64,000 bases of DNA from Methanorbis furvi (GTDB lineage Archaea; Halobacteriota; Methanomicrobia; Methanomicrobiales; Methanocorpusculaceae), in contig NZ_JAWDKA010000001.1 of NCBI RefSeq assembly GCF_032714615.1, positions 124,001-188,000 on the forward strand, given 5' to 3'. The notes beneath the pieces are model-generated. The model did no database searches. It was not told the DNA's origin and saw only the letters and a list, made by a program, of their open reading frames with translations. Shown piece by piece: positions 1 through 64,000 of this stretch. How positions within the stretch are numbered: the first letter of the stretch is position 1; the number at the start of each line of letters is the position of its first letter. Position numbers and translations under genes: made by a program.

Positions 1-278
1 ATGATTTACCAGGATAAACACACATTGAATGGATGCATTTGAGTTATTCATTCAATATCCTTTTTTAGAATATGATGCATGTATCAATAACGTCGAATAT
101 TTTTCTGTAAAATATTCACTCAAGGAATCACTCGAGATATTTGGAGATGTGGAGAGGGTCTGGGAGTGAATGGGACGCGACGTATGATTGATCTTCGAAA
201 ATAATTTTTTTTCAAAAACCGTGATTGAAAAAAAGTACCGGAGGATTTCCCCGGTTTTCCCAAGAGAGTTTGTATTGA
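1..278. other. Gene-free left edge
   Basis: AT-rich sequence without a supportable reading frame. It lies downstream of the minus-strand inhibitor gene. I see no tRNA, no clear terminator and no repeat shared with the rest of the window. Confidence 0.5.
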
Positions 279-1040
279 TTATTCAATGAAGGTCAGATTC
301 ACGGTGAACTGCTCAGCCGCAGTCGTTTCCCACGAGCGCTTGTACTCTGCACCGAAGGTGTAGGTTCCTGCATTCTCTGCGGTCACGTACCAGACGTAGG
401 TTCCGCCAACACCGGTCATACCCTCTTCATGCTCGTCAGGGAGGTACTCTGATTTCAGAATCTTCAGACCGTCTGCTGCGGCTGCGTTCCAGACATAGCC
501 GGTTGTCGGATTGCCGGGAACAATGATCTTTACCACTTCATTTACCTGCGGATTCATCATTCCGTCAAAGGAGATGACATATACCGGCTCCTCTGCTGCT
601 TCGCCTGAAGACTCCGTCACGACGACCGTCTGGGTAAAGGTATAGACTGGCTCTGCATCAGTTTCCCATGACCGTTTGTACTCAGCGGTGAAGGTGTAGG
701 TTCCTGCGTTTTCTGCTGTCAGGACAAAGACCTGCCAGCCTCCAACTCCGACCATGCCTTCTTCCTGAGTTGCCTGGATAAACTCCTCGGTCACGTTCAG
801 ACCGTCGGCATCTGTTACAATCCAGCGGTAGCCGGTTGTCGGATTACCGGGAACGATGAACTTCACCTGTTCGCCTGCGGAAACAGTTGCAGTCTTTTCA
901 ACGGAGACGATGAGTTCCGGAGTTATTCCTGTGGTGTTATTGTCCTGCGGCTCATGACTGGCCGCAATTGCCGTGCCTACAATGCCCACTGCGAGCACTG
1001 CACAAACAAGGCCAATGAAGAGTATAATGTTTTTCTTCAT
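279..1040 (-). CDS. Secreted double chagasin-type (I42) protease inhibitor
   Basis: A 253-residue exported protein. Residues 1-27 form a signal peptide (Lys-Lys, hydrophobic core, AIAAS). Two homologous domains of about 100 residues follow, each carrying the chagasin/inhibitor I42 landmarks: NPTTGY at 67 and 178, GVGG at 98 and 210, YKRSWE at 121 and 233. In chagasins these loops block cysteine-protease active sites; the third loop is usually RPW-like and is RSW here. The domains are near duplicates, so an internal duplication is likely. It probably acts outside the membrane, against its own or environmental cysteine proteases. It lies downstream of the EF-2 gene but 218 bp away, so it is probably transcribed separately. 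The family call is firm; the target is unknown. Confidence 0.85.
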   Translation of the reverse strand: MKKNIILFIGLVCAVLAVGIVGTAIAASHEPQDNNTTGITPELIVSVEKTATVSAGEQVKFIVPGNPTTGYRWIVTDADGLNVTEEFIQATQEEGMVGVGGWQVFVLTAENAGTYTFTAEYKRSWETDAEPVYTFTQTVVVTESSGEAAEEPVYVISFDGMMNPQVNEVVKIIVPGNPTTGYVWNAAAADGLKILKSEYLPDEHEEGMTGVGGTYVWYVTAENAGTYTFGAEYKRSWETTAAEQFTVNLTFIE

Positions 1041-1258
1041 AGGATATCATTATCTCGCAGGAGATAAACCGTTTCCGTAAACTACAACTTAATTCGCAGT
1101 TATTTTCGGAAAATTCCTTTAGAAATTGGTTATTTTTCTGTGATGAAAGACATCTCTTGCAGCATCGCAAAGGAAAACAAAGAAAAAAAGATAACAGAGG
1201 AAGGGGTTGACTCCCGAATTTCCCGGGAGAAGTATTCTCTGTATAATTTTCCGAAAAA

Positions 1259-3457
1259 TTACTCGAGGTAATCCTTCGGGGTTGGGATCTGGTCTTTGAG
1301 ACCCTTTCTCTTTCTGATACCGATAACGATCTCAGAAAGCATACCCTGCGGAACCGGAGAGAATCCTGCGAACTCAGTAGACCACATGGCGCGGCCTTCC
1401 GTTGCAGAGCGGATATCTCCAGCGAAACCGAACAGCTCAGCAACCGGTGCCTCGCCGTTGACCACAATCTGGTCACCCTCGGCCTCGGTCGTGGACAGCT
1501 GACCACGGCGTCCCTGAATCTGGGAAATTGCCGCACCCATCTGATCCTGCGGAACAGTGATCTGGATTCTCTGCATCGGCTCAAGCAGCGTGTCGCCTGC
1601 CATCAGAAGAGCAGCCTTCAGACCGCCGCGGACCGCCGGAATAACCTGTCCCGGACCACGGTGGATAGCATCCTCGTGCAGCTTCACATCGTGGAGCTTA
1701 ATGAGAACATTCTGCACCTGCTCATCTGCAAGCGGTCCGCCGTCCAGTGCCTCGTGCAGACCATCAATGACTAACTCCATCGTCTCATTCAGGTACTGAA
1801 TACCTTTCGTGCAGTCGATGAGCATGTTCGAGCCATAGATATCCTTCACGTTCTTTGCCTCATCCTTGTCAAGACCAAGTGCTGCGAGTGCATCACGGCG
1901 GGCAATGTTGTCCATATTCATCGAAACTTCGTTCGACTGAATTGCCTCAAGAATATTCTGCGGCATCGGCTCAACAGACAGGAAGAACCTGTTGTGTCTG
2001 TTCGGAGACTTACCCTCAACAGTTCCGTCGAGTGCCTTTGAAACAGTCTCACGGTACACAACGATTGGCGGGGACGTAACAATGTCCACACCTTTGTCTC
2101 TCTTGATACGGCCGGTAACGACCTCAAGGTGCAGCTCGCCCATACCTGCGATAAGGTGTTCTCCGGTCTCCTCGTTAATGTTAACACGGACAGTCGGGTC
2201 TTCCTTTGCAACCTGGCGTAGAACCTCAATCAGCTTCGGCAGATCTTTGGTGTTCTTTGCTTCAACTGCAACAGTCATAACCGGCTCGGAGTAGTGCTTC
2301 AGTGACTCGAACGGTGTCATCTCCTTTAAGGAAGACACGGTTGATCCGACAATCGCATCGCTCATACCGGTAACTGCAGCAATATTTCCTGCAACAACCT
2401 TGTCCACATCCACACGGGTCGGACCCATGAAGATACCAACCTGCTGAAGTCTGTTCGGCTTACCTGCAGTACCGGAGATGTAGACCTCCATACCACGGGT
2501 CAAAGTTCCGGAGAACAGTCTGCCGGTTGCAACCTCTCCTGCATGCTTGTCAAAGGAGATGTCAGTAACCATCATGGCTGCCGGACCCTTTGAGTCGCAG
2601 GCATACATTGCCTTACCGATCTCAGACTCAACATCGCCGTGCCAGATAATGTGGCATCTCTTACCCTGTGCCTGAAGCGGGTTCGGCAGGAAGGTAACGA
2701 CCATGTCAAGAAGAACTGCGTGCAGCGGTGAGGTCTTTGCTAAGTACTTTGCATCGCCCTCGTTACACTTGTCGATGATCGTCTGAAGACTCACACCGGA
2801 CTTCTTCATGTACGGAATCGAGATTGCCCAGTTATAGAGAGCGGAACCGAACGCAACGTTTCCCTTCATCGGGTCAAGCTTCCAGCCGCCGTTGTTGTAG
2901 AGATCCTCGTTCATTCCTTTGATAAGCTTGTTGACCTTGTCAATAACCTTACCAAGGCGGATCATCATCTCCTGCGGGTCAACCTTCAGTTCATTGATAA
3001 GGCGGTCAACCTTGTTAATGAACAGAACCGGGTGGACGCCCTCTTTGAGTGCCTGACGCAGAACCGTCTCGGTCTGCGGCATCGGACCCTCAACAGAGTC
3101 GACGACCACGACAGCGCCGTCAACCGCACGCATTGCACGGGTAACGTCCCCACCGAAGTCGACGTGACCGGGAGTATCAATCATGTTAATGAGGTACTCG
3201 TGGTCACCGACAGTGTGAACCATGGACACGTTGGATGCATCAATAGTGATTCCACGTGCCTGTTCTTCCTCGTCAGAGTCCATCCAGCATGCCTTACCGG
3301 AAAGCTCCTCACTGATCATTCCTGCTCCGGAGAGGAGGTTATCAGAGAGGGTGGTCTTTCCGTGGTCAATGTGTGCAACGATACCGATATTACGGATGTA
3401 CTGAGGCTCGTTCATGAGGTCAGTAATCTTCTCAACCATCTTCTTTCCGCGTGACAT
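1259..3457 (-). CDS. fusA: Translation elongation factor EF-2 (archaeal)
   Basis: A 732-residue GTPase that drives ribosomal translocation, of normal length for archaeal EF-2. The P-loop AHIDHGKTT is at residues 28-36, followed by RGITI (switch I), DTPGHVDF (G3) and NKVD (G4). The C-terminal domain has the HRGPGQ loop whose His becomes diphthamide in archaea and eukaryotes, the archaeal hallmark. It follows uS7 with a 31-bp gap and is probably co-transcribed with uS12 and uS7. Genes for EF-1alpha and uS10, which often come next in archaeal str operons, are not downstream here. Confidence 0.98.
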
Positions 3458-3488
3458 TCTACACCATTAAAAAAGATTTAATATTTGT

Positions 3489-4076
3489 TTACCGAGCAGA
3501 CTTCGCAATCCGCTCGACTTCTTCCTTCCTTCCGACCGAGAAGCATTTTGCATCTCCCTTTGCTGCCATGATCAACTCATTGGCAAGCACCTGATATGCC
3601 GGCTTCTTGGTTTTGTGGGAACCTTTCCAGGTTGCCATGGCAATGTAGCGGAGTGCTGTGTTGACACGGCGGATAGGTGCGGAGTCCACGGATTTCGGGA
3701 CGTTGATACCGCCGTACTTCAGACGGACGGTCTCTTCGCGGGGGCCGGCGTTGGAGATTGCATCAACGAGGACCTGAAGCGGGTTCTGCTTGGTCTTCTT
3801 GTTGATCTCATCGAAGGCATCCATAACCATACGGGTGCACATCTGCTTTTTGCCGGTGTTCGTTTCCGTCTGCATCAGACGGTTGATAAGCCGCTCAACA
3901 ATTGCCATCTGGCTTTTGGTGAACTGCTGCTGGGTCAGTCTGCCGCAGGAGCTCGGGACCTCGGTTGAGGTAACCGTGACATAGCGGATAAGACCTGCAT
4001 CTTTTACAACAACTTCGCTGGTATCCCACTTGTTGAACAGCAGGATCTTGCTGGTTGCAGTCTGTTCTTCGGTCAT
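3489..4076 (-). CDS. rps7: Small ribosomal subunit protein uS7
   Basis: A 195-residue protein of the archaeal S7 family. It binds the 3' domain of 16S rRNA, nucleates 30S head assembly and contributes to the E site. The family signature region [11 protein letters not shown] and the basic C-terminus ending RIAKSAR are visible. The N-terminus is extended relative to bacterial S7, as usual in archaea. It begins 5 bp after the uS12 stop and is followed by EF-2, so it is the middle gene of an uS12-uS7-EF-2 transcript. Confidence 0.97.
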
Positions 4077-4081
4077 ATTAT

Positions 4082-4510
4082 TTACCTCCGTGCCTTCTCT
4101 TTGCGTCCGATGACAAGCTCATTGAGGGTGACACCGTTGACACCGATAACGACGAAACGGACTCCGGGAATATCTCCCATGGAACGTCCTGCACGACCGC
4201 CGATACCGCAGATAGTGACTTCATCGTGTTCATCGATGAAGTTGATTGCACCGTCACCCACTGCGAATGCAGTGACCTGGCGGCCGTTTTTGATCAGCTG
4301 AACACGAACACACTTTCTGATTGCCGAGTTCGGCTGTTTTGCTTCAACACCAACTTTCTCAAGAACGATTGCACGTCCGAGCGGTGCGCCTTCAAGCGGG
4401 TCTGCTTTCAGCTTCAGTTTGAGCGCTCTGCGCGCATAGACTGAATCACTCCACCGGAATTTCTTGGCGGAGCGAACAAGCTTTCTTGCTGCGAATTTTC
4501 CCTGTCCCAT
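4082..4510 (-). CDS. rps12: Small ribosomal subunit protein uS12
   Basis: A 142-residue decoding-centre protein of the archaeal/eukaryotic S12 type. The conserved loop [15 protein letters not shown] (around residues 75-90) lies at the A site and monitors codon-anticodon pairing. A ribosome binding site reading AGAGGTA sits just upstream of the start. It is the first gene of the uS12-uS7-EF-2 group, with a TATA box about 45 bp upstream. Confidence 0.97.
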
Positions 4511-4550
4511 TAAATTACCTCTGTTAAAGTAGATTTTTGGATAGATGAAT

Positions 4551-4558
4551 CTTTATAC
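4551..4558 (-). promoter_or_regulatory. TATA box of the uS12 operon
   Basis: Read on the minus strand the sequence is CGTATAAAG, about 45 nt before the uS12 start. This predicts transcription starting near 4525-4530 and a short leader carrying the AGAGGTA ribosome binding site. Confidence 0.55.
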
Positions 4559-4636
4559 GCAGTTTCCTGCGTGGTTTGTTTCCCAAAGAACGTGCACGTA
4601 GTTTGGAGAAACTATTCCTCTGTTGGAATATTGTGA

Positions 4637-4677
4637 ATGCGGGGGCCTAAGTCCTTACGGATACCTTACCCTCGCAT
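4637..4677. other. Nested hairpin between uS12 operon and decarboxylase gene
   Basis: Nine bases at 4637-4645 pair with 4669-4677 (one G-T pair), and inside them TCC at 52-54 pairs with GGA at 59-61 around a four-base loop. The minus-strand form has a GNRA-type GTAA loop. It sits upstream of the predicted uS12 TATA box and downstream of the decarboxylase stop, so it may be a terminator for that gene or a small structured RNA. Neither is proven. Confidence 0.35.
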
Positions 4678-4712
4678 GTTCCTATACTTATGAGCAGGCT
4701 GTACTAATAATC

Positions 4713-5852
4713 TTAATGGGAGTCTTCATCAGTGAATACCAATGTCTCCACAGGTGCATCCTGACCTCCGAACTGCTGAAAGGAAAGTGTGCAGGCGTAA
4801 CTCCCTGCGTTGGTGATGGTGATGCGGTCGCCGATCTCTGCCTTTGGCAAAAGAAGATCTTTTGCAAGAATGTCAGATGCAGTGCAGAGGTTTCCAACGA
4901 TGTCAACCATCTCCATCTCATCAGATTTTTTGTCGAGCGAGATCGTCCATGCATGATGTTTGGTGAAGAGTGGTTCTGTTGCCTGATGATCTTCTTCGAG
5001 AAGTGCGGCAACCGCAGGTCGTGCAAATCCGTTGAGTCCTCCGGCAACGATGAGGTATGTTCTGCCCCGGGATTTTTTGATGTCAAGGACTTCGGTGGTG
5101 TAGGTCCCTGCCTCGCAGACGATGAACCGTCCTGACTCGATGAGAAGTTTTGCCGGAATCTTCGATTGATATTTTTTCACGAGGAGATCGCATGCCGTGC
5201 TGAGTTTTGCGAGGTCCACCGGTTTGTCGTCTGTGGTGTACGGCACACCGATGCCGCTGCCGAAGTTGATGAAGGAAAGTTTTTCTCCAAGCTCGTTCTG
5301 AATTTTTTCCGCGAGAGAGAATACGTTCTCATAGTACCGGTAAATTTTCTGCCAGTCAAGCTCCTGGGATTTGACATGCACATGAATGCCTGCTATCACC
5401 AGATGCGGATAGCAGGAGAGTGCGGCAACCGTGCACAACTCTTCATCGATACCAAATTTCCCCGGGGTTCCCCAGAAGGATGGGTTGATGCGGATGCCGA
5501 CGGATTTTTTTCTGCGGCGCTCTCTTGCGATATGGTTGAGGAGTTCAAGCTCATGAAAACTGTCGGCGATGATGACGCATTTATCAAAAGTTTCCTCAAG
5601 GTCTGCGGTGGTTTTTCCGGGACCTGAGTAGTAAATATTTTCCGCGGGAACCCCGGCACCCGCCGCAAGCAGTACCTCATTTTTTGCGGCAGCGTCTGCA
5701 CCTACCTGTTGCGAAGCAATGTAGGAGAGGAGAGGTGGATACGGGTTTGCCTTGATCGAGTACAAAATCCCGAACTCCGGCAGGGCGCATTTGAGTTCGG
5801 CGATCTTTTTTCCAATGATCCTTCCGTCATAGATGTACTGGGGTGCTGTCAT
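4713..5852 (-). CDS. PLP-dependent fold-III amino acid decarboxylase
   Basis: A 379-residue protein of the alanine-racemase-barrel decarboxylases (diaminopimelate, ornithine/arginine and carboxynorspermidine decarboxylases). The PLP-binding lysine is in YSIKANP near residue 33. HVHVKSQ and the FGSGIGVPY phosphate-binding turn follow. In the C-terminal beta domain the usual Cys-Glu active-site loop appears as CTASDILAKD. The likely role is lysine or polyamine biosynthesis; the substrate cannot be settled by eye. It is transcribed away from the que genes, from a divergent promoter region at 5853-5909. Confidence 0.8.
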   Translation of the reverse strand: MTAPQYIYDGRIIGKKIAELKCALPEFGILYSIKANPYPPLLSYIASQQVGADAAAKNEVLLAAGAGVPAENIYYSGPGKTTADLEETFDKCVIIADSFHELELLNHIARERRRKKSVGIRINPSFWGTPGKFGIDEELCTVAALSCYPHLVIAGIHVHVKSQELDWQKIYRYYENVFSLAEKIQNELGEKLSFINFGSGIGVPYTTDDKPVDLAKLSTACDLLVKKYQSKIPAKLLIESGRFIVCEAGTYTTEVLDIKKSRGRTYLIVAGGLNGFARPAVAALLEEDHQATEPLFTKHHAWTISLDKKSDEMEMVDIVGNLCTASDILAKDLLLPKAEIGDRITITNAGSYACTLSFQQFGGQDAPVETLVFTDEDSH

Positions 5853-5909
5853 GATACAGGGACTCTACCTCTATTATTATAGTTCACCAAAGGCAATATA
5901 TTGAGAGCT

Positions 5910-6317
5910 ATGGCTACCCGGATATTTAAAGAAACACATTTTGATGCATCCCACCGTCTGATGCATTATCAGGGTAAATGCTCCCGCCTGCATGGACACC
6001 GCTGGGGAGTTGAGGTCTGGATGGAAGGAATCATTGATGCGACTTCAAAGATTCTGATCGACTACAATATTGTAAAGCAGGTCGTGGAGGTGTACGATCA
6101 TCAGGTGATTCTGAACAAGGATGATCCTCTGGCAGCGGCGATTTTGCCGTTCCAGCAGCCGGTCTTAACGAACGGTGACCCGACAAGCGAGCTTCTTGCT
6201 GAGGATATCAGATATCGGCTGAACAGTTTCTGCCGCGAGAATAATATGGACGCTCATGTAACAAAAGTCCGGGTCTGGGAGTCTGACGGCTGTTACGCCG
6301 AGGTTGATGCGGAATGA
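5910..6317 (+). CDS. queD: 6-carboxytetrahydropterin synthase QueD family
   Basis: A 135-residue 6-pyruvoyl-tetrahydropterin synthase-like enzyme. It makes 6-carboxy-tetrahydropterin from dihydroneopterin triphosphate, the first dedicated step to preQ0, the archaeosine precursor. Zn-binding His residues are seen in FDASHRL and SRLHGHRW, and the catalytic region is YDHQVIL. I chose the ATG at 5910 over the in-frame TTG at 5901 because MATRIFKE is the typical family start and a TATA-like stretch lies at about 5870-5880. It overlaps queE by four bases, which indicates translational coupling. Confidence 0.9.
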   Translation: MATRIFKETHFDASHRLMHYQGKCSRLHGHRWGVEVWMEGIIDATSKILIDYNIVKQVVEVYDHQVILNKDDPLAAAILPFQQPVLTNGDPTSELLAEDIRYRLNSFCRENNMDAHVTKVRVWESDGCYAEVDAE

Positions 6318-6931
6318 AGATCACCGAGACGTTTGTGAGTCTCCAGGGTGAAGGGCTTCGTCAGGGTATGCCCTGTATGTTTGTCCGGCTTGCAGGATGC
6401 AATCTTCACTGTGCGTGGTGTGATACAGAGTACGCTCTTGGCAATGCAATCGGTGTTGAGATGACTGCTGAAGAGGTTATGGAGGCAGCGATTGCATCAG
6501 GAGTTTCGTATGTCTGCATCACTGGCGGTGAACCGCTGCTCCAGAAAGAGGAGCTTGTTCCTCTGGTTGCGGCGATGCATGAGGCAGGCGTCACGATTGA
6601 TATTGAGACGAACGGAACGGTTCCGTTTGGTGAGCTGCAGGATTATGCTTCCGTTTGTATGGATGTGAAGTGTCCGTCGTCAGGCGAGATGAGTGATCTG
6701 TCGCTGCTTGCTTCTCTTCGCGAGACCGATACGGTGAAGTTTGTGATCGGTGATGAGGCGGATTATTTGTATATGGTTGAGGTGCTTGCGGCGAATCCGA
6801 AGCTTCGTGCTCCGGTCTGTATTACTCCGGTGTACGGAACTGATACGAAGTGGCTGGTTGAGACGATCATTGCAGAAAAGCTCCCGGTCAGGTTCCAGCT
6901 TCAGCTACATAAAATGGTGAATGTTGCATGA
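6314..6931 (+). CDS. queE: 7-carboxy-7-deazaguanine synthase QueE
   Basis: A 205-residue radical SAM enzyme that contracts 6-carboxytetrahydropterin to 7-carboxy-7-deazaguanine. The CxxxCxxC cluster motif reads CNLHCAWC and is preceded by the QGEG element typical of QueE. TGGEPLLQ forms the SAM-binding GGE motif. The length matches the compact QueE type. It sits between queD and queC with four-base overlaps on both sides, so the three steps to preQ0 form one operon. Confidence 0.95.
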
Positions 6932-7596
6932 AGGCTGTCTGTCTGATGTCGGGCGGCATGGACTCAACGACGCTCGCGTATGTTGCGAAGGATATGGGAT
7001 ATGAGATTCTGGCGCTTCACATGAATTACGGCCAGCGGACGCAACATAAGGAACTTGCCTGCGCCCGCCGTGCTGCACAAACTCTTGATGCGGTGGATTT
7101 TGTTGAGATCTCGCTTGATTATTTTACAAAGTTCGGGATGAGCAGTCTGACTGATATGGATATCGCGGTGGAAGAGGGGACGCTCGGTCGGGCAGATCGT
7201 CCGAATACGTATGTGCCGTTCAGAAATGCGAATCTGATTTCGATCGCAACGTCGTACTGTGAGTCGCGTGACGGCGATGCGGTGTTTATTGGTGTGCAGT
7301 CGGGAGATCACATCGGGTATCCGGACTGTACTCCTGAGTTTATTGCGGCGATGCAGAATGTGATCAAAATCGGAACGCAGACGGAAAAGGAGATCAAGCT
7401 GCTGACGCCGTTTGTGTCGATGAACAAGACCGATATTCTTCGTGAGGGGCTGCGGCTTGGTGTGCCGTACGAGGATACGTGGTCCTGTTATGATACTGAG
7501 GATACGGCGTGCGGTGTGTGCAGCTCCTGTCTTTCACGGATGAAGGCGTTTGCAGATCTGGGAATCGAGGATCCTATCCCGTATGCTAATCGTTGA
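6928..7596 (+). CDS. queC: 7-cyano-7-deazaguanine (preQ0) synthase QueC
   Basis: A 222-residue ATP-dependent enzyme that converts 7-carboxy-7-deazaguanine to preQ0, which archaeal TGT inserts at position 15 of tRNA. The PP-loop SGGMDST is at the N-terminus. The C-terminal Zn site is formed by [15 protein letters not shown]. It is the last gene of the operon. The 3' side runs directly into the inverted-repeat element at 7600. Confidence 0.96.
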
Positions 7597-7599
7597 TTA

Positions 7600-7731
7600 A
7601 ATGAAACGCGAAGAACGCGAATAAAAAAATCGCCAATGGCGATTTTTAAAAATAATTAGTGTTGGATGATTATCTGTTTTGCAAAAACATTGATTTTTTT
7701 ATTCGCGCTATTAGCGTTATTCGCGTTTCAA
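7600..7731. repeat. Inverted-repeat element, second family (TTCGCGTTT type)
   Basis: The left arm at 7600-7628 reads TGAAACGCGAAGAACGCG then AATAAAAAAA. The right arm at 7694-7731 carries the complement with a short insertion (ATTAGCG). Between them lies a small hairpin, ATCGCC-AATGGCGAT. A second stem, TACCAC-ATTTA-GTGGTA, follows at about 7777-7793. This is a different sequence family from the nine-copy CACGGAGCAGACG repeat but has the same palindromic plan. No ORF is inside. Confidence 0.7.
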
Positions 7732-7829
7732 AATCACGCGTTTACCAAAAAATTGTGATGATACCTTTTCGTGGTACCACATTTAGTGGTATCACAACCT
7801 GCACCAAGTTCGGTCATCATTCAGTACAC

Positions 7830-8342
7830 CTATGTGGGAAACTCCACGTATCCATTGATGCCTGCAAGAGCTCCGGGCCTCAGTTCAACTCCGAGAACAT
7901 ACATGGATGGAAAATCCTCCGAGTGACGGATACCAAATCCTGCAAGTTCGGTGAAGCCGAAGCGGCCATAGTACAAGGGACTGCCGACAAGAATTACCGC
8001 ATCGTAGCCGAGAGCTTTTGCACGAACAAAGCCCTCACGAATGAGAGTCGAGCCGACGCCCTGACCGCGGAACTCTTTCACCACTGCGATTGGTGCGAGA
8101 ATGAGAACAGTATGTTCCCGTGTGCCTCCCGTGATTCGAAGCTTCGTGAACATGACATGGCCGATAATTTTTCCGTCCGCCTCTGCAACGAGTGCAAGGT
8201 CAGGAATATAATTTTCTCCTGCACGAAGACGGTCCGCGAACTCCTGCTCGGTTCCGGATGCTACCTCGGCGGTTTTGAATGCTGTTTCGATCAGCTGATA
8301 GAGTTCTTCAAACTCTTTCGGGTTTTCTGGTCTGATGATCAT
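7830..8342 (-). CDS. GNAT family N-acetyltransferase
   Basis: A 170-residue single-domain GNAT. The acetyl-CoA pyrophosphate-binding signature is FRGQGVGSTLI, followed by LVGSPLYYGRFGF, typical of the YhbS-like predicted acetyltransferases. The substrate is unknown. The ATG at 8342 (MIIRPEN) is the usual beginning of the fold; longer upstream readings would only add unrelated residues. It is divergent from the Nudix gene at 8474. Confidence 0.85.
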   Translation of the reverse strand: MIIRPENPKEFEELYQLIETAFKTAEVASGTEQEFADRLRAGENYIPDLALVAEADGKIIGHVMFTKLRITGGTREHTVLILAPIAVVKEFRGQGVGSTLIREGFVRAKALGYDAVILVGSPLYYGRFGFTELAGFGIRHSEDFPSMYVLGVELRPGALAGINGYVEFPT

Positions 8343-8473
8343 GGCCAAATTTTTTCCGTATCTACTCATGGGGCGGCAGATTTCATATACTGATGCAATG
8401 GTTTTGTGAAATGCGATTCGCGTTTCATTTATCTCATCTCGCAACCAATTCACAAAGCAGAGAGCATCCTGCA

Positions 8474-8974
8474 ATGCCGATCATTTACGATACCCCGCGT
8501 CTGAAAATTTCCACAAAACCTGTACATCTCCCGAATGGTTTTGATCGTGAGTACTTATTCGTCGAACCGGTCCCTGCGGTCTGCATTCTTCCAACCGACG
8601 AACATTTTGTGTATCTCATCCGCCAGTACAGAGCAGTGATCGACTCATACATCTACGAAGTACCGGCAGGCGGCATGGAGCCTGAGGATACTGATCCAGT
8701 CGTTGCCGCACGGCGTGAGCTTGCCGAAGAGGCGAAGTTTTTCGCTGAAGAACTTATCCCGCGTGGATTTGTCTACTCGTCTCCGGGATTCTGCACGGAA
8801 AAACTCTGGCTGTATGAGGCACGCGGCCTTTCTTTGTGTGATACATACTGCTGTGACGAGGATGAGATCATCGAGGTTGTCCGCGTGAAAAAAGAAGAAG
8901 CTTTGCAGATGGCAATCGACGGACGCATCTGCGATGCGAAAACGATCGCGCTTTTGATGAGAAGCCTGCTCTGA
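8474..8974 (+). CDS. Nudix hydrolase, ADP-ribose pyrophosphatase-like
   Basis: A 166-residue Nudix protein that probably cleaves ADP-ribose or related nucleoside diphosphate compounds. The Nudix box spans GGMEPEDTDP to RRELAEEA with the catalytic REL-EE core, and SSPGFCTEKLW downstream is the ADPRase-type region. The start at 8474 (MPIIYDTPRLK) matches the family; the frame is open further upstream but that part would overlap the GNAT promoter. Confidence 0.9.
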   Translation: MPIIYDTPRLKISTKPVHLPNGFDREYLFVEPVPAVCILPTDEHFVYLIRQYRAVIDSYIYEVPAGGMEPEDTDPVVAARRELAEEAKFFAEELIPRGFVYSSPGFCTEKLWLYEARGLSLCDTYCCDEDEIIEVVRVKKEEALQMAIDGRICDAKTIALLMRSLL

Positions 8975-8975
8975 A

Positions 8976-10082
8976 TCAGAGTAGCTCCCTGATCCGTTTT
9001 GTGTCCCCCGTCGTGTTCAGCACTTCGCGTGCCGTAGGATCACCGATCAGCAAAAAGTTCGGCACCAGTGCGTATGCAGGAAATCTCTTGAAAAACTCCT
9101 GCACCATCAGCTTGTTCATCCTGAGCAGCAGAAACTCCCGCTGCAGCTCATCCAGCTGATCCGGTTCTGCTGCTTTGACCCGCACAAGCAGATCATCCTT
9201 GAGCACCGCAAGATGACGGCTGTTGAGTTCGGCCATCAGTTTTCTGCTCTCAATCCCTTGGAAATATCTGATGATCACTCCCTGCGTGATCAGCACAAGG
9301 ATGAGAATTATGGGGAACTCAGTTGGAAGAATCGTTATCTCTGCAAGATACTGACCAAGCGTCAGTCCCGGAAACATCATTGCCCCTACAATCAGCAGTC
9401 CGGTAAACATAGCAAACCCACTGATGTAGAGCCAGATCTTCAGCTTTGCCACCTCACCCCCCTCAGCCTTCTCGGAAGAAAATGATCTGCCGATGAAAAA
9501 TCCCGGGGTGTCAGGTTCTGCCATCACAATTTTTCCATAAAAGAGCAGTATCACTACTATCTGCACAATGATCAGCAGCAGCAGATGTAAGTCTATTACA
9601 CCATAGAAGTAGAGAACTCCTGCACAGATGAGATCGGTCAGATAAATTACGGCAAATCCCTTGGCAAGCGGCTTGGCATTGATCAGAAATGCGTTCCAGA
9701 ATATTTCAAGAAACGTAACCTTGTTCTTTTTGACCGTCCGCAGAAGATTCGCCAGCCGCAGAAACTCCTTAATCTGTATTGAACTGCTGCCGTCGAACAG
9801 ACTACTCGTTGAGTCCGATCCAAGGGAAGGGATCATCATCAAAAAGAAGTAGAACATGTAGATGAAAAAACTCCCAACAACCCAGAGCATCAGAATATCA
9901 ATCGGCGGAATACCGTTCGCTGCACTGATGAAACCCCAGATGATGAGAAGGGCTGCGGGCAGCGGCACCCAGTATTTTGTTCTTGCGAGTCTGCGTTTTC
10001 CCTTCTCAAGTGTTGTGCCGTACTCCTCTTCAGTTTCAATCTGAGTGGAGATGCGGGTAATCAGTACTTCTTTGGTGATCAT
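8976..10082 (-). CDS. Polytopic membrane protein, unknown family
   Basis: A 368-residue integral membrane protein with about six hydrophobic segments (residues 42-60, 65-85, 138-160, 162-182, 215-238, 250-272), a basic N-terminus and a charged cytoplasmic C-terminal region rich in Leu/Arg. No catalytic motif is recognised. It converges on the Nudix gene with one base between stops. Its start faces the left attachment site of the provirus, so its promoter (minus-strand TATA GTAAATAAG near 10105-10113) abuts the integration point. Confidence 0.7.
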   Translation of the reverse strand: MITKEVLITRISTQIETEEEYGTTLEKGKRRLARTKYWVPLPAALLIIWGFISAANGIPPIDILMLWVVGSFFIYMFYFFLMMIPSLGSDSTSSLFDGSSSIQIKEFLRLANLLRTVKKNKVTFLEIFWNAFLINAKPLAKGFAVIYLTDLICAGVLYFYGVIDLHLLLLIIVQIVVILLFYGKIVMAEPDTPGFFIGRSFSSEKAEGGEVAKLKIWLYISGFAMFTGLLIVGAMMFPGLTLGQYLAEITILPTEFPIILILVLITQGVIIRYFQGIESRKLMAELNSRHLAVLKDDLLVRVKAAEPDQLDELQREFLLLRMNKLMVQEFFKRFPAYALVPNFLLIGDPTAREVLNTTGDTKRIRELL

Positions 10083-10129
10083 ATTCTCATCCAGGCCGCT
10101 TAACTTATTTACGTGACGGTAACCTATAA

Positions 10130-10158
10130 TCTCTACTACGGTATTGCCAATAAGGATG
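10130..10158 (+). other. Candidate attL with integrase arm site
   Basis: The 9-bp core TCTCTACTA at 10130-10138 (ATAATCTCTACTA when extended) is followed after six bases by TGCCAATAA at 10145-10153. The inverse of that motif lies beside the right-hand core, as expected for integrase-binding arms on the viral side of each junction. Confidence 0.6.
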
Positions 10159-10164
10159 TAGTTA

Positions 10165-11274
10165 ATGACTAAACTCTCCGTTACTGACTATGTGAATACG
10201 AAACGAACTAAGAATACAAAGTCTGTAGTTCGTGGATCACTCACTCAATTTTTCAGACATGTTTCAAAACAGCAGTTGCTGACGAAAGACCTTGATACTT
10301 ATTCGTTGCAGTATTTGGAAAATAGCTCTATTGATCAAATATTTGCGGATGCGAATTCTTATTTCGATTCGATTTATTCGTTATCTCCAAAAACAATTTC
10401 ATTACGAATTGGGTTTTTAATTCATTATTTGAAGATGAATGATATTGCGTTTTCTGCTGCACAGGACTCTATTTTGTCTGGTAGACTTCCTCGTTCGGTT
10501 ACAGTTCATGATGAGGATTACCTGACAACCGAACGGCTTAGATCTGTCCTTGCTCAGTCGGATGTTATGATGAGGGCGATTATTTTAGTTCTGGCGAGTT
10601 CTGGAATGCGCATTGGAGAGGTGCTTTCCTTTGATATTTCACAGATGCATGGGAATGAAATTCATATGCGTGCTTCTCAGATGAAGGGGCAAAAACCACA
10701 CGTTTATTTTATCTCTGTGGAAGCTGTGCAAGCGGTGAATGAGTGGTTAAAGGTTCGGGATGTTTTTGCTACACGTGCCTTGCTAAAAACGAAAAAATGT
10801 TTGGGGCATTCTTCGGTTATTTCGTCCTGTGTATTTCCGTATTCGTACTCTTCGATTGGTGTTAAGTTTACCTTAGTTATGCAAAAAGCCGGTTTGTATG
10901 AACGTGATATGGTGACGAGACGAGGTAGAATTACTCTTCATTCTATTCGAAAGTGGACGGATTCCACAATGAAAATTCACATTTCATCAAATCTTGCCAA
11001 TGCACTCATTGGCCACTTTGAAGCAGGTGATTCATCTTATCGTCGCTATACTCGTGAGCAGCTCCGCGAAGCTTATGCGAAGGTGGAGCCATATCTTACG
11101 ATTCTTGCACCACAGGAGTATGCAGATCTGAAGAGCGAGACACAGCAGCAGCTGGCATCTCATGATAAGCTGCTTGTGGGATTGATGGAAGAAAATTACC
11201 AGATAAAAGCGGACAATAAGGTCATTAAGGACACGCTTAATTCTCTTGTTCGTTTGTTAGACACAGAGAAATAA
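10165..11274 (+). CDS. Tyrosine recombinase, provirus integrase
   Basis: A 369-residue site-specific recombinase. Residues 1-110 form an alpha-helical core-binding domain. The catalytic domain has Arg149 (SSGMRIGEV), a lysine near 174-176, His259 and Arg262 (LHSIRK), His284 (LIGHF) and the nucleophile in SYRRY (Tyr292 or Tyr295). A short coiled-coil tail follows (residues 325-369). It is the first gene inside the left att site and is read inward, so it should excise or integrate the element at TCTCTACTA. It is AT-richer than the rep and structural genes. Unlike SSV-type integrases it is not split by integration. Confidence 0.9.
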   Translation: MTKLSVTDYVNTKRTKNTKSVVRGSLTQFFRHVSKQQLLTKDLDTYSLQYLENSSIDQIFADANSYFDSIYSLSPKTISLRIGFLIHYLKMNDIAFSAAQDSILSGRLPRSVTVHDEDYLTTERLRSVLAQSDVMMRAIILVLASSGMRIGEVLSFDISQMHGNEIHMRASQMKGQKPHVYFISVEAVQAVNEWLKVRDVFATRALLKTKKCLGHSSVISSCVFPYSYSSIGVKFTLVMQKAGLYERDMVTRRGRITLHSIRKWTDSTMKIHISSNLANALIGHFEAGDSSYRRYTREQLREAYAKVEPYLTILAPQEYADLKSETQQQLASHDKLLVGLMEENYQIKADNKVIKDTLNSLVRLLDTEK

Positions 11275-11305
11275 CTTTTTTAGTTTATGTGTGATACATA
11301 TTTGC

Positions 11306-11743
11306 ATGAAAAAGGTGTTTGTGGCATTACTTCTTCTTTGTATTTGCATGATGTCAGCAGCAGGTTGTGTGTATCCACAGCAACAATCAGAAGTAATTGA
11401 GAAAATAGTTTATGTGTATCAAACGCCTGAACCGACACCAGTTCCTACTGTATCTCGTGTTGCCGATCTTGAATTAGCTGAGATTGATTACTGGGATTAT
11501 CCGGTGGGTGATTCTATGACTTGTTATGTGTATAAGGTTAATATATACAATCCGAGTCATGTTACTGCCCGAAATATTGATGTTTATTGTTATATGTACT
11601 TGGAAGGAAGGGACGTTATTTTGGATTCCTCGACATACCACATTGATTATTTAAATCCGGGATATTTGCAAGAAATTACATTTAAATTAGAGGGTGGTAA
11701 AGGTGTTAAATATGATTTTGAGTATAGGTGGTTTTGGGATTAA
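11306..11743 (+). CDS. Small lipoprotein of the provirus
   Basis: A 145-residue protein with an N-terminal hydrophobic segment and lipobox (MSAAGC), so it is probably lipid-anchored outside the cell. A Pro-rich stalk (TPEPTPVPTV) follows, then a beta-rich domain of about 90 residues resembling a FxLYD or CARDB-like fold (ARNIDVYCYMYLEG). The ATG at 11306 starts a proper signal sequence; the frame is open five codons earlier. It lies 31 bp after the integrase stop and converges on the RHH gene. It may be a host-surface modifier (superinfection exclusion type) carried by the virus; this is inference. Confidence 0.6.
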   Translation: MKKVFVALLLLCICMMSAAGCVYPQQQSEVIEKIVYVYQTPEPTPVPTVSRVADLELAEIDYWDYPVGDSMTCYVYKVNIYNPSHVTARNIDVYCYMYLEGRDVILDSSTYHIDYLNPGYLQEITFKLEGGKGVKYDFEYRWFWD

Positions 11744-11756
11744 TTGAAAAAAAGAA

Positions 11757-12029
11757 TTAGATGAGTTTTTTTATTGCAGTGAAAATCTCTTCTTTTATTA
11801 CCTCCTCATTTAGGGCAAGTTTGTTGTAGAGTTTTTGTGATTTTAGCGCGTGCATGAAGGGGTAGAGCTCCGCGTAGATCATGCAGGCGTCATAGGCTAC
11901 GGATGATACTTTTTTGTTTTCAGTGTTGCAGATCGTGTCAAGCTTTTTTAAAAGTTCGCCGTCAATTCGGAAGGATACGGTCTCGGTTTTTGTTGCTTTG
12001 TCAATCATTTCAGGTAAGTGGACTTTCAA
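11757..12029 (-). CDS. Ribbon-helix-helix (CopG-like) regulator
   Basis: A 90-residue protein. Residues 15-55 read as an RHH DNA-binding domain: a beta strand ETVSFRIDGEL followed by two helices (LKKLDTICN and SVAYDACMIYAEL). The C-terminal helices probably mediate oligomerisation. It is the only minus-strand gene in the element and is divergent from the early genes at 12070, the classic position of a viral repressor. Three ACTTAY hexamers flank its promoter and are candidate operators. Confidence 0.75.
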   Translation of the reverse strand: MKVHLPEMIDKATKTETVSFRIDGELLKKLDTICNTENKKVSSVAYDACMIYAELYPFMHALKSQKLYNKLALNEEVIKEEIFTAIKKLI

Positions 12030-12069
12030 AAATAATATATATTACGTGTGCATAATTACTTATACTTAC
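12014..12069. promoter_or_regulatory. Bidirectional control region with ACTTAY operators
   Basis: The central AT-rich AATATATATT (12034-12043) can serve as a TATA element for leaderless transcription of the gene at 12070 and, on the other strand, of the RHH gene. The hexamer ACTTAY occurs as a tandem pair at 12058-12063 and 12064-12069 and inverted at 12014-12019. RHH dimers commonly bind short repeats of this kind in tandem. Confidence 0.5.
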
Positions 12070-12207
12070 ATGATAAACAATGTAAACAACGTCCGAGTGG
12101 TTTACCGCTCAGACATTGACCGGTGGAAAGACCGGTACCCGCTCTTGATTGATCGGGTCATGTCGAACGTCGACCAAGGAAAAGTTATCATCTTAGAAGG
12201 AATGTGA
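12070..12207 (+). CDS. Small early protein of the provirus
   Basis: A 45-residue basic/acidic protein starting MINNVNNVRVVY. No family is recognised. The ATG lies about 30 nt after a strong AT-rich TATA element, so the message is probably leaderless and this is the first gene controlled by the RHH switch. A longer frame exists upstream but would run through that promoter. Confidence 0.55.
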   Translation: MINNVNNVRVVYRSDIDRWKDRYPLLIDRVMSNVDQGKVIILEGM

Positions 12208-12210
12208 AAA

Positions 12211-12534
12211 ATGAACTGTAAAACAAAATTTGCTTCGATTGAGGCAAGATTGGAGCATCTTGAATCTGAAAATGCCCGTTTAAGTGCATTGCTTGGGTTT
12301 CAGGAAAATCTCTTGAAACAACTGCATGAAAAAACCTCCACATCCCCCACACCGCCAGAACCCGACGCACAGAAAGACGTTCCTCTTGGAGTCGTCGCCG
12401 TCGGCTGCGGACTAAGTATTGCTGCGTTGTCTGCGCTGTGTGCTTTAGGCCTCCTTTCTCCAAAAAACGTATCAACTTCTGAAAAACCCGAAGTAAAAGA
12501 AGGAAACTCAAATGTCTACATCATCTGTAACTGA
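12211..12534 (+). CDS. Small coiled-coil membrane protein
   Basis: A 107-residue protein. Residues 8-42 form a heptad-rich coiled coil (IEARLEHLESENARLSALL), residues 43-57 a Pro-rich linker, and residues 59-82 a transmembrane helix. It follows the 45-residue gene by three bases and overlaps the next gene by 23 bases. The plan (cytoplasmic or lumenal coil plus one membrane span) suits a small viral membrane or assembly protein; no family is recognised. Confidence 0.6.
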   Translation: MNCKTKFASIEARLEHLESENARLSALLGFQENLLKQLHEKTSTSPTPPEPDAQKDVPLGVVAVGCGLSIAALSALCALGLLSPKNVSTSEKPEVKEGNSNVYIICN

Positions 12535-12877
12535 AACAAAAACCGGCTCACCGGCTGGCTCTGCATCGTCTACAACTCTCTCACCCGCTCCGACCATCGT
12601 TGATAGGGAACGCGGCATTAGTCTGATCTCTGACCAACTCGGCGTTGGTATCAGATTCATTAAAGCCGGTGAAACGACCGACGAAGTGACTGGAAAACTC
12701 ATTAAATGGAACGATTCCGTAAAACTTGTCTCTGGCGACAAGGTGTTAAAACTGACTGCATTACAGGCGGACTACATCCGACGAGCCTTCAACAACTCGG
12801 AAGTAGCCGCAGAACTCAAAAGCAGGAAAGACGTAGAACTTGCAAAACTGCTTGCAGAACTGCAGGGGTCGGCGTAA
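12512..12877 (+). CDS. Provirus protein, unknown
   Basis: A 121-residue soluble protein. The first 30 residues are Ser/Thr/Pro-rich and probably flexible. The rest is an alternating beta/alpha region (GIRFIKAGETTDEVTGK, then a helical tail ELKSRKDVELAKLLAEL). No motif is recognised. It overlaps the preceding coiled-coil gene, so the two are probably translated together. Confidence 0.55.
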   Translation: MSTSSVTETKTGSPAGSASSTTLSPAPTIVDRERGISLISDQLGVGIRFIKAGETTDEVTGKLIKWNDSVKLVSGDKVLKLTALQADYIRRAFNNSEVAAELKSRKDVELAKLLAELQGSA

Positions 12878-12897
12878 TCACGCTTGAGGACGGATAG

Positions 12898-13062
12898 ATG
12901 TTTGCGTTATTTGTTTATAACTCTTGCACACGCAAATACCAGCGGGTATCTCAGAGCAGCAACATAGCCTATCTTGGGCGTGTCGCTGCGTCCCGCTTTG
13001 GCACTTCCCGCTGGATGATCCGTCCTCTTGGAGGAGACAAGCATGTCAGACCTATGGTATGA
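12898..13062 (+). CDS. Possible 54-residue basic protein
   Basis: An ATG at 12898 preceded by GAGGACGG opens 54 basic codons (MFALFVYNSCTRKYQ...). It overlaps the well-supported Cys-rich gene at 13043 by 20 bases. The overlap style matches the rest of the element. No homology is recognised, and chance cannot be excluded. Confidence 0.4.
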   Translation: MFALFVYNSCTRKYQRVSQSSNIAYLGRVAASRFGTSRWMIRPLGGDKHVRPMV

Positions 13063-13255
13063 TGCGGGCCGAGACGAGAGTTACATCTCCGATCAAGACC
13101 GACAGTGTCCCGGCTGCCGCGAATTTCAGGAAACATGTGACAAGGAGGATGTGGCACGCTGGCGTGCCCTATGGCTGCCCAGCTGCCGGACTTGTCCGCG
13201 AGAACCGCATTGTTATCCGAGTCACCGCATGCAGGGCAAAACCTGCAAGGTCTAA
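13043..13255 (+). CDS. Cys-rich mini-protein 1
   Basis: A 70-residue protein with a strong ribosome binding site (GGAGGAGA) before the ATG at 13043. It has seven Cys, arranged as CPGC, ETC, SCRTC, HC and TC, which suggests one or two small metal- or disulfide-stabilised knuckles. The acidic N-terminus and basic C-terminus would suit a Zn-binding nucleic-acid protein. No family is recognised. Confidence 0.6.
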   Translation: MSDLWYDAGRDESYISDQDRQCPGCREFQETCDKEDVARWRALWLPSCRTCPREPHCYPSHRMQGKTCKV

Positions 13256-13279
13256 AATCTTTTTTTGAAGGTGTTTTTC

Positions 13280-13450
13280 ATGACTAAAGACTGCAAAGGC
13301 TGTTTGTGGTGGAAGCCGGGCGCTGACTACTGCAAACGGCAGATGCTCAAAGCTCAGAGGATGACCGGATGCGGCTACACTTCCGCACGACCGGAGCAGC
13401 CAGCAGAAAGAGCAGCAACAAGCTGCGCAGACGTGAGGCAGTGGTTGTAA
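13280..13450 (+). CDS. Cys-rich mini-protein 2
   Basis: A 56-residue protein. CKGC, then YC and GC, give a CxxC-x(n)-C-x(n)-C pattern consistent with one Zn site or an iron-sulfur site, with a Trp-Trp pair between (CLWWKPGADYC). GAAGGTG precedes the ATG at 13280. It follows mini-protein 1 by 24 bases and precedes the hairpin-rich segment upstream of rep. Confidence 0.55.
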   Translation: MTKDCKGCLWWKPGADYCKRQMLKAQRMTGCGYTSARPEQPAERAATSCADVRQWL

Positions 13451-13503
13451 GGCATGCCCCTACTCTCTCCCTCCCATACCCTTGGTTATCCTGCGGAGCG
13501 GGA

Positions 13504-13617
13504 GCGGCGAAGGCCGCGACACGGAAACACGGCGAGCGCAAGCGAAGCCGCAACAGATGCCGGGCAGCTGTTGTTCATCGGCGTGGCGCCGATGAAAGGG
13601 AGGGCGGAAGCCCTCCC
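13504..13617. other. Hairpin cluster upstream of rep: candidate origin or structured RNA
   Basis: Within a GC-rich stretch there are three perfect hairpins: GCGGC-GAAG-GCCGC (13504-13517), a ten-bp stem with loop TGG (13574-13596), and GGGAGGGC-GGAA-GCCCTCCC (13598-13617). The last two are one base apart. Rolling-circle elements usually carry the Rep nick site and single-strand origin next to rep, and this is the only such place in the element. A nick site was not identified. Confidence 0.5.
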
Positions 13618-13670
13618 CTTGGCTTACTTAGAGCAAAGCGCACCAACTCACAAAACAGGAGTTTTTGAGA

Positions 13671-14606
13671 TTGAGCTTTGAATCAGATTTCATGCCGAAA
13701 ATCCGACGATCACGGAGGTTTAAGGAGTACCAAAAAGTCTGTTACTTCTTTGCGAGATATCTTGATGAAATGGAGGGAAAAACGCTAAATATTGATGGAT
13801 ATGACACATTTAGCTGTAAGCCTGTAACGATGGAACTTGAGTATGTTCATCGCTTTACTGAATCGTATCTGAAGGGTTTGCTCTGGAAATTTTCGCGACT
13901 GGAAGAATGGTATAAAGAGCACAAAACGCCGGTTTACTTGCTTAGTTTGACTACATCAAGCAAAAATAAGACTATCAGGGAAGCGTTTGACGTTTTGCGG
14001 GAAGGCTGGCGAAATCTGGCGCATGTGCTGCGGAAAATGAGGCAGGAAAAAGGGATGCAAATTGAATATATTTACGTTTACGAGCCGCATAAATCGGGAT
14101 ATCCTCATATTCATGTGGCTCTGTTTGGTAATCTGACCGATGATGATGTAGAGCGTCTGCGGCGGCTTTGGAGCGACAAATACAAAATCGGATCTTATGA
14201 GCACGGTCTGAACATTTCACTTCCGCGGAAGCATCAAGAAATTCATCATGTCCGCGCATACATCTTGGAATATGTCAAGAAGAGTATTGATTTATCGAAC
14301 GTAACTGTCCCGCATTTCGTATTCCTTGCCGTTCTTTGGAGTTTTTACGACAAAAGCCAATGGTCTTGGAAAATTCCTTATTGGACTGCAAGCGGCACAT
14401 TTGCCCCAAAAAGCACGGGCGGCGGAGCCTTCCGGCTCTGGGGAGCATCACGGCAACTCACCCAAATTATGAAATTTGACGCCAAAGAAATCGATGCAAC
14501 GCAGAACGGCGTTCAATATGCAAGATTTGGCGGTCAAATACCCGAAGTCATCGTTCGTTTATCGAAAGAAAGTCTAAGGAACTTCCTTTCTGAAAACGGA
14601 CTGTGA
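13671..14606 (+). CDS. rep: HUH-family rolling-circle replication initiator
   Basis: A protein of about 311 residues. The metal-binding HUH motif is HIH within GYPHIHVALFG (codons at 14106-14114). The C-terminal motif YILEYVKK supplies two tyrosines (codons at 14259 and 14271) and the typical lysine. Upstream, VYLLSLTTSS is the first conserved strand. There is no helicase domain. I prefer the TTG at 13671 because AGGAG at 13657-13661 is nine bases before it; TTG at 13665 and ATG at 13692 (MPKIRRSRR) are alternatives. The protein should nick the viral origin and end-ligate the displaced strand. Confidence 0.85.
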   Translation: MSFESDFMPKIRRSRRFKEYQKVCYFFARYLDEMEGKTLNIDGYDTFSCKPVTMELEYVHRFTESYLKGLLWKFSRLEEWYKEHKTPVYLLSLTTSSKNKTIREAFDVLREGWRNLAHVLRKMRQEKGMQIEYIYVYEPHKSGYPHIHVALFGNLTDDDVERLRRLWSDKYKIGSYEHGLNISLPRKHQEIHHVRAYILEYVKKSIDLSNVTVPHFVFLAVLWSFYDKSQWSWKIPYWTASGTFAPKSTGGGAFRLWGASRQLTQIMKFDAKEIDATQNGVQYARFGGQIPEVIVRLSKESLRNFLSENGL

Positions 14607-14623
14607 AAACCGGTGAAAAATTC

Positions 14624-14636
14624 TCTATAATACTTA
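14624..14636 (+). promoter_or_regulatory. Promoter of the structural module
   Basis: A TATA element (TCTATAATACTTA) begins about 28-30 nt before the ATG at 14654. That spacing predicts a leaderless transcript starting there and marks the switch from rep to the small structural genes. Confidence 0.6.
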
Positions 14637-14653
14637 AACATCCCACTCTTTTC

Positions 14654-15043
14654 ATGGATGAATTTACAGTCCTGATTTGTGTCTTAATGGCTTGTATCGT
14701 TGTTTCTGGTCTTGGGGTTACTTCCCTGTACCTCGGACATCAGCGCAAGCTTGAGGCCGATAAGAACACCCGCATTATCGCAGTAGAGGAGGAGAAAACC
14801 AACCGCGCCAGAGTGGCCGCAGGCAGGGAATATGTCAATGCTCAGTTAGAAGCGGGTGTCTTCAATCAGTCCCAGACACCGCCTGATGAGGGCGGTCTGG
14901 GCAACCTGATGCAGTATCTTCCAATGATCCTGCCGCTCTTGCAGCAGAAACAGGGACAAGCTGCACAGCAGGGGGTGACCGCTCCGGCGGCTCCCTTTCC
15001 CGGTATCGTCTCTGGAGGGGATACTGGAGCATCCACAAGTTAA
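14654..15043 (+). CDS. Single-span membrane protein, provirus structural module
   Basis: A 129-residue protein. A transmembrane helix (residues 5-28) is followed by a basic/acidic coiled-coil region (KLEADKNTRIIAVEEEKTNRARV), then a hydrophobic helix (LMQYLPMILPLL) and an Ala/Gln/Gly tail. The ATG at 14654 is chosen over the GTG at 14603 because of the TATA box about 28 nt upstream. No family is recognised; the plan is typical of small viral membrane proteins. Confidence 0.6.
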   Translation: MDEFTVLICVLMACIVVSGLGVTSLYLGHQRKLEADKNTRIIAVEEEKTNRARVAAGREYVNAQLEAGVFNQSQTPPDEGGLGNLMQYLPMILPLLQQKQGQAAQQGVTAPAAPFPGIVSGGDTGASTS

Positions 15044-15047
15044 GCGG

Positions 15048-15119
15048 ATGATTGGCGAGTATCTGGGTAACCTGACGCTCGGCGAGAAATTCCGCTTACT
15101 GAAATCAATTTTGAGGTAA
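15048..15119 (+). CDS. Possible 23-residue peptide
   Basis: MIGEYLGNLTLGEKFRLLKS plus three residues. It fills the gap between two genes, and its stop lies within the ribosome binding site of the next gene. An amphipathic helix is plausible. Too short to be certain. Confidence 0.3.
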   Translation: MIGEYLGNLTLGEKFRLLKSILR

Positions 15120-15123
15120 AAAC

Positions 15124-15552
15124 ATGGCAAGATGGAACAATTTCAAGTCCAAGGCACGCAGTTATGGCGGTCGTGCTTATTCCGGTGCCCGCACCTATGG
15201 GCGCAAATTCGGCGGCTACGCTCGGCGTGGTGGTCGTGCTGCATGGAACGCAAACAAACGCGCCTCTCAGGGCTTTGGTAACTCTCAGTTCAAGGTCTAT
15301 CCCGACCTGACGGTTGCCGCTGGTGCTGCAGTCGGTCTTTCTGACATTGACCGCATGGTACCGGGTCAGCTCTGGCTGCTTGGTGCGGCTATGCCAATCG
15401 GTGGCAGCATCGGGCGGAAAGTCCGCAACTTCTGCGGCGGTGTGATCATTGGTGAGCTTATCAGCCAGTACACCGGCGTGAAAATCCCGCTCGGAACCGC
15501 ACAGACGAAGAACACAACGAACATGAGCGTCGCGGCGCTGTATTCCGCGTAA
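15124..15552 (+). CDS. Arg/Gly/Tyr-rich basic protein with membrane segments
   Basis: A 142-residue protein with two halves. Residues 1-45 are very basic with repeated Y-G-R units (KARSYGGRAYSGARTYGRKF), as in proteins that condense nucleic acid. The rest has three hydrophobic stretches (LTVAAGAAVGL, LWLLGAAMPIGGSI, GGVIIGELI). GAGGT precedes the start. It could be the virion protein that tethers the genome to a membrane or shell; this is inference. No homologue is recognised. Confidence 0.6.
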   Translation: MARWNNFKSKARSYGGRAYSGARTYGRKFGGYARRGGRAAWNANKRASQGFGNSQFKVYPDLTVAAGAAVGLSDIDRMVPGQLWLLGAAMPIGGSIGRKVRNFCGGVIIGELISQYTGVKIPLGTAQTKNTTNMSVAALYSA

Positions 15553-15569
15553 AATTGAGGTGAAAAAAA

Positions 15570-15926
15570 ATGACAGGACCACACAAAATTATTTTCCAGT
15601 CTGCTGACGGTAAAGCTGTGCGTATGCACGTTGCTTCTTCCGCTGCAGTTGGTACCTACCTTCCGGTAGACAAATCTGCAATTCCGACCGCATCTTCTCC
15701 GGATTCCGTGATTTTTGGGGCGGACACGATTATGACCGATCTCATTGCAACTACGGCAGCCGGTGAAAAGGGTGCGTTTGAAGTGATTGCAGATGGCAAT
15801 CCGACCGGCAGAATCTTTGAAGTTGGACAGAACTACGCAGCAAACACGGCACGGCCAAAGTACACCTTCCCGTTCGTGAAGGGTGTTCAGTACCGTTTCA
15901 GAGTTGTTGAGGCATTTGCGGCATAG
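15570..15926 (+). CDS. Candidate structural protein A (beta-rich)
   Basis: A 118-residue protein of low charge, rich in Ala, Thr, Val and Gly, with predicted strands throughout (HKIIFQSADGKAVRMHV, GAFEVIADGNPTGRIFEV, VQYRFRVVEAF) and no Cys. GAGGTGA sits just before the ATG. Size and composition would suit a major virion protein, but no capsid fold can be recognised by eye. It is followed directly by another beta-rich protein. Confidence 0.55.
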   Translation: MTGPHKIIFQSADGKAVRMHVASSAAVGTYLPVDKSAIPTASSPDSVIFGADTIMTDLIATTAAGEKGAFEVIADGNPTGRIFEVGQNYAANTARPKYTFPFVKGVQYRFRVVEAFAA

Positions 15927-15956
15927 GCCGCATCTCCTTTTTCCGAGGTGCAAAAA

Positions 15957-16265
15957 ATGGCGTACAAAGAAGTTACGGCAAGCCTGACGCTTCCGGCTGA
16001 CAAAAAGCCGGTTACCGTTCTGGTGTTTAACACTGCATCTCTTGTTTCTGCGACGATTACCGTACACGGTAAGGCGGGAAAGGTTGTTCGTGGTTGTGAA
16101 GGCGTGTTCACCCTTCAGCCGGAGCAACAGCTGATCTATAGTTCCGCTGAATTTCTGGGATTTTCAACAGGTCAGGATGTAGAAATCCGGCTCTGTGCAG
16201 CTGATACGGTAGCAGTACCTGTTTCGGTGCTCTACTGCTATGACGATGCGAAAACGGGGGTATGA
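15957..16265 (+). CDS. Candidate structural protein B (beta-rich)
   Basis: A 102-residue protein that reads as a small beta sandwich (VTASLTLP, PVTVLVFNT, SATITVHG, GVFTLQPEQQLIYS, VEIRLCAAD, VPVSVLYCYD). The ATG at 15957 is used because GAGGTG lies seven bases upstream; a GTG three codons earlier overlaps that site. It pairs with the preceding gene as a likely virion component. Unknown family. Confidence 0.55.
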   Translation: MAYKEVTASLTLPADKKPVTVLVFNTASLVSATITVHGKAGKVVRGCEGVFTLQPEQQLIYSSAEFLGFSTGQDVEIRLCAADTVAVPVSVLYCYDDAKTGV

Positions 16266-16268
16266 TCC

Positions 16269-16613
16269 ATGCCATACATTTACAAAAACGGCGAGGTGGT
16301 AAATGTCTCTCAGGCTGAATTTGATGCAGTCATGGCTCAGCTGAGAGAAAACCGTCCGGATTTGTATGAGGGTGTATCTACACCCGACCCCACTACTTCT
16401 TTTTCTGGAGACGGGTATGTTCCGGGAACAACCCTGTTTGATTATGGGTTACAGAACTCGCTGGACAATTTGCAGAAATCTATTGCCGGTTTTGATCCGC
16501 TTGCCGGAGTGAAAAACTGGTTTGATTCGGTGAACTGGCCGAGCGTTCTTGTTCCGGCTGGGCTGATTCTGGCCGGTGGTCTGATTGTGATCAAGGCGGT
16601 GAAAACAAAATGA
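16269..16613 (+). CDS. Tail-anchored membrane protein
   Basis: A 114-residue protein with a soluble N-terminal part (YIYKNGEVVNVSQAEFDAVM) and a C-terminal transmembrane helix (about residues 91-109) ending in a basic anchor VKTK. It starts three bases after the previous stop and overlaps the next gene by four bases (ATGA), so it is translationally coupled to it. Confidence 0.6.
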   Translation: MPYIYKNGEVVNVSQAEFDAVMAQLRENRPDLYEGVSTPDPTTSFSGDGYVPGTTLFDYGLQNSLDNLQKSIAGFDPLAGVKNWFDSVNWPSVLVPAGLILAGGLIVIKAVKTK

Positions 16614-17824
16614 CGGATGTGAATTACTTTGACAATCCGAATGCAGAAACGGCAAACAGGACTAAATCTTCTGGTTGGCTGGGTCTGGTTGCGGGTCTGG
16701 GAATTGTGGCGATTGGTTTTTATGCTTTCTTGAGGGGTAAAAACACGGCGAATGCAAACAATTCCGGAGGCGGTTATTCTGAATCGCTGGCTGGTGGATC
16801 CGGTGACGGGTCGCTGAACCCTGAGCTGCCGGTACTGCCAAACGTGCCGCAGCTTCCGGGTGGTTCTGCAACCGCTGGCGGAAGTTTTGATACAAGTAGC
16901 GGGTCGGCTCTTTCAACGTTTGCCGAGTCATACGGGGCAAAGTCAAGCAGTGTGGCAAATGTTTTGAGCCTGTCGAACTACGGAAATGAGACGGTGAACT
17001 ATGATCTGGGCGTGAAGTATCAGAATTATCTGAATACGGAAAAAACACAGGTTACGAATGCGGCCGGAAACGTGGTTTCGCTGGGGTCTGACCTGAATCC
17101 GGTTCTCGGTCTGGGAAAGACGATTTACTTCTTACAGGAGAAGGGAGAAGGTCTCCCGGGAACTCCGGACAGCAATGCTCTTGCGGCTTCTGGCCTTCTG
17201 GGCGGTGCTATCGCGGGCGTTTCGCAGGAACAGGCACCTTTTGCGGTTGCTACATCAATCGCGAAATGGTTTGACAGTCCGTATATGAAAGATTCCTCGA
17301 AGGTTAATCAGGCGGCAAGCATGGGGCTTTCGTGGTCTCCTCAGACAGGACTTACGCAGAGATCGACGGTTTCGGCGCAGAGTCAGACGCAGGTTACCGC
17401 AGCGATACAAACGAATGCGGTTACTGCGGCAAAACAACAGGAAGCAAAAGCGGCGGCGGCTGCACTGGCAGCACAACAGGCGGCGGCTCTGGCTGCTCAA
17501 CAGGCGGCGGCTCTGGCTGCTCAACAGGCTGCACAGGCGGCGAAATCTTCGGGTTCGTCTGCTGGTTCTACCGGTTCGAGTGGTTCGAGCGGTTCCGGCT
17601 CCGGAAGTGCTGCTTCGGCGTTCTTTAATCAGTATATCCCTAAATCCGCTTCTGGTGGTTCCGGTTCCGGTGGCGGGGCAGTGCCAACAGCAGCAGGGGG
17701 CAAGACAACGACAGGCTCCGGAGGCAGTAGTTCCTCTGGCAGTTCCGGAAGTGCGTCATATAACAACCGGTCTGGCAGTATGTCCGGCTGGTCTTCGACT
17801 GCGTCGGGAACAAAAGTACATTGA
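16610..17824 (+). CDS. Large membrane protein with Ala/Gln repeats and Ser/Gly tail
   Basis: A 404-residue protein, the largest of the structural module. A transmembrane helix (residues 23-42) is followed by a Gly/Ser/Pro linker, a folded region (about 100-260), a repetitive AALAAQQ region (about 275-305) and a Ser/Gly-rich tail of about 100 residues. The AALAAQQ part is encoded by a 24-bp tandem repeat. It could be a stalk or spike that projects from a membrane; this is inference. The repeats make length variation between relatives likely. Confidence 0.6.
   Translation: MTDVNYFDNPNAETANRTKSSGWLGLVAGLGIVAIGFYAFLRGKNTANANNSGGGYSESLAGGSGDGSLNPELPVLPNVPQLPGGSATAGGSFDTSSGSALSTFAESYGAKSSSVANVLSLSNYGNETVNYDLGVKYQNYLNTEKTQVTNAAGNVVSLGSDLNPVLGLGKTIYFLQEKGEGLPGTPDSNALAASGLLGGAIAGVSQEQAPFAVATSIAKWFDSPYMKDSSKVNQAASMGLSWSPQTGLTQRSTVSAQSQTQVTAAIQTNAVTAAKQQEAKAAAAALAAQQAAALAAQQAAALAAQQAAQAAKSSGSSAGSTGSSGSSGSGSGSAASAFFNQYIPKSASGGSGSGGGAVPTAAGGKTTTGSGGSSSSGSSGSASYNNRSGSMSGWSSTASGTKVH
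17480..17527 (+). repeat. 24-bp coding tandem repeat
   Basis: Two exact copies of a 24-bp unit beginning GCGGCGGCTCTGG (17480-17503 and 17504-17527), with degenerate half-units on both sides. It encodes AAALAAQQ in the 404-residue membrane protein and could expand or contract by slippage. Confidence 0.8.
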
Positions 17825-17837
17825 AATGAGGTGAAAA

Positions 17838-17987
17838 ATGAATGCAATGAATGATACATTTGGCAACTCTACGACCGGTAAACTGGGTTTTCCGTGTGGG
17901 TCGGGTTGCTGCCGTTGTCCTATGTTCTGGGTGTGTCCGGCTCGCTGGTTCAACGGTAACGGAAATGCGCCGGGGGTCGTCTGCTGA
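17838..17987 (+). CDS. Cys-rich mini-protein 3
   Basis: A 49-residue protein whose start follows GAGGTGA and whose stop overlaps the start of the tail-fibre-like gene (TGATG). It carries six Cys, as PCGSGCCRCP, VCP and a penultimate Cys, with Trp and Pro between, suggesting a compact disulfide- or metal-stabilised unit. No family is recognised. Its place directly before the adhesion gene suggests a role in the virion. Confidence 0.6.
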   Translation: MNAMNDTFGNSTTGKLGFPCGSGCCRCPMFWVCPARWFNGNGNAPGVVC

Positions 17988-18967
17988 TGCCGGTAATTAA
18001 CAATCCTTACGTGAATCCGGTTGATCTGAACAACACGGCTCCGAAGGTGCACGGTTCGCAACATAAGAAAGGGGGGTCTGACCCCCTTACCCCTGCTGAC
18101 ATAGGAGCAGCTGCGGAAAATCATACACATAATGTGTCTGGTCTTGCTGTTGCCTGGCAGGATGTAACGTCCAAACCAAATACGTTTCCGGCAACTCTGC
18201 ACGCGGCGACTCATGGGCAGGGTGGCGGTGATCTGCTGGCTCTGGATGCGTCACAGATTACCTCCGGTACGGTTCCGCTGGCACGACTTCCGCACGGGTG
18301 CCTTGAGCGGCTGGTGATCGTACAGGACGATACCGCACGATTTGCGCTGACAACGGCGGAAATTCAGGAAGGGGACACTGTGAAGGTTGTGGCAACATCA
18401 ACGATGTATTTCGTAGTGGATGAAACGAAGTTGAACAGTCCGGACGGGTATGTTGCATATACTGCCGGTGCGGCGTCTGCGGTGGACTGGTCGGCAATTA
18501 CGGGTAAACCGACTACGTTTAAGCCAGAAACACATTCTCATGATGATGTTACAGTATTGAAATTTTGTGGCGTTCCGTTGGTAGTAAAAACAGATTTGAC
18601 TGCATTGTCAGTTGCTGCCTATAGTTCCCCTCAGACTTCCGGTATGGTTTCAGCTTCAGGCACATTCTTTACGTTGTTTACTGTTGATGCTTTTTCCACG
18701 TCTAATGTTGTTGTTAGGGTTCCGTATCGGATTACTAGCGCAGGTACTGTTTCGTTGTCAGGAGGTGGAATTTCGGTATCCAACAATCATTCTTCTGCAT
18801 CAGAAGGCACGTTGACATTAACGATTCCTGTGGGTGTAAAGATTGGCAGCATTGTTTTGAAAATGACGCGCGATTCTTCGGTAAATAGTAGTAGTGGTTA
18901 TTATTACTACAGTCATCCGGCGTTGACGATTCCCCGGTTTAGGTTGTCGTTCGCGGAGTTATTCTGA
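17987..18967 (+). CDS. Tail-fibre-like adhesion protein
   Basis: A 326-residue protein. The N-terminal part contains phage tail-fibre repeats: HGSQHKKGGSDPLTPADIGA (about residues 22-41), ENHTHNVSGL, HAATHGQGGGDLL and LDASQITSGTVPLARLP, then ITGKPTTFKPETHSHDDV. These His- and Gly-rich repeats typify trimeric fibres of bacterial and archaeal viruses. The C-terminal third is Ser/Thr/Val-rich beta structure and probably binds the host surface. This is the only gene in the element with a clear virion-function signature besides the membrane proteins. Confidence 0.75.
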   Translation: MPVINNPYVNPVDLNNTAPKVHGSQHKKGGSDPLTPADIGAAAENHTHNVSGLAVAWQDVTSKPNTFPATLHAATHGQGGGDLLALDASQITSGTVPLARLPHGCLERLVIVQDDTARFALTTAEIQEGDTVKVVATSTMYFVVDETKLNSPDGYVAYTAGAASAVDWSAITGKPTTFKPETHSHDDVTVLKFCGVPLVVKTDLTALSVAAYSSPQTSGMVSASGTFFTLFTVDAFSTSNVVVRVPYRITSAGTVSLSGGGISVSNNHSSASEGTLTLTIPVGVKIGSIVLKMTRDSSVNSSSGYYYYSHPALTIPRFRLSFAELF

Positions 18968-19128
18968 TGATCACGTTTGAGCTGTTGCTGCAGTGTGGCC
19001 TGCTGGGGCTGACACTGGAATTGCTGCGCCGAGTGATTCGGATTGAGACACGGGTAGGGCTGTGTAAGCGCTGCCCGATCACAAAAAAGGAGGTGAAAAA
19101 GAATGTTAGAGAATTGGACTGCGCTTGA
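18967..19128 (+). CDS. Small membrane protein with Cys pair
   Basis: A 53-residue protein. The start overlaps the stop of the fibre gene (TGATG). Residues 3-21 are hydrophobic (LLLQCGLLGLTLELL), followed by a basic amphipathic stretch with CKRC. It overlaps the next gene by 26 bases. Too short for the family to be judged; a holin- or egress-like role is possible but speculative. Confidence 0.5.
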   Translation: MITFELLLQCGLLGLTLELLRRVIRIETRVGLCKRCPITKKEVKKNVRELDCA

Positions 19129-19258
19129 GATCGTAGCAGGTGGATTTGTCGCCATTGCTGGCGCTGGGTTCCTGCTTACTACCATCGGGCCGATGATGTA
19201 CGCTTGGGCTGACCGCTGGCTTGACCGCACGCGTAACAAGCTCCCAGATGGGGAGTAG
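19103..19258 (+). CDS. Last provirus gene: 51-residue single-span protein
   Basis: MLENWTALEIVAGGFVAIAG opens a 51-residue protein with one transmembrane helix (residues 8-32) and a basic tail (DRWLDRTRNKL). A strong site, AGGAGGTG, precedes the ATG at 19103. It is out of frame with the preceding gene, whose 3' end it overlaps. Confidence 0.6.
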   Translation: MLENWTALEIVAGGFVAIAGAGFLLTTIGPMMYAWADRWLDRTRNKLPDGE

Positions 19259-19286
19259 GCACAAGTCTTTTTAGGCTTGGTGAAAA

Positions 19287-19298
19287 AACTATATCATT
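19287..19298 (+). promoter_or_regulatory. Promoter of CDF gene supplied by provirus end
   Basis: AACTATATCATT lies about 30 nt before the GTG start of the CDF exporter and inside the right end of the element. In the integrated state the exporter probably uses this viral-side TATA box. Confidence 0.4.
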
Positions 19299-19323
19299 AT
19301 TGGCAGTGAAATATTCTCTACTA
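19297..19323 (+). other. Candidate attR with integrase arm site
   Basis: TTATTGGCA at 19297-19305 is the inverse of the motif beside attL. Nine bases later comes the core TCTCTACTA at 19315-19323. Joining the two ends gives a symmetrical attP: arm, core, inverted arm. Confidence 0.6.
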
Positions 19324-19325
19324 TA

Positions 19326-20264
19326 GTGATCATAGACACCGAGGAGAATAACCGGAAAAAACAGAATGCTGCCCGGTTGTCCGTATTTTCCAATCTGTTT
19401 CTGACTGCTGCAAAGATTGTGACCGGTATGTCGATAGGCTCGGTCAGTATTATCTCTGAAGGCATTCATTCAGGAATGGATCTCCTTGCTTCATGCATTG
19501 CCTACTTTTCGGTGCGGAAATCTTCTGAGCCTCCAGACGCAGATCATGCGTTCGGTCACGGGAAGTACGAGGATGCGTCGGGCCTGATTGAGGCTCTCTT
19601 AATTGTTCTTGCGGCAGGCATCATCATCTGGGAAGCGGTGCAGAAGCTGATTCACGGAGAGGATCTGATCTCGTTTGAACTGCTGTATGCTGGTATGATT
19701 GTGATGGGAATTTCTGCGGTGATGAACTTTTTTGTGTCGCAGAAACTGATGCGGGTTGCAAAGGAGACCGAGTCGATCGCTCTTGAGAGCGATGCATGGC
19801 ATCTGCGAACCGATGTTCTGACGTCTGTCGGTGTGCTTGCAGGACTTGTTCTGATTCAGCTGACGCACTTGGTGTTCCTTGATTCGGTTATTGCGATCAT
19901 TGTTGCGCTGCTGATTCTTCGTGAGGCGTACTTCCTGATCCGCAGAAGTTTTGCGGATCTGATGGATCAGAGTCTTGAGCCTGAGGAGATCGAGAGAATT
20001 GAGGTGATCATCTGCCGGTATGCAAACGAGTACACGAACTTCCACAGTCTGAAGACACGCAGGTCCGGGCCCGGACGGTTTGTTGAGTTTCATCTGATGA
20101 TGCCGCACGCAACTCCTCTCAAAGAGGCGCATGCGGTACTCAAGGAGATCGAACATGATCTTCAGAATGAGATTCCCCGCATTGCGGTTATTGTGCATCT
20201 TGATCCGTGCGACGGGAGATGTGGCGGCCCTGTGTGTTCGTTTGTGTGCAAACGAGAGAAATAA
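19326..20264 (+). CDS. Cation diffusion facilitator (metal exporter)
   Basis: A 312-residue CDF transporter that exchanges divalent metal (Zn, Mn, Fe or Cd) for protons. About six transmembrane segments (residues 12-210) include the metal-binding HSGMDLLAS and DAWHLRTDVLTS (H-x3-D) motifs. A cytoplasmic C-terminal domain (220-300) contains FHSLKTRRSGP and IVHLDPC. The final Cys-rich tail CDGRCGGPVCSFVC is unusual and may bind metal. The GTG start at 19326 lies two bases after the right att core, so integration has replaced the upstream region of this gene. Confidence 0.9.
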   Translation: MIIDTEENNRKKQNAARLSVFSNLFLTAAKIVTGMSIGSVSIISEGIHSGMDLLASCIAYFSVRKSSEPPDADHAFGHGKYEDASGLIEALLIVLAAGIIIWEAVQKLIHGEDLISFELLYAGMIVMGISAVMNFFVSQKLMRVAKETESIALESDAWHLRTDVLTSVGVLAGLVLIQLTHLVFLDSVIAIIVALLILREAYFLIRRSFADLMDQSLEPEEIERIEVIICRYANEYTNFHSLKTRRSGPGRFVEFHLMMPHATPLKEAHAVLKEIEHDLQNEIPRIAVIVHLDPCDGRCGGPVCSFVCKREK

Positions 20265-20328
20265 TTTTTTATTTTTTGATAAGAATTTTTTCACGAAATT
20301 TTTTTTATTGATTACTGCTGAGTAGTAC

Positions 20329-20361
20329 GTGAGGTTTTGTTCTGGGGAGGCAAAACCTCAC
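20329..20361 (+). terminator. Hairpin downstream of the CDF gene
   Basis: GTGAGGTTTTG at 20329-20339 pairs perfectly with CAAAACCTCAC at 20351-20361 around an 11-nt loop, 65 bp after the CDF stop. Upstream is a T-rich tract. It could end transcription or be an RNA-stability element. Confidence 0.45.
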
Positions 20362-20390
20362 CCGCCACTCAACGGTGTTGCCTATTAAGT

Positions 20391-20552
20391 CCTGCCACCC
20401 ACGGAAAGGCGGAGCACACAGAAAAATATCACGGAGCAGACGTGAACATCACAGAAATAGAATTTTAGGATTCCGTGATGTTCTCGTCTGCTCCGTGATG
20501 TTTTTCTGTGAAATTTCCGTGTACTCCATTTTTCCGTGGGCGGAGCTACGAC
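20391..20552. repeat. Palindromic element, copy 1
   Basis: The left arm (CACGGAGCAGACGTGAACAT near 20432) and right arm (GTTCTCGTCTGCTCCGTG) are separated by about 25 bp. The outer ends are a diverged GCCACCCACGG and CCGTGGGCGGAGCTACGAC. It lies between two plus-strand genes. No ORF is inside. Confidence 0.85.
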
Positions 20553-20584
20553 AAACGTCTCATGCAAATCATTCCTGTCCATAA

Positions 20585-20592
20585 CCTATAAT
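20585..20592 (+). promoter_or_regulatory. TATA box of the NCS2 permease
   Basis: CCTATAAT lies about 33 nt before the ATG at 20622, predicting a leaderless or nearly leaderless message. It begins about 30 bp after the end of palindrome copy 1. Confidence 0.5.
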
Positions 20593-20621
20593 TACTGCCG
20601 AAACCCAATTTCCTTTTAATC

Positions 20622-22244
20622 ATGGAGCTTGGGGATCGTCCGGTGTACAATGTCAGCGACAAAGTTCCGCCGTCCGTTCTCGCTCTCAGCATTCTCCAGC
20701 ACTTTTTTGTACTTGCCGTCTACATGACGTATCCTGTCATCATCACCAAAGCAATCGGCGGCGGTGAAGACCTCTCCACATTTCTGATCAGTGCAACTCT
20801 GATCGGCTCAGGTATTGCAACCGTTCTCCAGTCAATGCACTACACCGGATGCGGCCATATTTTTCCGATGGTTCCAAACTCCTCCTATCTCCCTGCCTCA
20901 ATTCTTGCCGCAACTGCTGGCGGCCTGCCGCTTCTCTACGGCATGATGATGGTTGCCGGATTTCTTGAAATACTTCTCAGCCGGCTTACCCGATACTTCC
21001 GTCTCCTTTTTCCCGGCGAAGTCGTCGGCGTCGTCATGTTCATGCTTGGTCTTGCGATCATTCCGTTTTCGTTCCCGCTGTTCTTCGGGAGCACTGCAGA
21101 AGGGCCGCTCGACCCTGCCTCGACCCTGGTCGGCATCATCACACTTGGGTCCATGATAGTTCTCGGCATGCAGAAGCAGAAAATTTTCAAATTTTATGCG
21201 GTGCTGATCGGAATTATCATCGGCCTCATCTCATCCGTCGCGTTTGGTGTCCTGACGCCCGCAAGCATTGCCGCGGCAGGAACGTTCTCTCTCTTCTCCA
21301 TTCCAAACCCGATCGGAATTGTCAGCTACAGCTTCGACATCGGTCTTGTTATCCCGTTTGCAATCGGCATGCTCTGCGTCATGCTCAAGTCTGCCGGAAA
21401 CATCTCGCTTCTTGACGAGTACACCGGCGAGACCAATAAAAATAATCTTCGCCGCGGACTTTTCTCCGAAGGATTCGGTGCAATGTTCTGCTCTGCGATC
21501 GGCGGAATTGGCATCGGCTCGTCCGCCTCCAACACCGGCCTGATACCCGGAACCGGAGTTGCATCAAAACAGATCGGTCTGGGCCTCGGCGTTCTTCTCA
21601 TCATCTGCGGATTTCTCCCGGTGATCGGCTGGTTTTTCCATGTACTGCCCGAACCGATCATGGGAGCTGTCGTCATCTATGCGATCACCTTCATCATGAT
21701 GGGCGGAGTACAGAGCATCTCTTCACGCGTCCTTGACAACCGCAGGATTTTCGTCGTCATTCTGCCGATCATGATCGGCGTCTCCTCAGTGATGTGCTCC
21801 TACCTCTACACCGACCTGCCGGAAAGTCTCAGACTTTTCTTTGATTCACCCCTGACATCAGGCGCCATCTTCGTCGTCGTTTTCGGTCTTCTCTTCAAAA
21901 TCGGCACACCAACTCATCTGACAAGATCTCTGGGTGACCGGCCGCTTGAGGACGTATCAAAACTGCTCTTTGACTGCGGAAAATCCTGGACGATGGACAA
22001 AACCCAGATGTTTCAGATAACCCATCACCTTCAGGCAGTGATCCTTGCCCTGCCAAAAGAAACGGTTCCGCAAAAACTTTTGATAACCTTGAAAAACAGC
22101 ACCGGAACAATTGTTGCCGACCTGACCGTTTCTGGTCCTGTCAATGAGACTGCCGTAAAAACCGCCGGACATTATCCGGCGATTGTCACGGTCGCAGAAA
22201 CTGCTGCACAAACTATCGTTCGTGCCAGCTATCTTCTTGTCTGA
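20622..22244 (+). CDS. NCS2 nucleobase (uracil/xanthine) permease with extra C-terminal domain
   Basis: A 540-residue membrane transporter of the nucleobase-cation symporter-2 family. The HFFVLAVYMTYP opening and the 12-14 transmembrane core to about residue 440 match the family, including the GSSASNTGLIPGTGVAS motif region. The last ~95 residues (LGDRPLEDVSKLLFDCGKSW onward) are soluble and beta/alpha, not usual in bacterial UraA/XanQ. That tail may regulate transport. It converges on the Hcp gene with one base between stops. Confidence 0.88.
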   Translation: MELGDRPVYNVSDKVPPSVLALSILQHFFVLAVYMTYPVIITKAIGGGEDLSTFLISATLIGSGIATVLQSMHYTGCGHIFPMVPNSSYLPASILAATAGGLPLLYGMMMVAGFLEILLSRLTRYFRLLFPGEVVGVVMFMLGLAIIPFSFPLFFGSTAEGPLDPASTLVGIITLGSMIVLGMQKQKIFKFYAVLIGIIIGLISSVAFGVLTPASIAAAGTFSLFSIPNPIGIVSYSFDIGLVIPFAIGMLCVMLKSAGNISLLDEYTGETNKNNLRRGLFSEGFGAMFCSAIGGIGIGSSASNTGLIPGTGVASKQIGLGLGVLLIICGFLPVIGWFFHVLPEPIMGAVVIYAITFIMMGGVQSISSRVLDNRRIFVVILPIMIGVSSVMCSYLYTDLPESLRLFFDSPLTSGAIFVVVFGLLFKIGTPTHLTRSLGDRPLEDVSKLLFDCGKSWTMDKTQMFQITHHLQAVILALPKETVPQKLLITLKNSTGTIVADLTVSGPVNETAVKTAGHYPAIVTVAETAAQTIVRASYLLV

Positions 22245-22245
22245 C

Positions 22246-23859
22246 TCAGACGATGTGAAGTGTTTTCATATCTGCTTCAACGGTCGTGTTCGGCTGAACG
22301 CCAAACTGTTTCACCAGCGTGTTCAGCACATCAGGCGAGACGCATGCCGGTAAGTTCGGACCGATCATGATGTCCTTGATGCCAAGGGCAAGCAGAGTCA
22401 GGAACACCAGAATTGCTTTTTGTTCATACCATGCAATGTTGAACGACAGCGGCAGAGCATTGACATCGGTCTTGAGTACTTTTGCAAGCTCCAGCGCAAT
22501 CACGACAAGCGAGTACGAGTCATTACACTGGCCTGCGTCCAGCACGCGGGGAATTCCTTCAATGTCACCGAGGTCGAGACGGTTGTACCTGAACTTTGCA
22601 CAGCCTGCAGTGAGAATGATCACATCCTTCGGCAGAGCTTTTGCAAACTCGGTGTAGTAGACACGCTCTTTGTGTCGTCCGTCACAACCTGCCATCACGA
22701 CAAAGCGTTTGATCTTTTTCTCGTTGATCAACTGCAGAATCTTTGGCGCTGCCGCAAGAACTGCGTCATGTCCTGCACCTGTTGTGATATCCGTCAGTTT
22801 GAGGTCCTGCGGAGCTTTGCATTTCTTTGCCATTGCAATAATCTCAGAGAAGTCCTTTGATCCGTCAGCCTTTTCAGGGATATGTACCGCGCCGGCAAAT
22901 CCGACCGAGCCGGTCGTGAAAATTTTCTTGCGGTACTCTTCCGGCGGCGGGACCAGACAGTTTGTGGTAAACAGAATCGGTCCGCCGAACTTTGGGAACT
23001 CGTCCTTCTGATTTGCCCAGGATGTACCGTAGTTGCCGATCAGGTTGTCGTACTTGGCAAAGTCCGGGTGTGCGTGGGCGATCAGCATCTCACCATGCGT
23101 GTAGACATCAACGCCTGTTCCTTTCGTCTGCTCAAGAAGCATCTCCAGGTCTTTGAGATCATGGCCGGTCACGAGAATTCCCGGTTTTGTTCCAACACCG
23201 CAGTGAACTTTGGTGATAGCGGTTGTTCCGTAATGCTTGTTTGCTTCATCGAGCAGTGCAAGCATCTTCACGCCCATTTTGCCGCATTCAAGAACCAGTG
23301 CTGTGCGCTCTTCAATGCTGTGTTTCTCAAACCTTGATGCAAGGCCCTTGTAGATGAATGATACAATCTCAGGATCAGTTTTTCCAAGAGCTTCGGCATG
23401 TGAGTAGTAGGCACACATTCCCTTCAGCCCGAAGAGAAGCAGGGAGAACAGCGACCGCTCGTTCTCGTCTTCGATAGCAAGAAGACCAATTCCTCCTTCA
23501 AGATGAACGATGTCCTCTTCGGATGCTGGAATCCAGGAGCACTGTTTTGGTTCTCCGGAAATTTTCGGATATGCGTCGCGGTAGCTGATGATGGTTTTCA
23601 GATATGTTTTGAACCGCTCTTTGTCGAAGTTGACGTTGGTAAGAGTCGCAAACAAGATCGCGACAACATCCTTATCCTGTTTTACGGTATTGGCCGGAAC
23701 TTTTGCGCCGGCAGGCTGGTGAATCTTGCGGTATGCAAGACCGGAAAGGGCGAAGTTTACTGCGTCCTGATAACAGGCAGTGTCGTTGTCTTTTCCGCAG
23801 ACGCCACCGGCAGTACAGCCGAGACCACGTGCGGTCTCTTCACATTGCTGGCAGAACAT
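22246..23859 (-). CDS. hcp: Hybrid-cluster protein (hydroxylamine reductase)
   Basis: A 537-residue Hcp. The N-terminal Cys motif CQQCEET...GCTAGGVCG binds the cubane cluster in the short (class III) form, and further Cys/His/Glu residues (HCGVGTKPG, TTNCLVPP, AGCDGRHKERVYY, GCAKFRYN) surround the hybrid cluster. It is tied to nitrosative stress and NO or hydroxylamine reduction, and in methanogens is often stress induced. The promoter lies at 23911-23920 (minus-strand TATA), and an AGGAG site precedes the start. Confidence 0.95.
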   Translation of the reverse strand: MFCQQCEETARGLGCTAGGVCGKDNDTACYQDAVNFALSGLAYRKIHQPAGAKVPANTVKQDKDVVAILFATLTNVNFDKERFKTYLKTIISYRDAYPKISGEPKQCSWIPASEEDIVHLEGGIGLLAIEDENERSLFSLLLFGLKGMCAYYSHAEALGKTDPEIVSFIYKGLASRFEKHSIEERTALVLECGKMGVKMLALLDEANKHYGTTAITKVHCGVGTKPGILVTGHDLKDLEMLLEQTKGTGVDVYTHGEMLIAHAHPDFAKYDNLIGNYGTSWANQKDEFPKFGGPILFTTNCLVPPPEEYRKKIFTTGSVGFAGAVHIPEKADGSKDFSEIIAMAKKCKAPQDLKLTDITTGAGHDAVLAAAPKILQLINEKKIKRFVVMAGCDGRHKERVYYTEFAKALPKDVIILTAGCAKFRYNRLDLGDIEGIPRVLDAGQCNDSYSLVVIALELAKVLKTDVNALPLSFNIAWYEQKAILVFLTLLALGIKDIMIGPNLPACVSPDVLNTLVKQFGVQPNTTVEADMKTLHIV

Positions 23860-23910
23860 TTTTTTATCTCCTGTTTTTTTCCATTCAAAGGGGTTCGAAC
23901 GGATACTACT

Positions 23911-23920
23911 CTATATAACT
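23911..23920 (-). promoter_or_regulatory. TATA box of hcp
   Basis: AGTTATATAG on the minus strand, about 52-60 nt before the start, predicts a leader of about 25-30 nt carrying the AGGAG site. Confidence 0.5.
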
Positions 23921-24012
23921 CTTTGATTAGATGTAGTTGGAGATAGTACCAAAAATGGTGCTGACTCGTGTATCAGTCCACGATTCCCACGTCGTTCCGT
24001 CGTGCTCACCGC

Positions 24013-24340
24013 TTCACGGGAAAAACGGAGCACACAGAAATTTCACAGAAAAAAAAACATCACGGAGTAGACGTGAACATCATGGAAATTTTCAAAAAAA
24101 AAATTTAAAAATTATTTTGTGAAAGTCAGAAAATATTTTTTTGAGTAAGAGTTCCGTGATATTTTTTTTCAGTGAGATTTTGTGGCCTACCACATTCACA
24201 AAATATTTCTGAAAAAAGTTTTAAAAATTATTTTGTGAGAGTCAGAAAATATTTTTTTGAATGAGAGTTCCGTGATGTTCACGTCTGCTCCGTGATGTTT
24301 TTCTGTGAAGCTCCGTGTTTTCCGATTTTCCGTGGGTGGC
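24013..24340. repeat. Palindromic element, copy 2 (long interior)
   Basis: The arms at about 24013-24098 and 24268-24340 flank an AT-rich interior. A unit of about 55 bp inside is repeated (24105-24160 and 24222-24276: ATTATTTTGTGARAGTCAGA...). The interior is homologous to that of copy 3. It fills most of the 532-bp gap between hcp and the ABC1 kinase gene. No ORF is supportable. Confidence 0.85.
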
Positions 24341-24391
24341 AGAATTTAATGAAAAAAACCACTAAAAATAAAAAAAATGAATTCGTAAAAA

Positions 24392-26038
24392 TTACTCGTT
24401 CTTAGGTTTGTTCCCGCGGGTCTGCATCTTATAGAAAACGATCACAATCACCACGATCGCCGCAATATATGAGAGCAGAGAGAAGTATCCAGCCTCTGCC
24501 GGCTGACTCATCAGAACAAGTGAGAGACCGATCACAATCGCTGAAACCATCAGACCGATAACCAGTTTGTCAATCGAACTCTCAAGTGTTACCCGAAGAT
24601 CGCCGATCTCTTTTGCCGCCACATCGATTCTGAGTTTTCCTTCGGATGCCATCTCCAGAACCGCAGACAACTGCTGCGGCACACGCGAAAGATCTTCGAG
24701 CCTGACTTTTGCATCAAGGATTTTCTTCTGCACATTCTCCGGATCCCTGACATCCTCTGCGATCAGCTTCTTTAAGTACGGCTCTGCTTCCTTGGCAAAC
24801 TCAAGCTCAGGATCAAGCGTGAACGCAATGTTTGAAACAAGCATCAGCGCCTTTAACAGCTGCATAAGATTTGGTGGAACACGAATATTGTTTCTCTGGA
24901 ACAGCTCCTGAATTGCGCCAACGAGTCCCGAGAAGTTCATCTGTGCTCCCATATCCTTGCTGTCCTGCAGAGCAAGATACAGTTCGCCGCGGAACTCATC
25001 GATGCCTGATGCTGGAATTTTCACCCCGAGATTTTTGACGTATCGAATCGTCATATCAGTATCCGCGGAAAACAGCGCAAGCATGAGAGAGATGAATTTG
25101 TTCCGCGTGTCCTTCATCAGAACACCGCAGACACCAAAGTCAAGGAAAACCAGATCACCTTTCGGCGAGACACGGATGTTTCCTGCATGCGGGTCACCGT
25201 GATAAAATCCGTTCTGGAAAATCTGAACCATGAAGGATTTCAGCCCGCGGCTGGCAAGATCTTTTGGATCCATACCCATCGCAACAATCTCCTCCACCGC
25301 ATCACATCTGACTCCTGAGACAAACTCCATTGCAAGCAGACGTTTTCCCGAGAACTCCCAGTAAATTTTCGGGACCTTGATACCGGGAATTCCTGAGACA
25401 CGCATGTTTCGTGCGAGCCTTTCTGCATTCATACCGTCGCGGGTAAAGTCCAGCTCTTTTTTGATCTGAACAGAAAAGTCATCGACAAGCGTTACCGGAT
25501 TATAGAGACGAAGGTCAGGACGTTTCTCCTCAATCTTTTCGGCAAGGGATCTGAGAAGCACGATGTCCTGTTCAATTCTCTCCTGAATGTTGGGGCGCTG
25601 AATCTTCAGGGCAAGCTCGGTTCCGTCCTGCATAACGGCACGATACACCTGGGAGATGGATGCTGCGGCAAGCGGTTTTGGATCAAGCGAGGTGAAGACG
25701 TCACGCCAGTCAGGGATGTACTCGTCCAGTGTCGGGATGACCTCATCGAACGGAACAACACCGACCCTGTCCTGCAGCTTGGAGAGTTCGTCGATCATCT
25801 CGGGCGGGAAGAGTTCGGTTCTCGTACTCATCAGCTGACCGAACTTGACAAAGGTCGGGCCAAGTTCTTCGAGGGCCATGCGGACTCTTGCATAGATCGA
25901 GTATGAGCTGAAATCGTCCTGTGTCGACTTCTTGGTGTTGATAAATCCCGGGAAAAGTTCGTTGAGATAGTAGGAAAATCCGTACTTCATCAGTACATCA
26001 AAGATCTGTCCGTATCTCCGAATGCTTACGCTTGCCAT
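24392..26038 (-). CDS. ABC1/AarF/UbiB-family protein kinase-like
   Basis: A 548-residue protein of the atypical kinase family that includes bacterial UbiB and eukaryotic ADCK. The ABC1 signature regions are LGPTFVKFGQLMSTR (KxGQ motif), ALKIQRPN (nucleotide lysine), YHGDPHAGNIRV and FLDFGVCG. The last ~60 residues form two transmembrane helices. In bacteria the family supports quinone synthesis, but methanogens of this type lack ubiquinone, so the role here is open; a membrane lipid or cofactor function is possible. Confidence 0.9.
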   Translation of the reverse strand: MASVSIRRYGQIFDVLMKYGFSYYLNELFPGFINTKKSTQDDFSSYSIYARVRMALEELGPTFVKFGQLMSTRTELFPPEMIDELSKLQDRVGVVPFDEVIPTLDEYIPDWRDVFTSLDPKPLAAASISQVYRAVMQDGTELALKIQRPNIQERIEQDIVLLRSLAEKIEEKRPDLRLYNPVTLVDDFSVQIKKELDFTRDGMNAERLARNMRVSGIPGIKVPKIYWEFSGKRLLAMEFVSGVRCDAVEEIVAMGMDPKDLASRGLKSFMVQIFQNGFYHGDPHAGNIRVSPKGDLVFLDFGVCGVLMKDTRNKFISLMLALFSADTDMTIRYVKNLGVKIPASGIDEFRGELYLALQDSKDMGAQMNFSGLVGAIQELFQRNNIRVPPNLMQLLKALMLVSNIAFTLDPELEFAKEAEPYLKKLIAEDVRDPENVQKKILDAKVRLEDLSRVPQQLSAVLEMASEGKLRIDVAAKEIGDLRVTLESSIDKLVIGLMVSAIVIGLSLVLMSQPAEAGYFSLLSYIAAIVVIVIVFYKMQTRGNKPKNE

Positions 26039-26092
26039 TGTATATGTGTTATTTAGTCGTCGCAGATGTTAATTGTCACGGTGGGGACGACT

Positions 26093-26614
26093 TTACCCGA
26101 TATACTCGCTCTGTATCTTTAGTACTTCTTCACTGTTCTTTGCCTCCGCATACTCGGCGAGCGGTTCGGCGTTGAGGGCAAGGAAGTTTAGGCCCCAGTG
26201 AAACTTTGCGAGCACTGCTTTTGCCTGTTCTGCTTCTCCGAGGATGTGAAGGGTTGCGGCGATTGCTTCGACTGAGGTGAGGGTGAAGGGTTTGCCGAAG
26301 TTGACCGGGTTTGCGGCGACGAGGAAGGGAAGCGCCCGCCTTCCTTTCCATGAGGTGAGGTTTGCGGTGTCGAGTACTTCCCATGAACAGTCAAGTGCGG
26401 TGATTGACCGCACCCAGTTTCTGTCGGCAGGCGAGATGACAAACTCTGCGGTCGGGTCCAGAAGAAGTGTACTTTTTGAAATTTCCTGGATGCGGCCAAC
26501 TATCCGCATCATGCCGAACCGTTCCAGTTTTTTCATGGTACATTTTTTCGGATCGCAGGAGTTGTCGCGGTATGCGATGAGAGGTATTCCTTTTGTCCGT
26601 GTTTGGTCCGCCAT
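26093..26614 (-). CDS. tsr3: 16S rRNA aminocarboxypropyltransferase Tsr3
   Basis: A 173-residue SPOUT-like enzyme. It transfers the aminocarboxypropyl group of SAM to a (hyper)modified uridine of small-subunit rRNA; the family exists in archaea and eukaryotes. The opening YRDNSCDPKKCTMKKLERFG and ALDCSWE and NPVNFGKP are hallmarks of DUF367/Tsr3. The start of the NTase gene lies upstream on the same strand with a 10-bp gap, so the two are probably co-transcribed. Confidence 0.92.
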   Translation of the reverse strand: MADQTRTKGIPLIAYRDNSCDPKKCTMKKLERFGMMRIVGRIQEISKSTLLLDPTAEFVISPADRNWVRSITALDCSWEVLDTANLTSWKGRRALPFLVAANPVNFGKPFTLTSVEAIAATLHILGEAEQAKAVLAKFHWGLNFLALNAEPLAEYAEAKNSEEVLKIQSEYIG

Positions 26615-26624
26615 TGTTTGTATG

Positions 26625-27341
26625 TTATTGGGCCTGCACGGTTATTCTGATTTCGGGTGAGGCGTCCTGCATTTCTCTGAGGAGAGCTCCTGTCCAGGAG
26701 ATCAGCTGCTGATAATTTCGGCCAGGATTTTTCTGACGCATGTCAGCTTCGCCATCCCAGTTCATGAACGAGAGAAGTATCTCCTGTTCGATTCCTGAGA
26801 GCTCTGTGAGGAGATCTTTTCTGGTGGTGATGTACTCGTATGTTCTGAGATAATGTACGAGTTTGAGGAGGAAGGAGGAAGTTTTGTAGGCATACTGAAG
26901 ATTTTCGACTCTGTTGTCTCCTTGGTCGTAGAGGTATCTGTGGCATGCTTCATGATAGAGGTTTGCCGCAGAAATTTTTACGCTGTCACAGATGTTTTCT
27001 CTTGTGACCGGCGGAAGGAGTTGTGCGAGTTCTCCGTGCCAGTTTTTTGTTTCTTTGGCGAGCTGGAAGAGTTCATGTTTGGGCCAGGCGAGAAGTTCCT
27101 CTTTCCCACAGATAAATCCGCATGCCTTCTCTCCCTCAGGCATTTTCGCGACGATTGTTTTGTATGCGGCAAGGTCTGCGAGCGCAAGTTCGTCAAGGAT
27201 GACCATGACGTCGATGTCACTTTCTTCGGTTGCTTCGTTTCGCAGATAGCTTCCCTGAAGTCCTGCGAAGATGAGCCTTTCGCCAAACTGCGAGAGTAGT
27301 TTTGCGGTGAGTTCGTTCATCCAGCTCTGTGTTTCTATCAT
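26625..27341 (-). CDS. Nucleotidyltransferase-fold protein with helical C-terminal domain
   Basis: A 238-residue protein. The minimal nucleotidyltransferase motif appears at residues 30-48 as GSYLRNEATEESDIDVMVI (GS-x(n)-D-x-D). The C-terminal half is all-helical, with a HEPN-like look (NLYHEACHRYLYDQ, then helices to about 225). In bacteria, MNT and HEPN partners often form toxin-antitoxin pairs; here they may be fused in one chain, or this is a nucleotidyltransferase with a substrate-binding helical domain. The function is unknown. Confidence 0.7.
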   Translation of the reverse strand: MIETQSWMNELTAKLLSQFGERLIFAGLQGSYLRNEATEESDIDVMVILDELALADLAAYKTIVAKMPEGEKACGFICGKEELLAWPKHELFQLAKETKNWHGELAQLLPPVTRENICDSVKISAANLYHEACHRYLYDQGDNRVENLQYAYKTSSFLLKLVHYLRTYEYITTRKDLLTELSGIEQEILLSFMNWDGEADMRQKNPGRNYQQLISWTGALLREMQDASPEIRITVQAQ

Positions 27342-27421
27342 GATCTCTTCTCTGATATTTGCGGTACTGTGTCTGTATGAAATGCGGATAAGTGTTTTGT
27401 CTGTTGTGGTGTTGTAGCTTC

Positions 27422-27772
27422 AGCTCCGCCCACGGAAAAACAGAACACACGGAATAGGCACGGAAAAAAAGAGCACGGAGCAGACGTGAACATCACGGAA
27501 ATTTTCAAAATTTTTTTCAAAGATTATTTTGTGAGAGTCTGAAAATATTTTTTTAGTGAAGTTATGTGGCCGATCTTGTTCACAAAATATTTCTAAAAAA
27601 AATTTTCAAAAATTATTTCGTGAGAGCCCGAATAATATTTTTTTTGAGTGAGAGTTCCGTGCTGTTCACGTCTGCTCCGTGATCTTTTTTTCCGTGAAAT
27701 TTCTGTGTGTTCCCGCGAAGCGGTAAGCAGGCCGCAGGCATGCGTCTCGTGTGTTCCGTGGGCGGAGCAGAA
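27422..27772. repeat. Palindromic element, copy 3 (long interior)
   Basis: The arms are at 27422-27502 and about 27655-27772. The right arm carries the extra block CGAAGCGGTAAGCAGGCCGC seen also in copies 4 and 9. The AT-rich interior is homologous to copy 2 (ATTATTTTGTGAGAGTC...). It fills the divergent region between the NTase gene and the fusion gene at 27852. Confidence 0.85.
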
Positions 27773-27851
27773 CGTAATGGACAAACAGAAAATAATACCG
27801 ACATACCCTCCCGCGGCCTTTATCCCTCATGACTTCCTATGAGACTAATTA

Positions 27852-28670
27852 ATGTACGTCCTTGCCTCGCCCTGCATTCTGAACGAAAAACTTCGTGCTG
27901 AAGGAATCACCACCGATGCAGACCGTGCTGTATGGGCTGCGGCTGTTGCGAGATGCAGACGTTTTTCAATAGAAATTATTCCGCTTCCCTGTCCCGAGAC
28001 ATTGTTTCTCGGCGTGCCCCGTACTCCCGGATCTTTTCTTGACCGGTTGAATGTGCCGGAGTTTTCTGTTCTTCTTGAGAGGCTTGAGGCTGATGTCAGA
28101 GCTCTTATTGCAGAGAGAGGTGAAGCGCCGCTTGCAATTATCGGCGTGAACTCGTCCCCTACCTGCGGTATCTCAACGACCTATTACAGCGATGAAAAGT
28201 CAGCAGGTCCCGGAGTTTTTCTGAAGCGGTTTTCTGATATTCCATTGATTGATGTGAGACAGTTTGCGCAGTACCGGATTTATCTTGCAGCGCCGTTATT
28301 TTCCGAGGCACAGAGAGTTTACAATCAGGCTCTTGCTGATCTGCTTTCCTCACGCTGTTATGACGTTCATCTGCCGCAGAAACTTGATACCGCCGAGTCG
28401 CGGGGTGAAGGCCGTGAGGAGTTCATCTATCACCAGAATCTTTCCGATCTGCGGGACAGTGACATTGTGGTTGCGGTAATTGACGGGTCTGACGCAGACT
28501 CCGGCACCGCATGGGAGATGGGGTATGCGACCGCTCTTGGCAAACGAGTGATTGCTGTCCGGACGGATTTCCGGCAGTACAGCGAGAGGGAGCTCGTGAA
28601 TCTGATGCTTGAGATGGAGGCAGAAGTAGTGAGGAGCAGTGAGGAACTGATGGCACTGTTGTTTTTGTGA
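27852..28670 (+). CDS. Fusion: TudS-like [4Fe-4S] desulfidase domain plus nucleoside deoxyribosyltransferase
   Basis: A 272-residue protein with two domains. Residues 1-125 resemble DUF523/TudS thiouracil desulfidase: three Cys (8, 47, 105) lie in ASPC, PCPE and SSPTCG contexts, spaced as the three Cys that hold the TudS cluster, with PRTPG after the second. Residues 130-272 are a nucleoside 2-deoxyribosyltransferase-like domain (YLAAPLFSEAQ, DGSDADSGTAWEMGYA). The pairing suggests salvage or detoxification of modified nucleosides, for example removal of sulfur from thiolated bases. This is inference. Confidence 0.7.
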   Translation: MYVLASPCILNEKLRAEGITTDADRAVWAAAVARCRRFSIEIIPLPCPETLFLGVPRTPGSFLDRLNVPEFSVLLERLEADVRALIAERGEAPLAIIGVNSSPTCGISTTYYSDEKSAGPGVFLKRFSDIPLIDVRQFAQYRIYLAAPLFSEAQRVYNQALADLLSSRCYDVHLPQKLDTAESRGEGREEFIYHQNLSDLRDSDIVVAVIDGSDADSGTAWEMGYATALGKRVIAVRTDFRQYSERELVNLMLEMEAEVVRSSEELMALLFL

Positions 28671-28746
28671 TACTGCAAAAAAAATTCTGGACAATGCCGC
28701 AATAATTTTTCCAAAGAATTTTCAAAAAAAAAAGAAAAAGAAGGAT

Positions 28747-29553
28747 TTACTCCTTCAGAGTGTAGAGGTGGCCGTAAACGACCTCGCCCTTGCTCTTTGA
28801 GTGGCGTTCGCCAAGGTCACCGATGAACACGTTGAAGACATGCTTCTCACCGTCAACCTCAATCTCCCGCTCCTCAACCTTCTTGAAACCGGGCATCATT
28901 ACATCGCAGCCCTTGAAGACGTAGATCTCGCCTTTTACCATCTGACCACCGACACGGCGGTGAGCCTTGCCTTTGATGATGATTGTTCCACCGTCAGCGT
29001 GAGTACCGGTGTGGATATCCACGTTACCCTCAACGATGATCGTTCCACCGTTCATGAAGGTACCAAGGTCAGAGCCTGCATCACCCTTAACACGGATGAG
29101 ACCGCCCTGCATTCCACGCCAGTCGCCGCGGTATGCTGCGCCGAGATAGTTCCAGGCACGGCCTTCGACCAGCATCTCTCCGCCCTTCATCTGAAGGCCG
29201 GAGAAGGAGCGGACATCTCCCTTAACGTGGAGCTTGCCGCCGGTCATCCAGGAGCCCGTGAACATATCTGCGGTTCCGTTGACAACAACTTCGCCTGCGC
29301 TCATCCATGCACCGAAGTACTTGCACTTCGAGGTTCCCGGACCATAGACATCGATCTTCGTCTCTGCTGCGGTTGCACCGGCAGATCCTGAGATCTCGAA
29401 CCAGTCGCCGAGCTTGTAGTTGGACTTACCCTCCGAACATGGAAGTGCTGCAATAGCCTCAAGGGACTTTCCGGCAAACTTGTCCGGAGTAACACTCTCG
29501 CATTCGAGGTAGAGGGTCGGGACTTTCTTTAACTTAATGGTTACCGTCTTCAT
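28747..29553 (-). CDS. fwdC: Formylmethanofuran dehydrogenase subunit C
   Basis: A 268-residue subunit built of a right-handed beta helix with many G-x-x-x-x-G-x-[LIV] repeats (YRGDWRGMQGGLIRVKGDAG, then GTFMNGGTIIVEG), the fold also seen in the glutamate synthase C-terminal domain. It joins FwdA to FwdB/D in the complex. It is the last gene of the ten-gene operon, three bases after fwdA. The A/T-rich stretch at 28680-28740 may end the transcript. Confidence 0.95.
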   Translation of the reverse strand: MKTVTIKLKKVPTLYLECESVTPDKFAGKSLEAIAALPCSEGKSNYKLGDWFEISGSAGATAAETKIDVYGPGTSKCKYFGAWMSAGEVVVNGTADMFTGSWMTGGKLHVKGDVRSFSGLQMKGGEMLVEGRAWNYLGAAYRGDWRGMQGGLIRVKGDAGSDLGTFMNGGTIIVEGNVDIHTGTHADGGTIIIKGKAHRRVGGQMVKGEIYVFKGCDVMMPGFKKVEEREIEVDGEKHVFNVFIGDLGERHSKSKGEVVYGHLYTLKE

Positions 29554-29556
29554 GTC

Positions 29557-31266
29557 TTACACCTCGATAATCTCCTGGTGCGGAGCATAGTGATCAATAA
29601 CCTCGTAGTTGCCAAGGCTGACACTGTAGTACTTCAGGAACTTCTCGTTGATATCATGCATGACCTGCTTGTTCTCAGGTACTTTTGCATTGACCCAGTA
29701 GGTCTTCTTAACGACCGGGTCAGCATCGAGAACAACACCGTTCTCAACAACCTTAACGCCGTCCTTGATGAAGTATGCAGACTTTGCAAATGCATTCTCA
29801 AGCTCAATACCCTTCTGCATATTGTCAGGGTTGATGTTGTAGACTGCAACGTTTGCATTCATGCCGGGAGCAAGACCACCCATAGAGCCGGACAGACCAA
29901 GAACCTGTGCAGGTCCTGCACGGGTCATCTGGGACAGCTCGTAGAGGTTGATCTCACGGTCGATCTCAGCAAGATAGGTTGCATCGATAACTTTCGTTGC
30001 GTACTTGAAGCTGTTCAGGAGATCGTCACGATACTTCTTGTCCATCAGCCATGCGTAGAGACGCGGGTAGCGGGTGAACGGACCTGCATTCGGGTGATCG
30101 GTAGTGATCATCGTCCGCATCGGATCTGCTGCGAAGAGCGGAACCTCAAGACCGATTGCCCACTGAATGTCGCAGACCTTTACCTTCGGGTCGTACACGT
30201 ACGGAACAACACCGGAAGAGGTCTCAAGCTCGACATCCACGTTACCCCACTTCAGGTGGTTCAGGGCACCAAGGTGGTACTCGAACGGACCGTCAGCAGT
30301 CATCGTCGTGGTCTCGTCAAGGGTGACGCTACCGGAGTCGATGGAGATCTGCGGAGTCTTGTTCACATAGTCCATGACTTCCTTGGACTTGGACTCGAAG
30401 TCGCCCCATCCGGTTCCGCCGTAGGAGTGGAACTGAATGTGGGTGTGGTGCAGAACAGTCTTACGGCCGAGGTTGTTGTTCGGCTTAAAGTCCTCTGCGA
30501 TCTTCAGAGAGTCAAGGGTCGTCTGGAAGTTGCCCGGGTTACCCAGGTTGTTGGAGTGAAGGTGGACGGAGTGCGGCAGGTGCAGCTCTTCGTTCGTGGT
30601 GATAAGACCTGCAATGATCTCTTTGGGCGTAATTTCAAAGTACGGCACCGGATCATTGACGGTCATACAGTTCAGACCCCAGGCCCATGCCTCGGATCCT
30701 CCCGGGTTCACACACTTAATACCGTATCCTTTGGTCTGGCGGAGCATCCATGCAACATATGCTGCTGCATTGTCGATCTCGCCGTTCTTCAGGTACTCGA
30801 ACATGAACCAGTTGTTGCCGAAAACCGGCATTGCTGCTTCATCAACGATCGGGGTGTCGCGAATCTCCTCGTGCGTGTGGCGCGAGTAAAGTGGCGGCAT
30901 TGCAGCTTCCATCAGGAAGGCAAAACCCATACGTGCGTACTCGTATCCGGTCTTGTAGACGGTCGGAATAGAGAATCCACCCTCGATCTTTGTCTTCGGG
31001 TCGATCTTTGCAGAGCAGCGCTCGCCAAGGCGGAACTTATCCTCCGGGCGGTACCAGCGGCCGAGGTTGACCTTCGGACCTGCGACGTGGGTGTGCACAT
31101 CAAGAGCACCGGCCATGACAGACTTGCCGGTTGCATCAATGACGGTTGCGGAGTTGCTGACTTTGTCAACAATCTTGCCGTCTTTCATGCAGACGTCAGC
31201 GACGTCGCCTTTGTGACCGGTTACTGCATCGAACACATGACCGTTTTTAATGATAATTTCTGTCAT
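29557..31266 (-). CDS. fwdA: Formylmethanofuran dehydrogenase subunit A (formyl hydrolase)
   Basis: A 569-residue amidohydrolase-fold subunit. It transfers the formyl group between formate made at FwdB and methanofuran at a binuclear metal site. Metal-binding motifs are DVHTHVAGP near residue 56, SVHLHSNNLG and HHTHIQFH. The length matches methanogen FwdA. It overlaps nothing but lies three bases after fwdB and before fwdC. Confidence 0.97.
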   Translation of the reverse strand: MTEIIIKNGHVFDAVTGHKGDVADVCMKDGKIVDKVSNSATVIDATGKSVMAGALDVHTHVAGPKVNLGRWYRPEDKFRLGERCSAKIDPKTKIEGGFSIPTVYKTGYEYARMGFAFLMEAAMPPLYSRHTHEEIRDTPIVDEAAMPVFGNNWFMFEYLKNGEIDNAAAYVAWMLRQTKGYGIKCVNPGGSEAWAWGLNCMTVNDPVPYFEITPKEIIAGLITTNEELHLPHSVHLHSNNLGNPGNFQTTLDSLKIAEDFKPNNNLGRKTVLHHTHIQFHSYGGTGWGDFESKSKEVMDYVNKTPQISIDSGSVTLDETTTMTADGPFEYHLGALNHLKWGNVDVELETSSGVVPYVYDPKVKVCDIQWAIGLEVPLFAADPMRTMITTDHPNAGPFTRYPRLYAWLMDKKYRDDLLNSFKYATKVIDATYLAEIDREINLYELSQMTRAGPAQVLGLSGSMGGLAPGMNANVAVYNINPDNMQKGIELENAFAKSAYFIKDGVKVVENGVVLDADPVVKKTYWVNAKVPENKQVMHDINEKFLKYYSVSLGNYEVIDHYAPHQEIIEV

Positions 31267-31268
31267 AT

Positions 31269-32636
31269 TCAGGTCTCCTGTTCAATCTTTGCAAGATACT
31301 CGGATGCGTCCTTCACACCGTTCTCTGCGAGAATCTCGTCGACTCTCTTGGCGATACGGTTGAAGAGCTCCTCATCATCAAGGACTCCTTCGGGTGCATC
31401 GACACACTTACGGGTCTCGATTGGGACGTTGTCCATACGGTAACAGCATCCGCCGACTTCAACGCCGACGATTGCGACCGGAATGTGGAGGTCTGAGAGT
31501 TCTGTCGACATGCTGATGTGCGGGTCGATGGTAATCGTTGGAATGCTTGCCATAACTCTGGTTGCCTCGAACGGGAAGTGGGCGGCAAGGTCGCTTGCAA
31601 TGACTACGCAGGCATCAACTTCGTGACGGACAAGTAAGTCCACAGAGGTGGTCTCTCCCGGGTTGTGACGTGCCACTGTCAGTCTTGACAGATCGCATGC
31701 GAACGGGTAACCATACTGCCATCCAAGAACCTGACCTGCACCGGTAACGTTGTAGTGACCGCGCATTGCAATGAGCACTGCTTTGGTGTAGTCGTTTAAG
31801 TCACGGATGAAGTTGATTGCCTCGTCGATGTTGTGGTTTCTTCCAAGTGTGTGGGTAAGTCCCATACCGAAGAAGAGGGTCACGAAACGACCGGACTTGA
31901 GGATCTCAATGACTTCTTTGATCTTCTCTGCAGGAACTCCGCCGACTTCAGCGGGGATTTCCTCACCGCGAAGAACGGTTCTGAATGCATCGATGATTTC
32001 GTAGTCGTAGCTCTGTTTAATGCGCACAAAGGCATCTGCTACTTTTGCAGTGTCGGTTTCACGGCAGTCAACACAGATGATCTTTCTTCCTTTCTGACCC
32101 TTTGCGGTGAAGAATCCGCGGGGGAAGATAGAGTATCTGGACATGTGACGCGGGTGAGCGTGTGCAGGGTTGCATCCCCAGAAGATGATACGGTCAGCAC
32201 GGTTCTTAACCTCACCAAGGGTACAGGACGGAACTCCGGTATCCTGAATTGCGAGGAGAGAGGATCCATGGCAGACGGTTGCACAGTTATCGATGACACC
32301 GCCGGTCTTCTCTGCAAGTACGTTACCTGCTGAGATTGCTTCACAGTTGGTGGATGACCATCCGTAGAACAACGGCTTCTTTGCTTTGAGGAGTGTCTTT
32401 GCAGTGAAGTCGATTGCTTCGTCGTAGGAAACGTCCTTGTACGTTCCGTCAGCCTGACGCATACGCGGAACAATTACACGACCCGGGTTGCCAACGTGGA
32501 GATATTTTTCTGCACCGATTGCACAGGCATTTCTGACCTGCAAAATCTTCTTTCCGTCGTCGGTGACGTCGACTTCAAGGTCATCGCAAAGTGTACCGCA
32601 GAATGTACAGATTACGTTCTTAATTGTTTTAGTCAT
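31269..32636 (-). CDS. fwdB: Formylmethanofuran dehydrogenase subunit B (Mo/W catalytic)
   Basis: A 455-residue catalytic subunit of the formate dehydrogenase-like class, which reduces CO2 to formate using Mo or W pterin. The N-terminal [4Fe-4S] motif is CTFCGTLC (Cys10, 13, 17). The metal-ligand region is NCATVCHGSS (Cys118/122), so the enzyme uses Cys and not selenocysteine. Whether it is the Mo (Fmd) or W (Fwd) isoenzyme cannot be told from sequence. It overlaps fwdD by eight bases. Confidence 0.96.
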   Translation of the reverse strand: MTKTIKNVICTFCGTLCDDLEVDVTDDGKKILQVRNACAIGAEKYLHVGNPGRVIVPRMRQADGTYKDVSYDEAIDFTAKTLLKAKKPLFYGWSSTNCEAISAGNVLAEKTGGVIDNCATVCHGSSLLAIQDTGVPSCTLGEVKNRADRIIFWGCNPAHAHPRHMSRYSIFPRGFFTAKGQKGRKIICVDCRETDTAKVADAFVRIKQSYDYEIIDAFRTVLRGEEIPAEVGGVPAEKIKEVIEILKSGRFVTLFFGMGLTHTLGRNHNIDEAINFIRDLNDYTKAVLIAMRGHYNVTGAGQVLGWQYGYPFACDLSRLTVARHNPGETTSVDLLVRHEVDACVVIASDLAAHFPFEATRVMASIPTITIDPHISMSTELSDLHIPVAIVGVEVGGCCYRMDNVPIETRKCVDAPEGVLDDEELFNRIAKRVDEILAENGVKDASEYLAKIEQET

Positions 32637-33201
32637 AGTGCGGGTCTCCTACATATTTCAGACCACATTTTTCGTGCATAAGCTTTACAGCTTTCTCAAT
32701 TTTCTCTTGCGGAGCTGGTTCGATAAGACAGTCAAATCCGCAGAAGCATGGCTCACCAGTTGAGTACGTGTATGACGGAACAAGGATGTTTGCCCACGGT
32801 CCCATCGGGATGTGACCAAGTCCGGGGTACAGACTCTGGGTAGTGGTAACTGCCTTGAGAATAACGCTTCCTGCTGCGCTGGTGACTCTGACGTTGGTGT
32901 TGTGGTTGATTCCGAGTGCTTTGAAGTCTTCTTCGTGGAGTTCAATGATTGAACATGCGTCGAAGTACTTCTGAGATGTCTTTCCGGTTTCGATTGCAAC
33001 ACCCTGCTTGATTTCTGTGCAGGTGACAACACTGACGATGATACCGTTGCCGTATTTTCTCAGTCCGCCTTCCTTCATTGCCTGAAGTTTGAGGAGTGAG
33101 GAGTATTCGGTGGTTCCACCGACGAGGTGTGGCTTAGACCAGTCTTCGAAGTTTTCCTTCTGAAAAAGGTTTGGTAGGGGGGAGTATTCTCCTTCTGCCA
33201 T
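32629..33201 (-). CDS. fwdD: Formylmethanofuran dehydrogenase subunit D
   Basis: A 190-residue molybdopterin-dinucleotide-binding subunit that completes the FwdB active site. The core is around ELHEEDFKALGINHNTNVRVTS. The C-terminal CFCGFDCLIEPAP and the N-terminal ~60 residues are longer than in the minimal FwdD. The start ATG at 33201 lies one base after the mvhD stop and has an AGAGG site; the longer upstream reading would overlap mvhD. It is the first of the Fwd catalytic subunits in the operon. Confidence 0.93.
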   Translation of the reverse strand: MAEGEYSPLPNLFQKENFEDWSKPHLVGGTTEYSSLLKLQAMKEGGLRKYGNGIIVSVVTCTEIKQGVAIETGKTSQKYFDACSIIELHEEDFKALGINHNTNVRVTSAAGSVILKAVTTTQSLYPGLGHIPMGPWANILVPSYTYSTGEPCFCGFDCLIEPAPQEKIEKAVKLMHEKCGLKYVGDPHYD

Positions 33202-33202
33202 T

Positions 33203-33637
33203 TTAAAGACCTCTTCTCTTTCTTTCTGCTGCAATGGGGCTTGGACCGATCTCTGTGACGGTGTTGATAACATCGTTGATGACGACTGCCCACTTTGCAC
33301 CTTCTGATGCAGACACAAAGGTCATTCTGAAACGTTTGTGTTCCAGACCCATGTTCTGCATGACACTCTTTACGAGGAACATTCTCTTTGCTGCCTTGTA
33401 GTTTCCTGCAAGGTAGTGGCAGTCACCGAAGTGACAGCCGGAAACGAGAACGCCGTCTGCTCCGTCAGCGAATGCTTTCAGAACAAAGAGCGTGTCGATA
33501 CGTCCGGTACACATCACACGGACAATTCTTACGTCCGGCGGGTACTGAGTACGGGCTGAGCCCGCACCGTCTGCTCCGGCATAGGAACACCAGTTGCAGA
33601 TGATACCGATAATCTTGGGTTTCCACTCGTCAGCCAT
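33203..33637 (-). CDS. mvhD: Methyl-viologen-reducing hydrogenase delta subunit
   Basis: A 144-residue MvhD. It carries a [2Fe-2S] cluster and hands electrons to HdrA, docking the electron donor (MvhAG hydrogenase, or formate dehydrogenase in Methanomicrobiales-type methanogens). Conserved Cys are in ICNWCSYAGAD, VMCTGRID and GCHFGDCHY. No MvhA or MvhG gene is nearby, so the donor must be encoded elsewhere. Confidence 0.95.
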   Translation of the reverse strand: MADEWKPKIIGIICNWCSYAGADGAGSARTQYPPDVRIVRVMCTGRIDTLFVLKAFADGADGVLVSGCHFGDCHYLAGNYKAAKRMFLVKSVMQNMGLEHKRFRMTFVSASEGAKWAVVINDVINTVTEIGPSPIAAERKRRGL

Positions 33638-35683
33638 TTACTGCTCACCTCCCAGGAAGAATGCATCAATCTGGGCAAGAATCTGCGGGCTCGTGAAGTG
33701 CTGCATACGGATTGCTCCGCCTGGACAGAATCCACCGCAGGTACCGCAACCCTTACACTTTGCTGCAGTGACGGTCATGACTGTGCGACCATCGTCAGCG
33801 ACGATCATCGACAGAGCAGAGTACGGGCACTGGCCAACGCACATTCCACAACCTGCACAGAGCTTTTCCACGCACTGGGCATAGTACGGCTCAAGTTCAA
33901 CCTGGCCGGAGTGGATTGGGATGGATGCTGCGGATGCTGCACCTTCTGCCTGTGCTACGGTGTCAGGAATGTCTTTTGGACCCTGACAGACACCGGCGAG
34001 ATAGACACCGGCAGTAGTAGTTCCGCACGGGTCAAGTTTCGGGTGTGCTTCAAGCAGCCATTTGTCTGCAGAACAGGAGACACCAAAGAGTCTGCGGACG
34101 ACTTCGGTCTCTGCGGTCGGCTGAACAGCTGCTGCAAGAACGACGAGGTCGACTTCGATCTCGACCGGCATGCCAAGGAGCGTGTCTTCGGCGATGACGA
34201 GCAGGTTCTTGTTCGGCAGTTCCTGAATCTGAGCGACACGTCCACGGATGAACTTTGCACCCTCGTGCTGGATACGGTAGTAGAACTCCTCGTATGCCTT
34301 ACCGAAGGAACGGATGTCCATGTAGAAGATGTATGCTTTACAGCCCGGGATCTTTTCAATGACCTGGTGGGCGTGCTTCAGCGAGTACATGCAGCAGAAT
34401 CTGGAGCAGTACGGTTTGCCGATTCCGGTGTTGTCACGGGAACCTGCACAAAGCACGAATCCGACTGACATCGGGGTCTCGCCGTCGGACGGACGGACAA
34501 GGTGACCGATGGTGGGTCCGGATGCACAGATTAAACGCTCGAACTCGAGTGAGGAGATGACGTTGTCGTAGAGTTTGTAACCCCACTCTGACTTCTCTTC
34601 GATCGGGAAGGTTTCGTAACCGGTTGCAAGAATGACGGTTCCGACCTTGACAGTGAAGAGTTCATCTTCCATGTTGAGGTCGATTGCTTTTTTGGTGCCA
34701 CACGCAGTCTCACAAAGACCACATTTCACACATGCATCGAAGTCGATCGTGTAGATAAGCGGAACGACCTGAGCGTGCTGGATGTAGATTGCCTTGCGGG
34801 GAGCCATGCCGAATTCCCAGGTGTTCGGTCGAACAACCGGACAGACCTGTGAACAGTCGCCACAGCCGGTACAGCCTCCACCGACGATTCCTTTTGCTGC
34901 TGCCTCGTCCGGAGTGAGAACACCGCGGGCGTGACGGCGGATGGTGACATCGAAGTTACCGATGTAACCTTCGACTGCTTCAACCTCTGCGAGGGTGAAG
35001 AGTCTGATGCCCGGCATACGGCCGGCTTCTGCCATCTTTGGAGACAGAATGCACTGGGAACAGTCAAGAGTCGGGAATGTTTTGTCGAGCTGGGACATGC
35101 GGCCGCCGATGGTCGGTTCCTTCTCAATGAGGTAGGTCTCGATGCCGGCTTTGGCAAGGTCCATGGAGGTCTGAATACCGGCAACACCGGCACCGACGAC
35201 CATTGCACGGTGTTCAACCGGAACTGCCATCGGATAGAGGTCCTCGAGCATGGTTGCTTTTGCAACAGCGATGCGGACGGCGTCCTTTGCTTTTTCGGTT
35301 CCACCGTCCCAGTCGTGCATGTGAACCCAGGAGCCCTGGTCACGGATGTTTGCCATCTCGAACCGGAACGGGTTCAGGCCGCCGTTGGCGGTTGCCGTAC
35401 GGAAGGTAGGCTCGTGAAGACGCGGAGTACATGCTGCGACGACGATACCGGTGAGGTGATCTTTCTCGATAGCGTCGTGGATCATGTTCTGACCAGGGGT
35501 CGAACACATGTATGCGTAGTTTTCAGAGACGACGACGTGCGGGAGAGTCAGAGCGTATTCTTTGACAGCAATGACGTCGAGGGAGCCGGCGATGTTCGTT
35601 CCGCAGTGGCAGATGAACACACCGATTCTCGGCTCAACAGGTGGCTCGCTTGACTCAGAAGCTTTCTTACCAGAGTATACCAT
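33638..35683 (-). CDS. hdrA: Heterodisulfide reductase subunit A (bifurcating flavoprotein)
   Basis: A 681-residue FAD protein at the centre of electron bifurcation: it splits electron pairs between the heterodisulfide CoM-S-S-CoB and ferredoxin. The FAD fold is VVGAGVAGIQTSMDLAKAG. Cluster motifs are CTGCGDCSQVCP and CVKCGLCETACG in the middle, and two C-terminal ferredoxin motifs CAGCGMCVGQCP and CKGCGTCGGFCP. The ATG at 35683 has a GGAGGT site and follows the hdrB stop; the longer reading overlaps hdrB. Confidence 0.97.
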   Translation of the reverse strand: MVYSGKKASESSEPPVEPRIGVFICHCGTNIAGSLDVIAVKEYALTLPHVVVSENYAYMCSTPGQNMIHDAIEKDHLTGIVVAACTPRLHEPTFRTATANGGLNPFRFEMANIRDQGSWVHMHDWDGGTEKAKDAVRIAVAKATMLEDLYPMAVPVEHRAMVVGAGVAGIQTSMDLAKAGIETYLIEKEPTIGGRMSQLDKTFPTLDCSQCILSPKMAEAGRMPGIRLFTLAEVEAVEGYIGNFDVTIRRHARGVLTPDEAAAKGIVGGGCTGCGDCSQVCPVVRPNTWEFGMAPRKAIYIQHAQVVPLIYTIDFDACVKCGLCETACGTKKAIDLNMEDELFTVKVGTVILATGYETFPIEEKSEWGYKLYDNVISSLEFERLICASGPTIGHLVRPSDGETPMSVGFVLCAGSRDNTGIGKPYCSRFCCMYSLKHAHQVIEKIPGCKAYIFYMDIRSFGKAYEEFYYRIQHEGAKFIRGRVAQIQELPNKNLLVIAEDTLLGMPVEIEVDLVVLAAAVQPTAETEVVRRLFGVSCSADKWLLEAHPKLDPCGTTTAGVYLAGVCQGPKDIPDTVAQAEGAASAASIPIHSGQVELEPYYAQCVEKLCAGCGMCVGQCPYSALSMIVADDGRTVMTVTAAKCKGCGTCGGFCPGGAIRMQHFTSPQILAQIDAFFLGGEQ

Positions 35684-35684
35684 G

Positions 35685-36611
35685 TTACTGACCTCCGTTA
35701 ATCTTGTCAAGGAATGGGTTGCAGGATATCTGGTGCAGGTCAAGTCCGAGCTCGACCGGGCTCATACCCTGTGCGAGTCCGAGCATTTCACAGAAGTGAA
35801 GAACCGGCAGGTTCCATTCGACACCGAACTTCTCCTGAATCTCAAACTGACCGCGGTCGAACTGCAGCTGGCAGAACGGACAGGTGTCAACGATTGCCTC
35901 TGCGCCTGCATCGGTCATGTTGATCAGCTTTTCGTTGGTGATGTCAAGGGCATGAGCGATATCATAGCCGCGGACACCTCCGCCGGCACCGCAGCACTGC
36001 ATTTTGTTGCGGTATTCAACAGCTTCTGCGCCAAGGGCGTCGACAAGCTCTTCGAACCAGGTCGGGTGCTCGGTGTCGCCGATGACGTCGCCGGCAAACT
36101 CACGGTCCTTTCTTGGTTTCAGCAGGTGGCAGCCGTAGTGGCAGGCAACTTTGACGCCGGTAAGCGGTGTGTTGACGCTGTCTTTCAGTTTAGCAAGGCC
36201 GCAAATCTCGTCGTTGTAGTAAAGTTCGGCAAGGTGGTACACGTTGATGGTGCCCTTGAACTCCATGTCGACTTCCTTTAAGACTTCATTGACTGCGTCG
36301 CGAAGCTCTGCGTTGTGCTTTAATTTGTGGTTGACTTCCCAGATGGACTTGTAACAGCCGTTGCAGATTAATGCAATGTCCATACCCATCTGTTCGGCAA
36401 GAACCAGGTTGCGTGCTGCCATTGCATACCAGACGTTCAGATCGATGGATCCGAATGCGCCCGGTGCCGGACAGCAGGATGCTCCCTTTAACGGGACAAG
36501 GTCGATGCCGAGCTTTTTGCCGGTGCGGATTGCAGCAGACTCAATACCAGGGTACCGGTTTGGTGCAATGCAGCCGAGGAAGAATGCGAATTGATGATTG
36601 TTGCCTGACAT
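35685..36611 (-). CDS. hdrB: Heterodisulfide reductase subunit B
   Basis: A 308-residue subunit that holds the noncubane [4Fe-4S] clusters which reduce CoM-S-S-CoB. The two CCG domains are seen as SCCPAPGAFG with ICNGCYKS, and HYGCHLLKP with MQCCGAGGG and DTCPFCQ. The start codon overlaps the hdrC stop by one base, which implies coupled translation. Confidence 0.97.
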   Translation of the reverse strand: MSGNNHQFAFFLGCIAPNRYPGIESAAIRTGKKLGIDLVPLKGASCCPAPGAFGSIDLNVWYAMAARNLVLAEQMGMDIALICNGCYKSIWEVNHKLKHNAELRDAVNEVLKEVDMEFKGTINVYHLAELYYNDEICGLAKLKDSVNTPLTGVKVACHYGCHLLKPRKDREFAGDVIGDTEHPTWFEELVDALGAEAVEYRNKMQCCGAGGGVRGYDIAHALDITNEKLINMTDAGAEAIVDTCPFCQLQFDRGQFEIQEKFGVEWNLPVLHFCEMLGLAQGMSPVELGLDLHQISCNPFLDKINGGQ

Positions 36612-37195
36612 TACTGACCCTCCGCAAGAACTTTGTCTGCGAGCTGTTTGGTTCCGTAGGCTTCAAGGATCTTACGGATGGCCGGCAGATATTCGGGGTA
36701 TTTGGAGGTGGTTTCCGGTTCGGGTTCAAGACCGAGTTTGACTCTTGCAGCGCGGTTGCCGTCGGAGTTCGGAACACCATGGCCGGTCTGGTAGATGAAG
36801 TTGACCGTGCCGAGCATGTTCTTTGGGAGAATGCCCTGGGCAGCTGCCATGTTGCGCATTGCCATGATGACATCGGTCGGGATCAGGTCTCGCGGACAGC
36901 GGTCACTGCAGGTGTAGCACGTTGTGCACAGCCAGAGATCAGGGTCGTTGAGGCTGACTTCCTTTAAGCCAAGGTTGGTTCGCCGCATGAAGTTCCGGAT
37001 ACGGTAGCTGCTGCGGGGTGCAGACGGACAGGAACCGGTACAGGTACCACACTGGTAACAGAGGTGGGCTGTCGTACCGCTGATTCTTTCGACGTCGCCG
37101 ACGAAGGTCGGGTCAGAGTCCAGAGCAGGGCGGTAAGACCGGTCTGCAAGGCGTTTGGATAACGCTGCATCTTTGTATGCTTTTGCACTTGCCAT
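36611..37195 (-). CDS. hdrC: Heterodisulfide reductase subunit C
   Basis: A 194-residue ferredoxin-like subunit that relays electrons between HdrA and HdrB. Two cluster motifs are CYQCGTCTGSCP and CTTCYTCSDRCP. The normal HdrC length and gene order C-B-A (then mvhD) match cytosolic HdrABC. Confidence 0.97.
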   Translation of the reverse strand: MASAKAYKDAALSKRLADRSYRPALDSDPTFVGDVERISGTTAHLCYQCGTCTGSCPSAPRSSYRIRNFMRRTNLGLKEVSLNDPDLWLCTTCYTCSDRCPRDLIPTDVIMAMRNMAAAQGILPKNMLGTVNFIYQTGHGVPNSDGNRAARVKLGLEPEPETTSKYPEYLPAIRKILEAYGTKQLADKVLAEGQ

Positions 37196-37204
37196 TCTTT
37201 CTCC

Positions 37205-38374
37205 TCACTCCAGAGATTTTAATTCGACCTGGCCGAACTTGTCTTCACGAACCTTGGAGGAACGCGGGATACACAGCTTGGCAGCGATGGTCTTGTACAG
37301 GTCGGTCTCGGGACCCTTGACGTGGATGCCGGTACGTTTGATGGTAATGACATCTTCTGACGGGCATGCGTTGACACAGGCACCGCACAGAATGCAGAGG
37401 TCTTTGTTGACGGCGATATTCGGCTCGATGCTGTTTCTCTTCATCTGAAGAGCAGGGACAGGGGTCGGCAGATAGATAGCATTGCACGGGCAGATGTCAA
37501 CACAGGTTGAACATCCTCCGGGACACTTGTCAGCGTTGAAGATGATGTCGCCGTCGAAGAACTTCTTAATAGTAACAGCTTCTTCAGGGCAGACTTTCTC
37601 ACACCAGCTGCAGGTAATGCAGGTATCCTGGTCGATGACAACGTTACCCGGGAGCTTGCTCTCAGGAGTTACCACACGTTCAACGGTGATGGCGTCATCC
37701 GGACAGGCGAGCGCACAAACCTGGCATGCGTTGCAGAGGGAGTTGTCCCACACAACTTCGCCGGCAGAGCCGACATGCTCAGCGGTAAACGGTACACGCT
37801 TAATCATCAGTGCCGGACAGAGGGAGGCGCAGATACCACAAACACTGCACTTTTCCTTGTCGACAACAAGAGTGGTCACAGCGTCAAGAGCAGCCTGGCG
37901 TTTGACACCGTCAGCAACCTCACCCTCATAGATCGGGGTGTTGCGAACGATAGAATCGTTGGGGCATGCTTCACTGCAGGTTGTGCAGCGGACGCATTTG
38001 TTTTCGTCAATCTCAGCGGTGAAGTCATACTCCGGGAAACCTTCCTGCTCCTTAATCGGAAGGCTGGGTTCACCGTCAACTCTGACCTCAAGGGCGTCAA
38101 ACGGACACATGATCGTACAGACACCGCAGTAGGAACACTTTGCGGGGTCAACGGAGATTGCGGCTTCGTCTTCGACGGCGCCGCGGCAGACTGCGCCGAC
38201 CAGGCCAAGAACGATGGCGTCCTTGGGACAGACTTCAGAACAGATACCGCATCCGGTACATTTGGTCGTGTTTAACACGAGGTTGGACACCTTACTCAGG
38301 AGGCGCTGCTCCATGGTGACGGTGTCATTCTCCATCTTCGTGGAGTATTTTGGATACATTGTGCTCATTGCCAT
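37205..38374 (-). CDS. fwdF: Polyferredoxin FwdF-type, eight [4Fe-4S] clusters
   Basis: A 389-residue polyferredoxin. Eight CxxCxxCxxxC-type motifs are seen in order (CTGCGICSEVC, CSYCGVCTIMC, CVRCTTCSEAC, CSVCGICASLC, CNACQVCALAC, CITCSWCEKVC, CPGGCSTCVDIC, CILCGACVNAC). It forms the electron wire between Hdr and Fwd. Its place between fwdG and hdrC supports a physical link of the two complexes. The seventh motif has an extra residue. Confidence 0.95.
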   Translation of the reverse strand: MAMSTMYPKYSTKMENDTVTMEQRLLSKVSNLVLNTTKCTGCGICSEVCPKDAIVLGLVGAVCRGAVEDEAAISVDPAKCSYCGVCTIMCPFDALEVRVDGEPSLPIKEQEGFPEYDFTAEIDENKCVRCTTCSEACPNDSIVRNTPIYEGEVADGVKRQAALDAVTTLVVDKEKCSVCGICASLCPALMIKRVPFTAEHVGSAGEVVWDNSLCNACQVCALACPDDAITVERVVTPESKLPGNVVIDQDTCITCSWCEKVCPEEAVTIKKFFDGDIIFNADKCPGGCSTCVDICPCNAIYLPTPVPALQMKRNSIEPNIAVNKDLCILCGACVNACPSEDVITIKRTGIHVKGPETDLYKTIAAKLCIPRSSKVREDKFGQVELKSLE

Positions 38375-38402
38375 GTATGAATCCTCGGTTCTCCAATCTT
38401 AC

Positions 38403-38684
38403 TTAGTGGGTGGCTCCCTCAGCAGCTTTCGCTGCAACAGGTCCATCCTGCGGTCCTACCAGTCTAATAACATCATATGGGCATGCTTCGACGCACACAC
38501 CGCAACCAGCACACAGCTCGTGATCGATGTCAAGGATCATTGCCTTTCCATCCTGTACGAGGTAGATCTTGTCAATTGAGGCAGGATCTACTGTGTTAAG
38601 TTCCAGTGCGTTTACCGGGCAGGCGACCACACAATTGTTACAACCGGTACATCGCTCCATGTTGATATGCATTGCAAATGCCAT
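38403..38684 (-). CDS. fwdG: Ferredoxin FwdG-type, two [4Fe-4S] clusters
   Basis: A 93-residue ferredoxin with CTGCNNCVVACP and CAGCGVCVEACP, and a long N-terminal strand MAFAMHINMERC. It is the first gene of the ten-gene Fwd/Hdr operon. It is preceded by TATA-like sequence near 38735-38750 and an ATCGAT palindrome. Confidence 0.92.
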   Translation of the reverse strand: MAFAMHINMERCTGCNNCVVACPVNALELNTVDPASIDKIYLVQDGKAMILDIDHELCAGCGVCVEACPYDVIRLVGPQDGPVAAKAAEGATH

Positions 38685-38705
38685 TGCTTATATGCACCAG
38701 CCTAT

Positions 38706-38750
38706 ATCGATCGAAATCGATTACTGAAATGGTTGTGGTAGAATATAGAT
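38706..38750 (-). promoter_or_regulatory. Operon promoter with ATCGAT palindrome
   Basis: On the minus strand a TATA-like stretch (CTTTATCTATATTC) at about 38737-38750 precedes an inverted pair of ATCGAT hexamers with a four-base gap (38706-38721), 22 bp before fwdG. The palindrome lies near the predicted transcription start and is a possible operator for the whole operon. Confidence 0.4.
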
Positions 38751-39310
38751 AAAGTTTCTTAATACAATGCAAGCCGAATCCGGGCGTATTTTGATATATG
38801 TAAATAAAAAAACATTGATAACATAGAGCAGTAAACATAATCATGACAGATAAGACCCGAAAGAACCACAGGAAACCTAATGTGACAGTGGGCAATGAAT
38901 AACATCTGGATTTCAATATAAACTCAGTAAACGGGAAATAATCAGGGAATATCTCATTTGCGCGTTTATTTATAACTGAAGATGAGACGTGAGAGTTATT
39001 GAATAGATCAACATATCAACAATCTTTGATTATCTGTTGGTTGAGAGATTATCGGTGGGTATAGGAGTCGGTAACTGATCTATTATTATAGTGAGGACCA
39101 TGAATTACAAAAACCTCAGGTATCGAGTTTACATCTTAGTTCATGTGTCTTCCATGGACTGAGGTACGATGAGTAGTGAACGGCCGAAGATAACCAAACG
39201 AATTGGAATGCAAAAGTTCAGGTATCGATTACCTCTTATACTCTCACCACCGATAATTCTGTTACCGAAAATTCCGGTGGCTACTCATCGGAGACAACTC
39301 AAGGATACTT
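38751..39310. other. Long intergenic region between fwd/hdr and marker-11 loci
   Basis: About 560 bp with no supportable ORF, AT-rich in the left half. CAGGTATCGA is repeated near 39117 and 39222. A stem (CCACCG at 39247-39252 with CGGTGG at 39275-39280) sits in the likely leader of the marker-11 operon, after a TATA-like CTTATACTC near 39235. It may hold a regulatory RNA; no known riboswitch is recognised. Confidence 0.4.
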
Positions 39311-40264
39311 ATGATTACCCTATATCCGGAACAGGTAAAAGAGCGGTTTGGGCCGCTCTTCTGCCGCCGACTGCTGGTGATGACCGACGAAAAGGAAGGA
39401 GTCGCCGAACTTCACGAACAGTGTCATGCCCGCGGGCCCATCGAATGGGATCATATGAACCGCCGCAGGGCGGGCGGTGCACTCATCACTGCAAAGACCG
39501 AAGGAACCACCATGACCATGACGGCAAAGATCGGATCCTATCCGATCAAATTCGGCCCCTCAGACACCGAACTCGGCGGTCAGGCTTTGGAAGCGGTCAT
39601 CGTGAACGGTGATGAAGTCGCAACCAAATGGGCGGGAGCGGCAGGAGCAGGAGTCGGCATTGCCGCATGTCTTGCCCAGGCGCCCGGAGTCATCAGAACC
39701 GAATACAACTCAGAAGAAGATCTGCATGTCGGCGGAGCACACATCTGCCGAAGCACGATCGTCTTACCAAAGTACGAAAAGATCACCTTCGGCATCGACG
39801 ACACCGACACCAAAGAGAGCGGAGCAACATGGGTCCTCGCCATGAAATGCGGCGAGGCCTGTACAGTTGACGGCGCAATCTTTCTTGGCATGAGAATTAT
39901 TCAGCTCAATCCAAAAGCACCGGAAAAAACCACCAACTGCACGGGGTCCGTTATCACCTTTGCAGTGCGGCCAGACAAAAAAGAGGAACTCATCAAGTTC
40001 GTCAGAGAGTTCATCGAAGAGAGATCAGTCAGCCCTGACACCGGCATCTGCTGCTGGTCGGGAATTAAACTGCCGAAATCATCCTACGCAAAACGGATCA
40101 AGACCGAACTGCTGACGAAGGATGAAGCAAACAAAGAAGCAGAGAAACTCGGTGTCTCCTTCATCGACTCAGCAAACGGTAAAGGAAGAATCGGTGCTCT
40201 TGGAGCACTGCTGTGGGCGAACGGAGGTGTAGAAGTTGCAGGGCTATATGGCGAAACTCCATGA
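39311..40264 (+). CDS. Marker-11-like protein, first of tandem pair
   Basis: A 317-residue protein of the methanogenesis marker 11 type. It has the GIDDTDT motif (around residue 157) that the family shares with the C-terminal part of TiaS-like tRNA enzymes, plus GGGxx regions and NCTGSVITFAV. The first 60 residues have no counterpart in the second copy. It is very likely an older duplicate of the gene downstream. The function of the family is unknown but is confined to methanogens, so a role in a methanogenesis cofactor or Mcr maturation is assumed. AAGGA precedes the ATG. Confidence 0.7.
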   Translation: MITLYPEQVKERFGPLFCRRLLVMTDEKEGVAELHEQCHARGPIEWDHMNRRRAGGALITAKTEGTTMTMTAKIGSYPIKFGPSDTELGGQALEAVIVNGDEVATKWAGAAGAGVGIAACLAQAPGVIRTEYNSEEDLHVGGAHICRSTIVLPKYEKITFGIDDTDTKESGATWVLAMKCGEACTVDGAIFLGMRIIQLNPKAPEKTTNCTGSVITFAVRPDKKEELIKFVREFIEERSVSPDTGICCWSGIKLPKSSYAKRIKTELLTKDEANKEAEKLGVSFIDSANGKGRIGALGALLWANGGVEVAGLYGETP

Positions 40265-41135
40265 TCCATATCAGGCTCCCTATCAGGAAATAATCGCAGT
40301 CGCATCAAGTGACGGCAAACAGATCGAACTCATCGAATGCTTCGACTGTATCGGCGGAGGGATGTGGGTCGCAAAACATTACGCCCAAAGTCCGCTGGTC
40401 AATAGTGTCAGAAAAGTGGGAACCACGATCCGGTACCACATAACTCCCGGCTCAGCAGAGCTGCAGCTGGTCGGATCAAAGTTTCCCGCAGGAATTGCGG
40501 GGACTGCGGTTACTGATAACGAAATTGCCATCTCGTACCTCGGCATGGGCGGCGGCGGAGTTGGTGCATCCATCTGCCGGGCAGGAGCAAAAGGTGTCCT
40601 TCGTGCAGAGACCACACCGTGCGGCGGAGGAAAACTCGCCGGCTCAACTTTGCATCTGAAAAGAATGGAACGCGTCATTATCGGCATCGACGACACCGAC
40701 ACGCCGGAGGTCGGAGCGACCTGGGCACTGACGCACAATATTGCCCGCGAAGTGGAGAACGACAACTCACGCTACCTCTCCCACACCATCACCCAGCTCT
40801 TCCCGGTAGCACAGCGAACGAAGAACTGTGTCGCAGTCGCGATCGAGTTTGCCACAACCGAGCCTGAGACCTTGATCACAAACGTCCAGAAACTTGTGGA
40901 GAAGTACACGCTCTCCGACAAAACCGGCATGGTGGTCTTCCGCGGATTTGATCCGTCACCGCTCGAAGAGTACGCATGGATGGTCAAACGCGGAGAGATC
41001 ACGCTTGACCAGATGGAAGCGATCAAAAAATACATCGATATCCGCATCGGCGGGTCAGGAATTATCGGCGCAACCGCAGCAATTCCGCTCTACACCAGAT
41101 TTGAAGAGGCACTGTTACTATGTGGACATCCTTAA
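40236..41135 (+). CDS. Methanogenesis marker protein 11
   Basis: A 299-residue protein with the family landmarks GIDDTDT (about residue 150), YLGMGGGGVGASICRAG and NCVAVAIEF. It starts at TTG 40236 because GGAGGTG at 40223-40229 is six bases before; an ATG at 40248 is too far from that site. It overlaps the upstream paralogue by 29 bases and the radical SAM gene by 16, so the three are co-translated. Biochemical function unknown. Confidence 0.85.
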   Translation: MQGYMAKLHDPYQAPYQEIIAVASSDGKQIELIECFDCIGGGMWVAKHYAQSPLVNSVRKVGTTIRYHITPGSAELQLVGSKFPAGIAGTAVTDNEIAISYLGMGGGGVGASICRAGAKGVLRAETTPCGGGKLAGSTLHLKRMERVIIGIDDTDTPEVGATWALTHNIAREVENDNSRYLSHTITQLFPVAQRTKNCVAVAIEFATTEPETLITNVQKLVEKYTLSDKTGMVVFRGFDPSPLEEYAWMVKRGEITLDQMEAIKKYIDIRIGGSGIIGATAAIPLYTRFEEALLLCGHP

Positions 41136-42079
41136 AGGCACAACTGCTTGAGGTCGGCAACGTGAAACTCATCGGAGCTGACGCGACCGAGTACGAATCA
41201 AAGTCAACCGCAGGACCCGGGGCCGGAGGACGCGGTTCGGTATTTTTCAGCTACGAAGGACACCGCGTGCGTCTCGCGGTCACTGACGACTCACCGATCA
41301 CCATCCGCCACATCGGCGGCGGAACCGTGATGCTGACTTACGGCTGTATCGAGGTTCTCGGAAAACTCGAAAAGCCGGGAAGCCACTGCCCGGGCCAGGC
41401 CTACATCACCATTAGCGGCTCATGCATCTACCACTGCAGATACTGTCCGGTGCCGGGCAATGCGGCACCGACAAAATCCATTGATGAGATCGTCACGCTC
41501 GTGAAAAATGCCGGCGACATTCATGCGATATCATTGACAAGCGGCGTTGTCGGAACTGTCGAAGAGGAAGAGAAACGTGCTCTTGATGCAGTGGAAGCTT
41601 TGAAACAGTTCAACCTCCCGATCGGAGTTTCGATTTATCCTGTTGCAGGAACCGCACAGAGACTCCATGAAGCAGGAGCTGCCGAAGTAAAGTTCAATCT
41701 TGAAACCGCAACGCCCGAACTTTTCAGAGAGATGTGCCCGGGGATGGACAGAGATCTCATCAACGCAGAACTTGATACGGCGGTAGAGCTGTTTGGGAAA
41801 AATCATGTCTTCACCAATCTCATCTTCGGGCTCGGCGAGACCGATGATGAGATGAAGTCAACGATCGATGAGGTATGCAGACGCGGCATCATCCCGACAC
41901 TTCGTCCTTTCTCTCCGGCAGCAGAGCTGAAGGATCTCCCTCGTCCGGGTTTCAAGCGGTTCATGAATCTCTACAAACATCATCGTGCAGCCCTTGCATC
42001 AAACGGACTTGACGCTACCAAAGCAGAAACCATGTGCATCGCCTGTACCGGATGCGATATGGTGCCGGGCCTCGACTAA
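41120..42079 (+). CDS. Radical SAM protein linked to marker 11
   Basis: A 319-residue radical SAM protein. The cluster motif CIYHCRYC is near residue 100, after a 95-residue N-terminal domain, and the barrel continues to about 300. C-terminal Cys (CIACTGCD) may bind an auxiliary cluster. The overlap with marker 11 suggests a joint function, such as modification of a methanogenesis enzyme or cofactor. It is shorter than Mmp10 and does not look like it. The substrate is unknown. Confidence 0.8.
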   Translation: MWTSLKAQLLEVGNVKLIGADATEYESKSTAGPGAGGRGSVFFSYEGHRVRLAVTDDSPITIRHIGGGTVMLTYGCIEVLGKLEKPGSHCPGQAYITISGSCIYHCRYCPVPGNAAPTKSIDEIVTLVKNAGDIHAISLTSGVVGTVEEEEKRALDAVEALKQFNLPIGVSIYPVAGTAQRLHEAGAAEVKFNLETATPELFREMCPGMDRDLINAELDTAVELFGKNHVFTNLIFGLGETDDEMKSTIDEVCRRGIIPTLRPFSPAAELKDLPRPGFKRFMNLYKHHRAALASNGLDATKAETMCIACTGCDMVPGLD

Positions 42080-42127
42080 CCCGATAGTCGCATTTAACTT
42101 TCCACATGACATAAGTAGAGTAACTCT

Positions 42128-42943
42128 ATGATCTTTCCCAGCGAATGCAAATACATCGGCAGTGCGGCAACAAAGCCGCACGGAGACACCGTGTATTTCC
42201 TGACAAAATATCTGATACACCCAGTGCCCGAAGGTTTTGAAATTCTGGAAGTGGAGCATGTCGGGGATAGCGGGTACATGAGACCGATAAAATCGGTCAG
42301 AAGGCTGGTGGGTCCTGAGGATATTGCGGTGTGGGAAGGGCCGATCACGCCGCATGACAGAGTGGGTCTCATCAGAAAAGCCCTCTCAACAAAAAAACGG
42401 TGTACTATTTTTGGGGCACAGGACGAACACATGACGTTCATACTGGATCCGGATTTTGCAGGGCTTGAAACAGTGCATGTCTATGACATCAAGCCGCCGC
42501 GGCCGAACCTTTCTGCCACAATTCATATCCTCGAAGACTTAGGATTCTTCGGGCAGCAGAATATTATGTTCGACCATCATGTCCGCGACATCTCCGAAAT
42601 TCCGGCTGATGTATATCCATGCAGAGCCGGAGGGTTTCCCAAAACCCTTGACCGCGACGAGCTGCATGGCGGCGAACATGTTGCCTGCTGTGTAACCGGT
42701 CGCCACATCTGCAGCGAGTGTTATGATGATGAGTTTGTCTATGAGGACACCTGTCCGCTTTCGCAGATTGCAGAAGAGCCGTTCATCGCACGATGCTGTC
42801 GTGCTGATCGGAGCGGAGTAGGCATGTACAATGGAAAGTTCGGGGCAGTGGTTCACTGGGGGTCGTCGCCGAGAACGATGCTCGAAGCGGTTGATGCGAT
42901 GCTTGAGGAGTGGCATAAGAGAAAGGAGGAATATCATGGTTAA
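42128..42943 (+). CDS. Conserved Cys-rich protein of methanogens, unknown function
   Basis: A 271-residue soluble protein. The C-terminal half is Cys/His-rich (HVACCVTGRHICSECYD, DTCPLSQ, ARCCRADRSGV), which suggests a metal site. I recognise the sequence as typical of conserved methanogen hypotheticals but cannot name a reaction. It follows the marker-11/radical SAM operon by 48 bp and overlaps nfo by eight bases. Confidence 0.65.
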   Translation: MIFPSECKYIGSAATKPHGDTVYFLTKYLIHPVPEGFEILEVEHVGDSGYMRPIKSVRRLVGPEDIAVWEGPITPHDRVGLIRKALSTKKRCTIFGAQDEHMTFILDPDFAGLETVHVYDIKPPRPNLSATIHILEDLGFFGQQNIMFDHHVRDISEIPADVYPCRAGGFPKTLDRDELHGGEHVACCVTGRHICSECYDDEFVYEDTCPLSQIAEEPFIARCCRADRSGVGMYNGKFGAVVHWGSSPRTMLEAVDAMLEEWHKRKEEYHG

Positions 42944-43781
42944 GCTTGGATTGCATGTTTCGATTGCCGGGGCAATGGCGAATTCTGTTGAGCGTGCGCA
43001 GGCACTCGGCTGTGATACATTTCAGATATTTACGCGAAGCCCGCGGGTCTGGGCGGCAAAACCGATCGAACCTTCTGTCGCAGATTCGTTCACAAAAGCG
43101 CTTGCTGCGTCCGGTATCGGTCCCGTGGTAGATCACATGCCGTACCTGCCAAACCCTGCGGCAGAAAAACCGGAAATTTATGACCGGTCGATTGCGACGC
43201 TCACCGAGGAACTGAACCGGTGTGCGATGCTGAAGATCCCTTACCTTGTGACGCATCTCGGCCATCACGGAGAGGAGGGGCACAAGAAAGGACAGGAGAG
43301 AGTGATTGCCGCAATCGGCCACGCCCTTGACAATGCCGAAGGAAACACGATGATTCTTCTTGAAAATACGGCGAACGAAAAAAATACGGTTGGCGGAACA
43401 TTCACGGATGTCGGAGCTATTGCTGACGGGCTCGGTCGTGAGGCGCGAGTTGGTTTTTGTTTTGACACCTGTCATGCGGCAGCGGCAGGATACGATCTGA
43501 AAGGTCATGGTGCGGCAACGGTCTTCGGCTGGTTTGCCGATGAGGCAGGAGATCTTTCGCGCCTCAAAGTGATTCACTTAAACGATATGAAGGGAGGCGT
43601 TGGCTCGCATCTCGACCGCCACGAACATATCGGTCTTGGCAGCCTCGGTGAGGAAACGATTCGTGATGTGCTGACGTTCCCCAAAATTTCCCACTGCTCC
43701 TTCATCATGGAGACGCCGTCGGATGATCGCCGTGATGATGCAGGAAACATGGCCGTCGCACGAAGGCTTGCCGGAATGTGA
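42936..43781 (+). CDS. nfo: Endonuclease IV (AP endonuclease)
   Basis: A 281-residue TIM-barrel Zn3 enzyme of base-excision repair. It cuts DNA at abasic sites. Family motifs are GLHVSIAGAM at the start, THLGHHG, LLENTANEKN, FCFDTCHAAAAGYDL and HLNDMKGGVGSHLDRHEHIGL split along the C-terminal third. The start at 42936 is inside the previous gene by eight bases and matches the family opening (MVKLGLHVS). Confidence 0.95.
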   Translation: MVKLGLHVSIAGAMANSVERAQALGCDTFQIFTRSPRVWAAKPIEPSVADSFTKALAASGIGPVVDHMPYLPNPAAEKPEIYDRSIATLTEELNRCAMLKIPYLVTHLGHHGEEGHKKGQERVIAAIGHALDNAEGNTMILLENTANEKNTVGGTFTDVGAIADGLGREARVGFCFDTCHAAAAGYDLKGHGAATVFGWFADEAGDLSRLKVIHLNDMKGGVGSHLDRHEHIGLGSLGEETIRDVLTFPKISHCSFIMETPSDDRRDDAGNMAVARRLAGM

Positions 43782-44047
43782 TGAAGATGAATGCCGCAAC
43801 TTCGGAGGAGCTGACCCTTGATCTTTCAAAACTTCACACGACCGTGCTTGGTGCGGAAAGAATCAGAAGAAATCTTTCGCTTGAGTCAGCTGACGATGTG
43901 GTGAGCTGGTGCAGGGAGCAGATCACGAAGTCCGATGCTGAGATAGAAAGGAAGGGGAAGAACTTCTATGTCAGGGTTGACGAATGTGAGATAACAATTC
44001 ATGCCCGCAGCTGTAGTATCATCACCGCACATCTGATTTCGCGGTGA
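43778..44047 (+). CDS. DUF3781-like small protein
   Basis: An 89-residue protein. The closing motif EITIHARSCSIITAHLI resembles DUF3781. The start overlaps the nfo stop; ATGs at 43778, 43781 and 43787 are all possible. The function is unknown; in bacteria the family occurs near nucleotide or repair genes. Confidence 0.6.
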   Translation: MMKMNAATSEELTLDLSKLHTTVLGAERIRRNLSLESADDVVSWCREQITKSDAEIERKGKNFYVRVDECEITIHARSCSIITAHLISR

Positions 44048-44076
44048 ATTTTTTTCGAATGAGGGATCTATTAACT

Positions 44077-44371
44077 CCTGCCTCCCACGGAAAAACGGAA
44101 CACACGGAAATTTCACAGAAAAACATCACGGAGCAGACGTGAACACCACGGAAATAAATTATTTGGGATTCAGTGGGATACCATGAAAAAATTACATGAT
44201 CTTTTTTTGAAAAAAATCGTGAAGAAATATTTTTGCAACGTTTTTATTTTCAAATTCCGTGTTGTTCACGTCTGCTCCGTGATGTTTTTCTGTGAAATTT
44301 CCGTGTGTTCCTGCGAAGTAGTAAGCAGGCCGAAGGCATGCGTTCCGTTTTTCCGTGGGCAAAGCTACAAC
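44077..44371. repeat. Palindromic element, copy 4
   Basis: The left arm is at 44077-44153 and the right arm at 44254-44371, with the GTAAGCAGGCCGAAGGCATGCG block in the right arm. The interior differs from other copies. It lies in a convergent gap. A reading frame at 44183-44485 runs through the right arm and is not a gene. Confidence 0.85.
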
Positions 44372-44432
44372 GACACGTTAGTTGCCAATAAACGAATTTA
44401 TGGGAAAAACAAAAAAAAAAGAAAAAAAATAT

Positions 44433-45332
44433 TCACACGCAGTAAGCGTTGGTCGGATCAATTCCTTCGATGCCGAGCGGCTTGAGACTCTTCTTTACTT
44501 TTTCACGGAACTCAGCGAACTCTTCATCGGTGAGTTGTTCGGGAAGCATTTTGTCGGATGCAATGCTGCGGAAGATCCAGTAGATGATTTTTCCGACAAT
44601 CTCAACCACATCATCTTCTGATCTTGCGATGTAGAATGTTCTGCCGATCTTCGGGTGCCTGCCGCGTCTGCCGCCGAGCGTAATTAAGTAGAGCGGGTCT
44701 TCGAAGTTGATGTACTGGAAGGGACACGCATGAATGCAGAATCCGCAGAGCATGCAGTCACCCTGATTGAGTTTCAGTTTTCCGTTCTCGATCAGAATTG
44801 CATCTTCTTTACAGTAGTAACCGCAGGTACCGCATCCGGTACAGAGTCCTTCGTTTCGCACCGGACGACGCAGACCTGTGATACCGATCTCATTCAGTCG
44901 CTCGCTGGTACAGCCGTTCGGACAGCCGGAGATAGCAATACGAACTTTTACCGGCATCTCCTTGCCGAAGTGCTTCTCATCAAGTTTTTTGGCGAGGGAG
45001 AGAGTGTCAATGACAGAGTATTTGCAGTTGGCATTGCCAAGGCATGCGGTGATGTTGACGACCTCGTTACGTTCCGCACCGATCGGAGTACCGTTTTTCT
45101 CAAGGGCGGCAAGAAGATCGTCAAGGACCTCGGGTCCTACATGAAGCAGTTCAATTGTCTGGCGGGTGGTGAGATGCGTATTGGTTATTCCGTATTTTTT
45201 TGCAATCTTGGCGATACCTGCCAGTGCTTCAACGTCAAGCACTCCTGCCGGAACACGGAGCCGGATGATATAGTGCTCGTTGTCCCGTTCAGGGATAACG
45301 CCGCCTTTTAAGTAGAGATTCGGATCTGCCAT
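44433..45332 (-). CDS. Siroheme sulfite reductase-like protein with ferredoxin domain
   Basis: A 299-residue protein of the small methanogen Dsr-like group. The siroheme/[4Fe-4S] ligands are ACLGNANC (C-x5-C) and GCPNGC (C-x3-C). A ferredoxin insert follows with CTGCGTCGYYC and CMLCGFCIHAC. It may reduce sulfite for sulfur assimilation or detoxification, or a related substrate. It lacks the second subunit of true DsrAB. Confidence 0.85.
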   Translation of the reverse strand: MADPNLYLKGGVIPERDNEHYIIRLRVPAGVLDVEALAGIAKIAKKYGITNTHLTTRQTIELLHVGPEVLDDLLAALEKNGTPIGAERNEVVNITACLGNANCKYSVIDTLSLAKKLDEKHFGKEMPVKVRIAISGCPNGCTSERLNEIGITGLRRPVRNEGLCTGCGTCGYYCKEDAILIENGKLKLNQGDCMLCGFCIHACPFQYINFEDPLYLITLGGRRGRHPKIGRTFYIARSEDDVVEIVGKIIYWIFRSIASDKMLPEQLTDEEFAEFREKVKKSLKPLGIEGIDPTNAYCV

Positions 45333-45438
45333 TGTACCTCGATATTGGAGAGGGTATGATAAAAGAATTCCCTTTTCTGCATTTAATGATCTGTTTGCAG
45401 ATTTGGTTACAGATTTTTTCCGGTGTTGCCGTTACGTT

Positions 45439-45639
45439 CTGCCGCTCACGGAAAAACGGAACACACAGAAAAAACATCACGGAGCAGACGTGAACAGCAC
45501 GGAAATATATCGAGATAAATCGTGGGAGGGCATCTTGTGTTTTGAAAATTCAAAATTCCGTGATGTTCACGTCTGCTCCGTGATCTTTTTTCCGTGAAAT
45601 TTCCGTGTGTTCAGATTTTCCGTGGGCGGAGCTACAACG
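45439..45639. repeat. Palindromic element, copy 5
   Basis: The arms flank an interior ATATATCGAGATAAATCGTG... that is almost identical to copy 8. It lies between two minus-strand genes. No ORF is inside. Confidence 0.85.
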
Positions 45640-45688
45640 ATGCACTAGTTTCCAATACACGAATTTATGGGCAAAGCCCGAAAAAAAG

Positions 45689-46801
45689 TTATTCAAGAAT
45701 ATGATACAGCGTATCCCTTCGTGCGAGCGTTCTGCCTATGTCGCTGCACAGATACCGCATATCATTTGGATCAAAGAAATCAGACTCCTCCCCTGCACCG
45801 GCAGTTCTTGACAAAGAGTCCACAAACATCGTACCGCCAACATCATTGCCGCCCGCCATAAGGCCGACCTGCGTCATCTTCTGTCCGATCTTTGACCAGG
45901 GAACCTGAATATTTCGCATATTGTCCAGAAACAGACGCGAGACCGCAACAAGGAGAATGTCCTCGCGGCCGGTAGCACCGTAGACAACTTTGCCGTTCTG
46001 TGCGAGCGGTGTATTGTGGTGCAGGAAGGAAAGCGGCACAAGTTCGGTGAACACATTTGTCTCATCCTGCAGAGAGCGAAGGATCGAAAGATGAGCTGCA
46101 CGTTCCTTGGGATTTTCCACTGAGCCGTACATGATCGTGGACGTTGCCTGAAAGCCGAGTTCACTTGCCTCGCGAATAATTCTCACCCACTCGGCAGACG
46201 GAATTTTTTTCTCACAGATAACCTCGCGAACCGAGTCCACAAGAATTTCAGCAGCAGTCCCCTGCACCGAGCCGAGACCTGCTGCCTTCAGACGTGTCAG
46301 CGCCTCACGGGTGGTAAGGCCGCTCTGCCGTGCGGCGAACGCGATCTCATCAGGACTGCATCCATGCACATGGACGCCTCTGATCTCTTCGCACAGGGTG
46401 CGAATCATCGACTCATAGTTTTCGATGGTGAACGATGGATGAACGCCTGCAAGATAACAGACCTCGGTGACATTTTTGCTCGCGGCATCGCGGGCATGCT
46501 CGCGGAACTCTTCATCCGTGAAACAGAATGCATCAGGATCGGTTGATTTTCTGCCGAACGCACAGAAGCCGCACCGGTTTTTACAGATGTTTGTTACATG
46601 CAGATTCATGTTGCGGACATAGGTCACGACATCACCCGCCATCTCCTCGCGGCGTTCGTCAGCTGCTGATGCCACTTTCCACACATCCCGGCCGGTAAGC
46701 CGGAAGAGAGCTGCTGCATCAGACTCACTCATGCGGCTGCCTGTTTTGGCGTCGTCAAGAATTCTGTGCAGCTCTGCGTTGTTCAGTCGTGGGGTGGTCA
46801 T
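45689..46801 (-). CDS. cofH: F420 biosynthesis radical SAM enzyme CofH
   Basis: A 370-residue radical SAM enzyme. With CofG it makes the deazaflavin chromophore Fo from tyrosine and a ribityl-uracil. The cluster motif is CKNRCGFC near residue 74. AGVHPSF, VHGCSPDEI and SLQDETNVFTEL are family features. CofG is not adjacent. Confidence 0.93.
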   Translation of the reverse strand: MTTPRLNNAELHRILDDAKTGSRMSESDAAALFRLTGRDVWKVASAADERREEMAGDVVTYVRNMNLHVTNICKNRCGFCAFGRKSTDPDAFCFTDEEFREHARDAASKNVTEVCYLAGVHPSFTIENYESMIRTLCEEIRGVHVHGCSPDEIAFAARQSGLTTREALTRLKAAGLGSVQGTAAEILVDSVREVICEKKIPSAEWVRIIREASELGFQATSTIMYGSVENPKERAAHLSILRSLQDETNVFTELVPLSFLHHNTPLAQNGKVVYGATGREDILLVAVSRLFLDNMRNIQVPWSKIGQKMTQVGLMAGGNDVGGTMFVDSLSRTAGAGEESDFFDPNDMRYLCSDIGRTLARRDTLYHILE

Positions 46802-47457
46802 TTTTTACCTTTCTTCTGAGATTTTTTCGCATCTTCCTTTGCTTTTTCTTTTCTGCGGCTGTAAAGCTCCCATGCGATCAGAATTATTATGACAACAACG
46901 GCGAACTCCCAGATGTGCAGCGGCAGGTATCCGACCAGCGGAATGGCAAACAGTGCTTTGCCGACAACCCATTCATCCTTCACCGGCTGCATCATGCCGA
47001 CGCTGGTGAAGATGTTTCCCTGATCAATGGTCGGGTTGTGATCGCCTTTGGTGATGTACCCGCCATTCGCAAGACCAGCTTCAAGAGCTGTTGACTCATT
47101 GATCTCCCCAAGTGCACGGTGAATTATCGGCGTCACCTGCGAGTTACCGTTCGGCTGGTAAATGATCACATCCCCGTATCCGCCAAAGGAGGTGACATTT
47201 GCTGCCTGCGCTTCAAGTGAGGTCATCAAAGGGCCGAACCGGTTTTCTTCAACAACAAATATCAGATCGCCGACATTCATGTTCGGCACCATGCTGCCTG
47301 ACTCAACAGCAACGATCGCCGGCCATGTTCCTGATACACCAAATAATACTGCGCCAATCACGGCAACAATGATGATGACCGACAGGATGTCGCGAACGAG
47401 ACTGATCTTCGGATCATCTGACTTCAGCTTCTCTAACAGCGAGGGCTTTGATGACAT
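46798..47457 (-). CDS. Signal peptidase I, archaeal type
   Basis: A 219-residue membrane peptidase that removes signal peptides outside the membrane. An N-terminal transmembrane helix (residues 24-45) precedes the catalytic Ser55 in VESGSMVPNM. The His is in PIIHRAL, and the Asp is in KGDHNPTID; archaeal enzymes use Ser-His-Asp. A second helix (about 180-200) ends in a Lys-rich tail. The start at 47457 avoids the upstream reading that runs into palindrome copy 6. The stop overlaps the cofH start by four bases. Confidence 0.9.
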   Translation of the reverse strand: MSSKPSLLEKLKSDDPKISLVRDILSVIIIVAVIGAVLFGVSGTWPAIVAVESGSMVPNMNVGDLIFVVEENRFGPLMTSLEAQAANVTSFGGYGDVIIYQPNGNSQVTPIIHRALGEINESTALEAGLANGGYITKGDHNPTIDQGNIFTSVGMMQPVKDEWVVGKALFAIPLVGYLPLHIWEFAVVVIIILIAWELYSRRKEKAKEDAKKSQKKGKK

Positions 47458-47516
47458 AATGCTGTATCTAACTAAGTCCTCACCGGTATAGAAGTTTCTC
47501 TTTCCCCTGGGTCTTT

Positions 47517-47804
47517 GTATTTTTGTCGCAGCTTGGCCCACGATTCGCATGTTCCCGCCATGATCATTGCTCCGCCCACGGAAAAGCGGAACACACAGAG
47601 ATTTGACGGAAAAAAACATCACGGAGCAGACGTGAACAACACGGAAATGAATCGTTTTTGAAATTATTATTCGCCTTCCGTGATGTTCACGTCTGCTCCG
47701 TGATCTTTTTTTCCGTGGTATTTCCGTGTATTCAGATTTTCCGTGGGCGGAGCAATGATCATGGCGGGAACATGCGAATCGTGGACGGAGCTATGACAAA
47801 AATA
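47517..47804. repeat. Palindromic element, copy 6 (extended arms)
   Basis: The usual arms are present (core at about 47620-47655 and 47675-47720), but the pairing continues outward for about 60 bp more (CGATTCGCATGTTCCCGCCA...) to an outer CGGAGCTATGAC. A copy seems to sit inside a larger palindrome. It lies in the divergent region between sip and the EamA gene. Confidence 0.85.
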
Positions 47805-47866
47805 CAAACTCCAGATCTAACACAGAATTATATGGACCTACCAAGAAAATTACTACTCTCAAACAT

Positions 47867-48940
47867 ATGCAGAACACCATAACCCCACAGCATGCAGCGA
47901 TCGGTTTTGCCGTTCTTGCGGCAGTACTCTACGGCATCAGCTCGCCTGCCGCAAAACTGCTGCTTGAAAGTGTCCCTCCGGCACTTCTTGCATCACTCCT
48001 GTATCTGGGGGCAGGAATCGGCATGTTTGCTGTGAGCATCATCCAGTCATCACGAAACAAAGTACGGCGGGAGGCTCCGCTCGGAAAAAAAGATCTGCCG
48101 TATGTCATCGGCATGATTTTGCTTGACATTGCCGCACCGGTTCTTCTGATGTTCGGACTTTCCATGACGACGGCCGCAAACGCCTCGCTTCTCAACAACT
48201 TTGAGATTGTCACAACAGTTCTCGTTGCATTTTTTGTCTTCCGGGAAGCGATCGACCGGAGGCTGGGGTTTGCGATCATTCTGATCGTCTTTGCAAGCAT
48301 CCTTCTCACTGTCGAAGATGCAGGAAGTCTTGTCTTCTCGCAAGGATCTATTCTCGTTCTGCTTGCCTGCGTTGCCTGGGGATTTGAGAACAACTGCACA
48401 CGAATGCTTTCCTTAAAAGATCCTGTGGAGATTGTGGTGATCAAAGGATTTGGTGCCGGAACCGGAGCACTGATTCTCGCATTTTTTGCAGGAGAGGTGA
48501 TCTTCAGCAGCATGGGAAGCATTCTTGCAGCATTAATGCTTGGATTTTTTGCGTACGGTCTGTCGATTTACTTCTATGTCCTTGCCCAGCGGACACTCGG
48601 AGCAGCGCGGACGAGCGCATTTTATGCGGTCGCTCCCTTCATTGGTGTCGCCCTCTCATTTATCATATTCAGAACCGAACTCACGCTCTCGTTTGCAGTG
48701 GCTACTGTCATCATGATCCTTGGAGCGTACTTTGCCGCGACCGGCGGACATCACCACAAACATGCACATACCGTTCTGACGCATGAACACCGCCACAGCC
48801 ATGATGACGGACACCATACCCACACGCACAGTCCGCCGGTCACCGATGAACATTCTCACACGCACACGCATGAAAAACAGGTCCATGATCACCCTCACAC
48901 GCCGGATATGCATCATCATCACGAACATGAGCGCAAGTGA
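47867..48940 (+). CDS. EamA-family transporter with His-rich tail
   Basis: A 357-residue drug/metabolite transporter with ten transmembrane segments (residues 8-293). The last 65 residues contain about 25 His in HxH patterns (HHHKHAH, HTHTH), a metal-binding tail. Cargo may be a metal or metal complex, or the tail may sense or buffer Ni, Co or Zn. A TATA-like TTATATGG about 30 nt upstream suggests a leaderless message. Confidence 0.85.
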   Translation: MQNTITPQHAAIGFAVLAAVLYGISSPAAKLLLESVPPALLASLLYLGAGIGMFAVSIIQSSRNKVRREAPLGKKDLPYVIGMILLDIAAPVLLMFGLSMTTAANASLLNNFEIVTTVLVAFFVFREAIDRRLGFAIILIVFASILLTVEDAGSLVFSQGSILVLLACVAWGFENNCTRMLSLKDPVEIVVIKGFGAGTGALILAFFAGEVIFSSMGSILAALMLGFFAYGLSIYFYVLAQRTLGAARTSAFYAVAPFIGVALSFIIFRTELTLSFAVATVIMILGAYFAATGGHHHKHAHTVLTHEHRHSHDDGHHTHTHSPPVTDEHSHTHTHEKQVHDHPHTPDMHHHHEHERK

Positions 48941-49077
48941 TTAAACAACAATTATTCTTTTTCGCGGCGATTTACTGATGGCGTTTCGAATTTTTACGGA
49001 AGGTAAGTACATAATTACCTAAAAATCATACAAACGACCGTCATCATAAAATACTGAAACATAAATAAATAGTATTC

Positions 49078-49683
49078 ATGGATGTGGTGATGGATTTTAT
49101 TACCTTGATTGGTGTCAATCTCGGTTTTGCAGCACTCTTGGGTATCGCCATTGGGAGAAGCGGACTTCTTGACAACATGAAAGGGGACTTTACTGACTGG
49201 ATCAGATACTCGATCGGTATAGTGTTGTTTGGTATAATGTCGCTTTTAGGATCAATTGCAAGTATTCAGTACGAGGGTGCGCTGCTGAATGTTCGTGACG
49301 GCGGTCCGATCTACGGCGGTCTCTGGTTTGGTCCGATTATTGGTATCGGTGCGGCAATTATTGGTGCGGCATACCGGTTCAGTCTCGGCGGCGCAACAGT
49401 TGTTCCCTGTTGTCTTGCGACCATTATCGCAGGTTTAGTGAGCGGAATTATCTGGTACTTCTTCCGCGAAAAGATCACCGTGGTGATTGCAACACTGATT
49501 GCCCTTGCTCTGAGTCTTGTTCACATGGTTTTGCTCATCTTCCTCACGCCGAACAACTTCGGATGGTATCTGATCACAGAGACCCCAACCGGTATCGGTA
49601 TTGTTACGCTGGTTCCTCTGTCGGTTCTGATCTTTTCCTGGTGCTACCTGAGATCAAAAGAAGCAGTGGCGAAGAAAAAATAA
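49078..49683 (+). CDS. 5TM-5TMR_LYT-type membrane protein
   Basis: A 201-residue protein with about six hydrophobic segments. NVRDGGPIYGGLWFGPIIGIGA and YRFSLGGATVVPCCLATIIAGL match the LytS-type 5TMR sensor domain without any kinase. It may be a stand-alone receptor or transporter. Downstream (49720-49795) there is a diverged piece of the palindromic repeat. Confidence 0.7.
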   Translation: MDVVMDFITLIGVNLGFAALLGIAIGRSGLLDNMKGDFTDWIRYSIGIVLFGIMSLLGSIASIQYEGALLNVRDGGPIYGGLWFGPIIGIGAAIIGAAYRFSLGGATVVPCCLATIIAGLVSGIIWYFFREKITVVIATLIALALSLVHMVLLIFLTPNNFGWYLITETPTGIGIVTLVPLSVLIFSWCYLRSKEAVAKKK

Positions 49684-49724
49684 TTGTATCGGTTTTGTGA
49701 CTTGATTTCTTGAGTCGCACACGG

Positions 49725-49795
49725 AATACACTGAACGCATGCCGTTGGCCTTTCGTTCAGTGTCTTCCATGGGCGAAACTACGAACAATATTTGT
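49725..49795. repeat. Degenerate palindrome, possible tenth copy
   Basis: CACACGGAATACACTGAACGCATGCC pairs imperfectly with the sequence to TTCCATGGGCGAAACTACGAAC. The ends resemble the CACGGAA...GGGCGGAGCTACGAC ends of the other copies, but the central CGGAGCAGACGTG core is missing. Confidence 0.45.
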
Positions 49796-49870
49796 TAAGC
49801 AAACGATTTTTTCCGACAACCGATTTTGCCCATAATACTCATTTTTGAGTTGACACGTTTTTGTGAACCA

Positions 49871-49878
49871 CTATATAC
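49871..49878 (+). promoter_or_regulatory. TATA box of the ribH operon
   Basis: CTATATAC about 31-38 nt before the ATG at 49909 predicts a message with a leader of about 5-10 nt. Confidence 0.5.
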
Positions 49879-49908
49879 TTTTGCGACAGAAATGTACAGA
49901 GATTACTC

Positions 49909-50328
49909 ATGATCGATCAACCAGTCAGACTCGGATTCGTTGTCGCAGAATTCAACCGCGATCTTACCTACATGATGGAGATGGAAGCAGAAGAGCATGC
50001 ACGGTTTCTCGGAGCCGCTATCAGGGACCGCCTCTACGTCCCGGGTGTGTACGATATGCCGCTTGCCATTCGCAAACTTCTGAAGAAATCCGATATTGAT
50101 GCAGTCATAACAATCGGATGCGTGATTGAAGGCGCAACCGATCATGATCAGATTGTGGTCCAGCATGCAGCACGAAAGATCATCGATCTTTCCCTTGAGT
50201 TTGACAAACCGGTGGCTCTGGGCATCTCAGGGCCCGGTATGACCAGACTTGAAGCAACTGAGAGAGTTGAATACGGCAAGCGTGCTGTTGAGTCTGCGGT
50301 GAAGATGGTCCGGAGACTTGCGGAATGA
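49909..50328 (+). CDS. ribH: 6,7-dimethyl-8-ribityllumazine synthase
   Basis: A 139-residue archaeal RibH. It condenses the ribityl-uracil with dihydroxybutanone phosphate in riboflavin biosynthesis; the same uracil is the CofH substrate, linking FAD and F420 supply. AEFNRDL, GCVIEGATDHDQ (catalytic His) and KPVALGISGPGMT are family motifs. It overlaps the aminotransferase by four bases. Confidence 0.93.
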   Translation: MIDQPVRLGFVVAEFNRDLTYMMEMEAEEHARFLGAAIRDRLYVPGVYDMPLAIRKLLKKSDIDAVITIGCVIEGATDHDQIVVQHAARKIIDLSLEFDKPVALGISGPGMTRLEATERVEYGKRAVESAVKMVRRLAE

Positions 50329-51455
50329 GACAGCTTTCGGAGACGATAGCAGGAGTTGCGCCGTCGGCGACGATGGCAATGAGCAACCGGTCAAAGGAGA
50401 TGATCGCGTCAGGTATTGATGTGATCAGTCTTGCGGTGGGAGAGCCGGACTTTGCAACGCCTGCACATATCACGCAGGCGGCAGTTGATGCACTGAGCCG
50501 CGGCGAGACGCATTATGCACCGTCGCGGGGAATTCCCGAGCTGACGAGTGCGGTTGCAGAGAAGCTGAAGAACGAGAACCATATTCCGGCAACGCAGAAG
50601 CAGATCATGGTGACCGCGGGTGCGAAGGATGCGATCCGGATCACGATGATGGCGATGCTGAACAAGGGTGATGAGGTTGTGGTTATTGATCCGTCATGGG
50701 TTTCGTATGAGCCGTGCGTGCAGATTGCCGGAGGACGTGCTGTTCACTACTCGCTGAACGCAGATTTTCAGGTGGACGAGTCGATCTATGACGTGATCAC
50801 CGACAAGACCAAGATGATCATTGTGAACACGCCGTCAAATCCGACTGGATCAATTCTCGGAAGATCTTCACTCAGGCTGATTGCTGATGCATGCATGGAT
50901 CATGATCTGTACTGTTTGTCTGATGAGATCTATGAGAAGCTTGTCTACGGTAAAGAGCATGTGTCTATTGCAACGGTGGGTGACATGCATGAGAGGACGA
51001 TTACCATCAACGGATTTTCCAAAGCTTATGCGATGACCGGATGGCGGCTCGGCTATCTTGCGGCTCCACTTGAAGTGATTCCTGCAATGGATAAGGTGAT
51101 GCAGCACTCGGTCGGCTGCGTGAATACGTTTGCGATGTGGGGCGGTGTTGCTGCACTGCAAGGGGATCAGACCTGTGTTGAGGAGATGAGAAAGGAGTTT
51201 GAGCGCCGCAAGAAGTTTGTGATCGGCAGGCTTGCGGGACTGGGCCTCAGAACAGCGCCTGCGGAGGGAGCATTTTATGCGTTCATCAATGTCGGCGGCG
51301 ATGATGTGGCGACGGCAAATCTGTGGCTTGACAAGGCGCATGTTGCTCCGACGCCGGGGACGGCTTTCGGCGCTCCGGGATGGATCCGCATTTCGTATGC
51401 GGCTTCAATGGAGCGACTCGAAGAGGCGATGAACAGAATAGAATCAGTGATGTAA
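50325..51455 (+). CDS. Class I/II aminotransferase (aspartate-type)
   Basis: A 376-residue PLP enzyme. The PLP lysine is in NGFSKAYAMTGWRLGY; NTPSNPTGS and the DEIYEKL motif complete the site, and Arg near the C-terminus (WIRISYAAS) binds the substrate carboxylate. It is closest to AspC-like aspartate/aromatic aminotransferases. It is coupled to ribH by an ATGA overlap. Confidence 0.9.
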   Translation: MRQLSETIAGVAPSATMAMSNRSKEMIASGIDVISLAVGEPDFATPAHITQAAVDALSRGETHYAPSRGIPELTSAVAEKLKNENHIPATQKQIMVTAGAKDAIRITMMAMLNKGDEVVVIDPSWVSYEPCVQIAGGRAVHYSLNADFQVDESIYDVITDKTKMIIVNTPSNPTGSILGRSSLRLIADACMDHDLYCLSDEIYEKLVYGKEHVSIATVGDMHERTITINGFSKAYAMTGWRLGYLAAPLEVIPAMDKVMQHSVGCVNTFAMWGGVAALQGDQTCVEEMRKEFERRKKFVIGRLAGLGLRTAPAEGAFYAFINVGGDDVATANLWLDKAHVAPTPGTAFGAPGWIRISYAASMERLEEAMNRIESVM

Positions 51456-51504
51456 GATATTTTCGCGGCGGTTTTTACTGCCGCAGACTTTTTTTGTTGT
51501 TTGT

Positions 51505-51690
51505 TATAGCTCCGCCCACGGAAAAACGGAACACACTGAATATCATAGAAAAAAAAACATCACGGAGCAGACGTGAACAACACGGAATTTACATTCAAAG
51601 TGTTTTTTCTGTGATGTTCACGTCTGCTCCGTGATGTTTTTCCGTGAAATTTCTGTGTGTTCAGATTTTCCGTGGGCGGAGCTACGATTA
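51505..51690. repeat. Palindromic element, copy 7
   Basis: Near-complete arms meet around a short interior. The ends are GCTCCGCCCACGG and CCGTGGGCGGAGCTACG. It lies in a convergent gap and would form a long cruciform or RNA hairpin. Confidence 0.88.
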
Positions 51691-51711
51691 ATAACGAACA
51701 ACGCAAAAAAA

Positions 51712-52284
51712 TTAGAGTTTGAGTTTTTTGCATCCATGGATGCCGTTGATCAGGTCCGCGGTGCCGATGTAGTAGGCGCAGGCTCCGGCAACCACACCAA
51801 GGAAACCGCCGAAAACTTTCACTGATGTAAGACCGGTGAAGTCAGCGGCTGCGAGGCAGATGAAGACGGCGCAGACCAGCCAGAGTGTTACAGGAAGTAC
51901 GATTCCTTTGCCGGTTGCAGCCAGAGCAACGGTTGCGGTAAAGATTGCCCAGAGTACAAGATAGCATCCCATGGCGACCGGAGTTGCGGATTCGCCCAGA
52001 CCCATTGCAGGAAGGACAGCTGCGAGTGCGAACACCAGCCAGAACATGCCGAACGAACTGAAGACAACCATGCCGAAGATGTTGCCGCCCCGCCACTCCA
52101 GAATGCCTGCGAGGAACTGTGCCAGACCGCCGAACAGGAATGCAAGGCCGATGATCACCGTGTTCATTTCGAAGATGCCGATGTTGCATAAGCTCAGCAT
52201 AATCGTGGTAAATGCAAATCCAAACAGACCGATTGGTGCTGGATTGATCGTTCCTGCGACATTTGTTGTAGTGCTTTCAGTCAT
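51712..52284 (-). CDS. Acetate/succinate transporter (SatP/YaaH family)
   Basis: A 190-residue six-helix transporter. The N-terminal NPAPIGLFGFAFTT is the family signature. It takes up acetate (a carbon source for CO2-reducing methanogens) or exports it. It is transcribed from a promoter at about 52310 (minus-strand ATTTATAGTT). Confidence 0.9.
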   Translation of the reverse strand: MTESTTTNVAGTINPAPIGLFGFAFTTIMLSLCNIGIFEMNTVIIGLAFLFGGLAQFLAGILEWRGGNIFGMVVFSSFGMFWLVFALAAVLPAMGLGESATPVAMGCYLVLWAIFTATVALAATGKGIVLPVTLWLVCAVFICLAAADFTGLTSVKVFGGFLGVVAGACAYYIGTADLINGIHGCKKLKL

Positions 52285-52448
52285 GTGTCGAAGTACGCGT
52301 TGTTTTCTGAACTATAAATTACTGGCGGTTGAAAATGATGAATCATTACAAATAGGGAATATGGAGCACGAAACGAACATGTTTCGCGCAGAATATGAAC
52401 AAATGAGAGATTACATGATTATATTCTCAGAATAATATGTTTGAAACA
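52285..52448. other. Intergenic between satP and nitrogenase-like operon
   Basis: 164 bp holding the satP promoter. It also has CGAAAC/GTTTCG as an inverted pair near 52369-52386. No ORF. Confidence 0.4.
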
Positions 52449-53585
52449 TCATCCCTGTTTTCGTTGTCCGGCATGCATGTTCATCAGAGCATTCAGTGCT
52501 CCTTCCATCAGAACAAGGCCACCCTCAATACCTGCAAGAGGACGTGCGGAGATTGAGATGCGGCTCCGGTCAGGCGGCGTGATCCCGAAGAATGCCGCTG
52601 TTCTACTGGCGGCTGCTTCAAAGGTTGAGCCAAGAATCAGATCAGGTCCGACTGAACCAAGAGCCGCGTTGATCTCAACAGAGTTCACGGAATAGGGAAC
52701 ACGACCAAAGCCCTGATCCCTCGCAAACACAACCGGCACATCAGAACCGAAGTACCGCTCCATCATGGTCTTTGCAAAGACCGCATAACTTTCCTGCGCA
52801 GCAACTGCGGTGATCGGAGGATTATACTTGCGCAGGTACTTGTCGCAGGAGTAATAGATCTGCTCCTCAGCACGCGACCACTCCGTGAGAACAGCGTCCG
52901 TGTCAGCATCAGGAAACTGTTCCTGAAGTTTTGCAACAGTATCCGGAATGTCTGAAAACAGCATGCTGCCAAGATTGTCCCCGACACCGGAAGCGTACGA
53001 AGAGTTTGCAGAGATCGTGAACGGTGCTGCTCCTGCACAAAGATTTGCATAACTGTCGCGGGAAAATCGTACCGCCACCTGAATTTTCAGCAGTCCGAGC
53101 AGACGCTCGGTCTCATGCAGATTACCGCGCCAGAAAATATCCAACAGATTGATGCCGTCAATGTTCACGCCTGACCGCTCTCTGGAACAGTGCGGCGCAA
53201 GAGCGGCGAACGCTTTTGCAGCTCCCGCCTCAACATTTCCGGAGAAGCCCGGAGCATCGACAAAGATTGCCGAGCCGCTGGAAAACGCAGTCTTCAGATC
53301 CTCGCCGGTCAGTGCCGGAACACAGGTGTTCACCACCGCAACCGGTCTGCCGGTTGCAGCGACCTCAGACACCACCTCATGCAGCCGGTCGACTGTTCCA
53401 AACACAATCTCAGACTCCAGCAGGTACGTGCTGAACAAAGGAACCTTCAGCAGAGACTTCGGGTAATAGTAGCAGCCGGACGAGCCGTGAATGATCACAC
53501 AGAGATCAGAAAACCCTGCAAGGGTTGCCGCAGCGCCGGTCATTGCACACGGCCAGACCGGATTAGTGCATCCTTTTTCAGCCAT
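52449..53585 (-). CDS. Nitrogenase-like subunit, NifK/N-type
   Basis: A 378-residue protein of the NifD/K/E/N superfamily. Three Cys at positions matching P-cluster ligands are Cys6 (KGCTNPVWPC), Cys38 (HGSSGCYYY) and Cys88 (NTCVPALTGEDL). ESEIVFGTVDRL follows. There is no obvious Cys at the FeMo-cofactor position. It is much shorter than NifK (about 500). It overlaps the gene for the partner subunit by eight bases. It is not CfbD, whose opening (HGPHGCCF) and length differ. Confidence 0.8.
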   Translation of the reverse strand: MAEKGCTNPVWPCAMTGAAATLAGFSDLCVIIHGSSGCYYYPKSLLKVPLFSTYLLESEIVFGTVDRLHEVVSEVAATGRPVAVVNTCVPALTGEDLKTAFSSGSAIFVDAPGFSGNVEAGAAKAFAALAPHCSRERSGVNIDGINLLDIFWRGNLHETERLLGLLKIQVAVRFSRDSYANLCAGAAPFTISANSSYASGVGDNLGSMLFSDIPDTVAKLQEQFPDADTDAVLTEWSRAEEQIYYSCDKYLRKYNPPITAVAAQESYAVFAKTMMERYFGSDVPVVFARDQGFGRVPYSVNSVEINAALGSVGPDLILGSTFEAAASRTAAFFGITPPDRSRISISARPLAGIEGGLVLMEGALNALMNMHAGQRKQG

Positions 53586-54597
53586 TGTTCACCGCCCGAC
53601 GCCAGAGATAGAGCATCTTTTCAACACCAGCAGCACCGACCGGAAGATAAAACGGCAGTTTGATCGGAAGGGCCGAGTCGTTTTCCTGCATCAAAAGTCT
53701 TGCCATCGCCTCACGGGCAACCGCAGATGTTCCGGCAAACGGTTCAGCACCAAGACAGATTGTTTTTTTGGTGAGTCCTGAAAATTTTTCCAGCATCTGA
53801 TCCTGATACAAAAGTTCGTCCTGCACTGCCGCTGCAATTTTTTCCTCGGGAATCCCGCAGGAGTGACCAACAGCATTCAGAAAATTAATGCAGCCGGAAA
53901 GTCCGCGGGGAAACTCCGGCACGACCGGTCGGCCGAACCGCTCACCAATAGCATCGGCCGCGGGCCGACATCGGTCATCACGCAGAATGAAACACTCCGC
54001 AGTTCCAAGATGCATAAGGGTTGCAGCATCACATCCCCGGCAGAACCTGACCGTCACCCGAAGGCCGAGACGGGCAAGCAGGCGCTCAACCTCTGCATAA
54101 TTCTGATCAGCTTCAGACTCAAGATTTTTCTCGCCGATGAGAGCAACCGTTCCCGGAGTCGCCTGGGAGAGCGGGACGCATGATGCAAGAGCGGTGAGAA
54201 CTGCGTTCTCTCCGTCCTTTGCACTTCCTCCAAGAAATCCTGACGTTGGCACATAGATGATTTTGTCTGCGTACGGATGGCGGCTGCAGACCGCACCGCA
54301 GTCATCACCGATCGTCTCCGGCACACAGGAGGTCACCACAAAGATCAGATCAGGATTTAGCGCAGCTGCACGGTCGAGGGCTGCGGTCAGGCAGTCCTCG
54401 CCGCCGAAGATCACCTCACGGTCCCCGATTCCTGAAACGATGATCTCAGGAATCTGAGATACATCACAGTCGTTCATCATCGCATGCAGCATTGAAAATG
54501 TCTGATGCACGCAGCCCTCAGGAGCATGCACGACGGCTACTGCTCCCGGAATAAAACAGGCGACCGACAGGGCACCGGTTAAGGTGCATCCTGCCAT
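53578..54597 (-). CDS. Nitrogenase-like subunit, NifD/E-type
   Basis: A 339-residue protein paired with the gene above. P-cluster-type Cys are Cys4 (AGCTLTGAL), Cys29 (HAPEGCVHQ) and Cys91 (TSCVPETIGDDC); REVIFGGEDCL is the conserved region after them. Cys202 (GTAECFIL) is at about the place of the cofactor ligand Cys275 of NifD. The ATG at 54597 follows the NifH-like stop by seven bases; longer readings would overlap that gene. Confidence 0.8.
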   Translation of the reverse strand: MAGCTLTGALSVACFIPGAVAVVHAPEGCVHQTFSMLHAMMNDCDVSQIPEIIVSGIGDREVIFGGEDCLTAALDRAAALNPDLIFVVTSCVPETIGDDCGAVCSRHPYADKIIYVPTSGFLGGSAKDGENAVLTALASCVPLSQATPGTVALIGEKNLESEADQNYAEVERLLARLGLRVTVRFCRGCDAATLMHLGTAECFILRDDRCRPAADAIGERFGRPVVPEFPRGLSGCINFLNAVGHSCGIPEEKIAAAVQDELLYQDQMLEKFSGLTKKTICLGAEPFAGTSAVAREAMARLLMQENDSALPIKLPFYLPVGAAGVEKMLYLWRRAVNNG

Positions 54598-54604
54598 TCG
54601 TAAC

Positions 54605-55411
54605 TCATAAATATGCCCTGGCAAGTTTTTCCAGTTCATCAAGATCGAGGGCTGTGGGGATACGTAGGTCATCGTTTGCAAGAATGGTTTTTGCAAGCCC
54701 GCGGTAGACGTCTGCCTGCGGGGACGCGGGGGCATGTTCGATTACGGTCATCTGGTTGACTTCGGCAGCCTGCACAGCTTTGTCGCGGGGAACAAACTGC
54801 ACCATCTTTGATCCGATCAGTCTTGAAAATTCGGCGACAAGCTCTCGTTCATTATCCATATTTTTCGAGTTGCAGATGACGCCGCCAAGTCTGCATCTTG
54901 CGGTGCTACGTTCTGAGAGCCGGGCAATTGCTTTGCAGATATTGTTTGCCGCATACAGACTCATCAGTTCACCGCTTGTTACCAGATAGACCTCCTGTGC
55001 ATAGCCGTCACGCATCGGCATTGCAAACCCTCCGCAGACAACATCTCCCAGAACATCGTAGACCACCACGTCACCATTCAGGGCTTTCATCTTTTCGAGC
55101 AGCTGAAATGTTGCGATGATGCCGCGGCCAGCACAACCGATACCGGGCTCAGGCCCTCCCGCCTCCACGCACCGGACACCGCCAAAGCCGGTGAAGATGA
55201 CGTCATCCATTTCAAGATCCTTGCGCTCGTACATCTGCTCAAGTACGGTAGGAATCCAGCGGCCGTGCATCAGCATTCTGGTGCTGTCATGTTTGGGATC
55301 GCATCCGATCTGCATGACATCCAGACCATTTTCTGCAAACGCAGCCGACAGGTTTGCGGATGTGGTGGATTTTCCGATACCTCCCTTGCCGTAGAGGGCT
55401 ATCTGTCTCAT
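54605..55411 (-). CDS. Nitrogenase-like reductase, NifH-type
   Basis: A 268-residue ATP-dependent [4Fe-4S] reductase. The P-loop is [14 protein letters not shown], followed by [11 protein letters not shown] as in ChlL/BchL and other non-nitrogenase homologues (NifH has KADST). Cluster Cys are in [12 protein letters not shown] and [12 protein letters not shown]. It is first in a three-gene operon with two NifD/K-like subunits. It would pass single electrons to them at the cost of ATP. The substrate is unknown. Confidence 0.9.
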
Positions 55412-55477
55412 TCCCTACTCTATTGACCTGCATGCCACATATATTTTGACTTGTGACAATCTGCCTTTCTTAAGTAA

Positions 55478-56962
55478 TTACTTACGGGACGGGCCGCTAC
55501 CTGTGTGCCATTCAAATCTGCGGAATATTCCCCATACGAGGATGATCACCGGAATGATTTCCAGTCTGCCGATCCACATTGCAAGATAGAGAATGACTTT
55601 TGCATACTCGGGCATATCAGGGCCGAAAACGCCGCTGGTGCTGCCGTTGTTACCGACGCAGCTGAACACATCGTACATGGTTCCGACAACGTCCTTGGAG
55701 AAGTAGGGGTCGTGCAGGAGAATAATGAGCACGATCACTACCATCACGATGTAGAGAAGGATCAGCAGCAGGGATTTTGCGATCAGCATGTCGGCTTCCT
55801 TGCTCGCGATCGATCTGCCGTTGTGACGCATGGGGATGTAGGCGCGGGGGCTGACGATGGTTTTTCTGAACCACCAGATCATTGCTTCAAACATGACCTG
55901 AATGCGGTCGAGTTTGATACCTCCTGATGTGCTGCCGGTTCCTCCTTCAATGAGTACGAACACTGCGAGGAAGAGAATTGTTGCAGCACCCCAGCCTGCC
56001 ATGGTGGTGTTCTGAAATCCGGTCGAACTGATCGCGGTTCCTGCCATGAACAGTCCTTCGCGGGCGGCTTCAGCGACGGAAAGTCCGCTGGAACAGAGAT
56101 CGAGTATGAGAACTGCGGAGACGAACAGAAACACTGCAATCATGAGATGAAGGATGCGGTCTGAAAGAACGTTTTTGAGTGAGCCTTGTGTGTAGAGAAC
56201 ATAATAGAGCCGGAACGGCAGAGCTCCTGCAAGCATAATCGGGATCAGGACCAGTTCGAGGCCGAGGTTGTCGAAGTGAGATATTCCTGCGGCGTAGATC
56301 GACATACCGCCGGTGGAGATTGCGGAGAATCCTACGTTAACAGCGTCCCAGAGATCAAGACCGGTTGCCATGATGGCGAGAATCGAGGCTATGGTGAGTA
56401 CAAAGTAGATCTTCCACATCTGAAAGGCTGTTGCAATGACGCTCGGCATGAAGGCTTCCGAGTGGCCTTCGGAGCGGTAGAGGCCGCGGGTGATGAGGCC
56501 CGACCGGCTGGCAACAGTGAGGGTGAATGCGATGATTCCAAGACCGCCGATCCACTGCATGAATGAACGCCAGAAGAGGAGGGTTCTTGGCCATTCTTCG
56601 ATGTTGAGGGCAAAGGTGAATCCGGTACCGGTCCATGCAGACATGGATTCAAAGGAGGCGTCGAGAAATGTCATCCCGGTGATCATAAACGGGATGCAGC
56701 CGATGGAGCTGACAAAGACCCACACAAGAGCGGTCGCTGCAATAGAGAGACTGTTGCGTGCGGGTTTGTCGCCTTTGGGAAGGAAACGGAGAAAGATTGC
56801 CAGTGCGAAAAACAGGAGCGTGGGCACCAGCATGACGGGGAGAACGTGCCATTCCTGATAGTAGATCCCGACGATGATCGGCAGGATGGTTGCAATGCCT
56901 ACTAAAAGGAATACAGCTCCCAGATCGCGTCCGACGCTGGCGAGTTCACGGATGAGGCCCAT
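55478..56962 (-). CDS. trkH: Potassium uptake protein TrkH
   Basis: A 494-residue membrane protein with four membrane-pore-membrane units. Selectivity-filter regions are seen as TGTGFTF, STGGMS, STGFQN and NNGSTSGVFG, with the SGGIK segment. It works with a cytosolic TrkA-type regulator, which is not adjacent. It is the only gene between the nitrogenase-like operon and palindrome copy 8. Confidence 0.92.
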   Translation of the reverse strand: MGLIRELASVGRDLGAVFLLVGIATILPIIVGIYYQEWHVLPVMLVPTLLFFALAIFLRFLPKGDKPARNSLSIAATALVWVFVSSIGCIPFMITGMTFLDASFESMSAWTGTGFTFALNIEEWPRTLLFWRSFMQWIGGLGIIAFTLTVASRSGLITRGLYRSEGHSEAFMPSVIATAFQMWKIYFVLTIASILAIMATGLDLWDAVNVGFSAISTGGMSIYAAGISHFDNLGLELVLIPIMLAGALPFRLYYVLYTQGSLKNVLSDRILHLMIAVFLFVSAVLILDLCSSGLSVAEAAREGLFMAGTAISSTGFQNTTMAGWGAATILFLAVFVLIEGGTGSTSGGIKLDRIQVMFEAMIWWFRKTIVSPRAYIPMRHNGRSIASKEADMLIAKSLLLILLYIVMVVIVLIILLHDPYFSKDVVGTMYDVFSCVGNNGSTSGVFGPDMPEYAKVILYLAMWIGRLEIIPVIILVWGIFRRFEWHTGSGPSRK

Positions 56963-57065
56963 TTGATATATGATGATCTAACCTGCGAAAATATAATGGT
57001 AGGGTATCGTACCTCATATTTTTCCGGTTTTTTTCAGACATTCGTTTATTGGTAACTAACGCACG

Positions 57066-57286
57066 TCGTAGCTCCGCCCACGGAAAAACGGAACACACGG
57101 AAATATATCGAAATAAATCGTGGGAGGAGACCTTGTGCTTTGAAAATTCAAAGTTCCGTGATGTTCACGTCTGCTCCGTGATCTTTTTTCCGTGAAATTT
57201 TCCGTGTGTTCGGTGTGTTCCGTGGGCGGAGCAGTGATCATGGTGGAAGAATGTGTTTCGTTTTCCCGTAGGAGGCAGGACGTAAT
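57066..57286. repeat. Palindromic element, copy 8 (defective left arm)
   Basis: The left end GCTCCGCCCACGGAAAAACGG is intact, but the CACGGAGCAGACGTGAAC core is missing from the left arm and present in the right. The interior matches copy 5. On the right, GCAGTGATCATGG resembles the outer arm of copy 6. This is best read as an internal deletion. Confidence 0.8.
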
Positions 57287-57307
57287 AGAAAACAAAAAAA
57301 TGAGAAG

Positions 57308-57691
57308 TTATTCGGTTTTTGCCCAGAGACCGTGTTTGTTGCAGTACTCGCAGGCTTTGACTGCCTTAGCAGAGGTCTTGACGATGATCTCAGGTTTTTC
57401 TCCGGGTGCAAGGAACTTTTCATGAACGATGCCGTCGTCAGTCTTGAGTGCTACCCAGGTGATGTAGTGGTCTGCATCCATCGGGTGCGGGACTGAGCCT
57501 ACTGCTACTTTGTATCCGCCGTCGGTTTTGGTGATGACCGGAACATGCTTTTCCTGAGCTGCGTCGGTGGTGTTCTCGACGAGTTTGTGCATTGCTTCGC
57601 CGCAGCAGACGAGTTGACCTGCTCCTTTGCCGATGACTTTTACGGTGTTTCCGCAGATGTTGCACTTGTAGATCTCACTTACTTCTGTCAT
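57308..57691 (-). CDS. dfx: Desulfoferrodoxin (superoxide reductase)
   Basis: A 127-residue two-domain protein. The N-terminal desulforedoxin domain binds iron with CNIC and CCGE (Cys10, 13, 29, 30). The SOR domain has EKHVPVI, HPMDADHYITW and CEYCNKHGLW supplying the His4Cys centre. It reduces superoxide to peroxide without making O2. The start at MTEVSEIY matches the family. It is next to FprA and rubredoxin, an oxygen-defence group. Confidence 0.94.
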   Translation of the reverse strand: MTEVSEIYKCNICGNTVKVIGKGAGQLVCCGEAMHKLVENTTDAAQEKHVPVITKTDGGYKVAVGSVPHPMDADHYITWVALKTDDGIVHEKFLAPGEKPEIIVKTSAKAVKACEYCNKHGLWAKTE

Positions 57692-57759
57692 GAGGATATG
57701 TTTCGCACAAGACAATATATACGTGAGTATCGGGGTAAGATGTTCGAAAAAAAGGGGTT

Positions 57760-58944
57760 TTAGAGGGTTTTATGGTGCTCAACAATTGCATCTGCCATTG
57801 CATGGAGCGCAGTAATTGCAGTCTCCTCGGGCTGACCTCTGATGTATACCGGCTCAAGTATTTTGGCACTTAAGGGTGAGAGCATCTCTTCAAGGTAGTT
57901 GACTGCATTGGTACCCCAGCCGTAAGAGCCGATGACCGCGATCTGCTGTACTTTGGGCCGGAGTGCACGAATGAGGTAGGCGGCGTTGACCGCTACCGGA
58001 TGCGGGCCGAAGAGTACGGTAGGCGTTGCGATGACGATTGTTGCTGCATCCACTATGGCGCTGCCAAGCACGCCGGTATCGGTCTCCAGCAGGTTGTACT
58101 GATGGACCGGAATGCCGCGCTGGACAAGATCGTCGACGAGGAACTTTGTCATGAGTTCGGTACTTCCATGCATGGAGACGTACGCTACGATGACAAGGTT
58201 TTTGGGGGAGTCGCCCGACCAGTCGCGATAGAGGTCGATAATTTTCGCCGGCATTCTGAGAACCGGACCATGACTTGGACCGATGATCTTTGGCGCAATT
58301 TCATCGATGAGGTTGAGGTGCTCCTGCACTGAGGAACGGAACGGCATCATGATGGCTGCATAGTAACGCTTTGCTGCTTCAAGGTAGTCGGGACTTTCGT
58401 CGTCCTGATAGAGCGTTGGCGCTGCATAGTGCGTGCCGAGGAAGTCGGTGGTGAAGAGTACTTTGTCTTCGATGACTTCGGTGAACATGGTGTCGGGCCA
58501 GTGGACCCAGGGGGCGAGATAGAACTTCAGGGTTTTGTCGCCGAGCGAGAGGGTTTCCCGGTCGCCGATGACGATGAAGCGTTCCTCAACTTCTTCGAGA
58601 TGATGCATTGCCAAAAGGAGACCCTTGCAGGTTTCGTTGGTGACAACTTTTGCACCGGGGAAAATTTCGAGCAGCAGAGGCAGGAGACCTGAGTGGTCCT
58701 GTTCTGCGTGGTCGATGATGATGTAGTCCAGCGAGTGCTGGTCCAGACGCATGAGGTTGGTGATGAAGTCTGCCTCGTCGTTGGGTTTGCAGGTGTCGAT
58801 TAAGGCGGTTTTTTCGCTGCCTTTTACGAGGTAGGAGTTGTAGCTGCTTCCTCGCGGGGTGGGCATGATTGCGTCAAAGTACCGCAGATCCCAGTCAATG
58901 GTTCCAACCGAGTAGATACGGTCAGCAATCTCACGCGTTGCCAT
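57760..58944 (-). CDS. fprA: F420H2 oxidase / flavodiiron protein FprA
   Basis: A 394-residue protein. The lactamase-like di-iron domain has HAEQDH (His79, Glu81, Asp83, His84) and further metal His; the flavodoxin domain begins near residue 250 (VAYVSMHGSTELM). In methanogens it reduces O2 to water with F420H2. It starts six bases after the rubredoxin stop. Confidence 0.95.
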   Translation of the reverse strand: MATREIADRIYSVGTIDWDLRYFDAIMPTPRGSSYNSYLVKGSEKTALIDTCKPNDEADFITNLMRLDQHSLDYIIIDHAEQDHSGLLPLLLEIFPGAKVVTNETCKGLLLAMHHLEEVEERFIVIGDRETLSLGDKTLKFYLAPWVHWPDTMFTEVIEDKVLFTTDFLGTHYAAPTLYQDDESPDYLEAAKRYYAAIMMPFRSSVQEHLNLIDEIAPKIIGPSHGPVLRMPAKIIDLYRDWSGDSPKNLVIVAYVSMHGSTELMTKFLVDDLVQRGIPVHQYNLLETDTGVLGSAIVDAATIVIATPTVLFGPHPVAVNAAYLIRALRPKVQQIAVIGSYGWGTNAVNYLEEMLSPLSAKILEPVYIRGQPEETAITALHAMADAIVEHHKTL

Positions 58945-58950
58945 GGATTG

Positions 58951-59106
58951 TTACACCTTTTTGAACTGGGTTTTGGGTGCGCCACAGACCGGGCATTTCC
59001 AGGTGTCAGGAAGTTTTTCAAACGAAGTTCCGGCAGGGTACATGATGCCTGCTCCTTTTTCCGGGTCATATACATATCCGCAGATTGTGCAACGATATTT
59101 GTCCAT
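58951..59106 (-). CDS. rub: Rubredoxin
   Basis: A 51-residue rubredoxin with [10 protein letters not shown] and [11 protein letters not shown], the two CxxCG knuckles that hold one iron, ending in KKV. It is the first gene of the rub-fprA transcript and probably feeds electrons to FprA or desulfoferrodoxin. Confidence 0.95.
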
Positions 59107-59208
59107 TTTAACTTTCCTTCCTTATAATTAAGGCATAATACTATTGGGAATGATTGGTTATATTTTGTTGGGATATGGCAGGTTGGTTGTAGGTGGAAAT
59201 TTTGTTTT

Positions 59209-59869
59209 GTAGCTCCGCCCACGGAAAAACGGAACACACGGAGCTTCACAGAAAAACATCACGGAGCAGACGTGAACACCACGGAAATTATGAATAATTG
59301 TATGGAACATCATCTTCTCTGACTGAATATGTTACTCCGTCGCGGATACATCTCCTGATGTCGACCCCCGGATGATGATTGAAGTTGATCAAAAGGCCAA
59401 GATCAAAATTTGTTATTTTCAGATAATTTTTGATTTGGGCAAGATGTTCATTGGTTATCTCTTCGACTGCTTTGAGTTCAAGGATTATTTTATTATAACA
59501 CACGATATCGGCCCGGAATTTACCTACAGAGATATTTTTGTAACTAACCGGCAATTCTTTCTGAGATTCGAATGGAATTCCACGAAGTTTCAATTCATGT
59601 TCGAGAGCGCTTTGATAGACTGATTCCAAAAATCCCGGACCAAGTGATTTGTAGACTTCGAATACTGCTCCACGAATACGATAGGTTTCATCTTCAAAAA
59701 TTAGGCTCATGCTCTTATGAAATGATCAGGAAGTGAGCTGAAATAATAGTTGCTGATGAAATTCCGTGATGTTCACGTCTGCTCCGTGATGTTTTTTATT
59801 TCAGTGTGTTCCCGCGAAGCGGTAAGCAGGCCGAAGGCATGCGTTCCGGTTTTCCGTGGGCGGAGCATA
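59209..59869. mobile_element. Palindromic element with GxxExxY gene (copy 9)
   Basis: The left arm (59209-59289) and right arm (59760-59869) are inverted copies of the repeat found in the eight gene-free elements. The right arm contains the CGAAGCGGTAAGCAGGCCG block. The only gene inside ends exactly at the left arm. This is the apparent complete form of the element, and the others look like derivatives without the gene. Confidence 0.7.
59288..59710 (-). CDS. GxxExxY protein (PD-(D/E)XK nuclease-like fold)
   Basis: A 140-residue protein. GxxExxY appears as GFLESVY (residues 26-32). The nuclease-like triad is Asp68 (KFRADIV) with Glu78-x-Lys80 (ILELKAV). Families of this type (PDDEXK_3) have no known substrate. 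Its stop codon abuts the inverted-repeat arm, and the right arm lies about 50 bp upstream of its start, so the gene and the palindrome are a unit. It might process the palindrome DNA or its hairpin RNA; this is inference. Confidence 0.8.
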   Translation of the reverse strand: MSLIFEDETYRIRGAVFEVYKSLGPGFLESVYQSALEHELKLRGIPFESQKELPVSYKNISVGKFRADIVCYNKIILELKAVEEITNEHLAQIKNYLKITNFDLGLLINFNHHPGVDIRRCIRDGVTYSVREDDVPYNYS

Positions 59870-59951
59870 AAAGATCAAAAATAAAAAATTGCCAACTCCG
59901 GATTTGATTTTAATCTCAGACCGCCAATAGGTACATCTGGTAAGAGGCTTT

Positions 59952-61175
59952 ATGGACGAGAGTGCTGGCCAAAAGATCCGGGGAGTTATTTTCGGGCATT
60001 TTCTGATCGATATTTACACACCGATTCTGGCGCTGATCCTGCCGCTGCTGATCGCAGGGATGGATCTGAGTTATTTCCTTGCAGGTATGATTGTGACGGT
60101 GTTTAATGTGACGTCGTCGGTGTCCCAGCCGTTTGTGGGCTGGTACGGGGATAAGACCGGATGGCGGGCGAGTGTGCCGCTGTGTCTGGTGATCGGGAGT
60201 GTGGGGATTAGTCTGACGGCGGTTACGGGAAATTATGTTCTGCTGCTGTTTCTTGCAGCGGGAGCTGCTATTGGCCACGCACTGTTTCATCCGGCGGCGA
60301 TGGATATTATGTACCGCTTGAGTCCTCCGGCAAAGCGGGGATTATATAACTCGATTTTTACGACGAGCGGAAGTATCGGGTATGCGGTCGGGCCGCTAAT
60401 TGCAGGTATTCTGATTGTGGTCGGTGGTCTTCCGGCGGTTGCATGGCTGATGATTCCCGGGATTCTCGGGGCGACATGGATGTACCGGAACAACCGCAGG
60501 TCCCGCGGTAAGTCTGGTGCAGGTACGAAAGCGAAGGTTGTTGAGAAAAATGCGAGTGAAGCGGCACCCCGGAAACGGTTTTGGTGGGTGCCGGCAGGTT
60601 TGGTTGTTTCGATCTGTTCGCTTCGTGCGTGGGCATATCTCGGCGTGATTACGTATCTGCCGACGTTACTGATTCTTGGTCATCATGGAATGGACATGTT
60701 TACGGCGTCTGCGATTGTTACGGTGATGCTGTTCTTCGGTGTTGCGGGACAGGTTGTGGGCGGGTATATGTCGGACCGGTTTGGGAGAAAGGAGATGTTG
60801 GTGCTTGGTCTTGCGTGTGCAATTCCGTTTTTCTGTCTGATCTTTTCGACGAATGAGGTGCTGATGTATTTTGGCGTGATGATGTATGCGTTCTTTGCGT
60901 CGTCGTGTTATGTGATGTCGGTGACGATGACACAGGATCTGCTGCCGGGAAATGTGGGGTTTGCGTCAGGGCTGACTCTTGGGTTTTCGATGGGGGTCGG
61001 AGGTCTTGGTGCTGCGCTGATCGGATGGGCAGCTGATGTGCTCGGGTCGTTGTCAAGTGCGATGTTTCTGTTGATTGTGCCGATCATTTTGTGTCCGGTT
61101 CTGGCACTGCTGATCAAGTATCCGCTGAAGAGTCTGGCACGGGGACATGATAGAGGAGCTGACGGGGACATATAA
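59952..61175 (+). CDS. MFS exporter, fosmidomycin-resistance (Fsr) type
   Basis: A 407-residue 12-helix major facilitator. PFVGWYGDKTGWR is the loop 2-3 motif, and GHALFHPAAMDIMYRLSP is typical of Fsr-like exporters. The central loop (residues 178-205) is basic. Cargo is unknown. It lies directly downstream of palindrome copy 9. Confidence 0.85.
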   Translation: MDESAGQKIRGVIFGHFLIDIYTPILALILPLLIAGMDLSYFLAGMIVTVFNVTSSVSQPFVGWYGDKTGWRASVPLCLVIGSVGISLTAVTGNYVLLLFLAAGAAIGHALFHPAAMDIMYRLSPPAKRGLYNSIFTTSGSIGYAVGPLIAGILIVVGGLPAVAWLMIPGILGATWMYRNNRRSRGKSGAGTKAKVVEKNASEAAPRKRFWWVPAGLVVSICSLRAWAYLGVITYLPTLLILGHHGMDMFTASAIVTVMLFFGVAGQVVGGYMSDRFGRKEMLVLGLACAIPFFCLIFSTNEVLMYFGVMMYAFFASSCYVMSVTMTQDLLPGNVGFASGLTLGFSMGVGGLGAALIGWAADVLGSLSSAMFLLIVPIILCPVLALLIKYPLKSLARGHDRGADGDI

Positions 61176-61298
61176 AATTGGACTTCCACGGAGTGATTAC
61201 TCCAAACAAGGCAAAAAACAGAATAATCATAGGCAATGAATGAAACTCATCGCCGCATAACTTCCCTTAAAAAAAACAAACTCTCATTTTTAGTACAC

Positions 61299-61324
61299 TG
61301 TACTGTACTTCTAAGTACAGTACA
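61299..61324. terminator. Perfect 12-bp palindrome in convergent gap
   Basis: TGTACTGTACTT and AAGTACAGTACA are exact complements around a two-base CT centre. It lies between two converging genes and so may be a bidirectional terminator. A dyad of this quality could also be a regulator site. There is a TAG triplet run just after it (61324-61336). Confidence 0.45.
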
Positions 61325-61359
61325 TAGTAGTAGTAGTAAGAAAAAATATTTTTCAAAAA

Positions 61360-62283
61360 TTATCGCGGCACGACCATCGGCAGACCCTTATGCATCACAA
61401 TATCCACCGCAATACCATACACCGCCTCAATCACATCAGCAGTCACCCCGGACCGATCACACGCCGCATACACCATACCGCCCTTCATAAACAAAAACCG
61501 GTCCGCAAACCGCAGCGCAAGATTCAGATCATGCATCGTCATAACCGTTGCCACATTATGATGATCCACCACATCCCGGATAACCCCTAAAATCGCCATC
61601 TGCCGACACAGATCCAGAGCCGACGTCGGCTCATCCAGCAGAAGAACAGACGGCTCCTGCACAATCGCACGACAGATACACACCCGCTGAAGCTCACCTC
61701 CCGACAGCTCATCAATAGAGCGGAGCTGCATCTCCAACAAACCAAAACGCGACAGCGCCTCCTCAACAATCACATAATCCCTCTCACTCACCCGCAACCC
61801 AAGATGCGGTTTTCGCCCGAGAAGCACCGTATCAAACACGCTCATCTTTGCAGACTCATTCCGCTGCGCAACATACCCGACATTTTTCGCAATCTCTGTC
61901 CCCGACATTTTCATCAGATCCTTCTCCTCCAGAAGAACCGTGCCGGTCTTCGGCGTAAGAATCAGATTCATACACTTCAGAAGCGTCGACTTCCCCACAC
62001 CATTCGGGCCGAGAATCGCAAGAATCTCTCCGCGTGCAACCCCAACAGAAACATTTGCAAGAACCGGATCGCTCCGGTACTCAAAACTCACCCCTGCAAC
62101 CTGAAGGATAGCCCTGCCCGGGACATCACCGTGATGCGAATGCGGGCAGTCATGCGAGTGATCATGCGTATGCACGTAACCTTCCACATGCGAATGCGGA
62201 TGCACATGACGACCCTCATGAGCATCATGGCCCTCATGACCCTCATGACCCACGTGCTCTTTGTGCTCAGACTCCTCCCTCAC
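61360..62283 (-). CDS. ABC transporter ATPase (FecE type) with His-rich N-terminus
   Basis: A 307-residue ATPase. Residues 1-52 contain about 17 His (HxH and GHEGH repeats), then a standard nucleotide-binding domain with Walker A GPNGVGKST, signature LSGGELQR and Walker B VLLLDEP. It energises uptake by the FecCD permease encoded just upstream. The His-rich front suggests the cargo or a co-factor is a metal such as Ni, Co, Zn or Fe. It overlaps the permease gene by four bases. Confidence 0.93.
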   Translation of the reverse strand: MREESEHKEHVGHEGHEGHDAHEGRHVHPHSHVEGYVHTHDHSHDCPHSHHGDVPGRAILQVAGVSFEYRSDPVLANVSVGVARGEILAILGPNGVGKSTLLKCMNLILTPKTGTVLLEEKDLMKMSGTEIAKNVGYVAQRNESAKMSVFDTVLLGRKPHLGLRVSERDYVIVEEALSRFGLLEMQLRSIDELSGGELQRVCICRAIVQEPSVLLLDEPTSALDLCRQMAILGVIRDVVDHHNVATVMTMHDLNLALRFADRFLFMKGGMVYAACDRSGVTADVIEAVYGIAVDIVMHKGLPMVVPR

Positions 62284-63356
62284 ATCCGCCGCCCCCGAAT
62301 GATAAGATACAGAAACACCGGAGCGCCAAGAAACGCAGTCAGCACCGCAACCGGCAGAACATGTGGCGCAATAATTGTTCGGGCAACGGTATCAGACACC
62401 AGCAGAAGAACCGCACCGCAAACAAAACTTCCCGGAATCAAAAACCGGTGATCATCACCGATCAGCCGACGCACAATATGCGGACAGACAAGACCCACAA
62501 AACCGATCACACCAAGAAACGCCACAATCACCGCACTGATAACAGATGCCGCAATCATACCAATCAAACGCGTCCGCTCAACATTCACCCCGAGACCCCG
62601 GGCAGTCTCATCACCCGCATCAATCGCATTGTAGTCCCAGCGTTTGAACAAAATGTAGCCAAACGCCGCAACCACCACAACCGCCATAATCCCAAGCTCG
62701 GTCCAGCTTGAACGCGACACATCCCCGAACTGCCAGAACACAATCGACGCAAGCTTCGTATCATCCACAAAATACTGAATCGCCATCAGACCCGCACTGA
62801 AAAGTGAACTGATAGCAACGCCCGCAAGGACCATCGTCTCAGGAGTAGCCGACCGCATCCGGGCAATCAGAAGAATAATCATCGTCGTCAGCATGCTGAA
62901 AATAAATGCACAGAGCGTCGTCAGATACGGATTATGCACGACCACCGCGTCAGCAATACTGCTGCCGGTCGTGCCCGCACCAAACAGCAGAATACCGATC
63001 GCAGCACCAAACGCCGCGGCATTGGAAAGACCCAGTGTAAAAGGAGATGCGAGAGGATTTCGAAGAATCGACTGCATCGCAACTCCTGCAATCGCAAGAC
63101 CGGCTCCCGCAACAACTGCCGTCAGCGCCTGCGGGATTCGAATATTCCAGATGATTCGCTCAAACAGTCCAGTCCCCTGCCCGCCCAGCAGTGTTCCGAG
63201 AATATCAGGGATCGGAATCGAGACCGCACCAACCGACACCGAAACAAAAAACATGATCACAGTGAGGGCAACGCCTGAAAGGATCAGGAGAATTTTTCGT
63301 GCGACATATGCCCGGTACTGTCCTGACGAAGTTTCAGTCTCCATGGCTGCTCTCAC
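62280..63356 (-). CDS. ABC transporter permease, FecCD family
   Basis: A 358-residue membrane permease with about ten helices. RIPQALTAVVAGAGLAIAGVAMQ and the LARGLGVN-type coupling loop (ETARGLGVNVER) identify the iron-siderophore/cobalamin importer family. It lies between the binding protein and the ATPase genes in one minus-strand operon. Confidence 0.95.
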   Translation of the reverse strand: MRAAMETETSSGQYRAYVARKILLILSGVALTVIMFFVSVSVGAVSIPIPDILGTLLGGQGTGLFERIIWNIRIPQALTAVVAGAGLAIAGVAMQSILRNPLASPFTLGLSNAAAFGAAIGILLFGAGTTGSSIADAVVVHNPYLTTLCAFIFSMLTTMIILLIARMRSATPETMVLAGVAISSLFSAGLMAIQYFVDDTKLASIVFWQFGDVSRSSWTELGIMAVVVVAAFGYILFKRWDYNAIDAGDETARGLGVNVERTRLIGMIAASVISAVIVAFLGVIGFVGLVCPHIVRRLIGDDHRFLIPGSFVCGAVLLLVSDTVARTIIAPHVLPVAVLTAFLGAPVFLYLIIRGRRM

Positions 63357-64000
63357 AACAGAGGGATCTCCAGCTTCGTGAACGACAAATTCTGCACATT
63401 TGCTTTCAGCTGTTCGTAGACCGGAGCACCGACAACGAATTCGTAGATCTCATCGGCCTTTGCTGCCGGATCAATATCTGCGAACTTGTCCGGGTACAGA
63501 ACTTTTCCGATATAGTACGCGTTTGCAAGGCTTGTCTCATGATTCACGTTCATCGACGTGTGAGGATTTACCGCATACACCTCGCCGTTCTTCACCGCAG
63601 ACAGCCCCTGATACGCTGCATCACTGCCAAACTCGACAACTGCACCGCCTTCTGCTGCGGTAAGCGTTCCAAGATCCACAAAGATCATGTCAGGATCCCA
63701 GGCAAGAATCTGCTCTTTTGCAACTTTTGCATAACCCGTCTGACTCACCTCACCAATATTTGAGGCAACATTTTTTGCACCAAGCAGGGTGAATGCCAGA
63801 TAATTCGGATCGGTCCCGTCAGCTCCGTGAGCTCCGTTGTAGGAAATTCCGCAAACATACACCGTCGGTTTTCCCGCGTCCGGCACGTCTGCAACGCGGC
63901 CTTTCAGATCCTCTTCAACCCCGTTAAAGTACGCGACTATCTCATCAGCACGTTTCTCTGTGTGCAATATTTTTCCAAGCATCCGCAAAGTCTCACGGAT
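63353..64000 (-). CDS. ABC transporter substrate-binding protein (partial)
   Basis: The C-terminal 215 residues of a periplasmic-binding-protein-2 family protein (the FecB/BtuF fold). VYVCGISYNGAHG, PDMIFVDLG and VYAVNPHTS are typical. The frame is open to the window edge at 64000, so the start and signal peptide are missing. It overlaps the permease gene by four bases. Metal-chelate cargo is likely. Confidence 0.9.
   Translation of the reverse strand: MRETLRMLGKILHTEKRADEIVAYFNGVEEDLKGRVADVPDAGKPTVYVCGISYNGAHGADGTDPNYLAFTLLGAKNVASNIGEVSQTGYAKVAKEQILAWDPDMIFVDLGTLTAAEGGAVVEFGSDAAYQGLSAVKNGEVYAVNPHTSMNVNHETSLANAYYIGKVLYPDKFADIDPAAKADEIYEFVVGAPVYEQLKANVQNLSFTKLEIPLL

Follow-up and report, generated by a model that had tools for sequence, protein, structure and literature searches.

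A GxxExxY nuclease gene inside a dispersed palindromic repeat of Methanorbis furvi, a candidate small mobile element

The gene-bearing unit and its copies in the host

The window, the whole stretch of 64,000 nucleotides analysed, contained a gene-bearing palindromic element at 59212-59866, with ends at approximately 59212 (GCTCCGCCCACGG) and 59866 (CCGTGGGCGGAGC). One arm (59212-59287, plus strand) adjoined the 3' end of a GxxExxY gene and ended in CACGGAAA at 59287, and the other (59762-59866, minus strand) lay upstream of the gene and carried an inserted GCGAAGCGGTAAGCAGGCCGAAGGCATGCG stretch. The gene was an intact open reading frame of 140 aa on the minus strand (59288-59710) for a PD-(D/E)XK nuclease. 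Its stop codon (59288-59290) lay directly against the end of the arm at 59287, in agreement with the initial annotation, which had the gene ending exactly at the arm.

Profile searches placed the product above the curated cut-offs of TIGR04256 (E=1.4e-43; 147.9 bits, cut-off 35) and PF13366 (E=3e-44; 150.6 bits, cut-off 22), and GxxExxY PD-(D/E)XK was the sole Pfam and NCBIfam match of the gene. The conserved catalytic residues were present (D68, E78, K80, Q92 and Y96) and were among the invariant or near-invariant residues of the family. AlphaFold2 gave the protein a confident fold (pLDDT 91), to which the closest solved folds were those of Cas4 and, more weakly, of the Hjc junction resolvase, both PD-(D/E)XK; no convincing sequence relative was found in the PDB. 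Predicted fold and residues would suit an enzyme that cuts DNA in single-stranded or branched form. GxxExxY genes were under purifying selection (dN/dS 0.03-0.19).

A single long inverted repeat was present in the window in nine copies, the number previously reported, and all nine loci were real. The arm core GGAGCAGACGTGAAC had 17 matches with ≤2 mismatches versus 0.15 expected from shuffles, and these mapped exactly onto the nine loci. Only the copy at 59209 had a gene between its arms, as had been claimed. Gene-free copies detected as inverted pairs with core matches (ends approximate) lay at 20391-20547, 24013-24342, 27422-27760, 44077-44365 and 45439-45632. Two other gene-free copies, at 47514-47808 and at 51490-51701, were common to the sister species G019, the latter at the same site, and a degenerate gene-free copy at 57066-57235 (ends approximate) matched the core in one arm only. 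Repeat finding recovered seven of the nine copies as inverted pairs (arms of 40-133 bp); its eighth entry paired arms from two adjacent copies, and it missed the copies at 57066 and 59209. The arm pair at 59209 was detected by a separate inverted-repeat analysis of GxxExxY loci in the genus.

One arm used as query against the whole host genome (1.85 Mb, 26 contigs) gave at least 75 matches (40 of 219 candidates scored). In 324 kb of host contig read end to end there were 35 paired copies, from which roughly 200 copies per genome were extrapolated. A gene was present in 1 of the 35, which supported the earlier description of the remaining copies as gene-free derivatives. One further wide-loop copy (core span 703 bp) lacked a gene; a palindrome of a second family was nested in its loop. 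None of the 35 copies lay inside a long open reading frame, although such frames made up 84% of the sequence, and 8 of the 35 were at convergent gene ends, without excess. Target duplication was not evident at the ends of 17 host copies (mean longest adjacent direct repeat 1.0 vs. 1.3 in shuffled pairs). A larger conserved unit beyond the palindrome was rejected, with a few recurring types of outer flank but unique flanks at most copies. Arms within one copy matched each other no better than arms from different copies, which gave no indication that pairing within a copy is selected for and weakened the case for a strict structural role; covariation between the arms of a copy was looked for and not found.

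A second GxxExxY gene of the host (L097:7900-8752; G000:C3) was located next to a palindrome of a second arm family (CCACAGATTCACACAGATTCC) rather than within it. This second family had further copies elsewhere in the host genome, one of them nested in a first-family loop.

Variation within the genus and occurrence across phyla

At flanks with 80-96% DNA identity, the sister species G019 had some of the host copies at syntenic sites and lacked others, many host sites being empty. The 59209 site was occupied in G019 by about 200 bp of other sequence, and therefore was not a clean empty site. The gene-bearing element was absent from the orthologous site in six relatives (G008, G004, G021, G005, G001 and G016), which had a short intergenic gap there; elsewhere in its genome, G008 carried a homologue of the gene, with arms that were homologous as well. 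The many empty sites in G019 and the empty 59209 site in six relatives amounted to insertion polymorphism between species, and not to the conserved positions that would have spoken against a mobile repeat. In G019, and in G019 only, the loop of the 47517 hairpin had, nested within it, a palindrome of a different arm family, the one that flanked the GxxExxY gene of G019 itself; within the sequence read, the word of these arms was commoner for G019 than for the host.

Of the 26 GxxExxY loci in the genus, 21 had the gene straddled by inverted repeats; the other five had no detectable arms, and three of the five came from two-gene islands. Arm similarity followed protein similarity between different hosts in the 21 genus elements (Spearman 0.73; 0/2000 permutations), and elements of different subfamilies within one host could have unrelated arms. 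By sequence comparison, the arms follow the gene subfamily and not the host. L032 and L033, among the closest pairs, had flanks in common, so that the correlation is partly one of vertical descent.

Scanning named genomes turned up 80 GxxExxY loci, spread over many phyla of bacteria and archaea; 73 of these had enough flank. An inverted repeat straddled the gene within 500 bp at 40 of the 73 loci. When the intervals were shifted along the loci as a control, 1 of 241 was straddled. The plan of a gene inside a palindrome thus extended beyond what had been claimed, to many phyla of both archaea and bacteria. Arms were not detected at 33 of the 73. The initial annotation had taken GxxExxY genes without the repeat as evidence against its proposal, and such genes did occur, in the genus (5/26) and in the broad set (33/73), while most loci had arms. 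The TIGR02436 four-helix-bundle family was tried as a control and dropped. Its bacterial genes (L265-L294) had palindromes of their own (19/28 loci straddled vs. 2/56 controls), with arms mostly of 7-bp periodic words, unlike the GxxExxY words; the shifted intervals were therefore used as control instead.

Arms were usually built of CRCRRAG-like words, and one word class was common to arms across phyla (CACCACAGAGACACAGAG, CACCACGAAGACACGAAG and ACCGCAAAGACGCAAAGG; CACGGAA is the comparable word of the window). Of 44 such genomes, 31 contained three CRCRRAG words with one-base spacers, with up to 262 occurrences, and the reversed pattern was near zero. Among 249 Pseudomonadota genomes, the pattern occurred in 46 and the gene in 47, with 30 genomes having both (odds ratio 20.5; p=1.6e-15; phylogeny ignored), and 16 of the 46 genomes with the pattern had no detected GxxExxY gene. 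In an additional Pseudomonadota set, 20 of 29 GxxExxY genes were straddled. Many listed pattern pairs were spaced by about 40 bp, corresponding to gene-free hairpins, or by about 400-500 bp, which leaves room for a gene.

Matches to the repeat word were exceptionally numerous in G355 (262) and G519 (111), the latter without a detected GxxExxY gene. Three genomes of the same phylum (family f10; G221, G238 and G301) each had at least ten short N-terminal GxxExxY fragments, as if these were gene remnants left in dispersed elements.

Near-identical units, a MITE-like carrier and cargo islands

Recent copies were found in the complete genome G077, from the phylum to which the host belongs. Two of its GxxExxY units (L295 and L296; about 643 bp) were 98.6% identical between unrelated flanks; their left end was the arm end and their right end lay 15 bp past the arm, and comparison of the ends showed no target duplication. 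Another three units, 90-96% similar, had GTTATGC...GCATAAC as their ends. The ends of the gene-bearing units recurred in more than 30 gene-free palindromes, each about 318 bp long. At least 20 of these made up the core of a larger element (about 422 bp) that has terminal inverted repeats. This MITE-like element (L341-L361), with ends GGTTCTTGTG...CGGAAGAGTC, had perfect target duplications of at least 8 bp in 15 of 21 copies and of 7 bp in 3 more, at A+T-rich sites. Its outer ends were missing from the gene-bearing units L298 and L299, where no target duplication was seen, and were degenerate in L297. From the absence of MITE ends in L298 and L299, two layers were distinguished in G077: a unit of palindrome and nuclease, and a MITE-like carrier of the palindrome.

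Terminal repeats of its own and 8-bp duplications point to a DDE-type transposase behind the expansion of the 422-bp element. Hitch-hiking on a MITE is real in this one genome, and it is the main rival explanation: some other machinery would have spread the palindromes, either DDE transposases that act on the terminal repeats flanking them, or slippage of replication and recombination, with GxxExxY as a passenger or in maintenance, e.g., processing hairpins that would stall replication. The position of the palindrome core inside the G077 element, with its 15 of 21 and 3 further duplications, and the genomes with many words and no GxxExxY gene agree with this explanation. It does not account for L298, L299 and the L295/L296 pair, which had neither the outer MITE ends nor target duplications, nor for host copies, in which target duplication was not above background; a pure passenger would also be unlikely to retain one kind of arm across phyla. 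This rival was considered rather unlikely.

Another rival explanation is that the palindromes are host terminators or other regulatory hairpins, one of which received a GxxExxY gene by chance. The intergenic position of the host copies (0/35 in long open reading frames) and two G077 copies lying directly against a neighbouring gene at its 3' end fit such a role. Presence/absence polymorphism between sister species, the lack of excess at convergent gene ends (8/35), the recent near-identical dispersal in G077 and the tie of the arms to one gene family across phyla oppose it, and this explanation was disfavoured as very improbable.

An origin at the RNA level, like that of the 23S rRNA intervening sequences, was judged improbable. 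These sequences carry an S23 four-helix-bundle protein, e.g., in Coxiella (PMC4990558), and resemble the GxxExxY element in having a small open reading frame in the loop of a long palindrome; the GxxExxY element differs in being of another protein family, intergenic and multicopy. Here, the open reading frame would lie in the loop of a processed RNA hairpin and new copies would arise through RNA or reverse transcription. The four-helix-bundle family, with its same gene-in-palindrome plan, is known from the 23S sequences, the 59212-59866 unit folded as a strong hairpin (z -9.5), and the 15-bp tail past one arm without target duplication in L295 and L296 would fit as well. Against it, no Rfam family, including rRNA, was matched in the window, 20 element loci screened for RNA genes had one tRNA and no rRNA, the arms within copies did not covary, and the enzyme resembles DNA nucleases. 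A 23S rRNA intervening sequence proper was ruled out, with no rRNA in the window or in the 20 loci.

Fifteen islands (L061-L074 and L079, in the congeners G002, G007, G010, G018 and G023) had two diverged, convergent GxxExxY paralogues that faced each other across 1.3-9 kb and bracketed cargo. The end blocks of the islands (about 0.75-0.9 kb) were conserved and the middles differed, being mostly restriction-modification genes by Pfam and PADLOC: MmeI-type IIG, a C5 methyltransferase with a restriction enzyme, Type I, and DpnI-like. The DpnI island of G010 was missing from the corresponding site of G018 and of G007; its flanks there were only about 40 bp apart.

Interpretation and relation to known systems

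The unit was dispersed, polymorphic between species and intergenic, and gene and arms traveled together. The nuclease probably drives the movement. The favoured interpretation, held as somewhat probable, is that 59212-59866 is a small mobile palindrome with its own GxxExxY nuclease, which would start movement, and that the gene-free palindromes are non-autonomous derivatives. The nuclease (Cas4/RecB-like, with D...ExK and QxxxY) would recognise a hairpin or cruciform of its own arms, in single-stranded or branched DNA during replication, and would cut at or near the palindrome ends; the cut would start a process by which any palindrome whose arms match, be it in cis or in trans, is copied or reinserted, and insertion would mostly leave no visible target duplication.

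This interpretation was favoured by the straddled loci (21/26, 40/73 and 20/29), the words common across phyla, the association of gene and word (odds ratio 20.5), the relation of arms to protein (rho 0.73), the 98.6% identical pair L295/L296, the gene-free copies with the ends of gene-bearing units, the empty and filled sites, the nested palindrome of G019, the dN/dS of 0.03-0.19 and the Cas4/Hjc-like fold. It was weakened by the G077 gene-free palindromes, most of which lay in the 422-bp MITE, by the word-bearing genomes without the gene (16/46) and by the armless loci (33/73). The proposal of a new type of mobile element stood in part: a dispersed, polymorphic unit in which gene and arms go together supports it, and the G077 palindrome that rides a MITE with 8-bp duplications does not.

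The closest plan, with an unrelated enzyme, is that of REP/REPIN sequences with RAYT (TnpA-REP), i.e., high-copy intergenic palindromes of which a few flank a nuclease-type gene, with a non-autonomous majority (PMC8266576, PMC3116915, PMC2817692). The GxxExxY element has likewise multicopy intergenic palindromes, a palindrome-bounded nuclease-type gene and a non-autonomous majority, but its gene is PD-(D/E)XK (PF13366) where RAYT is an HUH Y1 transposase, and its arms are far longer and of repeated short words. Because the defining HUH enzyme was absent, it was not filed as REP/RAYT. IS200/IS605 (Y1 transposase, subterminal hairpins) was rejected on account of an enzyme of another superfamily, although the lack of target duplication fits. 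MITEs are mobilised by DDE transposases (PMC10969869); like them, the family includes gene-free derivatives with the ends of gene-bearing units, and in G077 a core inside a MITE with 8-bp duplications, but the gene-bearing units stop where the palindrome stops and have neither a target duplication nor a DDE gene. Target duplication of constant length was not found in the host; terminal repeats with duplication were found in G077 gene-free copies. Cas4 and archaeal Hjc share with GxxExxY the PD-(D/E)XK fold and the D...ExK and QxxxY residues, but no CRISPR or recombination context was seen for GxxExxY. No prior description was found in the open-access literature for GxxExxY with palindromes, PDDEXK_3 or the repeat words, subscription papers being mostly outside the search, and this is apparently a kind of mobile element undescribed before, in archaea and many bacterial phyla.

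A broader view is put forward tentatively, with somewhat less confidence than the favoured interpretation. Mobile palindromes may be widespread, each combining inverted word arrays with one word-reading protein (GxxExxY with 8-9-bp CRCRRAG-like words; four-helix-bundle protein with 7-bp words) and copying through hairpins of DNA or RNA, with no classical transposase, and derivatives with two GxxExxY genes may capture and move restriction-modification genes. The cargo islands suggest one route for the spread of restriction-modification in these archaea. GxxExxY proteins are common and have been annotated by motif alone; they now have a context and a testable substrate. The element would explain the CACCACAGAGACACAGAG...CTCTGTGGTG-type palindromes scattered in many bacterial genomes. 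With it, a PD-(D/E)XK enzyme, which uses neither HUH nor DDE chemistry, would join the few enzymes linked with mobile palindromes, and would do so in both domains.
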